32,548 nt of DNA from IMG/VR virus record IMGVR_UViG_3300020470_000109, positions 1-32,548 of that record; one strand, given 5' to 3'. Shown here one piece after another: positions 1-32,548 of the stretch (the stretch's first letter is position 1; the number at the start of each line of letters is the position of its first letter). A program made the position numbers and the translations under genes. The DNA is from a virus. The notes under the pieces were generated by a model, which saw nothing but the letters and a program-made list of their open reading frames with translations, was not told where the DNA came from and searched no databases.

Positions 1-36
1 CAAGCATATTTTGATTCATTATGTGCAGGTTTCTAA
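1..36 (+). CDS. C-terminal end of an upstream gene (partial)
   Basis: Frame 1 is open from the window edge and reads QAYFDSLCAGF before a TAA stop. A strong terminator follows 11 bases later, which is what the end of a transcription unit would look like. Only 11 residues are visible, so the product cannot be named. Frame 2 is also open here but runs into the terminator hairpin, which makes it less likely. Confidence 0.35.
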   Translation, partial: QAYFDSLCAGF

Positions 37-46
37 ACTGAACACC

Positions 47-69
47 AAACCCCCTAACGGGGGTTTTTT
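47..69 (+). terminator. Rho-independent terminator
   Basis: An 8-bp stem, AAACCCCC (47-54) with GGGGGTTT (59-66), has a TAAC loop and runs into a T tract (64-69). It would end transcription of the gene cut off at the left edge. The reverse strand also has an A/T-rich flank, so some bidirectional action is possible. Confidence 0.85.
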
Positions 70-84
70 ATTGGTATTATTAAA

Positions 85-146
85 GAGTGGGGCGTACATC
101 AATGATTCGCTCTTATTGTTATAAGACCCCACACTCCGTTTTTTTT
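85..146 (+). promoter_or_regulatory. Structured leader or attenuator-like hairpin before the DUF6267 gene
   Basis: An outer stem pairs GTGGGG (87-92) with CCCCAC (127-132). Inside it, TCTTAT (111-116) and ATAAGA (121-126) form a perfect hairpin with a TGTT loop. Three bases after CACTCCG there are eight consecutive Ts (139-146). The shape resembles an intrinsic terminator or attenuator lying just 5' of the ATG at 162. It could instead be the 3' end of a small RNA starting after the first terminator. This is inference from pairing only. Confidence 0.35.
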
Positions 147-161
147 ACCTTCGTTTTTTCC

Positions 162-1097
162 ATGACAAAAAACCTTCACATTGAACACCCCGAAGACAGC
201 ATCCTCACAGGTGACTTATCTGTATTGGATGCTTTTTTAATGCCTCTACTTCTATCATTGAAAATAGATGGGGCACCTTCCATTGTATGGGGTCGCAACC
301 CTGCGTCTGGTTTACAGTTCGTGGGAACTAAGTCAGTTTTTAATAAAAAGAAAATTATCATATGTGAAACCCCTTCAGATATTGAAAAGCACTATGCACA
401 CAAACCTGCACTGCTTCAAATTCTTATGGCGTGCATGGCATACCTGCCAATCACAAAGAACATCTATCAAGGTGATTTTATTGGATTCGGTGGTAGTAAG
501 AATTACAGACCGAACACTTTAACCTATTCGTTTCCAGAAAAGGTAAAATCAAAAATCATCATTGCACCGCATACAAAGTATTATGCTGCGGAAGATTTAC
601 GTGATGCAATCGCAATGCCTCTTACTGAAAAGTTAGAAAGTGGTGAGCATGTAAGATACGTTCAACCCACGGCGTTCATATCTGATGAGGGTGAGAGAAC
701 AGATGCTTTTTATTCCCTTAAAGTTTTGATTGACTATGCAAAGAAGTTAGCAGAGCATGTTGACTTCGTTGATGAGCGAACAGCAAAGAAAATTAAAACC
801 AATATTAACGCACTCATCCGTGAGGGTAAAGAGGTTGACTCCGATGCGTTTGAGTGGGCGGGTCTATGCAAGGCAAACCTGATTGAGTTCTGGCATACAG
901 TAAATGAAATTAAATTACAGGCACTTAGTTTGTGTGATGATAATTCTGATTTTGAAACCCGTATTAATTACACGGAACGCACGAAGGGGGAGGGATACGT
1001 CATGATCACCCGCTTTGGATATTTCAAGTTAGTCAGTCGCCGTGAGTTTTCATATTCTAATTTTGTTAATCCCAAGTTTGCCGTGAGGACAGCATGA
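162..1097 (+). CDS. DUF6267-type protein with nucleotidyltransferase (ligase-like) motifs
   Basis: The product has 311 residues counted from the ATG at 162. That start puts the conserved HIEHPEDSILTGD block at the N-terminus, as I recall for cyanophage DUF6267 proteins. Upstream in-frame starts at 87 (GTG) and 102 (ATG) fall inside a predicted hairpin and add unconserved residues, so I do not favour them. Visible motifs match the covalent nucleotidyltransferase superfamily (DNA/RNA ligases and capping enzymes): KIDG at 34-37 with K34 as candidate nucleophile (motif I), GDFIGF at about 104-109 (motif III-like), EGYV at 277-280 (motif IV) and FKLV with K289 (motif V). The substrate is unknown; RNA or DNA end joining or adenylation is inference. 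It overlaps the next gene by ATGA, so the two are probably translationally coupled. Its base composition is less AT-rich than that of the structural genes. Confidence 0.75.
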   Translation: MTKNLHIEHPEDSILTGDLSVLDAFLMPLLLSLKIDGAPSIVWGRNPASGLQFVGTKSVFNKKKIIICETPSDIEKHYAHKPALLQILMACMAYLPITKNIYQGDFIGFGGSKNYRPNTLTYSFPEKVKSKIIIAPHTKYYAAEDLRDAIAMPLTEKLESGEHVRYVQPTAFISDEGERTDAFYSLKVLIDYAKKLAEHVDFVDERTAKKIKTNINALIREGKEVDSDAFEWAGLCKANLIEFWHTVNEIKLQALSLCDDNSDFETRINYTERTKGEGYVMITRFGYFKLVSRREFSYSNFVNPKFAVRTA

Positions 1098-1288
1098 ATT
1101 ATAATAAGTATAACACCCAACTGCGTAAGTTGATGCACTCTAATGATTTCACTCTGCTGCGACGCTCAAAGCATTTGACGTGGCAGCATACCACGGGGGT
1201 TAAGTTGCATACATCAACCTCACCTTCAGATGTAAATGCCATTAGACAGGTTGAACGTGATATACGTAGAAAGTTGATTCGTTCGTGA
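1094..1288 (+). CDS. Small HicA-like (YcfA-type, dsRBD-fold) protein
   Basis: A 64-residue protein whose ATG overlaps the preceding stop (ATGA). GAGGA at 1085-1089 is a good ribosome binding site. The sequence pattern is helix (QLRKLMHSNDF), strand with RRSKHLTW, strand with KLHTSTSPSD, then helix (IRQVERDIRRKL). This resembles the alpha-beta-beta-alpha layout of HicA/YcfA proteins, and the SKH triplet occupies the place of the usual GSH with its conserved histidine. HicA toxins are small RNases, but no HicB-like partner is adjacent. The neighbour is the ligase-like DUF6267 protein, so an RNA-binding or RNA-processing helper role is an alternative. The protein is strongly basic. The family call is tentative; the gene itself is convincing because of coupling, ribosome site and the terminator that follows. 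Confidence 0.7.
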   Translation: MNYNKYNTQLRKLMHSNDFTLLRRSKHLTWQHTTGVKLHTSTSPSDVNAIRQVERDIRRKLIRS

Positions 1289-1299
1289 ATCAGACAGTT

Positions 1300-1323
1300 C
1301 CCCCCGTTGATCGGGGGGTTGTT
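1300..1323 (+). terminator. Rho-independent terminator
   Basis: CCCCCCG (1300-1306) pairs perfectly with CGGGGGG (1312-1318) around a TTGAT loop, followed by TTGTTTATAATT. It lies 12 bases after the HicA-like gene and closes the DUF6267 transcription unit. Confidence 0.85.
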
Positions 1324-1406
1324 TATAATTCCGATGGATCCCCTAAGCTATAAACGACCCAGATCGACCTTTAAATATAAGGAAAATCAAAATTTTTTTT
1401 CTCATA

Positions 1407-1412
1407 TATAAT
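1407..1412 (+). promoter_or_regulatory. Possible -10 element for the AbrB-like gene
   Basis: TATAAT lies 22 bases before the ATG at 1435. No convincing -35 element stands at the expected distance (the sequence there is A-rich). In such AT-rich DNA a chance match is likely. A promoter somewhere in 1324-1434 is nevertheless expected, because a terminator precedes and new genes follow. Confidence 0.25.
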
Positions 1413-1434
1413 TTCAAGATAAGATTCAATTTAT

Positions 1435-1611
1435 ATGAAAAAAAATTCTGGGAAAATTTTTGAGTCCATACAGGTTGATTCAGTAACTAATCATTATTAT
1501 GTTGAATTGCCCGAATGGGTCGTTAATGATTTTGGATGGTATGAAGGGTCTGAGATTGAACTTACATTAGACGGAACTGAAATCGTTATCACGGAAAGAG
1601 AAAATGACTAA
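1435..1611 (+). CDS. AbrB/MazE-like small DNA-binding protein
   Basis: A 58-residue protein starting MKKNSGKIFE. The stretch YYVELPEWVVNDFGWYEGS, followed by IELTLDGTEIVITERE, matches the SpoVT-AbrB/MazE pattern (L-P-x-W-h-x-D-h-G-W-x-E-G-x-x-h-x-h...). This is a swapped-hairpin fold that binds DNA as a dimer. Such proteins are frequent in cyanophages and may act as transcription regulators or as antitoxin relics. The ATG is chosen because the open frame has no other in-frame start that keeps the domain, and there is no clear Shine-Dalgarno site. Its stop overlaps the next gene (ATGACTAA), so the two are coupled. Confidence 0.7.
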   Translation: MKKNSGKIFESIQVDSVTNHYYVELPEWVVNDFGWYEGSEIELTLDGTEIVITEREND

Positions 1612-1777
1612 GCAAGATCCTACTTATCACATATACTTACAGAACAATTGTTTATTCAAAGATTTAACTGAATGGGAGTTTAATATTATATGGAGACGGA
1701 TATATAAGTCATATTTTACAGAAGATTTAACGTATGAAAAGTTAAGCGAATCTGAGATGATTGATGCATCATATTGA
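1604..1777 (+). CDS. 57-residue conserved cyanophage-type protein
   Basis: The frame begins MTKQDPTYHIYLQNN and overlaps the AbrB-like gene by eight bases. A predicted beta-hairpin (YHIYLQNNCLF) is followed by a helix (LTEWEFNIIWRRIY). The pattern matches small cyanophage proteins of unknown function and, strikingly, the N-terminus of the 55-residue protein at 2564. I cannot assign a function. Overlap with the AbrB-like gene recalls toxin-antitoxin layouts, but nothing in this sequence looks like a known toxin. Confidence 0.65.
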   Translation: MTKQDPTYHIYLQNNCLFKDLTEWEFNIIWRRIYKSYFTEDLTYEKLSESEMIDASY

Positions 1778-1802
1778 CAACCACTATATAAACTGATATA
1801 AT
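1774..1802 (+). promoter_or_regulatory. Consensus sigma-70 (early-type) promoter
   Basis: TTGACA (1774-1779), a 17-base spacer and TATAAT (1797-1802) match the bacterial consensus exactly. The -35 box overlaps the stop of the 57-residue gene, and transcription should start about 15 bases before the glycosyltransferase ATG at 1825. Cyanophage early genes use host sigma-70-like promoters, so the glycosyltransferase and the small genes after it are probably expressed early. Confidence 0.8.
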
Positions 1803-1824
1803 TGAATTGTAATTACAACACGTT

Positions 1825-2586
1825 ATGGCTAAAGGATTTACAGTAAAAGCAAAAACACCTGTAGCAACTAAAAAGAAAGAATCTGAGTGGGATTACGATA
1901 GGGCAAAGCAACTTGTACAAGGAAAATCAGTAGTATTCTGTTTACCTGGTAGAGGAGTATCGTATCAATACTTAAAGTCCTTCGTTCAACTTTGTTTTGA
2001 CTTAGTACAAGCAGGAGCAAGTATTCAGATCTCGCAAGATTATTCATCAATGGTAAACTTTGCAAGATGCAAATGTTTAGGAGCGAATGTACTGCGAGGA
2101 CCAGATCAATTACCTTGGGACGGTAAATTAAAATATGATTGGCAACTATGGATTGATAGTGATATTGTTTTCAATTCTGAGAAGTTTTGGCAATTAGTAT
2201 TAATGGAAAAGGATCTTGCAGCAGGTTGGTATGCTACCGAAGATGGTAGAACTACATCTGTAGCACATTGGTTAGAGGAAGATGATTTCAGATCAAATGG
2301 TGGAGTGATGAATCACGAAACTGTTGAAAGTATATCCAAACGCAAAAAACCATTCACAGTAGACTATACAGGTTTCGGATGGTTATTAATTAAGAAGGGC
2401 GTTTTTGAACATGAAGGAATGCCTTACCCATGGTTCGCTCCTAAAATGCAAGTCTTCGAGTCAGGGCAAGTTCAAGACATGTGCGGTGAAGATGTATCTT
2501 TCTGTCTTGATGCAAAAGATGCAGGTTTCGAGATCTGGTGCGATCCACGAATACGTGTAGGACATGAAAAAACAAGAGTTATATAA
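1825..2586 (+). CDS. GT-A fold glycosyltransferase
   Basis: A 253-residue cytoplasmic protein with no signal peptide or membrane segment. The N-terminus is lysine-rich, then VVFCLPGRGVSY opens a Rossmann-like sugar-nucleotide binding half. The metal-binding D-x-D motif is visible as WIDSD at residues 109-113 (D111, D113). A second conserved block, GEDVSFC with E222 and D223, gives the catalytic acid region, and H247 in RVGHEK fits the metal-ligand histidine near the end of GT-A enzymes. Together these support a metal-dependent glycosyltransferase, similar to enzymes common in cyanophages. The acceptor is unknown; phage DNA, virion protein or host envelope are possible. A consensus sigma-70 promoter lies directly upstream. 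The last 23 bases overlap the following small gene. Confidence 0.85.
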   Translation: MAKGFTVKAKTPVATKKKESEWDYDRAKQLVQGKSVVFCLPGRGVSYQYLKSFVQLCFDLVQAGASIQISQDYSSMVNFARCKCLGANVLRGPDQLPWDGKLKYDWQLWIDSDIVFNSEKFWQLVLMEKDLAAGWYATEDGRTTSVAHWLEEDDFRSNGGVMNHETVESISKRKKPFTVDYTGFGWLLIKKGVFEHEGMPYPWFAPKMQVFESGQVQDMCGEDVSFCLDAKDAGFEIWCDPRIRVGHEKTRVI

Positions 2587-2731
2587 TATTATAGTAAACA
2601 ATAAGGTGGTATTCTCTAGTCTATCTCAGATGGAAATGTTTGAGAGACTAGAAGACCTCTCGATAGAATTCTATCAGACAGGTACACCGCATCCTAATGA
2701 CATACGAACTGAAATTATTACGGAGGATTAA
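2564..2731 (+). CDS. 55-residue conserved cyanophage-type protein
   Basis: The frame begins MKKQELYNIIVNNKVVF inside the end of the glycosyltransferase gene and contains EDLSIEFYQTGTPHP, a motif I recognise from conserved small cyanophage proteins of unknown function. It ends one base before the next ATG. The N-terminal hairpin aligns without gaps to that of the 57-residue protein at 1604 (Y-x-I-x-x-x-N-x-x-x-F-x-x-L-[ST]). An AGGA lies just before the start. No function is assigned. Confidence 0.75.
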   Translation: MKKQELYNIIVNNKVVFSSLSQMEMFERLEDLSIEFYQTGTPHPNDIRTEIITED

Positions 2732-2881
2732 ATGGCAGTCAGAGCAAAAGGTGGTTTAGGTGGAGGAGATTTTATACAATCACCGCCGAAGAAAACTCGT
2801 CAAGGGAATGGGAAACATACAAAATACTCAGCAACATCCCGTAACTCGTCTCGAAAAAAATATAGAGGACAAGGAAGATAA
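2732..2881 (+). CDS. 49-residue basic glycine-rich cyanophage protein
   Basis: The product begins MAVRAKGGLGGGDFIQ and ends KKYRGQGR. CGGAGG at 2721-2726 is the best ribosome binding site in the window, with ideal spacing. The protein is rich in Lys, Arg, Gly and Ser, lacks hydrophobic core segments and is probably disordered or nucleic-acid binding. Near-identical small proteins next to gp25 are, to my knowledge, typical of cyanomyoviruses. Its function is unknown. A terminator begins five bases after the stop, so this is the last gene of the early unit. Confidence 0.8.
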   Translation: MAVRAKGGLGGGDFIQSPPKKTRQGNGKHTKYSATSRNSSRKKYRGQGR

Positions 2882-2885
2882 CTGA

Positions 2886-2911
2886 AGCGTCTCGAAAGGG
2901 ACGCTTTTTTT
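2886..2911 (+). terminator. Rho-independent terminator
   Basis: AGCGTCTC (2886-2893) pairs with GGGACGCT (2898-2905), with one G-T pair, around a GAAA tetraloop. Seven Ts follow (2905-2911). It separates the early-type unit from the late structural genes. Confidence 0.9.
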
Positions 2912-2926
2912 ATGCTAAATATTGGG

Positions 2927-2934
2927 TATAAATA
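2927..2934 (+). promoter_or_regulatory. T4-type late promoter
   Basis: TATAAATA matches the T4 late promoter consensus exactly (recognised by the phage sigma factor gp55 with the sliding clamp). It sits 33 bases before the gp25 ATG and 15 bases after a terminator, as expected for the first promoter of the structural operon. Confidence 0.85.
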
Positions 2935-2967
2935 TATTAAGAAAACTATTATTATTTCTAATTTAAA

Positions 2968-3366
2968 ATGAACACAAGGATATCTAGGTCATTTAAAGAT
3001 ATTAGTTTGTCCTTTAAGGCACATCCAATAACGAAAGATATTGGGGCTATTAGGAATGAAGATGCAATTAAAAAATCTGTAAGGAATATAGTTCAAACTA
3101 TTCCTAGAGAAAGATTCTTTAATTCTATCTTTGGTAGTGATGTTACTGGTCTTTTATTTGATTTTGTAGATTTTGGTACTGCATCTAATATTCAAAGACA
3201 AATAGAGATTTCAATCAGTAATTTTGAACCAAGAGTTGAAAATTTAGATATAGAAGTAATACCCAGACCAGACGATAATGCATTTGAGGTAATTATTCAT
3301 TATGATATCATTGGACAGCAGTTTCCTACACAAGAATTTTCCTTTTTACTAGAAGCCACGAGATAA
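2968..3366 (+). CDS. 25: Baseplate wedge subunit gp25
   Basis: At 132 residues it has the length of T4 gp25. gp25 (gpW/gp25 family, lysozyme-like fold) joins the wedge and seeds sheath polymerisation at the baseplate. The N-terminal block ISLSFKAHPITKDIGAIRN, the RNIVQTIPRERFFNSIFG stretch with SDVTGLLFD, and the closing strand FEVIIHYDI are family hallmarks. It lies behind a late promoter, lacks a clear Shine-Dalgarno site as is usual in these phages, and is separated by one base from gp6. The order gp25-gp6 is conserved in T4-like phages. Confidence 0.95.
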   Translation: MNTRISRSFKDISLSFKAHPITKDIGAIRNEDAIKKSVRNIVQTIPRERFFNSIFGSDVTGLLFDFVDFGTASNIQRQIEISISNFEPRVENLDIEVIPRPDDNAFEVIIHYDIIGQQFPTQEFSFLLEATR

Positions 3367-3367
3367 T

Positions 3368-5323
3368 ATGCCTATTACTAAATTTACAAATCTAGATTTT
3401 GATCAAATAAAATCTTCAATTAAGAGTTATCTTCGGGCAAATTCAGATTTTACTGATTTTGATTTTGAAGGTTCTAACTTTTCGGTTTTAATTGACACTC
3501 TAGCATATAATACGTATATTACAGCATTCAACTCAAACATGGTTGTGAACGAATCTTTTCTAGATTCGGCAACTGTAAGAGAAAATGTTGTATCATTAGC
3601 AAGAAATATTGGTTATGTACCCCGTTCTAGGACTGCTGCACAGGCATCTGTTTCGTTTACTGTTTCACCTGATACTAAACATGATACATTAACCTTAAAG
3701 GCTGGTTTAGTATGTACTGGACAAACAGATAATAGTTCTTTTGTATTCTCTATTCCTGATGATATAGAAAGACCTGCAACGATTGTAACTGATTCTAGTG
3801 GACAAGAGACAAGTAGATCTCATAATTTTTCAAATATAACAGTTTATCAGGGAGTATATACTACTAAAAAATTCACTGTTGATGGTTCAATAGACCAAAA
3901 ATTCGTATTAGATAATACAGGTATTGATACTTCTACTTTAGTTGTATATGTTAATAACTATAATGTTGATACAAATCAATTAGAGAGTGTAGGAAGGGGT
4001 AGTTTATATAAAAAAGTTGATAATATTTTAAATATTGATAAAAATTCGGAAATATATCTGTTACAAGAGGTTCAGGATGAAAAATATGAACTTTTATTTG
4101 GTGATGGTTACTTTGGTAAAAAATTAGAGAACGGTTCTATCATTACAATTAGTTATATTATCACTGATGGTGCCTCTGGAAATGGTCCTGGTGGGTCTAG
4201 TGGATCAGAAGGTGTATTTACCTTCTCTGGCACTATGACAAACCCTTCTGGTGCTCTTATTAGTGTATCTACACCTACAATTACCACTGAAAATAAGGCA
4301 AGTAATGGTGGTGAAATCGAATCTATCGATTCAATTAAGTATTATGCCCCTAGATTGTATTCATCACAGTACAGGGCGGTTACAGCAAGGGATTATGAGT
4401 CAATAATACAGCAAATTTATCCAAATACTGAAAGTGTTTCTGTTGTTGGTGGTGAAGAAGTGGATCCACCACAATTTGGAACAGTTTTTATCACAATTAA
4501 ACCAAAAAATGGTGAATTTGTCTCTGATTTTGATAAAACACAGATACTTTCTAACTTAAAAAACTATTCTTTAACAGGAATTAATCAAAAAATCTTAGAT
4601 CTTAAGATTTTATATATTGAACTTGAAAGTTATGTCTATTATAACGATTCTAAAGTCGAAAATATCAATGATTTGAAGACAAGAGTGTCAAATAATCTTG
4701 TAAAATACTCAAATTCACTAGATCTTAACAAATTTGGAGGAAGATTTAGATATAGTAAAGTTTTAAGTGTAATTGACAATATTGATGACTCAATAACATC
4801 AAATATTACAAGAGTAAGGATTAGAAGGAACTTAAATGCTCTTATAAATCAATTTGCACAGTATGAATTGTGTTTTGGTAACCAATTTAACGTTAAAAAA
4901 GAAGGACTTAACATTAAAAGTACTGGATTTAAGATATCTGGTTCAAATGATATGGTTTATTTGACAGATATACCAAATGAAGATGAAAAAACTGGTATAA
5001 TATCAATTGTTAAACCAGATATTACCGATTCTTCAAAAACTGTTGTCGTTGAAGAGGCAGGAACAGTTGATTATATTAAAGGTGAGATAATTTTGACTAC
5101 ATTGAATATAACATCAACTCAAATAGCAAATAATATTATAGAAGTTCAAGCATTTCCAGAGTCTAATGACGTTATAGGTCTTCAGGATTTATATCTTCAA
5201 TTTTCCATTGGAAGTAGTTCAATAAATATGGTTAAGGACACTATTACTTCTGGACAACAAATATCTGGAGTTGGGTTTAAAGTTACCTCAAGCTATACAA
5301 ACGGAGCATTAATAAGGGCATGA
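3368..5323 (+). CDS. 6: Baseplate wedge subunit gp6
   Basis: The 651-residue product is close to T4 gp6 (about 660). gp6 forms the inner ring of the wedge together with gp25 and gp7. The first 100 residues include VLIDTLAYNTYITAFNSNM and the SATVRENVVSLARNIGY motif, typical of baseplate J/gp6-like proteins. LYSSQYRAVTARDYESIIQQ (around residues 330-350) marks the second conserved domain. A glycine/serine-rich linker (about residues 265-282) separates the two. Its stop overlaps the start of the giant gene (ATGA), suggesting coupled translation and matched amounts. I see no truncation or shift. Confidence 0.93.
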   Translation: MPITKFTNLDFDQIKSSIKSYLRANSDFTDFDFEGSNFSVLIDTLAYNTYITAFNSNMVVNESFLDSATVRENVVSLARNIGYVPRSRTAAQASVSFTVSPDTKHDTLTLKAGLVCTGQTDNSSFVFSIPDDIERPATIVTDSSGQETSRSHNFSNITVYQGVYTTKKFTVDGSIDQKFVLDNTGIDTSTLVVYVNNYNVDTNQLESVGRGSLYKKVDNILNIDKNSEIYLLQEVQDEKYELLFGDGYFGKKLENGSIITISYIITDGASGNGPGGSSGSEGVFTFSGTMTNPSGALISVSTPTITTENKASNGGEIESIDSIKYYAPRLYSSQYRAVTARDYESIIQQIYPNTESVSVVGGEEVDPPQFGTVFITIKPKNGEFVSDFDKTQILSNLKNYSLTGINQKILDLKILYIELESYVYYNDSKVENINDLKTRVSNNLVKYSNSLDLNKFGGRFRYSKVLSVIDNIDDSITSNITRVRIRRNLNALINQFAQYELCFGNQFNVKKEGLNIKSTGFKISGSNDMVYLTDIPNEDEKTGIISIVKPDITDSSKTVVVEEAGTVDYIKGEIILTTLNITSTQIANNIIEVQAFPESNDVIGLQDLYLQFSIGSSSINMVKDTITSGQQISGVGFKVTSSYTNGALIRA

Positions 5324-8300
5324 TAACGACTGGTATTGATAAAAGAATTCAAATACAACAAATTGTTGATAATCAACTTCCTGAATTTGTATTAAGTGAA
5401 AGTCCGAAGGCGGTAGACTTTTTAAAACAATACTATATTTCTCAGGAATATCGTGGTGGTCCTATTGATATTACTGATAATTTAGATCAATATTTAAAAT
5501 TAGATAATTTAACACCTGATGTTATAGTTGGTGTAACAACATTGGGTGCTAATATTACTAATGAAGATTCAACTATTAATGTTACGAATACTAAGGGATT
5601 TCCTAATGAATATGGACTTTTAAAGATTGATGATGAGATTATTACATATACTGGTAAAACAAATACTAGTTTTACTGGTTGTGTTCGTGGATTTAGTGGA
5701 ATAACAACATATCATGATGACAATAATCCAAGAGAATTAGTTTTTTCAACTTCTACTGCAGGAATTCATACTAATGGATCTTCTGTTTCTAATCTTAGTG
5801 CTTTATTTTTACAAGAATTTTATAAAAAACTTAAATATTCATTAACTCCTGGATTAGAAAACATTGAATTTATATCTAATCTTGATGTTAATAATTTTAT
5901 AAAAGAAGCAAAGTCATTTTTCCAGTCAAAAGGTACTGAAGAATCTTTTAAAATCCTTTTTAAAGTATTATATGGTGTAAATCCTACAATAATTGATCTT
6001 GAAGATTATTTGGTTAAACCATCATCTTCAAAATATATTAGACGTGAAAGAATTGTTGCTGAAAGAATATCTGGAAATCCAATAAATCTACAAGGACAAA
6101 CAGTTACTAGGTCTGCTGATCCTAACGCTACAGCGTCTATATCCGAAGTTGAACCTGTTTTAGGTGTTCCAGGGTCAGGAATTCTTTCTGACGCTGATTA
6201 TTTTATTTTAGATGCATTTATTGGATATGCTGATGAAGAATATGTTACTGGAACCTTTAATATTCCAGGTAAAACAAAGGTTATTGGTAATGTATCTGCT
6301 GGATCAAGTATTATTACAGTAGATTCTACTATTGGTTTTAGTACTACTGGTACAATTATATCTGGTATTAATACTAATATTCAATATACTGATAAAACTT
6401 TAAATCAGTTTTTAAATTGTTCTGGTGTTAATGAAGCAATTTCTTCTGAAGATGATATAAGATTTGATGATAATATTTTTGGATATGAAAATGGAGATGT
6501 AACAAAGAAGGTAGAATTAAGAATTACTGGAATTTTATCTAAATTTGTTCCAGATGATAATAATAGATTATCAATAGAGAATGAAAAGGTTATTATTAAA
6601 AGTCTTGGGGAAAATATTGAAAAAGGTAGTACAAATAAGGAAATATTTGCCAATTCATGGATTTATAATTCATCTCCATCATATGATATAAATTCTGAAA
6701 GTATAAGAAATGAAGGAACTAGTACTCTAACATTAAAAGAAGATATTCTTGATGCATTTGATACTACAGGACTATCTAAGGGTAATTATGTTGAAGTTAT
6801 TGAAAAAACAGCTAATCCTTTTAGGAGTAAATCAATTGTTACACCAACAGATGGAGTATCACCTGCTGAAATTGACTCAATTGAGGTCATTGATAATAAA
6901 ATTATATTAAAAGATGTTGAGTATGATTTAGAACGCACAAAAACTTATGCTGTAAGAAAGGTTTTAGATAAAGTATCAAGTACGGGTGCACCTGTTAAGT
7001 ATGGAAATCAGCTAACATCAAATATTCAAAATGTTTATAATGAATCTGATACTCATTTATATGTTGCTTCTAATTCATTACCAAATTACACAATCACTAA
7101 AGATATTATAAAATCAGAGATTCCTATTGCTGATACATCAACAATACAAAATTATAATTCTATAACTGAAAAATATTCAGTAATATCATTTTCTGCAAAT
7201 GTGTCATTTGTTACTGGAGATGCAGTATATTATAGTGTACCAGAAGGTAAGTCAACATTAGTTGGATTGGAAGAAGGTGTATATTATGTTAAAAAATCTT
7301 TAATTGATGGTCGAAAAATTAATTTATATCTATCACCATCTTTTATTGAAACAGATGAACTTTTATCTAGATCTGGAGGAACTCCTAGTAATTTTATAGA
7401 ATTTGATATACCATTAACGAATAATGACAAACATACTTTTACTTTATTAAAACATTATAATCAGGAAATAGGTAATCAACGATTATTAAAGAAATTTCCA
7501 GTAGATTTATCCTTGAATGATGGTAAAAACACTGAAACTATTCCAGGACCTGTTGGAATGTTGATTGATGGTGTAGAAATCAATAATTATAAGTCATCAG
7601 ATAGTATTTTTTATGGTCCAATAGATAAATTCTCTGTTTTAAGTCAAGGAAGTGGTTATGATGTAATTAATTTACCTGAGATTTCAATTGTTGGTGGTTT
7701 GGGTTCTACTGCATTAGTTAAACCTGTTATTGAGGGTGATATTGAAGAAATTTTAGTAGATCCTCAAAATTTTGATATTGAAAGTGTAAATTCAATAAAA
7801 CTTACTGGTGGTAATAGTAGTGAAACTGTTATAAGACCTATTGTTAGTAAAAGAAATAGAGAATTAGAGTTTGATGGAAGATTGACTACTGCTAATGGTG
7901 GGGTTGATAACCAAGCAGAAACAATAACATTTAAAGAAAATCATAATTTAAAAAGTGGACAAGTATTAGTTTATGATAGAAATAGAAATAATCAATTAGG
8001 AATTACTACATGGGGTGGAAGTAATGCTGATGAATATGATTTTTTAATTCAAGGTGAACAATATTGGCCAGAAGTAGTAGGATTGAGTACTATTAAATTA
8101 TTTGGTAATGAAAATGATTATATTAGTGGTATTAATACCATAGCATTTACTTCTATTAATAAATCTGGTATTCATAAATTTAGACTTAAAGAGGCTAAAA
8201 ATACCTTAAAATCTGTTGAAATTATATCTTCAGGTGCTCCATTTATAAATCGTCAAGTTTATGTTAATCCAACAAAAATTTCTACGGTAAATTCTTCTGT

Positions 8301-11300
8301 TTCCTTTAATAATCATGGTTTTTCTGAGGGAGATTTGATTAGTTATACAACTGCTGTTGGAATTGGATCTACAATTCCTACGTCTATTAGTGGTTTATCA
8401 ACTTCAATTCAATATAAGGTAATTAAATTAGATGATAATTCTTTCAGAATTTGTGATGCTGGAATTGGTGGAACATCAAATGTAAATTATAATAATAATG
8501 ATTATGTTAAATTTGGATCAACAGGAACTGGATATCAGGTATTTAAGTATCCAGATATTCAAATTTCTCCAGAGGTTACATATTCTATTCCAACATCTGA
8601 TAAAATAAATTTAATTCCTATTATTAAAGGTAAAATAGTTGATGTAATACTTTATGAAAAGGGATCTTCATATGGTTCTCAGACAGTTGTTAATTACCAA
8701 AATAATCCAGATATTATAACAAAAATTGGAAATAGTAGAACAGGAACTGTTATTCAACCAGCATTACAACCAATTATATCTGGTGGTAAAATAATTAAAG
8801 TTAATATTCAAAATGGTGGTGGTGAATATTATTCAATTCCTAATATAGAAGTCGTCGGTGATGGATCTAATGCAAAGATAAGACCAATAATCGATACTGA
8901 CCCAAATTCAGAAACTTACTTATCTATTATTGATCTAAAAATTATTAATGGTGGTGTTGGATTTACTACAAGTAAAACATCTATTAAGGTTACACCATCT
9001 GGGTCTAATGCAGTTTTTGGATTAGATATTAGAAAATTAAGTATAAACAATATAGAAAAATATGGTAGGGAGATACTAGAAGAATCTCAAAATGGATTAA
9101 GATATTCTGTAGTTGGATATTCTACGGATATTGGTTCTAATTATTATAATGATCCTAATCCTACTACTAATCATTCTTCAATTATTGGATGGGCTTATGA
9201 TGGCAATCCAATATATGGTCCTTATGGTTACAGTGATCCTACTAAATTAGGTCCAGATATTAAGATCTTACAACCAAGTTATAGATTAGATACTTCTCAG
9301 ATTATTGATAGACCTGGTATCACTACATTTGCAGCTGGATTTTTTGCTGATGATTATGTATATGATCCTACTGTTGGTGATCTAGATGAACATAATGGAA
9401 GATATTGCAAAACTCCTGAGTATCCTAATGGCGTATATGCTTATTTTGTAGGAGTAACAACTAATGGACAAAATCCAAAATTCCCATATTTTATTGGAAA
9501 TACTTATAGATCATCCGATGATGTTTTGGATCCAGAATTTAAAATAACACAATCCTTTGATTTTAATAATTCAAATTTAGTTAGAAATACTGCATCATAT
9601 AAGATGATTTCTAAATTTACAAATAATGATTTCATTGTAGATTCGGATAAATTAATTCCACAATTAACAGTTGTTGAATCAGTAACTCGTGGATCTGTAG
9701 ATTCCTTAGAGATTGTTAATTCAGGTGAAAATTATAAATTAGGAGATAGTATCACATTTAATAATGAAAATACTGATGGATCTGGATTAAGTGCTAGTGT
9801 TAATTCAATATCTGGTGTACCAATAACTAATATTGACACAATATATGAAGAATATGCAAATGTAAAATTAGTATGGAAGAATTCTAATACAGTATCTGCA
9901 TCTATTTCAACATTCCATGATTTATCTACTGGTAATAGTATTGAAATTTCTGGCATATCTAGTGATCTTAAATCGGTTACTGGATCTCATACTATTGGTG
10001 TTCATAGTGAATCTACACTTTTATATCAAGAATGTATTGCAAATCCAACATCATTGGGTATTGTAACAGATATTGTTGTTGGTAGAACATCTGATTTAAT
10101 TTCTGTCGGTAGTAGTATTGGTATTGGTTCAGAAAGATTTTTTGTTCTTAATAAGTTTGAAGATAGAAATATATTGAGGTGTGTTAGAGGTATTACTGGT
10201 ACTGCACATACAATTTCTTCAAAAGTTACATTAATTCCAAATTCATTTGATATACCAGTAAAAACTGATTATTTTGACTCAAGATTGAATAAAGTTGTTT
10301 ATTTTAATCCAAAACAGTCAGTTGGTATTGCAACTGTTGCTGGATTTTCAACGTCAATAACTGTTACAGTTGCTGGTCTTTCAGAAACAGTATCTGTACC
10401 TGCTCAAAGCATATATCTCCCAAATCATGGATTTAAAACAGGAGATAAATTGATCTTTAAGGAACCTTTAAATATTGGATTTACAAATATTGGTGTATCT
10501 ACTAATGGAGCTCCTGGTGGTAACGTTACTAGTATTGGTCATGATGATATTGTATATGCTATTAATAAGTCTAAGGATTATATAGGAATTGTTACTAACG
10601 TTGCTGAGATTGGATCTGGAATAGGAACAGTTGGTCAAAGTTCTGGATTATATTTTATTGGTGATGCTGATAATGATTTCAGATATTCATTTAGAACACA
10701 ATATAATCAAGTAACTGCTACCGCAGAAAAAATTCTAACAACAGTCTCTCTTTCTACTGATCACCAATTACAAGAGCAAGATAGGATTAATTTAGAAGTT
10801 AAACCAAGAGAGTCTGTTGGTATTGGAACTTCTACTGCAATTAAAGTCAAATATCATAGCATTAAAAATAAATTATTAATTAATCCTATTGGATTCAATT
10901 CTACTGGCGTTAATACTACTACAAATACATTAACTATTAATGCTCATGGATTAAAAACTGGAGATAAAGTATTATATGATAATACTGGTGTTGGTCAAAC
11001 TATTGTTGGTGGTTTAAGTACTACTGGATATTTTGTTTATAGAATAGATGATAATAATATTAAATTATCAAATACTTATGCTCAATCTACAAAAGTTCCT
11101 CCTGATGTTATATCTTTAACTAATAAAGGTGGTATTTCCCATGAGTTGTCTCTAATTAATCCTCCAATCAATATTATAAGAGATAATAACTTAGTATTTG
11201 ATGTTTCAGATTCTTCATTGTCTGGATATGAGTTTAATTTATATTATGATAATAATTATGTTGATAACTTCGTATCTACTGGAAAAACTGATAATTATAT

Positions 11301-14300
11301 CATATCTAAAGTTGGAGAATCTGGAACTACTGGTTCTACTGTAACATTAAATTATTCTGATGATAATCCATTAAATTTATTTTATAATATAGAAAAAGGT
11401 GGATTTATAAGTACATCTGATATTGATGTTGTTAATAGATCAAAAATTTCTTATATTGATAGTAAGTATAATAATAATTATTCTATTGCTGGTGTTACAA
11501 GCACTTCATTTAAGATTGTAGTAGAAGATAAACCAGAAATTCTTGGATATGCTGCAACTGCTATAGGAATAGGAACTATAACATATAATACTGATTCTAT
11601 AAGAGCTCGTGGTCCAATTAACAATGTTAAAATTGATTTTGGTGGAGAAGGATATAAGCAATTACCTACATTTGTAAGTGTTGCTTCAACTCAAGGAAAA
11701 AATGCTATTGTTTTACCAAGATCTAACAATGCAAATCAAATTAATAATACTAATATATTAAATGTTGGATTTGAGTATTCTTCTGATAAAACTTTACTAC
11801 CAATAGCAAAAGTATCTCCTGTAACATCATTAAGAAATTTTGATACAATTAAAGGAATAACCATAACGGATGGTGGTTCTGGATATCAGTCTAATCCTAA
11901 ATTGGTTGTTGTTGATGCAGATACTAGACAAATTATTGATTCTGGTGCTTTGGAGGCAATTGTTAGTCCATCAACTCAAGCAATTGAAAAAGTTAATATA
12001 TTATCTGAACCAAAAGGTATTGGTAATGCTTTAATATATGCAATTGATGGTACAAATGGTGTTTCAATTACTAATGTTACTATTGGTTCGACTCAACCTA
12101 ATGATACAATATCAGGTATTGTAACATTTGTTTTAGGTACACCTGTACTTGGATTTAGCGAAACTCCATTTGCACTAGGGGATTCTGTATTTGTTGAAAA
12201 TGTACAAAATGTTGATGATGGTGGAACTACACTCAATTCACCAAGTAATGAATTCAGAACTTATCCAGTAACAAAAATAAATTCAACAAATCCATTTGAA
12301 TTGGAAATTAATATAAATGGTATTGCACCAAATCCTGGATTTGCAAAATCAGAACAAACTTTTGCGACTTTAATTAATTATAGTAAGTATCCTAAATTTA
12401 CTATAACTCAAGAATCTACGGGATTTATTGAAGGAGAAGATATATTAGTAGATAATAATGGACAATTTATTGATAGAGAACTTATTCTAGATAAAATTGG
12501 CAATGATTATATAAAAATATTAGGTAAATATGATTTAAAGATTGATGATAAAATTAAAGGTGAGACTAGTGGTACTGTTGCTACTATTAATACCTTATAT
12601 GAAAATAAAGGGTATTTTACAGTAGATTATTCTTCTAGAAGAGATATTGGTTGGCTTGATAATATTGGAAAATTAGATCAAGACTATCAAGTATTACCTG
12701 ATAATGATTACTATCAAAATCTATCTTATACCATTCAAAGTCCAATTGAATATAAAGAATTAATTGATCCTGTAAATAGATTGGTTCATACTACTGGACT
12801 TAAGAATTTTGCAGATACTGGAATTAGTTCTAGTACTAGTTCTGGATTAACAACAGCAGTAGATGCTTCAACTATAGTTCGTGATTTTCTTAATGAGAAG
12901 AGGGTAGATTCTATTAATGCATTTGATATGGTCAGGGATGTTGATATTCTTACAAATCCATTAAGAACAAAATATATTCAATTTAAAAATAAAGAATTAG
13001 TAAATTATTTCAAATGTAAAACTAATAGAGTTTTAGAAATTGATAATATTAATACTTTATTTGCAAATGCAACAAATAATGCTAATCAAACTGGAGATAT
13101 TGCATTAGCAAATGGTTATGATAGATTTTTAATTCAAATTAGAAATCCAGAAAATAATGATATTCAATGTTCAGAAATTGTTACTTCAATAGATTATACT
13201 AATAATGATGTATATACTATTGAAAGAGGTTCAATATCAAATACTGGTATTTCCACTCTTAAAGATGATGTTTATAGAAGTCTTACAGATGTTATAGGAG
13301 TTTATGATAATGGTTATAAATTACAATTCTTACCAATTAATACGTTTGATGTAGATCTTGATATTAAGGTCTTCCAAAATTCGTTTAATTCTATAAGTGG
13401 TGATATTACTACTGGAATTGGAACAACTAGTTTTGGTTTTGCAGAATTAACTGGTATTGGGGCAGAAATTGGTTCTGGTACTACTGTTACACTTACTTCA
13501 AGTAATGTAGCAAATACAGAATCATATTTCGTATCTGCTGAGTTAAGAGATACTACTACTTTTGAGAATCAAATTGTTGATCTTTATATAACTCATGATG
13601 GAACAAATTCTTATATTGCTAATTATGATTTAGATATAAACAATGATAGTGGTATTGGTACTTTCTCATCAAAAATAGATTCTAATGTTCTACATTTAGA
13701 ATATACAAACGATAGATCTAATACAGTTGAAGTTAGATCTAAAATAGTAGGTTTTGGTACTACTGCTTCTGGTATTGGAACTTATAGATTTAAGTCTACA
13801 GAACAACCAGATGGAAGTGAAGATTCTATAAGAATACAGTCTGAATTTACAAATGTAGCATTAGGAGCAACTACAACTATTGCTCAATTTAGTAAAACAA
13901 AAGATACTACTGTTAAGAGTATAATAAGAACTTCAATAGGAAATACTAGTTCTGTTCATCAATTATTGATGATTCATGATGGAACTAATACATTTATTGA
14001 ACAGTATCCATTTATCTCTATCGGTAATGATATTGGAATAGGTACTTTCTCTTCAAGTATAAATGGATCTAACTTTAATTTAATATTTACACCAAATACA
14101 GAGTTTTATGGTGGTGGTAATATAGAAGTTCAAATTTTTAGTGAAATATTTAATACTAATATTGATACTGTTAATACACCTTCAATTCTTACTTACGGAA
14201 AATCTATTGATTCATTATCACTATTACAATTTGACGGGACAAATAGTAATAGAGGAAATACTAATGCCTTTAAATTGAAGTATAAAAATACTCCAATTTT

Positions 14301-17300
14301 TGGAAAGTATTTTAATCCAAATTCCAGTGCTTTAGTATCTTCTACTGGAATGTTTACTATTAAGGATCATTTCTTTAATAATAATGAAAAATTAGTTTAT
14401 ACTCCAGGATCTTCAATTGGTAGTGTTGGAATTGCATCACTCGTAATGACTGGTGGAAACCCATTACCAAAAGAAGTTTATTGTATAAAGAGTGATACTG
14501 ATAGATTCCAAGTATCAACTACGTTAGGTGGTTCAGCAGTAACATTCTCTGCATTGGGATCTGGTAATTATCATAGATTTGAAATGGATAAGAAAAATGA
14601 GAAGAGTTTAATTGTTTTAGATGATATTATTCAATCACCTTTGGCATATACTCCAATTAAACACACTCTTACTGGTAATGTTAGTGGTCAGGTTTCTATA
14701 TCAACATCAGTACTTTCTGTTTCTGGTATTTCTACGGTAGTTATTAATGATATTTTAAAAATTGATGATGAATATGTAAAAGTGACCAATGTTGGTATAG
14801 GAACTACTAATGTTGGTCCAATATCACCTTCTGGATCTTTAAAACTTATTGAAGTTGAAAGAGGATTTGTTGGAACATCTGCATCTACTCACACAGATAC
14901 TGCTGATGTAAGATTATATAAAGGTGGATATAATATTGTTGGAGATACGATTTATTTTAGTGAGACACCTCGTGGAAATAATGAAACAGTGAAAAATGAG
15001 TCTAATAGAGATACTGGTAGAGCAAACTTTAGTGGAAGAGTTTATTTAAGACAAGATTATTCTTCTAATGTAATATTTGATGACATATCAACAGAATTTA
15101 CTGGAATAGGAAGAACATTTGTAATAACTTCAAGTGGTATCAATACAATTGGTCTTACAACAGGAAGTACTTTAATGACTGTTAATGGTTTCTTCCAAAA
15201 ACCAACTACTGAAAATAACTTAGGTAATAATTATACATTTGATGGTAATGAAGCAGTGGGAATTACTAGTATCGTATACACTGGTATTACTTCAAATAAT
15301 GGAGTTCTTATTGTCAGTGATATAGATGTTAATCAGAACCAACTTCCTAGATCTGGTCAAATTATTTCAATAGCATCTACTGGTGGATTAGGTATAGCAC
15401 CTTTGGTTGGAGCAGCAGTAACAGCAGTTATTGGTGCTGGTAAGTCTATTGTATCTGTTGGTTTAGGATCTGAGGATTTCAATGGATCTGGATATAGTTC
15501 TGGATTAAGTACAACTGGAGATGGTTTAATATCTATTGGAATAACAGATGCTGCATATGGTCATGAATTTGTGAGTGCTGTTACAAATTCTATAACAGTT
15601 TCTGCAAATGGAATTGGTGCTAATGCAACATTTACACCTACAGATGTTTCATATACGTCCCATACAGGCGTTCTAGTATTGACCAAAGAGAATCATGGTC
15701 TTATGACATCTGATGCTCATCAGGCGATTACAGGAACCCAGTATGACGCAACTGTCGGTATTATGACTGTTAAATTGGCAGCAACACCTAGTCCTGCTCT
15801 TGCAGATGGTCAGTTAGTTAAAATTAACGATCTTGGCGTTAAATTTACTTGTGATAAAGATGATCATGCTACTAATCATGATTATCCAAGAGAAAGTGAT
15901 CCTATTAGTGGTAAATGGATTCCAATTTCAAATGTAACTGGTGGGGATACATTTGAAGTCACTGTTCTTGATTCTATTCCATCATCCTTTACTGGTATTC
16001 ATACCTTTGTATCTGGTGTTGCAGGTGCTATTAAGAGATCTGCTAATACGCTGTCAATTGCTAATAATGGTTTAACATTTAAATGTTCAAAGGATGGATA
16101 TGCGACTGATCATACATATCCACGTGCAGGTGTTGATCCTGTTGCTGGTGTATCTACTACAATTGTAGAGGCAACTTCAAATACTGTTACTGTTAATATT
16201 GGTTATGCAGGTGGAGTTGGAACTGGAGCATCAATTAGAGCTTCTGTTGGTGTTGGAGGTACTTTAACCTTTGAAGTTGTTACTGGTGGAAGTGGATATG
16301 TTAATCCTATTATTATGCCACCTTCTCCATCATATGAGAATCTTGAAATAATTGGTGTGTCTAAACTAGCAATTGGTTCAACTACTGATACTGGAAAGGC
16401 AGCATTAATATCTCTTGATGTTGGACCTGTTTCTACGACTGGAATAGGATCAACTTTATATGAGGTTAAGTCTTTTGAATTAACAAGAAAGGGTTATGGA
16501 TTTGAAGAAGGAGATGTATTCAGACCAATATTTGATGGTGAAATTCCAAATAAAGTTGGAATAGTTACTGATAAAGGTCTTTCATCAATGTCAAGTAATT
16601 TTGAAATTACTGTTAATAGTATATACAGCGATACATTTGCGTTATGGAATCTTGGTGAATTTGATTACCTAGATTCAATTCAAAATCTTCAAGATGGAAG
16701 TAGAACTAGATTCCCATTAAACTTTAATGGTGAGTTAGTTACATTTAAAACAGATTCAAGAGATGTTGATTCTCAGTTAATTGAAATAAGATCTTTATTA
16801 TTAATATTCATTAATGGTGTTCTACAAGTTCCAGGAGAATCTTATCTATATGATGGTGGAACAAGTTTTATATTTACAGAACCACCAGATGAATTTGATA
16901 ATGTTGCTCTTTTCTTCTATAAAGGGACAAATAATGTAGATATTGAATATACTGATATAGTAGAAACTATAAAAACTGGTGATGAACTTCAAATTCTTAA
17001 AGATCATAATAATAAGATATTAGATCAAGAAAATAGAACAGTTTTGGGAATAACCACTTCTGATGTTGTTGAAACAAATTTATATTTTGATGTTGGTATT
17101 AATGATGATTTTGATAGACCTGTAATTTGGACTAAACAAAAACGTGGTAAAACTATCAATGGTGATATTGTTTATAAGTCAAGACCATCAATTGAACCAT
17201 TGATATTCCCACAATCTAAAATAATTTCTGGATTAACAACAACTTCTACTGAACTTTTTGTAGATAATTTAAATTTATTTAATTATGAACTTGATTCACC

Positions 17301-18147
17301 TTTAAGTGTAAATGCATTAATTGTTGATAATTCACAAACTCTAGCAGGTGCTTCTCTTACTGCTGTTGTTTCTGCTGGTGGTACTATTAGTTCGATTTCA
17401 GTTGTTAGTGGTGGTTCTGGTTATGTTGGAGCAACAACTTCCGTTTCAATTGGAATACCAACAACTGGTATATCAGGTATTGGTCTTGATCCTATTGCTC
17501 TTGGAACTGCAAATATTACTAATGGTTCTATATCATCAGTTGATGTTACGAATCCTGGAAGAGGATACAGTCAAGCAAATCCACCACAAGTTATTGCACC
17601 AATACCAACAGCACCAAAAGAAGTTATTACTGGTATTGCTAATACTGCTGGATTCTCTGGAATAGTTACTGGAATAACAACAACGAATGGAACCTCAGGT
17701 AATCCATTAGCATTGAAGTTCTTTATCAATAGACCAGATGGTGCATCATGTTCTCCTTTAGCTGTTGGATATCCAATTCATATTTTTGATACTTCGGTTG
17801 GATCTGGAGTAACTTCTATTGATAGTGGAAATGATGCTATAGTTGGAATAGGAACTACTTATTTGGATAATATTTACTATGTTCATTCAAGAGTAGTGAC
17901 TGGTCCAAATAGATTTGAGTTTGTAGCAAATGTTGATTCTGGTTCTGATATTATTGGAATAGGAACAACTGGAATTGGATGTGGTAAATTCTCTTGGGGT
18001 AAATTGAGTGGATTTGCTAGATCGGGTGAACCAATATCTATTGCAGTGACTGGAAAAACAGTTAATACTGGATTCACAACTTATCCAACTATACAAAGAA
18101 GGAAAGCTGGGATTAGAGGCACTGGTGCAATAGACACTAAATTATAG
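5320..18147 (+). CDS. Giant gp7-like baseplate wedge protein with YHYH-type domain and many repeats
   Basis: A single intact frame of 4,275 residues, about four times T4 gp7 (1,032). Its place between gp6 and gp8 and its conserved N-terminus (QLPEFVLSESPKAVDFLKQY) identify it as the cyanophage gp7-position protein, expected to clamp the wedge and reach outwards. Visible parts in order: the N-terminal wedge domain (1-240); beta-rich repeats (760-1245); a YHYH-like domain (about 1258-1381, with WAYDGNPIYGPYGY at 1291-1304); further repeat blocks; a tandem domain pair around T2758 and M2884; a second tandem pair at 3508 and 3588; and a conserved C-terminal region (SRTRFPLNFNGELVTFK and LLLIFINGVLQVPG). 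It is rich in Ile, Ser, Asn, Thr and Gly, with many GIGT and GIST motifs. The start is coupled to gp6 (ATGA). Function beyond wedge scaffolding is inference; host-surface contact is plausible for the repeats. Confidence 0.88.
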   Translation: MITTGIDKRIQIQQIVDNQLPEFVLSESPKAVDFLKQYYISQEYRGGPIDITDNLDQYLKLDNLTPDVIVGVTTLGANITNEDSTINVTNTKGFPNEYGLLKIDDEIITYTGKTNTSFTGCVRGFSGITTYHDDNNPRELVFSTSTAGIHTNGSSVSNLSALFLQEFYKKLKYSLTPGLENIEFISNLDVNNFIKEAKSFFQSKGTEESFKILFKVLYGVNPTIIDLEDYLVKPSSSKYIRRERIVAERISGNPINLQGQTVTRSADPNATASISEVEPVLGVPGSGILSDADYFILDAFIGYADEEYVTGTFNIPGKTKVIGNVSAGSSIITVDSTIGFSTTGTIISGINTNIQYTDKTLNQFLNCSGVNEAISSEDDIRFDDNIFGYENGDVTKKVELRITGILSKFVPDDNNRLSIENEKVIIKSLGENIEKGSTNKEIFANSWIYNSSPSYDINSESIRNEGTSTLTLKEDILDAFDTTGLSKGNYVEVIEKTANPFRSKSIVTPTDGVSPAEIDSIEVIDNKIILKDVEYDLERTKTYAVRKVLDKVSSTGAPVKYGNQLTSNIQNVYNESDTHLYVASNSLPNYTITKDIIKSEIPIADTSTIQNYNSITEKYSVISFSANVSFVTGDAVYYSVPEGKSTLVGLEEGVYYVKKSLIDGRKINLYLSPSFIETDELLSRSGGTPSNFIEFDIPLTNNDKHTFTLLKHYNQEIGNQRLLKKFPVDLSLNDGKNTETIPGPVGMLIDGVEINNYKSSDSIFYGPIDKFSVLSQGSGYDVINLPEISIVGGLGSTALVKPVIEGDIEEILVDPQNFDIESVNSIKLTGGNSSETVIRPIVSKRNRELEFDGRLTTANGGVDNQAETITFKENHNLKSGQVLVYDRNRNNQLGITTWGGSNADEYDFLIQGEQYWPEVVGLSTIKLFGNENDYISGINTIAFTSINKSGIHKFRLKEAKNTLKSVEIISSGAPFINRQVYVNPTKISTVNSSVSFNNHGFSEGDLISYTTAVGIGSTIPTSISGLSTSIQYKVIKLDDNSFRICDAGIGGTSNVNYNNNDYVKFGSTGTGYQVFKYPDIQISPEVTYSIPTSDKINLIPIIKGKIVDVILYEKGSSYGSQTVVNYQNNPDIITKIGNSRTGTVIQPALQPIISGGKIIKVNIQNGGGEYYSIPNIEVVGDGSNAKIRPIIDTDPNSETYLSIIDLKIINGGVGFTTSKTSIKVTPSGSNAVFGLDIRKLSINNIEKYGREILEESQNGLRYSVVGYSTDIGSNYYNDPNPTTNHSSIIGWAYDGNPIYGPYGYSDPTKLGPDIKILQPSYRLDTSQIIDRPGITTFAAGFFADDYVYDPTVGDLDEHNGRYCKTPEYPNGVYAYFVGVTTNGQNPKFPYFIGNTYRSSDDVLDPEFKITQSFDFNNSNLVRNTASYKMISKFTNNDFIVDSDKLIPQLTVVESVTRGSVDSLEIVNSGENYKLGDSITFNNENTDGSGLSASVNSISGVPITNIDTIYEEYANVKLVWKNSNTVSASISTFHDLSTGNSIEISGISSDLKSVTGSHTIGVHSESTLLYQECIANPTSLGIVTDIVVGRTSDLISVGSSIGIGSERFFVLNKFEDRNILRCVRGITGTAHTISSKVTLIPNSFDIPVKTDYFDSRLNKVVYFNPKQSVGIATVAGFSTSITVTVAGLSETVSVPAQSIYLPNHGFKTGDKLIFKEPLNIGFTNIGVSTNGAPGGNVTSIGHDDIVYAINKSKDYIGIVTNVAEIGSGIGTVGQSSGLYFIGDADNDFRYSFRTQYNQVTATAEKILTTVSLSTDHQLQEQDRINLEVKPRESVGIGTSTAIKVKYHSIKNKLLINPIGFNSTGVNTTTNTLTINAHGLKTGDKVLYDNTGVGQTIVGGLSTTGYFVYRIDDNNIKLSNTYAQSTKVPPDVISLTNKGGISHELSLINPPINIIRDNNLVFDVSDSSLSGYEFNLYYDNNYVDNFVSTGKTDNYIISKVGESGTTGSTVTLNYSDDNPLNLFYNIEKGGFISTSDIDVVNRSKISYIDSKYNNNYSIAGVTSTSFKIVVEDKPEILGYAATAIGIGTITYNTDSIRARGPINNVKIDFGGEGYKQLPTFVSVASTQGKNAIVLPRSNNANQINNTNILNVGFEYSSDKTLLPIAKVSPVTSLRNFDTIKGITITDGGSGYQSNPKLVVVDADTRQIIDSGALEAIVSPSTQAIEKVNILSEPKGIGNALIYAIDGTNGVSITNVTIGSTQPNDTISGIVTFVLGTPVLGFSETPFALGDSVFVENVQNVDDGGTTLNSPSNEFRTYPVTKINSTNPFELEININGIAPNPGFAKSEQTFATLINYSKYPKFTITQESTGFIEGEDILVDNNGQFIDRELILDKIGNDYIKILGKYDLKIDDKIKGETSGTVATINTLYENKGYFTVDYSSRRDIGWLDNIGKLDQDYQVLPDNDYYQNLSYTIQSPIEYKELIDPVNRLVHTTGLKNFADTGISSSTSSGLTTAVDASTIVRDFLNEKRVDSINAFDMVRDVDILTNPLRTKYIQFKNKELVNYFKCKTNRVLEIDNINTLFANATNNANQTGDIALANGYDRFLIQIRNPENNDIQCSEIVTSIDYTNNDVYTIERGSISNTGISTLKDDVYRSLTDVIGVYDNGYKLQFLPINTFDVDLDIKVFQNSFNSISGDITTGIGTTSFGFAELTGIGAEIGSGTTVTLTSSNVANTESYFVSAELRDTTTFENQIVDLYITHDGTNSYIANYDLDINNDSGIGTFSSKIDSNVLHLEYTNDRSNTVEVRSKIVGFGTTASGIGTYRFKSTEQPDGSEDSIRIQSEFTNVALGATTTIAQFSKTKDTTVKSIIRTSIGNTSSVHQLLMIHDGTNTFIEQYPFISIGNDIGIGTFSSSINGSNFNLIFTPNTEFYGGGNIEVQIFSEIFNTNIDTVNTPSILTYGKSIDSLSLLQFDGTNSNRGNTNAFKLKYKNTPIFGKYFNPNSSALVSSTGMFTIKDHFFNNNEKLVYTPGSSIGSVGIASLVMTGGNPLPKEVYCIKSDTDRFQVSTTLGGSAVTFSALGSGNYHRFEMDKKNEKSLIVLDDIIQSPLAYTPIKHTLTGNVSGQVSISTSVLSVSGISTVVINDILKIDDEYVKVTNVGIGTTNVGPISPSGSLKLIEVERGFVGTSASTHTDTADVRLYKGGYNIVGDTIYFSETPRGNNETVKNESNRDTGRANFSGRVYLRQDYSSNVIFDDISTEFTGIGRTFVITSSGINTIGLTTGSTLMTVNGFFQKPTTENNLGNNYTFDGNEAVGITSIVYTGITSNNGVLIVSDIDVNQNQLPRSGQIISIASTGGLGIAPLVGAAVTAVIGAGKSIVSVGLGSEDFNGSGYSSGLSTTGDGLISIGITDAAYGHEFVSAVTNSITVSANGIGANATFTPTDVSYTSHTGVLVLTKENHGLMTSDAHQAITGTQYDATVGIMTVKLAATPSPALADGQLVKINDLGVKFTCDKDDHATNHDYPRESDPISGKWIPISNVTGGDTFEVTVLDSIPSSFTGIHTFVSGVAGAIKRSANTLSIANNGLTFKCSKDGYATDHTYPRAGVDPVAGVSTTIVEATSNTVTVNIGYAGGVGTGASIRASVGVGGTLTFEVVTGGSGYVNPIIMPPSPSYENLEIIGVSKLAIGSTTDTGKAALISLDVGPVSTTGIGSTLYEVKSFELTRKGYGFEEGDVFRPIFDGEIPNKVGIVTDKGLSSMSSNFEITVNSIYSDTFALWNLGEFDYLDSIQNLQDGSRTRFPLNFNGELVTFKTDSRDVDSQLIEIRSLLLIFINGVLQVPGESYLYDGGTSFIFTEPPDEFDNVALFFYKGTNNVDIEYTDIVETIKTGDELQILKDHNNKILDQENRTVLGITTSDVVETNLYFDVGINDDFDRPVIWTKQKRGKTINGDIVYKSRPSIEPLIFPQSKIISGLTTTSTELFVDNLNLFNYELDSPLSVNALIVDNSQTLAGASLTAVVSAGGTISSISVVSGGSGYVGATTSVSIGIPTTGISGIGLDPIALGTANITNGSISSVDVTNPGRGYSQANPPQVIAPIPTAPKEVITGIANTAGFSGIVTGITTTNGTSGNPLALKFFINRPDGASCSPLAVGYPIHIFDTSVGSGVTSIDSGNDAIVGIGTTYLDNIYYVHSRVVTGPNRFEFVANVDSGSDIIGIGTTGIGCGKFSWGKLSGFARSGEPISIAVTGKTVNTGFTTYPTIQRRKAGIRGTGAIDTKL
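5551..5745 (+). repeat. Shared 'ERG-H' module, copy 1 (gp7-like)
   Basis: The motif IDDEIITYTG is followed by CVRGFSGITTYH. It is one of five copies of a roughly 60-residue beta-rich module with the pattern IxSE(h)h...hxRGhxG....H, found in the giant protein (three copies), the DUF4815 protein and gp15. Confidence 0.7.
7628..7740 (+). repeat. Gly-Tyr beta repeat in gp7-like protein
   Basis: VLSQGSGYDVINLPEISIVG is followed by a small-residue strand. It fits the recurring pattern h-x-x-G-G-x-G-Y-x-x-x-P-x-h-x-h-x-G-x-G-x-x-A seen throughout the late proteins here. Confidence 0.6.
8305..8480 (+). repeat. 'HGFxxGD' module in gp7-like protein
   Basis: NNHGFSEGDLISYTT leads to a strand-rich unit ending in DDNSFRICD. 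Related units in the same protein begin at about 10417, 10939 and 14362 (NHGFKTGDKLIF, AHGLKTGDKVLYD, DHFFNNNEKLVYT), and a shorter one is at 7930. A related NHGMTADNNIVVLD occurs in the DUF4815 protein at about 25727. Confidence 0.6.
8635..9045 (+). repeat. Cluster of three Gly-Tyr beta repeats in gp7-like protein
   Basis: Three consecutive units contain EKGSSYGSQ, NGGGEYYSIPNIEVVGDGSN and NGGVGFTTSKTSIKV. The cluster ends just before the YHYH-like domain. Confidence 0.6.
9091..9460 (+). other. YHYH-like domain coding segment within the gp7-like gene
   Basis: Residues about 1258-1381. WAYDGNPIYGPYGY (1291-1304) and LDEHNGRYCKTPEYPNG (about 1355-1371) are the signature blocks of the YHYH domain. 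The eponymous motif reads YAYF (1373-1376), so both of its histidines are absent. It is flanked on both sides by repeats, as an inserted domain would be. Confidence 0.75.
10054..10235 (+). repeat. Shared 'ERG-H' module, copy 2 (gp7-like)
   Basis: IGSERFFVLNKF is followed by LRCVRGITGTAH. It matches copy 1 in order and spacing but is diverged in sequence. Confidence 0.65.
10417..11095 (+). repeat. Two further 'HGxxxGD' modules in gp7-like protein
   Basis: NHGFKTGDKLIFKEP begins at about 10423 and AHGLKTGDKVLYDNTGVG at about 10942. The second ends YFVYRIDDNNIKLSN, matching the end of the 8305 unit (QYKVIKLDDNSFRICD). Each unit appears to have 50-60 residues. Confidence 0.6.
11600..11945 (+). 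repeat. Two Gly-Tyr beta repeats in gp7-like protein
   Basis: KIDFGGEGYKQLPTFVSVAS and ITITDGGSGYQSNPKLVVVD lie about 80 residues apart and fit the shared Gly-Tyr repeat pattern. Confidence 0.6.
13515..14150 (+). repeat. Tandem duplicated beta-domain in gp7-like protein
   Basis: Two units about 127 residues apart. The first carries LYITHDGTNSYIANYDL, then GIGTFSSKI and a closing strand VEVRSKIVGF. The second carries LLMIHDGTNTFIEQYPF, then GIGTFSSSI and IEVQIFSEIF. The HDGTN core, GIGTFSS and final strand are all kept, so this is a genuine internal duplication. Confidence 0.75.
14691..14925 (+). repeat. Shared 'ERG-H' module, copy 3 (gp7-like)
   Basis: IDDEYVKVTNV is followed, after an insertion, by EVERGFVGTSASTH. 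It fits the module seen at 5551 and 10054 and in two other proteins. Confidence 0.65.
15838..16215 (+). repeat. Tandem 'FxCxxDxxATxHxYPR' repeat in gp7-like protein
   Basis: The first copy, KFTCDKDDHATNHDYPRESD, starts at residue 3508. The second, KCSKDGYATDHTYPRAGVDP, starts at 3588. The conserved cysteines (C3511, C3589) are 78 residues apart and each copy ends with a Val/Thr-rich strand. This is a clear internal duplication. Confidence 0.75.
16255..16560 (+). repeat. Gly-Tyr beta repeats near the C-terminal part of gp7-like protein
   Basis: FEVVTGGSGYVNPIIMPPSP and FELTRKGYGFEEGDVFRPIF fit the shared Gly-Tyr pattern. They lie just before the conserved C-terminal region of the giant protein. 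Confidence 0.6.
17347..17615 (+). repeat. Gly-Tyr beta repeat pair at the end of gp7-like protein
   Basis: ISVVSGGSGYVGATTSVSIG and VDVTNPGRGYSQANPPQVIA flank a small-residue strand segment. The arrangement closely resembles the pair in the DUF4815 protein at 25288 and the set in gp14. Confidence 0.65.
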
Positions 18148-18155
18148 TATAAATA
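18148..18155 (+). promoter_or_regulatory. T4-type late promoter before gp8
   Basis: TATAAATA, exact consensus, begins at the base after the TAG stop of the giant gene and lies 20 bases before the gp8 ATG. It would restart late transcription after the 12.8-kb gene. Confidence 0.8.
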
Positions 18156-18175
18156 AAGAAAAAAAGCTATAGAAG

Positions 18176-19804
18176 ATGGCGGCAATTGTAACAGATCAGT
18201 TTAGAATCAATAATGCTAGTAATTTTTTGGGGGATATTAATGATCCTTCAAATTCTTATTATGTGTTTGTGGGTTTGTCGAATCCTGGAATAGGTAATGC
18301 ATATGGTAGAACTGAAACTCCTGCTAAATGGAATGCTGATAATTCCAGACCAAATCCAACTGATAATTTTAATTATTTAAATCATACCAAAGATACGATG
18401 ATTTTTGGTAAGAAGATTAATATAGATAATGCTAGAAGAGTTATTAGAAAAGAGACTTGGACTAAAGGAACTCAATATGAAATGTATCGCCATGATTATC
18501 ATGAAGAAAATCAATCACCAAAAACATTTTCTTCTAGATTATATGATGCAAAATATTATGTAATTAATAAAGATTTTAATGTTTATATTTGTATTGATAA
18601 TGGTTCCTCAGGAATTAATACTACGGGAAATCTTTCTCAAAACGAACCACTCTTTACTGGATTAGAACCATCTGCTGCATCAGGAGATACTGATGATGGG
18701 TATGTATGGAAATACTTATTTACTGTTGCTCCAAGTGATATTATAAAATTTGATGCAACTGAGTATATACCTTTACCAAATAATTGGTCAACTTCTACTG
18801 ATGCTCAAATACAATCTGTAAGAGATAGTGGAAATGCTGATATAAACAATAATCAAATTAAAAAAGTTTATATTGATCAGAGAGGTAATTCTTATTCTGG
18901 TGGATTGGGTCAAGAATTTAATATTGTTGGTGATGGAACTGGGGCAAAAGTTATTGTCGATGTTGAGGGAACTCAAATAACTAAAACACAAGTTTCTGTT
19001 GGTGGTAAAGGATATACTTATGGTATGGTTGATTTAACTAATATTTCATCCAGTGCAATAAGTGCTAATACTCCTGCAAAATTAGTTCCTATTATTCCAC
19101 CATCAAAGGGACATGGATATGATTTATATAAAGAATTGGGTGCTGATAGAATTTTAATTTATGCTAGATTTGACGACTCTACAAAGGATTTTCCTTTAGA
19201 TGCTAAATTTGCACAAATTGGTATAGTTAAAAATCCTACTTCAATTGGATCAACCGCAGTATTTACACAAAATCAATTTTCTTCGGTATCTGCATTATAC
19301 CTTAGTGATTATCCAACAACTCCTATTGCTATTGGATCAAAGATTACTCAAAAAATACAATCTGGTGGTCAAGATATTGGAGAAGCAAGAGGTTACATTG
19401 TTTCTCTTGATATTATTTCAGATGACCCTACTAATAAAATTGCGGTTCTAAAATATTATCAAGATAGATCATTATATTTTAATCAAACTACAGGTGATCA
19501 AACAGATCAATCTGGTATAAGTAGTTCTGGTTCTACTAGTGATGGAAAAATTTATCAATTCCAACCTAATGGATTACAAGTTTCTGTCGGTAGTACTACA
19601 TTTACTATTAATACCAATTTTTCTGGAATTACTACAAATCCAACTGGCAATAAAGTTATTGAACTTGGTACTCAGTTCACAGACGGCATCTCAAGTTCTG
19701 AGATAAATAATCAGTCGGGTGATATTATCTATTTGGATAATAGAGCCTTAATCACAAGGGATAAACGACAAAAAGAAGACATTAAAGTTATCTTGGAATT
19801 CTAA
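18176..19804 (+). CDS. 8: Baseplate wedge subunit gp8
   Basis: At 542 residues it is longer than T4 gp8 (334). gp8 is a wedge component that binds gp7 and gp10 in T4. The N-terminal block FRINNASNFLGDINDPSNSY and the conserved DDGYVWKYLFTVAPSDI (about residues 171-190) are typical of cyanophage gp8. Extra length comes partly from a central insert (about 229-290) with two units of the shared Gly-Tyr repeat (RGNSYSGG..., GGKGYTYGM). The C-terminal RALITRDKRQKEDIKVILEF is also family-like. It has its own late promoter 20 bases upstream and is separated by five bases from the next gene. Confidence 0.9.
   Translation: MAAIVTDQFRINNASNFLGDINDPSNSYYVFVGLSNPGIGNAYGRTETPAKWNADNSRPNPTDNFNYLNHTKDTMIFGKKINIDNARRVIRKETWTKGTQYEMYRHDYHEENQSPKTFSSRLYDAKYYVINKDFNVYICIDNGSSGINTTGNLSQNEPLFTGLEPSAASGDTDDGYVWKYLFTVAPSDIIKFDATEYIPLPNNWSTSTDAQIQSVRDSGNADINNNQIKKVYIDQRGNSYSGGLGQEFNIVGDGTGAKVIVDVEGTQITKTQVSVGGKGYTYGMVDLTNISSSAISANTPAKLVPIIPPSKGHGYDLYKELGADRILIYARFDDSTKDFPLDAKFAQIGIVKNPTSIGSTAVFTQNQFSSVSALYLSDYPTTPIAIGSKITQKIQSGGQDIGEARGYIVSLDIISDDPTNKIAVLKYYQDRSLYFNQTTGDQTDQSGISSSGSTSDGKIYQFQPNGLQVSVGSTTFTINTNFSGITTNPTGNKVIELGTQFTDGISSSEINNQSGDIIYLDNRALITRDKRQKEDIKVILEF
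18860..19045 (+). repeat. Gly-Tyr beta repeats inside gp8
   Basis: VYIDQRGNSYSGG, FNIVGDGTGAKVIVDVEGT and VSVGGKGYTYGM reproduce the module found in the giant protein, the DUF4815 protein and gp14. T4 gp8 is much shorter and is not known to me to have such a segment. Confidence 0.6.
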
Positions 19805-19809
19805 TCAAC

Positions 19810-22800
19810 ATGTCACAGAAAACAAATTTAAATATAAACCCATATTATGATGATTTTAATGAAAGTAATAATTTTCATAGGGTTTTATTCAGACCAGGAA
19901 GACCTGTTCAGGCAAGAGAGTTAACAACTCTACAATCAATATTACAAAATCAAGTTAAAGAATTTGGTAGTCATATTTTTAAAGAAGGATCATTAGTTAT
20001 TCCTGGTAATGTTGAATATGATAATAAGTATTTTTCTGTAAAGTTAGAATCCGACCATCTTGGAATTCCAGTATCGTTATATGCTGACCAATTAAAAGGA
20101 AAAAAATTAAAAGGTCAAAACTCTGGAATTGAAATTTTAGTTAATGATTATAAAACACCTTCAGATTCATCAGATATAACAGATTTAACACTATTCATTA
20201 AATATCTTAGTGCAGATGCTAATAATGTAGAATCTAGTTTAACTGATAGTGAACCTTTATTAGCTCAAGAACCTATAACATATGGTAATACAACAATTGA
20301 TGTTGGAGAAAGTGTAGCTAATTTAATATCATCAAATGCTACATTTACTGGTAGTGCAGTATCTATTGAAGATGGAGTTTATTTTATTAGAGGTCATTTT
20401 GTAAATGTTTCTGCGGATACTATAATCCTAGATCCATATTCAAATGTTCCTTCATATAGGGTAGGTTTAAATATTTTAGAATCAATTATTACTGCAAAGG
20501 AAGATCCTTCTTTATATGATAATGCTAGGGGATTTTCTAATTATGCTGCACCAGGAGCAGATAGATTAAAAATTACTACTACTTTAGCAAAAAAATCTTT
20601 AACTGATTTTAATGATAGTAGTTTTATTGAAATAATTAAATTAAGAGATGGTGATCTTAAAAAATTACAAGATTCTTCAAATTATAGTATAATTGCTAAG
20701 TATTTTGCTGATAGAACTTATGAAGAATCTGGAAACTATTCTCTTGATAATTTCAATGTTAAAGTCTCAGAATCATTAAACGATAATATTTCAAATGATG
20801 GTATTTTCCAATCAGATCAAGTTACTGATCAGGGAAATACCCCATCAGATGAATTAGGATGTGTTGAAATTGAATCTGGAAAAGCATATGTTAGAGGACA
20901 TAGAATTAATAGATCAGGAACAACTATTGTAGATTTTGATAAACCAAGAGAAACTGAAACAATAAAGTCTGCAAAAGTTCCTTTTGAAATGGGATCTTTA
21001 ATTAGAGTTAATAATGTAACTGGTACTCCATTATTTGGACTTAATAATAATAGTAATACTATTGGACTATATGATGAAAGAAAGTCTTCTGAGACTGTAA
21101 CTAACGCAACAGGCACTCAAATTGGACTTGCTAGGGTATATTCATTAGGATTGAGAAACACGCCTTACAGTGCCACTGAGGGTGCTGCTAGTGAATGGAA
21201 TTTATATCTTTATGATATACAAACATATACTAAACTAACATTAAATCTTGCCTTAGCTGATCATGATTGTCCAGTTAGTACATTTATTCGTGGTGTAAGT
21301 AGTGGTGCTAGTGGATATGTTACTGGCCCATTAGCAGGAGCTGTTGTTACTTTATCTCAGACTTCTGGAACGTTTATTACTGGAGAAAAGATTTTAATTA
21401 ATGAAACTGACGAACATTCTAGATCAATATCTAGTTTTGTATCTTATGGTGTTGATGATATAAAATCTGTATATCAAAATAGTAGTGCTTTTGCTGGATT
21501 AAATGTTAATTTTACTGCAGATACTGTATTAAAAGAAGTTCCGATTTTTAGTCCAGGTACTACAATTGAAGTAGTTCCTACTTCTCCTATGTCAGGAACA
21601 ATAGAATCTTTTGGTAACACTTTTAATAAAGTAAAAGAAAAATCAATAGTTAAATATCAAGCTAAAGATTTTGAAGATTTTAGTACTTCTCCAAATTTTA
21701 ATATAGTAGATTCAATTTCTTCAGATTTAAAAACATTAAATGTTCTTGGTGTTAGTACTGCTGTTGGTGTATGTAGTGGTTTTGTTGGTGTTGCTACGGG
21801 TAGTGGTATAAGTCTTATGGTACCAGAGATAGTAAATGATCAAAGTGCTGGTCTTTATGCTCCTGTTGGACCTTTTAATCTTGCAGAATTAAATTTATCA
21901 GATTCTGAATTAGTTGTTAGTGAACAGATAAAACAACAAACTACAGATTCTAATGGTAAATTAACTGCTGTAACTGGGTTATCAAGTGCATTCTTTACTC
22001 CATTTGATACACAAAGATATTCTGTTATCTATAACAATGGAACTATTGCACCTTTAACAAAAGATCAGTTTACAAGATCTGCTGATGCATCTAAAATTGT
22101 TATTGAAGGATTAATTGGTGGTCAAAACAATAATGTTACGATTAATGCTACAACAGAAAAAGAAGTAGTTAAAGAAAAAATTAAAGAATATACTAGAAGT
22201 AATCAACTTATTGTTAATAAGACTAGTGCTGGTGTATCAACTTCTACAAGTGGATTATCTACTAGTAGATATTATGGACTAAGAGTAGAAGATAGTGAGA
22301 TTTCATTAAATGTTCCTGATGTATGTAATATAGTAACTATAATAGAATCTAAAGATGAGACCGATCCAACATTAGATAAATTAACGTTTATTTCTGGATT
22401 GTCATTGGATACAAATGTAGTTGTTGGTGAAAAAATTAAAGGTTCTGAGACTGAAACTGTTGCTCAAGTTGTAAGTATAGTATCTTCTACGGAAATAACA
22501 ATTGCTTATTTAAATACTAATAGATTTACTTTGGGTGAATTAATTACATTTGAAGAATCTAATATTGTCACTACATTACAAGGAATATCTCTTGGAAATG
22601 GTTTGGATATTACTTCAACTTATTCTTTAGATAAAGGTCAAAAAGAACAATATTATGATTATTCTAAAATAGTTAGAAGAAAAAATCTTCCAGCACCTTC
22701 TAAGAAGCTACTAGTAGTTTACAATTCATATAAAGTACCATCAAGTGATGAAGGTGATGTATTTACAGTAAATTCTTATAATAAAGATAGATACTCTAAT

Positions 22801-25800
22801 GATATACCAATATTAGCTAATGGTATTAGAGCAACAGATACATTAGATTTTAGACCAAGAGTATCTGAATTTACTAGTACTGACAAATCACCATTTGCGT
22901 TTACAAGTAGAGATTTTAGTGGTAATGGTGCTACTTCAACTTTAGTAGTATCATCAGAAGGTGACTCAGAAGTTGGATATAGTTATTATTTACCAAGAAT
23001 TGATAAATTAATTCTTAGCCCAGAAGAAGATTCTGAGGGTAATATGGGTAAATTCTCTTTAATAAAAGGTGTTCCTTCATTAAATCCTAAGGCACCATCA
23101 TTGATTGATGATGCAATGCATGTAGCATCAATTCATCTTCCAGCATATTTGTATCATGCATCAGATGCAAAAGTAACTCTTGTTGATAATAAGAGATATA
23201 CAATGAGAGATATTGGAAAATTAGATAATAGAATATCTAATTTAGAAACTGTAACAAGTTTATCTTTGCTTGAACTAGATACAAAAGCTTTACAGGTTAA
23301 AGATGAATTTGGAAATGATAGATTTAAGACTGGATTTTTTGTAGATGATTTTAAAGATGTTAGTAGAATTGACGTAAATAATCCAGATAATAAAGTTGAT
23401 GTTGATGGAAATGCACAAGAAATGCTTGTTCCATTAGATAAGTATGCATTCCAACCAGAATTAGGTGTTGCAGAATCAGAAGATGTTACTACTTGTGATT
23501 TTTCTCAGAATTTACCACTATTAGATGAAAATGTACAAAAAACAGGAGAATTAGTAACTTTAAAATATACTGAAATAGAATCAGATATTAAAAATGAATT
23601 TGCAAGCCGTTTAGAGAACGTAAATCCATTTACGGTTGTTGTATATCAATGTGATATAAAGTTAGAACCACAATCTGATAACTGGGTTAGAACAGAATAT
23701 ATTGACGTTGATACAAGAAAGGAATGGGGTGATACTAACACGACATTCTTTGAGTTTGGTGATATTATTGGAGCAAGAAGAGACGAACATATAAGATCTA
23801 GGAATGTTAGTTTTGCTGCTGTTGGATTAAAACCTAGAACAAGATTCTATCCATTTTTTGATGGAAGAAGTGGAATAGATGTTGTTCCAAAGTTAATAGA
23901 AATATCTATGCAATCTGGTTCATTCCAAATTGGAGAAACTGTTAGGGGTTATGCTGCTGGTGATACAGCAACTCCACTTCTTACATTTAGAGTTGCACAA
24001 CCAAATCATAAAACAGGTGCTTATAATGCACCAGATACGACGGGTACGACGTTTGGTGAGAGTCCATATGATCCAACAGTTAATGTATCAGCATCATATA
24101 CTGAGTCTTCCTCAATTTTAAATGTAGATCTTGCCTCATTATCCAAAGATGCACAAGGAGATTACTTTGGTAGAATGACTGTTGGAATGAGATTTATTGG
24201 TGAATCTAGTCAAGCAATTGCAGAACATTCAGGAGATTCAATTAGATTAATTTCAGATGCTTTTGGTTCTTTATATGGATCATTCTTCTTTAGAGACCCA
24301 ACAACTAATCCACCACCACAACCAAGATTTACTAATGGTACGAAGACCTTTAGAATTACTTCTTCTAAAAATAATGAAACTGTAATAGATACTGATAGTA
24401 ATACATCAGAAATTGAAATTACTGCTGGAGAAGCAGAATATCGCACTGAGGGTGTAGTGCTGCAGCAGAATAGAACTACGGTTATTGTTCGTATTCCACC
24501 CCCACCCCCACCACATGGCGATCCATTAGCTCAGTCATTTACTACTGATTCAAATGGAATGTTCTTATCTTCTGTAGATTTATTCTTTGCAGAAAAAGAT
24601 GATGTCCAACCAATAACTGTTGAGATAGTAACTGTTGAACTTGGAACACCAACAAGTCAAGTACTACAGGGTTTTGCCCAAATTCAATTAGACCCTCAAC
24701 AGTTAGATTCTTCTGGAACTTCTATTATTAAAACTTCTAATGATGCTTCCATAGCAACTAATGTTAAGTTCCCATCACCTGTTTATTTGGAACCAAATAC
24801 CGAATATGCTTTAAGACTTAGGGCAGGAACTACTAATGCCTATAAAGTTTGGATTGCTAGAATGGGTGAATCTACCATTGAGACAAAGAATCTTGATGCT
24901 GGAAGTCAATCTATAATTGGAACCCAGTATATTGGTGGAAGTTTATTTAAGTCTCAAAATGGAACAATTTGGACACCAAGCCAATTTGAAGATCTTAAAT
25001 TTACTCTATATAAATGTTCATTTGTTAATTCAGGAACATTAACATTATATAATCCATCATTAAAATCTAATGATTCTAATACATTTAAAACAGCAAATAA
25101 TGCTATAGAGTTATTCCCAAGAAAGTTAAAAGTAGGAATTACATCTACTAATAATGCTAATATTCTTGCTGATTTAGTACCTGGTACTAAAATATCTTCT
25201 GCGTTATCTGCATCTCCAACAGTTTCCATAGGTGCTACTGGATTCCTTGAGCAATCTGGTGGACCATGTATAGTTGGAACATCTGGAAGAACAATTACTA
25301 CTGGTGGTTCTGGATATTCCTTTACTGGAACTCCAACTGTCGATTTGGTATCAATTACTGGTAATGGATCAGGTGCTACTGCTGTTCTAGGTATTTCTGG
25401 TGGTGCTATTAGTGCAGTTTCTATTGCAAATACTGGTACTGGATATGTAGCTGGTGATGTTGTTGGTGTTAAAACATCTAGTTTACCCACAGGTAAGCAA
25501 ACAGGTGAAGGTGCTCAGATAACAGTATCTGATGTTTGGGGTATTGATACTCTATACTTATCAGATGTTCAAGGAGAAAGTTATCCAACTGATAATGTTT
25601 TAGTATATACTAAGGCTAATGGTACTATTGTTACTCCTCAAGCAGGAACTGCATTAACTACAATACAGAGTTCTTCTGTTCTTGGAGAATTGTATCAAGG
25701 TAATGTGATAAAAGTTCAGCAATACAATCATGGAATGACTGCTGATAATAATATAGTTGTATTGGATAATATTCAACCAGATACAATTCCTGTTACTTTA

Positions 25801-27039
25801 AATACAGATCTTGGTTCTACTTCAACTACCATATCTGTGGCAAATACATCAACATTTAGTACATTTGAAGGTATTTCCACAAGCACTGGTTATGTGAAGA
25901 TTGGTAGTGAAATAATATTTTATGATGGTATTGGTGCAGGATCACTTAGTGTTGGTCAAAGAGGTTTTGGTGGATCCCCACAAGATTCTCATCTTAGTGG
26001 ATCTTCTGTTTATAAGTATGAATTTAACGGAATTTCTTTAACAGGAATTAATACTGAACATAATATGGCAGACAATTCTGCAGCATTGAATGCACTTAAA
26101 ACAATAGATACTTACTACGTATCTGCTGCAAGAGGAGCAGGAAGACCAAATCTCCAAGATAGATCTACTGGACAAAATCAATTGAGTTTTACTCAATCTG
26201 CTTTTGGTGGAGGAAATAATATCATAAGTACACAAAATTTCCAGTATGATATGTTTAATCCTTCATTTAATGTTATGACTCCTACTAGTGCATCTACTAT
26301 TAATGCACAGTTAAGATCAGTATCTGGAACTAGTGATGGTGGAACAGAAGAATCCTTTATAGATCAAGGATATGAAAGCGTTGAATTTAACTCACTTAAT
26401 AATTTATCTTCTCCACGTCTACTTTGTTCTAGAGTTGATGAAATATCTAGATTGCCTAATTTCCCTAGAAATAAATCAGTTACTTTATCTGTTAATTTTG
26501 CAACCACTGATTCTAATGTATCTCCAGTATTGGATCTTGATAATGGAGCATTTAGATTATGGAGAAATAGATTAAATAATCCAGTAGCAAATTATGCTAC
26601 TGATTCTAGGTCAAATGCATTAACTGGTGATCCACATGCAGCATGTTATATTTCACAAAAGGTGAATTTAGCACAAGAATCAAACTCTTTAAAAGTTTTA
26701 ATTGGTGCATATAGACATGCTTCTGCCGATTTCAGAGTCTTATATAGATTATTTAAAGCAGATTCATCAGAAGTTGAGGAATCTTATAAATTATTCCCTG
26801 GATATGATAATCTTGATGATCAAGGTGTTGTAAAGAATGTCATTGATCCTGATTTAAATAGTGGTAGACCTGATGTGTTTGTCCCAGCTAGTACTGAAAA
26901 TGAATTTAGAGATTATGAATTTACTGTTAATGATGAGGATAATTTTACTGGATTCCAGATTAAAATTGTTATTAGTGGAACAAATGAAGCAAAACCACCA
27001 AGATTTAAAGATCTTAGAGCAATTGCTTTAGCAAAATGA
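19810..27039 (+). CDS. Giant DUF4815 virion protein (peripheral baseplate or fibre)
   Basis: A 2,409-residue intact frame. The N-terminus (INPYYDDFNESNNFHRVLF, then RPGRPVQARELTTLQSILQN) is the DUF4815 signature of cyanophage and related virion proteins, extending over several hundred residues. Around residue 1562 a run of six prolines precedes HGDPLAQSF, and the block after it (FLSSVDLFFAEKDD, VEIVTVELGTP, IQLDP) is a conserved beta domain. At 1827-1890 two Gly-Tyr repeats occur and at about 2000-2069 one ERG-H module. The last 300 residues (FPRNKSVTLSVNF, YRHASADFRVLYRLFK, ESYKLFPGYDN) are a conserved C-terminal region. It lies where T4 has gp9-gp12, so it probably fills the peripheral baseplate or fibre-attachment role; that is inference. 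It ends in an ATGA overlap with the next gene. Confidence 0.85.
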   Translation: MSQKTNLNINPYYDDFNESNNFHRVLFRPGRPVQARELTTLQSILQNQVKEFGSHIFKEGSLVIPGNVEYDNKYFSVKLESDHLGIPVSLYADQLKGKKLKGQNSGIEILVNDYKTPSDSSDITDLTLFIKYLSADANNVESSLTDSEPLLAQEPITYGNTTIDVGESVANLISSNATFTGSAVSIEDGVYFIRGHFVNVSADTIILDPYSNVPSYRVGLNILESIITAKEDPSLYDNARGFSNYAAPGADRLKITTTLAKKSLTDFNDSSFIEIIKLRDGDLKKLQDSSNYSIIAKYFADRTYEESGNYSLDNFNVKVSESLNDNISNDGIFQSDQVTDQGNTPSDELGCVEIESGKAYVRGHRINRSGTTIVDFDKPRETETIKSAKVPFEMGSLIRVNNVTGTPLFGLNNNSNTIGLYDERKSSETVTNATGTQIGLARVYSLGLRNTPYSATEGAASEWNLYLYDIQTYTKLTLNLALADHDCPVSTFIRGVSSGASGYVTGPLAGAVVTLSQTSGTFITGEKILINETDEHSRSISSFVSYGVDDIKSVYQNSSAFAGLNVNFTADTVLKEVPIFSPGTTIEVVPTSPMSGTIESFGNTFNKVKEKSIVKYQAKDFEDFSTSPNFNIVDSISSDLKTLNVLGVSTAVGVCSGFVGVATGSGISLMVPEIVNDQSAGLYAPVGPFNLAELNLSDSELVVSEQIKQQTTDSNGKLTAVTGLSSAFFTPFDTQRYSVIYNNGTIAPLTKDQFTRSADASKIVIEGLIGGQNNNVTINATTEKEVVKEKIKEYTRSNQLIVNKTSAGVSTSTSGLSTSRYYGLRVEDSEISLNVPDVCNIVTIIESKDETDPTLDKLTFISGLSLDTNVVVGEKIKGSETETVAQVVSIVSSTEITIAYLNTNRFTLGELITFEESNIVTTLQGISLGNGLDITSTYSLDKGQKEQYYDYSKIVRRKNLPAPSKKLLVVYNSYKVPSSDEGDVFTVNSYNKDRYSNDIPILANGIRATDTLDFRPRVSEFTSTDKSPFAFTSRDFSGNGATSTLVVSSEGDSEVGYSYYLPRIDKLILSPEEDSEGNMGKFSLIKGVPSLNPKAPSLIDDAMHVASIHLPAYLYHASDAKVTLVDNKRYTMRDIGKLDNRISNLETVTSLSLLELDTKALQVKDEFGNDRFKTGFFVDDFKDVSRIDVNNPDNKVDVDGNAQEMLVPLDKYAFQPELGVAESEDVTTCDFSQNLPLLDENVQKTGELVTLKYTEIESDIKNEFASRLENVNPFTVVVYQCDIKLEPQSDNWVRTEYIDVDTRKEWGDTNTTFFEFGDIIGARRDEHIRSRNVSFAAVGLKPRTRFYPFFDGRSGIDVVPKLIEISMQSGSFQIGETVRGYAAGDTATPLLTFRVAQPNHKTGAYNAPDTTGTTFGESPYDPTVNVSASYTESSSILNVDLASLSKDAQGDYFGRMTVGMRFIGESSQAIAEHSGDSIRLISDAFGSLYGSFFFRDPTTNPPPQPRFTNGTKTFRITSSKNNETVIDTDSNTSEIEITAGEAEYRTEGVVLQQNRTTVIVRIPPPPPPHGDPLAQSFTTDSNGMFLSSVDLFFAEKDDVQPITVEIVTVELGTPTSQVLQGFAQIQLDPQQLDSSGTSIIKTSNDASIATNVKFPSPVYLEPNTEYALRLRAGTTNAYKVWIARMGESTIETKNLDAGSQSIIGTQYIGGSLFKSQNGTIWTPSQFEDLKFTLYKCSFVNSGTLTLYNPSLKSNDSNTFKTANNAIELFPRKLKVGITSTNNANILADLVPGTKISSALSASPTVSIGATGFLEQSGGPCIVGTSGRTITTGGSGYSFTGTPTVDLVSITGNGSGATAVLGISGGAISAVSIANTGTGYVAGDVVGVKTSSLPTGKQTGEGAQITVSDVWGIDTLYLSDVQGESYPTDNVLVYTKANGTIVTPQAGTALTTIQSSSVLGELYQGNVIKVQQYNHGMTADNNIVVLDNIQPDTIPVTLNTDLGSTSTTISVANTSTFSTFEGISTSTGYVKIGSEIIFYDGIGAGSLSVGQRGFGGSPQDSHLSGSSVYKYEFNGISLTGINTEHNMADNSAALNALKTIDTYYVSAARGAGRPNLQDRSTGQNQLSFTQSAFGGGNNIISTQNFQYDMFNPSFNVMTPTSASTINAQLRSVSGTSDGGTEESFIDQGYESVEFNSLNNLSSPRLLCSRVDEISRLPNFPRNKSVTLSVNFATTDSNVSPVLDLDNGAFRLWRNRLNNPVANYATDSRSNALTGDPHAACYISQKVNLAQESNSLKVLIGAYRHASADFRVLYRLFKADSSEVEESYKLFPGYDNLDDQGVVKNVIDPDLNSGRPDVFVPASTENEFRDYEFTVNDEDNFTGFQIKIVISGTNEAKPPRFKDLRAIALAK
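24491..24516 (+). other. Polyproline hinge coding segment in the DUF4815 gene
   Basis: A C-rich run unlike the surrounding AT-rich DNA encodes I-P-P-P-P-P-P-H-G. It separates the long N-terminal part from the conserved HGDPLAQSF domain and probably acts as a rigid linker. Confidence 0.6.
25288..25475 (+). repeat. Gly-Tyr beta repeat pair in DUF4815 protein
   Basis: ITTGGSGYSFTGTPTVDLVS and VSIANTGTGYVAGDVVGVKT are separated by an Ala/Gly strand (GNGSGATAVLGISGGAIS). The layout is the same as in the giant gp7-like protein at 17347 and in gp14. Confidence 0.7.
25808..26015 (+). repeat. Shared 'ERG-H' module in DUF4815 protein
   Basis: TTISVANTSTF, IGSEIIFYDGI and VGQRGFGGSPQDSH occur in the same order as in the gp7-like and gp15 copies. 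Confidence 0.7.
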
Positions 27040-27236
27040 TACAAGTTGAAGGTCATAAGCATCTTTATAGGGATGAAAAATCTGGTGCAATCATAAATCG
27101 TGATATGCAAGGATACTCCCAATATGTTGCTATGAGGAATAAAAAACATACAGATGAAGAAGAGTTGAAAAGATTACGTTCTGATATTGATGAAATAAAA
27201 TCTCTTTTATATGAAGTGTTAAATAAAAGATTATAA
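27036..27236 (+). CDS. 66-residue conserved cyanophage protein with coiled coil
   Basis: The product begins MIQVEGHKHLYRDEKSGAI. The first half is a short beta segment with a GAIINRD motif; the second half (about 37-66: DEEELKRLRSDIDEIKSLLY) has heptad-like Leu/Ile spacing and should form a coiled coil. Small proteins of this kind, in this place, are recurrent in T4-like cyanophages; their function is not known to me, and a trimerising or chaperone role next to the fibre genes is only a guess. Its ATG overlaps the stop of the DUF4815 gene, so translation is coupled. Its stop lies inside the next late promoter. Confidence 0.8.
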   Translation: MIQVEGHKHLYRDEKSGAIINRDMQGYSQYVAMRNKKHTDEEELKRLRSDIDEIKSLLYEVLNKRL

Positions 27237-27239
27237 ATA
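27232..27239 (+). promoter_or_regulatory. T4-type late promoter
   Basis: TATAAATA, exact consensus, overlaps the TAA stop (27234-27236) of the 66-residue gene and lies 22 bases before the ATG at 27262. It would drive the 112-residue protein, the fibre, gp13-gp15 and gp16. Confidence 0.8.
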
Positions 27240-27261
27240 TTTAAAAGTATATTGATTAATA

Positions 27262-27600
27262 ATGGCAGTATATGTATCCAATATTGTAATTGAACAAGGA
27301 TTTGACTTCGACACATCCTTTCAATTAGAGGATACTCGTTCTAATTCATTTTTGAGTTTGGCAGGTGCAGCTACAACAGCTATGCTTAGGAAGCATTCGT
27401 CAAGTAAAACTAAGGTTTCATTTGCAACCTCTGTTACAGACCCTGATGCAGGAATTATATCTATAAATTTAGTAGCTGCCACTACTGTGAATATAAAACC
27501 TGGAAGATATGTTTATGATGTAAAAATAATGACCCAGGATGGTAGTGAATATAAAGCCATAGAGGGTTCAGCACTAGTAAGAGGTGGAGTTACAAGGTAA
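27262..27600 (+). CDS. 112-residue virion protein, Ig-like/BppU-N-like fold
   Basis: The product begins MAVYVSNIVIEQGFDFDTSF and consists of alternating strands with no membrane segment. The layout (N-terminal strands, TAMLRKHSSS, IKPGRYVYDVKIMTQDGS, then a closing strand ending EGSALVRGGVTR) resembles small Ig-like baseplate or fibre-adaptor domains such as BppU-N-type proteins, in which the closing G-x-x-x-V-x-x-G-V-T-R is common. I infer a structural role at the base of the fibre encoded next. It follows a late promoter directly, and its TAA overlaps the next ATG (TAATG), indicating coupling with the fibre gene. Confidence 0.75.
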   Translation: MAVYVSNIVIEQGFDFDTSFQLEDTRSNSFLSLAGAATTAMLRKHSSSKTKVSFATSVTDPDAGIISINLVAATTVNIKPGRYVYDVKIMTQDGSEYKAIEGSALVRGGVTR

Positions 27601-28796
27601 TGCCAAATATTAACGATAGAATTGGTTCACAGAATGTAATTAGAGTCTTATCTAATGCATCTGCACCTCCAACAAGATTAATTAATTTACTTGATGTAGA
27701 TTCTACTAGATCATCGGAAGATGGATTAATTCTTGTATGGGATCATCCAACATCAAAATTTGTATTATCAGATTTAATTGATTCTACTGCTCTTAAAGTT
27801 TCGGGGATATCTACATTTTCAAATGTTACAAATTCAACAACCACAGGAAATGGTGCTTTAACTATTGCTGGTGGAGTAGGAATTGCTAAAGATGTTAATA
27901 TAGGTGGAAGAACTGTTTTTGCAGGAATATCAACATTTAATGGAGATATTGTTGATATTAATAGTGCTGTAGATATTTTAAAAAGTTTAGTTGTACAATC
28001 AAATCTTAATGTAAGTGGTATCACTACATTAGCTGGTTCTGGTGGTATTACTACTACTGGTGGAGATTTTTATGTTGGTGGAGATTTGTATGTTAAGGAT
28101 GATGTTACATATGATGAAATTAATGGTAGAAATCTTAATGTAACTGGTGTTGGTACAATTGCTCAATTAGATATTGGAGGAAATGTACAAGTTTCTGGTA
28201 TGATGACTATTGGGTCATCTAGCATAACATTTGATGGTGATAATGATATTATTAATGTTGGTTCTGGAATAACTATCAGTTCAGGAGAAGGATTTTCTGC
28301 TACTGCTGGATTATCTATTGCTGGTATTGCTACAATAACTGGTGGACTTAATGCAACTCTTCTTACTGCTGCTCAACCCAATATCACATCACTTGGAACT
28401 TTAAGTGTACTTAATGTAAATGGTGATTTAACTCTTACGGGTGCAAGTTATGATGCTAGTTGGATTAAATCATCAGGTTTCTTTAGATTAAATGATAATG
28501 CGAAAGCTACATTCGGAACTTCTGACGATTTGCAAATATATCATGACGGTAGTTCCAGTTATATAACGGATGTTGGTACTGGCGATCTTAGAATTCGAGG
28601 TGCTGCTGATATAGTAATTGAAAACGTAGCTGGTGCAAATAGTGCTGTATTTAATACTGATGCTGGTGTAGAGTTACTTTGGAGAGGTGCTAGTGGTGCT
28701 GGTAAGAAATTTGAAACTACTCAAACAGGTGCAGTAGTAACAGGTATTTTAACTGCTACTCAATTAAGTGGAATCATTGATGGGGGTTCGTTCTGA
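27600..28796 (+). CDS. Short tail fibre-like protein with beta repeats
   Basis: A 398-residue protein. The N-terminal 60 residues (IGSQNVIRVLSNA, LINLLDVDST, GLILVWD) look like the attachment region of cyanophage fibres. The middle (about 65-280) is a run of short imperfect strands (VSGISTFSNVT, GALTIAGGVGI, LNVSGITTLAG, LNVTGVGTIAQ), as in trimeric beta-helical fibres. Near the end FGTSDDLQIYHDGSSSYITD (about residues 302-321) is a widespread cyanophage fibre motif, in a stretch with more C and G at third positions than its surroundings. No obvious receptor-binding tip or chaperone domain follows. It may be a short or accessory fibre. Start and stop overlap both neighbours. Confidence 0.8.
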   Translation: MPNINDRIGSQNVIRVLSNASAPPTRLINLLDVDSTRSSEDGLILVWDHPTSKFVLSDLIDSTALKVSGISTFSNVTNSTTTGNGALTIAGGVGIAKDVNIGGRTVFAGISTFNGDIVDINSAVDILKSLVVQSNLNVSGITTLAGSGGITTTGGDFYVGGDLYVKDDVTYDEINGRNLNVTGVGTIAQLDIGGNVQVSGMMTIGSSSITFDGDNDIINVGSGITISSGEGFSATAGLSIAGIATITGGLNATLLTAAQPNITSLGTLSVLNVNGDLTLTGASYDASWIKSSGFFRLNDNAKATFGTSDDLQIYHDGSSSYITDVGTGDLRIRGAADIVIENVAGANSAVFNTDAGVELLWRGASGAGKKFETTQTGAVVTGILTATQLSGIIDGGSF

Positions 28797-29656
28797 TGGC
28801 AAAACCAACAACTAGACAAGAGTTAGTAGATTATTGTTTGAGAAAATTAGGTGCACCAGTATTAGAAATTAATGTTGATGATGATCAATTAGATGATTTA
28901 GTAGATGATGCTATTCAATTATTTAATGAGAGGCATTTTGATGGTGTTGAGAGAATGTATCTCAAATATAAATTAACTCAATATGATATTGATAGAGGAA
29001 AAGCAAATAATAAAACTGGTAGTTCAAATACTGCTGGTATTGTAACTACTACTGCAACTTCTACTGATATACCTGGTGTTGGTGGTATTATTTCTAATTG
29101 GTATGAAACTTCTAATTTTATTCAAGTTCCAGATTCTGTAATTGGTGTAGAAAGAGTATTTAAATTTGATACTAGTTCTATTTCTAATGGTATGTTTAGT
29201 GTTAAATATCAATTATTTTTAAATGATGTTGCATTTAATCTCGGATATAATGGTCTTTTAAGTTATTCTATGACAAAATCATATCTAGAAGATATTGATA
29301 TGATGTTAACTACAGATAAGCAAATTAGATATAATAAAAGGCAAGATAGATTGTATTTAGATATTGATTGGGGAAGTGAAAATGCTGATACTTTTATAAT
29401 TTTAGATTGTTATAGAGCATTAGATCCTGCTACTTTTACTGGTGTTTATAATGATACATTTTTGAAAAAATATCTTACTGCTTTAATTAAGAGACAATGG
29501 GGTCAAAATCTTATTAAATTTACAGGTGTTAAACTTCCAGGTGGAATTGAATTAAATGGAAGGCAAATATATGATGATGCGGAAAGAGATCTTGAATTAA
29601 TTGAATCAAAAATGTCTCTTGAATATGAGGTACCACCTCTTGATCTCATAGGTTGA
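28796..29656 (+). CDS. 13: Neck protein gp13
   Basis: At 286 residues it is close to T4 gp13 (309). gp13 and gp14 close the head after packaging and form the neck to which the tail docks. The N-terminal helix region (QELVDYCLRKLGAPVLEINV, DDLVDDAIQLFNERHFDGVE) is the standard gp13 signature in cyanophages, and KRQWGQNLIKFTGVKLPGGI near residue 232 with LNGRQIYDDAERDLE is also conserved. A short Thr/Ser/Gly-rich insert lies at about residues 71-95. The ATG overlaps the fibre stop (TGATG), and gp14 follows after six bases. Confidence 0.92.
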   Translation: MAKPTTRQELVDYCLRKLGAPVLEINVDDDQLDDLVDDAIQLFNERHFDGVERMYLKYKLTQYDIDRGKANNKTGSSNTAGIVTTTATSTDIPGVGGIISNWYETSNFIQVPDSVIGVERVFKFDTSSISNGMFSVKYQLFLNDVAFNLGYNGLLSYSMTKSYLEDIDMMLTTDKQIRYNKRQDRLYLDIDWGSENADTFIILDCYRALDPATFTGVYNDTFLKKYLTALIKRQWGQNLIKFTGVKLPGGIELNGRQIYDDAERDLELIESKMSLEYEVPPLDLIG

Positions 29657-29662
29657 TAAAGT

Positions 29663-31096
29663 ATGGCATTAAATTCTTATTTTCTACAAGGATCTAAAGG
29701 TGAGCAATTTTTAGTTCAAGATCTTATTAACGAACATTTGCAAATGTTTGGTGTAGAAGTTTATTATCTTCCAAGAAAAGTATTTAAGACTGATAATATT
29801 ATTAAAGAAGTACAATCATCTAAGTTTGATGATTCATTTATTATTGAAGCATATTTGAATAATTATGAAGGATATAATCCAAATAGTGATGTTTTAAGTA
29901 AATTTGGATTAAGATTGACAAATGAGGTTAGTCTTACAATATCTAAGGAAAGATATGAAGAATTTATAGCACCATTTTTGGAAGGTATGAGTTCTGGTAT
30001 CAGAGAAGGTACTATTAGTGAATATACTTTTGAAGATTTAATTACAAGACCAAAAGAAGGTGATTTAATATATTTTCCACTCGGTGAAAGATTATTTGAA
30101 ATTAAAAGAGTAGAATCTGAGAAACCATTTTATCAATTAGGTAAAAATTATACTTATGAATTAAGTTGTGAACTTTATGAATATGAGAATGAACTTGTGG
30201 ATACTACTATTGAGGAAGTTGATAATACTGTGGAAGATGAAGGATATATTACGCAATTAAATTTAGTTGGTACTGGAATAACTGCAACTGGTATAGCTCA
30301 AAGAGGAACCACAGGAATGCTTGGTTTCATTGATATTGTAAATGATGGTTCTGGGTATGTTTCAGCACCAGAAGTTATAATATCAGCTCCACCATCGGTA
30401 TCTGGAGTTCAGGCTAAGGCATTAGCAATAACCACATCAATTGGTGGTGTTAATTCTCTTAAAGAGATAGTAATAACTGACCCAGGAACTCTATATGATC
30501 CAGATAATCCACCATTAATTATTCTTGAAGGTGGTGGAGGTGCAGGTGCTGCTGTTACATTTGGAATAGTTAATGCAGGTATTACTTCTGTAACTTTAAC
30601 TGAAGGTGGAAGAGGATATGCCTTTACACCAACAGTTACCTTTGCTGGAGTTACCACAGGAACTTCTGCAAGTGCAACTGCAATTATGAGTGAGGGTAAG
30701 ATTGTGGATATTAGATTTAATAATACTGGATCTGGATATACTTCTGCAACAAGTGCAGTATCAATAACTGGAATAAGTACCACTGGAATAGGTACTTTCA
30801 TATATAATGAAATAGTTACAGGTCAGACTTCAGGAGTAACTGCTAGGGTTAAGGACTTCAAGAGGAGAGTTGATATTAACCCAACTTATCCACCGATTGA
30901 GTTAAGAGTTTCATTGAATAGTGGTTCATTCTATGCTGGAGAAGCAGTTGTTGGTGGAATATCATCAGCTACATATATTGTAGATTCTTACAGTACAGAT
31001 AGTTTTGATGATCCTTATGATGCTAATAAGGATATTGAAACCGAAGGTAAAGGCTTATTAGATTTTAGTGAAAGGAATCCATTTGGAGAATATTAA
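29663..31096 (+). CDS. 14: Neck protein gp14 with C-terminal Gly-Tyr repeat extension
   Basis: The product has 477 residues against 256 in T4. The first 200 residues carry the gp14 signature (MALNSYFLQGSKGEQFLVQD, LINEHLQMFGVEVYYLPRK, FFYQLG-like YTYELSCELYEYENE). After an acidic linker the rest is largely an extension: about residues 217-372 contain three or four Gly-Tyr beta repeats (NDGSGYVSAPEVIISA, TEGGRGYAFTPTVTFAG, NTGSGYTSATSAVSITG), then a conserved-looking tail ending SERNPFGEY. The core should bind gp13 and the tail; the extension may decorate the neck outside. Its TAA overlaps the gp15 ATG. Confidence 0.9.
   Translation: MALNSYFLQGSKGEQFLVQDLINEHLQMFGVEVYYLPRKVFKTDNIIKEVQSSKFDDSFIIEAYLNNYEGYNPNSDVLSKFGLRLTNEVSLTISKERYEEFIAPFLEGMSSGIREGTISEYTFEDLITRPKEGDLIYFPLGERLFEIKRVESEKPFYQLGKNYTYELSCELYEYENELVDTTIEEVDNTVEDEGYITQLNLVGTGITATGIAQRGTTGMLGFIDIVNDGSGYVSAPEVIISAPPSVSGVQAKALAITTSIGGVNSLKEIVITDPGTLYDPDNPPLIILEGGGGAGAAVTFGIVNAGITSVTLTEGGRGYAFTPTVTFAGVTTGTSASATAIMSEGKIVDIRFNNTGSGYTSATSAVSITGISTTGIGTFIYNEIVTGQTSGVTARVKDFKRRVDINPTYPPIELRVSLNSGSFYAGEAVVGGISSATYIVDSYSTDSFDDPYDANKDIETEGKGLLDFSERNPFGEY
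30313..30790 (+). repeat. Gly-Tyr beta repeats in gp14 extension
   Basis: Three clear units (GSGYVSAP, GRGYAFTP, GSGYTSAT) and one weaker one (TDPGTLYDPDNPP) alternate with Ala/Gly strands. The pattern is the same as in the giant gp7-like protein, gp8 and the DUF4815 protein. Confidence 0.75.
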
Positions 31097-32151
31097 TGTT
31101 AGGTACTTATTATTATCACGAAATTATTCGTAAAACCATTATTGGTTTTGGTACATTGTTTAATAATATCTTTATTAAACATGAAGGTATTGATGATAGT
31201 ACCTTAGATGAAACCAAAGTTGGTCTTGCTTATGGACCACAGCAGAAGTTCTTTTCAAAAATTAGGGAACAAGCAAATTTAACAAAAGCAGTTGCTATAA
31301 CTCTTCCAAGAATGTCATTTGAGATGACTTCTGTACAGTATGATCCGACAAGAAAATCAGGAATAACACAAACATTTAAGGCATCTGATAAATCTGACGG
31401 CAATAAATTAAAAAAAGTTTTTATGCCTGTTCCATATAATATTGGATTTGAGTTAAGTATATTTTCAAAATTGAATGATGATGCACTTCAAATTCTTGAA
31501 CAGATATTACCATATTTTCAACCATCATTTAATATTTCAATTAATTTAGTTGATTCTATTGGAGAAAAGAGAGATATTCCGATAGTATTAGATAATATTT
31601 CGTTTAGGGATGAATATGAAGGAGATTTTAGTACAAGAGCTGCTCTAATATACACATTACAATTTACTGCAAAAGCATATCTATTTGGTCCTGTTGCTAA
31701 AACTAGTGATGGTCTTATTAAAAAGGTTCAGGTTGATTATTCTACTGATACTGCTTCACCTGCAAGAAGACAAATGCGTTATGTTGCTACACCTAAGGCA
31801 TTAAAGAATTATGATGGAGATACTGCTACAACTCTAACAGAAGATCTTACAACAACTGAAACTAGAATTTCTGTAAACAATTCTACATCATTAACTGCCA
31901 ATAGTAGGATAGTAATTGATAGTGAAATTATGAAAATTATATCTGTTGAGGATGGTACTACTATTATTGTTAAGAGAGCATTTGATAGTTCTATTGGAGC
32001 TATACATGCATCTGGAACAAATATTGGTTTATTAACTACTGCTGATGATGCATTAATAGAATTAGGTGATGACTTTGGATTTAATGAATTTGATACTTTC
32101 TTTGATGATGGTAAAAAATATAGTCCTACAAAACAATCTGATATTCTTTAA
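31096..32151 (+). CDS. 15: Tail terminator / proximal sheath stabiliser gp15
   Basis: The product has 351 residues against 272 in T4. gp15 caps the tail tube and sheath and contacts the neck. The N-terminus (MLGTYYYHEIIRKTIIGFGT, LFNNIFIKH) and central blocks (TLPRMSFEMTSVQYDPTRK, FMPVPYNIGFELSIFSK, ILPYFQPSFNISINLVDS) are clear gp15 signatures. Residues about 246-314 carry an extra ERG-H module (IDSEIMKIISV ... VKRAFDSSIGAIH) that accounts for most of the added length. A short acidic tail (DDFGFNEFDTFFDD) follows. It is coupled to gp14 by TAATG. Confidence 0.92.
   Translation: MLGTYYYHEIIRKTIIGFGTLFNNIFIKHEGIDDSTLDETKVGLAYGPQQKFFSKIREQANLTKAVAITLPRMSFEMTSVQYDPTRKSGITQTFKASDKSDGNKLKKVFMPVPYNIGFELSIFSKLNDDALQILEQILPYFQPSFNISINLVDSIGEKRDIPIVLDNISFRDEYEGDFSTRAALIYTLQFTAKAYLFGPVAKTSDGLIKKVQVDYSTDTASPARRQMRYVATPKALKNYDGDTATTLTEDLTTTETRISVNNSTSLTANSRIVIDSEIMKIISVEDGTTIIVKRAFDSSIGAIHASGTNIGLLTTADDALIELGDDFGFNEFDTFFDDGKKYSPTKQSDIL
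31831..32035 (+). repeat. Shared 'ERG-H' module in gp15
   Basis: TRISVNNSTSL, IDSEIMKIISV and VKRAFDSSIGAIHASG align in order with the copies in the giant gp7-like protein and the DUF4815 protein. Confidence 0.7.
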
Positions 32152-32156
32152 AAATA

Positions 32157-32548
32157 ATGTCTAGTTATGATCCTATAGACGAAGCACTGAATACCACTAG
32201 TGCAATCGAAGTGAGTAATACACCAGAAAATGGATGTATTACAAGGAAAGATAGTACAAAAAATATTACAGATGATGTTGAAAAGGATTATGAGTATACT
32301 CGTGCTAACTTATATTCTTTGATTGAAAAGGGACAAGAATCTCTTAATGGTATTATGGAATTAGCAGGTGAAAGTGCAAGTCCAAGAGCATATGAAGTTG
32401 CAGGACAGATTATTAAATCTGTTGCTGATACAACCGATAAGTTAATGGAATTGCAGAAGAAGGTTAAAGAGGTTGATGAGGAAAAGGCAAAAGGTCCAAG
32501 TCAAGTTACTAATAATGCAGTGTTTGTAGGTTCTACTAGTGACCTATC
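32157..32548 (+). CDS. 16: Terminase small subunit gp16 (partial, runs off the window)
   Basis: The frame opens five bases after gp15 with MSSYDPIDEALNT and continues to the window edge (about 130 codons). The segment DYEYTRANLYSLIEKGQESL, then GIMELAGESASPRAYEVAGQ, matches the gp16 core of T4-like phages, in which helices bind DNA and stimulate the gp17 packaging motor. T4 gp16 has 164 residues, so perhaps only the last few residues are missing. gp17 should follow. No clear Shine-Dalgarno site is present. Confidence 0.9.
   Translation, partial: MSSYDPIDEALNTTSAIEVSNTPENGCITRKDSTKNITDDVEKDYEYTRANLYSLIEKGQESLNGIMELAGESASPRAYEVAGQIIKSVADTTDKLMELQKKVKEVDEEKAKGPSQVTNNAVFVGSTSDL

What the first reader, a model, noticed from the sequence alone, without database searches (positions are those of the whole stretch)
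162..1288. Ligase-like DUF6267 protein coupled to a HicA-like protein
KIDG, GDFIGF, EGYV and FKLV appear in the order expected for nucleotidyltransferase motifs I, III, IV and V, with K34 as candidate adenylated lysine. The next gene, overlapping by ATGA, looks like a small dsRBD-fold HicA/YcfA protein. A nucleotidyltransferase paired with an RNA-binding protein, in its own terminator-bounded unit, could be an RNA repair, RNA-modifying or anti-defence system. The motifs and coupling are seen; the function is inference.
Basis: partly seen in the sequence, partly recalled or inferred. Interest (0 to 1): 0.65.

Follow-up and report, generated by a model that had tools for sequence, protein, structure and literature searches.

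The report
Hidden ligase-like enzyme of marine phages
An uncharacterised protein carried by almost every T4-like cyanobacterial phage has the catalytic motifs, and a predicted shape most like, enzymes that join broken nucleic acid strands, and these phages carry no other recognisable ligase, so it is a testable candidate for their missing one.

Summary
Window 162-1097 encodes a 311-aa DUF6267 protein; 1094-1288 encodes a 64-aa HicA-like protein overlapping it by ATGA. In 76 diverse relatives K34-x-D36-G37, D105, E277-G278-x-V280 and K289 are invariant, in covalent-nucleotidyltransferase order. AlphaFold2 gives pLDDT 92.9; the top 22 PDB fold hits are all ligases or capping enzymes, but weak (best E 0.013, TM about 0.25). 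A second, longer member was inconclusive.

The coupling needs revising. The HicA-like gene marks only part of one clade, but there it nearly always follows DUF6267, and in four loci a HicA-family protein takes the same slot. Across the family the general partner is a cytidylyltransferase-like protein, usually adjacent, in metaG-MbCM1 fused; pelagiphages add a P-loop kinase.

DUF6267 occurs in about as many cyanophage records as gp41 (432 against 437), and none of 13 genome-size cyanophage/pelagiphage-type records has a recognised DNA or RNA ligase. Missing gp30 ligase in cyanomyoviruses is a published puzzle (PMC2984593).

Best reading: a divergent polynucleotide-ligase-like adenylyltransferase with no OB domain. 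Substrate and reaction are inferred.

The parts
162..1097 (+). DUF6267 protein, predicted ligase-like covalent nucleotidyltransferase, 311 aa
   Evidence: PF19782 5e-69; phrog_455; AF2 pLDDT 92.9; PDB fold hits
261..272 (+). Motif I K34-I-D-G, candidate adenylated lysine
   Evidence: K34, D36 and G37 invariant in 76 relatives
327..335 (+). T56-K57-S, candidate motif Ia
   Evidence: T56 and K57 invariant; position compares with SKGS of T4 Rnl1 (sequence; equivalence inferred)
468..491 (+). Motif III-like QGDFIGFG with D105 in place of the usual Glu
   Evidence: Q103 and D105 invariant; strand 101-109 in the model
510..584 (+). PNTxxY and APHTKYY, family signature around candidate motif IIIa (P117, N118, Y122, H137, T138, Y140)
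   Evidence: invariant; strands 120-123 and 132-141
990..1001 (+). Motif IV E277-G-Y-V
   Evidence: E277, G278 and V280 invariant
1026..1034 (+). Motif V K289-L-V; only 20 residues follow, so no OB domain
   Evidence: K289 and R293 invariant; model ends in short helices and a disordered tail
1094..1288 (+). HicA-like protein, 64 aa, phrog_2053, overlaps DUF6267 by ATGA
   Evidence: phrog_2053 5e-16; homologues and slot-mates hit PF07927; H27 invariant; synteny
47..66 (+). Terminator-like hairpin upstream
   Evidence: z -2.4
1300..1318 (+). Terminator-like hairpin downstream
   Evidence: z -3.4

Best explanation
DUF6267 is a divergent covalent nucleotidyltransferase of the polynucleotide ligase superfamily. 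K34 would attack ATP (or NAD+) to form lysyl-AMP, with D105, E277 and K289 lining the site, and the AMP would then be passed to a 5'-phosphate end so that nicked or broken nucleic acid is sealed. It would serve the replication and repair apparatus of T4-like cyanophages and their kin, which carry no recognisable ligase. It lacks the C-terminal OB domain of DNA ligases, so it probably needs a partner: a cytidylyltransferase-like protein (adjacent or fused) in most lineages, a kinase in pelagiphages, and a small HicA-like RNA-binding-fold protein in part of the window's clade. Shown: motif invariance, a confident model, weak fold match, distribution and synteny. Inferred: chemistry, substrate, partner roles.
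For: All motif residues invariant in 76 sequences. AF2 pLDDT 92.9, pTM 0.88, and the first 22 of 289 PDB matches are DNA or RNA ligases, tRNA ligase or capping enzyme, before any other fold. After its own relatives, viral models give RNA ligases. Motif IV-V matches T4 Rnl1 in order and spacing. Found in 371 Synechococcus and 61 Cyanophage records against 376 and 61 for gp41. In 13 genome-size cyanophage/pelagiphage-type records no PF01068, PF01653, PF09414, PF09511 or RtcB, while T4, XaC1 and DLP6 ring in some of these searches. It lies in the replication neighbourhood of P-SSM4 (gp41, mazG), HTVC008M and Melnitz (UvsX/RecA, primase-helicase). An adjacent P-loop kinase occurs in 53 of 80 pelagiphage-type loci.
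Against: Fold match weak (best E 0.013, TM at most 0.32); the longer member gave LigA adenylation domains only at ranks 6, 11, 14, 18 and 34 among noise. No significant sequence-profile link to Rnl1 or Rnl2. No OB domain or motif VI. Motif III has Asp, not Glu; motif V has one lysine. DLP6 and XaC1 carry DUF6267 as well as a DNA ligase. In the window's clade it has moved away from the replication genes.
Confidence: 0.58

Rival explanations
1. It is specifically the missing replicative DNA ligase of T4-like cyanophages, replacing gp30 in sealing Okazaki fragments.
For: Near-universal in cyanophage records and no other ligase recognised; next to gp41, uvsX or recA in several genomes; the literature names the absence of gp30 and allows an unrecognised distant homologue (PMC2984593).
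Against: No OB domain; DLP6 and XaC1 have both DUF6267 and a DNA ligase; the same paper prefers host ligase as the substitute; the gene has left the replication cluster in the window's clade and in P-SSM2.
Confidence: 0.2
2. It is an RNA ligase that, with a kinase or other end-healing partner, repairs tRNA cut by host anticodon nucleases, like T4 Rnl1 with Pnkp.
For: Closest motif match is T4 Rnl1; RNA ligases follow its relatives in viral fold hits; kinase of AAA_33 type adjacent in pelagiphages; HicA-like RNA-binding-fold neighbour here.
Against: The kinase is adjacent only in one lineage; Melnitz keeps a kinase far away and cyanophages show none above cut-off; XaC1 already has Rnl1- and Rnl2-type ligases.
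Confidence: 0.25
3. It has the nucleotidyltransferase fold but is not a ligase: it transfers AMP or another nucleotide to a cap, cofactor or protein, working with the cytidylyltransferase-like partner.
For: Partner is a HIGH-type nucleotidyltransferase with weak NMN adenylyltransferase similarity, adjacent or fused and found in 15 of 16 DUF6267 records searched, T4 having neither; no OB domain.
Against: Fold hits are mostly ligases, capping enzyme appearing only at rank 22.
Confidence: 0.2
4. The pair is a toxin-antitoxin-like unit: the HicA-like protein is an RNase and DUF6267 controls or repairs its damage.
For: HicA-like gene is almost never seen without DUF6267 upstream; a HicA-family protein occupies the slot in four loci; the HicA-type histidine is invariant; no HicB was seen next to it.
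Against: Most DUF6267 genes have no HicA-like neighbour; DUF6267 is far more widespread than the pair.
Confidence: 0.06

Closest known systems
T4 RNA ligase 1 (Rnl1, PF09511)
   Same: KxDG, a following S/T-K-x-S element, EGYVAVxxxGxxxK motif IV-V spacing and order
   Different: Not detectable by profile; lacks the Rnl1 C-terminal domain; Asp at motif III; one lysine in motif V
T4 RNA ligase 2 and trypanosome editing ligase REL1 (PF09414)
   Same: Among the top PDB fold hits (2hvr, 2hvq, 1xdn, 1s68); the REL1 structure also lacks an OB domain (own knowledge)
   Different: Weak E-value and TM; no profile similarity; long helical insertion before motif IV
ATP- and NAD-dependent DNA ligases (PF01068, PF01653)
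   Same: Best fold hit is an archaeal DNA ligase; motifs I, III-like, IV and V in order
   Different: No OB domain or motif VI, no DNA-binding domain, no Pfam match
Pfam DUF6267 / phrog_455 / T4-GC 71
   Same: Full member
   Different: The family carries no function; the window form is the short one, with a HicA-like neighbour
HicA toxins (PF07927)
   Same: Homologues and slot-mates of the small gene match; invariant His and Trp
   Different: The window copy itself is below detection; no HicB seen

Membership tests
Pfam DUF6267 | Score above curated cut-off | tested here: met
   233.9 bits against 27
Covalent nucleotidyltransferase (ligase/capping) superfamily | Invariant KxDG nucleophile motif | tested here: met
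   K34, D36, G37 in 76 of 76
Covalent nucleotidyltransferase (ligase/capping) superfamily | Motifs III, IV and V in order | tested here: met
   D105, E277-G-x-V280, K289 invariant; motif III has Asp for Glu
Covalent nucleotidyltransferase (ligase/capping) superfamily | Nucleotidyltransferase-domain fold | tested here: inconclusive
   First model: 22 top hits all of this superfamily but E 0.013 at best; second model weak
Covalent nucleotidyltransferase (ligase/capping) superfamily | Lysyl-NMP intermediate | not testable with these tools
   Needs biochemistry
ATP-dependent DNA ligase | C-terminal OB domain with motif VI | tested here: not met
   20 residues after motif V; short helices and a disordered tail
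ATP-dependent DNA ligase | Pfam DNA_ligase_A_M match | tested here: not met
   only DUF6267 matches; genomes negative
T4 Rnl1 or Rnl2 families | Profile match | tested here: not met
   no Pfam match; hhalign probability 0.2-1% in profile comparisons
HicA toxin family (small gene) | PF07927 above cut-off | tested here: not met
   no hit for the window copy; homologues E 0.0015 and 0.0026 sub-threshold; slot-mates above cut-off
HicA toxin family (small gene) | Catalytic His | tested here: met
   H27 invariant in 7 aligned homologues; its equivalence to the HicA catalytic His is inferred
HicAB toxin-antitoxin system | Adjacent HicB | tested here: not met
   neighbouring ORFs are DUF6267 and a MazE/AbrB-like ORF

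The most novel reading that the evidence does not exclude
DUF6267 founds a new ligase family: a minimal OB-less polynucleotide ligase that is the long-missing ligase of T4-like cyanophages and pelagiphages, and works as a complex or fusion with a HIGH-type nucleotidyltransferase, for example an NAD+-using ligase whose NMN product the partner recycles.
Probability: 0.2. Interest if true: 0.85.

Novelty: new variant of a known kind. Interest (0 to 1): 0.6.

Why it matters
T4-like cyanophages are among the most abundant marine viruses, and how they seal lagging strands and repair breaks without gp30 ligase has been open since at least 2010 (PMC2984593). A near-universal protein of unknown function with an intact ligase-like active site makes that question directly testable with one point mutant and one purified protein, and would give a function to a family found in some 470 phage records.

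Tried and rejected
PDB sequence searches with the protein and with alignments gave nothing. Profile comparison with Rnl1 and Rnl2 gave no significant match; the Rnl1-Rnl2 control was also poor, so this is uninformative rather than negative. The second AF2 model (long form) gave mostly helical noise. The idea that DUF6267 and the HicA-like gene form a family-wide unit was rejected by synteny. HicA with a HicB antitoxin was rejected: no HicB seen. The NrdB annotation of the metaG-MbCM1 protein was rejected: it is DUF6267 plus a cytidylyltransferase-like domain. Literature searches found no published function. The one scan of bacterial and archaeal genomes gave only three relatives, so the family is essentially viral.

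Full report
What is there. The window is a 32.5-kb virus record carrying T4-type tail genes: gp25, gp6-like, gp8, neck protein and tail sheath stabiliser. At 162-1097 lies a 311-aa DUF6267 protein (Pfam 5e-69; phrog_455 6e-97). At 1094-1288, overlapping by ATGA, lies a 64-aa protein of phrog_2053. Terminator-like hairpins bound the pair.

Motifs. Aligning 76 relatives, with identities to the window protein down to 25%, leaves 27 invariant positions. They include K34, D36, G37 (motif I KxDG), T56, K57, D105 (motif III position), H137, T138, E277, G278, V280 (motif IV EGxV), K289 (motif V) and R293. This is the order seen in DNA ligases, RNA ligases and capping enzymes. A pattern of these motifs occurs in 8 of 200,000 shuffles and in none of 1,325 unrelated ORFs of at least 200 aa; it was written after the fact.

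Fold. AlphaFold2 gives pLDDT 92.9 and pTM 0.88. The first 22 PDB hits are all covalent nucleotidyltransferases: archaeal and human DNA ligases, T4 Rnl2, REL1, tRNA ligase and a capping enzyme. The scores are weak (best E 0.013, probability 0.80, TMq 0.16-0.32), so I treat the fold as suggestive. The longer pelagiphage form (pLDDT 85.3) has a large helical insertion and returned mostly noise, with NAD-ligase adenylation domains at ranks 6, 11, 14, 18 and 34. Profile comparison found nothing significant to Rnl2 or Rnl1. Proven relatives Rnl1 and Rnl2 also scored poorly in the same test (probability 0.1-10%), so the test lacks power. The one aligned stretch with T4 Rnl1 is motif IV-V: NIEGYVAVMKDGSHFKIK against NPEGYVAVDKSGKAVKLV. 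After motif V only 20 residues remain, so there is no OB domain.

Distribution. tblastn finds the family in 471 phage records, among them 371 Synechococcus, 61 Cyanophage and 24 Prochlorococcus, plus Pelagibacter, Methylophilales, Stenotrophomonas (DLP6), Xanthomonas, Vibrio and Pseudoalteromonas phages. gp41 helicase hits 376 Synechococcus and 61 Cyanophage records, so the gene is close to universal in T4-like cyanophages; cut-offs differ between the two searches and records were not matched one by one. T4-like phages of enterobacteria do not appear among the listed DUF6267 organisms. In 17 records searched with profile HMMs, T4, XaC1 and DLP6 contain a DNA ligase, and T4 and XaC1 also RNA ligases; the 13 genome-size cyanophage, pelagiphage and related records and one 61-kb fragment contain none, and no RtcB was found in the 16 records searched for it. 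Clokie, Millard and Mann (PMC2984593) state that gp30 ligase homologues are not found in cyanomyoviruses and leave open an unrecognised distant homologue, though they think host ligase more probable. DLP6 and XaC1, which hold both, show that DUF6267 is not simply interchangeable with DNA ligase.

Partners. In P-SSM4-like loci a cytidylyltransferase-like gene overlaps or abuts DUF6267 in 76 of 80, in S-WAM2-like loci in 79 of 80, and in HTVC008M-like loci it lies downstream in 62 of 80, with a Zeta-toxin/AAA_33 kinase in 53 of 80 (counts limited by contig ends). In metaG-MbCM1 the two are one 728-aa ORF, and several viral models named as cytidyltransferases match the DUF6267 fold. In DLP6 and C48C1 the order is DUF6267, a small gene, cytidyltransferase. 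In P-SSM2 and S-SRM01, nearer the window's lineage, the partner gene exists elsewhere in the genome. T4 lacks both.

The HicA-like gene. A viral-contig scan found 26 loci with relatives of the small gene. DUF6267 ends immediately upstream in 22; two start too close to a contig end to tell, L401 has a DUF6267 fragment further upstream, and L412 has no DUF6267 within 3 kb. Conversely most DUF6267 genes lack it. In L016, L063, L067 and L068 the same slot, with the same ATGA overlap, holds a HicA-family protein; the three that were scored pass Pfam's cut-off. Homologues L071 and L011 score sub-threshold to the same model. The aligned copies share an invariant H27 and W30. No HicB was found beside it; the next ORF (1435-1611) is MazE/AbrB-like below threshold, and relatives of it follow DUF6267 in many loci irrespective of the HicA-like gene.

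Mechanism. I infer K34 adenylation and AMP transfer to a 5'-phosphate end with strand sealing; the partner would supply what the missing OB domain does elsewhere. Whether the substrate is DNA in replication and repair or RNA cut by host defences is not decided. Core distribution and the replication neighbourhood favour DNA; similarity to Rnl1 and the kinase favour end repair of RNA or DNA.

Novelty. No paper in the held library mentions DUF6267; preprints and most subscription papers are not covered. I file it as a new variant of a known kind: a candidate divergent branch of the ligase superfamily, with membership supported by motifs and unproven by structure or chemistry.

Noticed in passing
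window 1435-1611: 58-aa MazE/AbrB-like ORF (PF04014 E 0.027, below cut-off), with relatives downstream of DUF6267 in many relatives of this clade whether or not the HicA-like gene is present.
   Followed up: partly
window 1774-1802: A perfect sigma-70 promoter (TTGACA-17-TATAAT with TG extension) just before the phrog_1574 gene (1825-2586), which has weak glycosyltransferase similarity.
   Followed up: no
window 5320-18147: One 4,275-aa ORF between baseplate genes gp6 and gp8, an extremely large baseplate or fibre protein.
   Followed up: no
L146 2995-5181 (metaG-MbCM1, AFD03029.1): Deposited as NrdB ribonucleotide reductase; it is DUF6267 fused to a cytidylyltransferase-like domain, so the annotation looks wrong.
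   Followed up: yes
L016, L063, L067, L068 downstream of DUF6267: HicA-family proteins occupy the slot that holds the HicA-like gene in the window, suggesting repeated replacement of one small RNA-binding-fold protein by another.
   Followed up: partly
L144 6377-8167 and L173 6384-8180: Cytidylyltransferase-like partners carry a C-terminal DUF5824 domain of unknown function.
   Followed up: no
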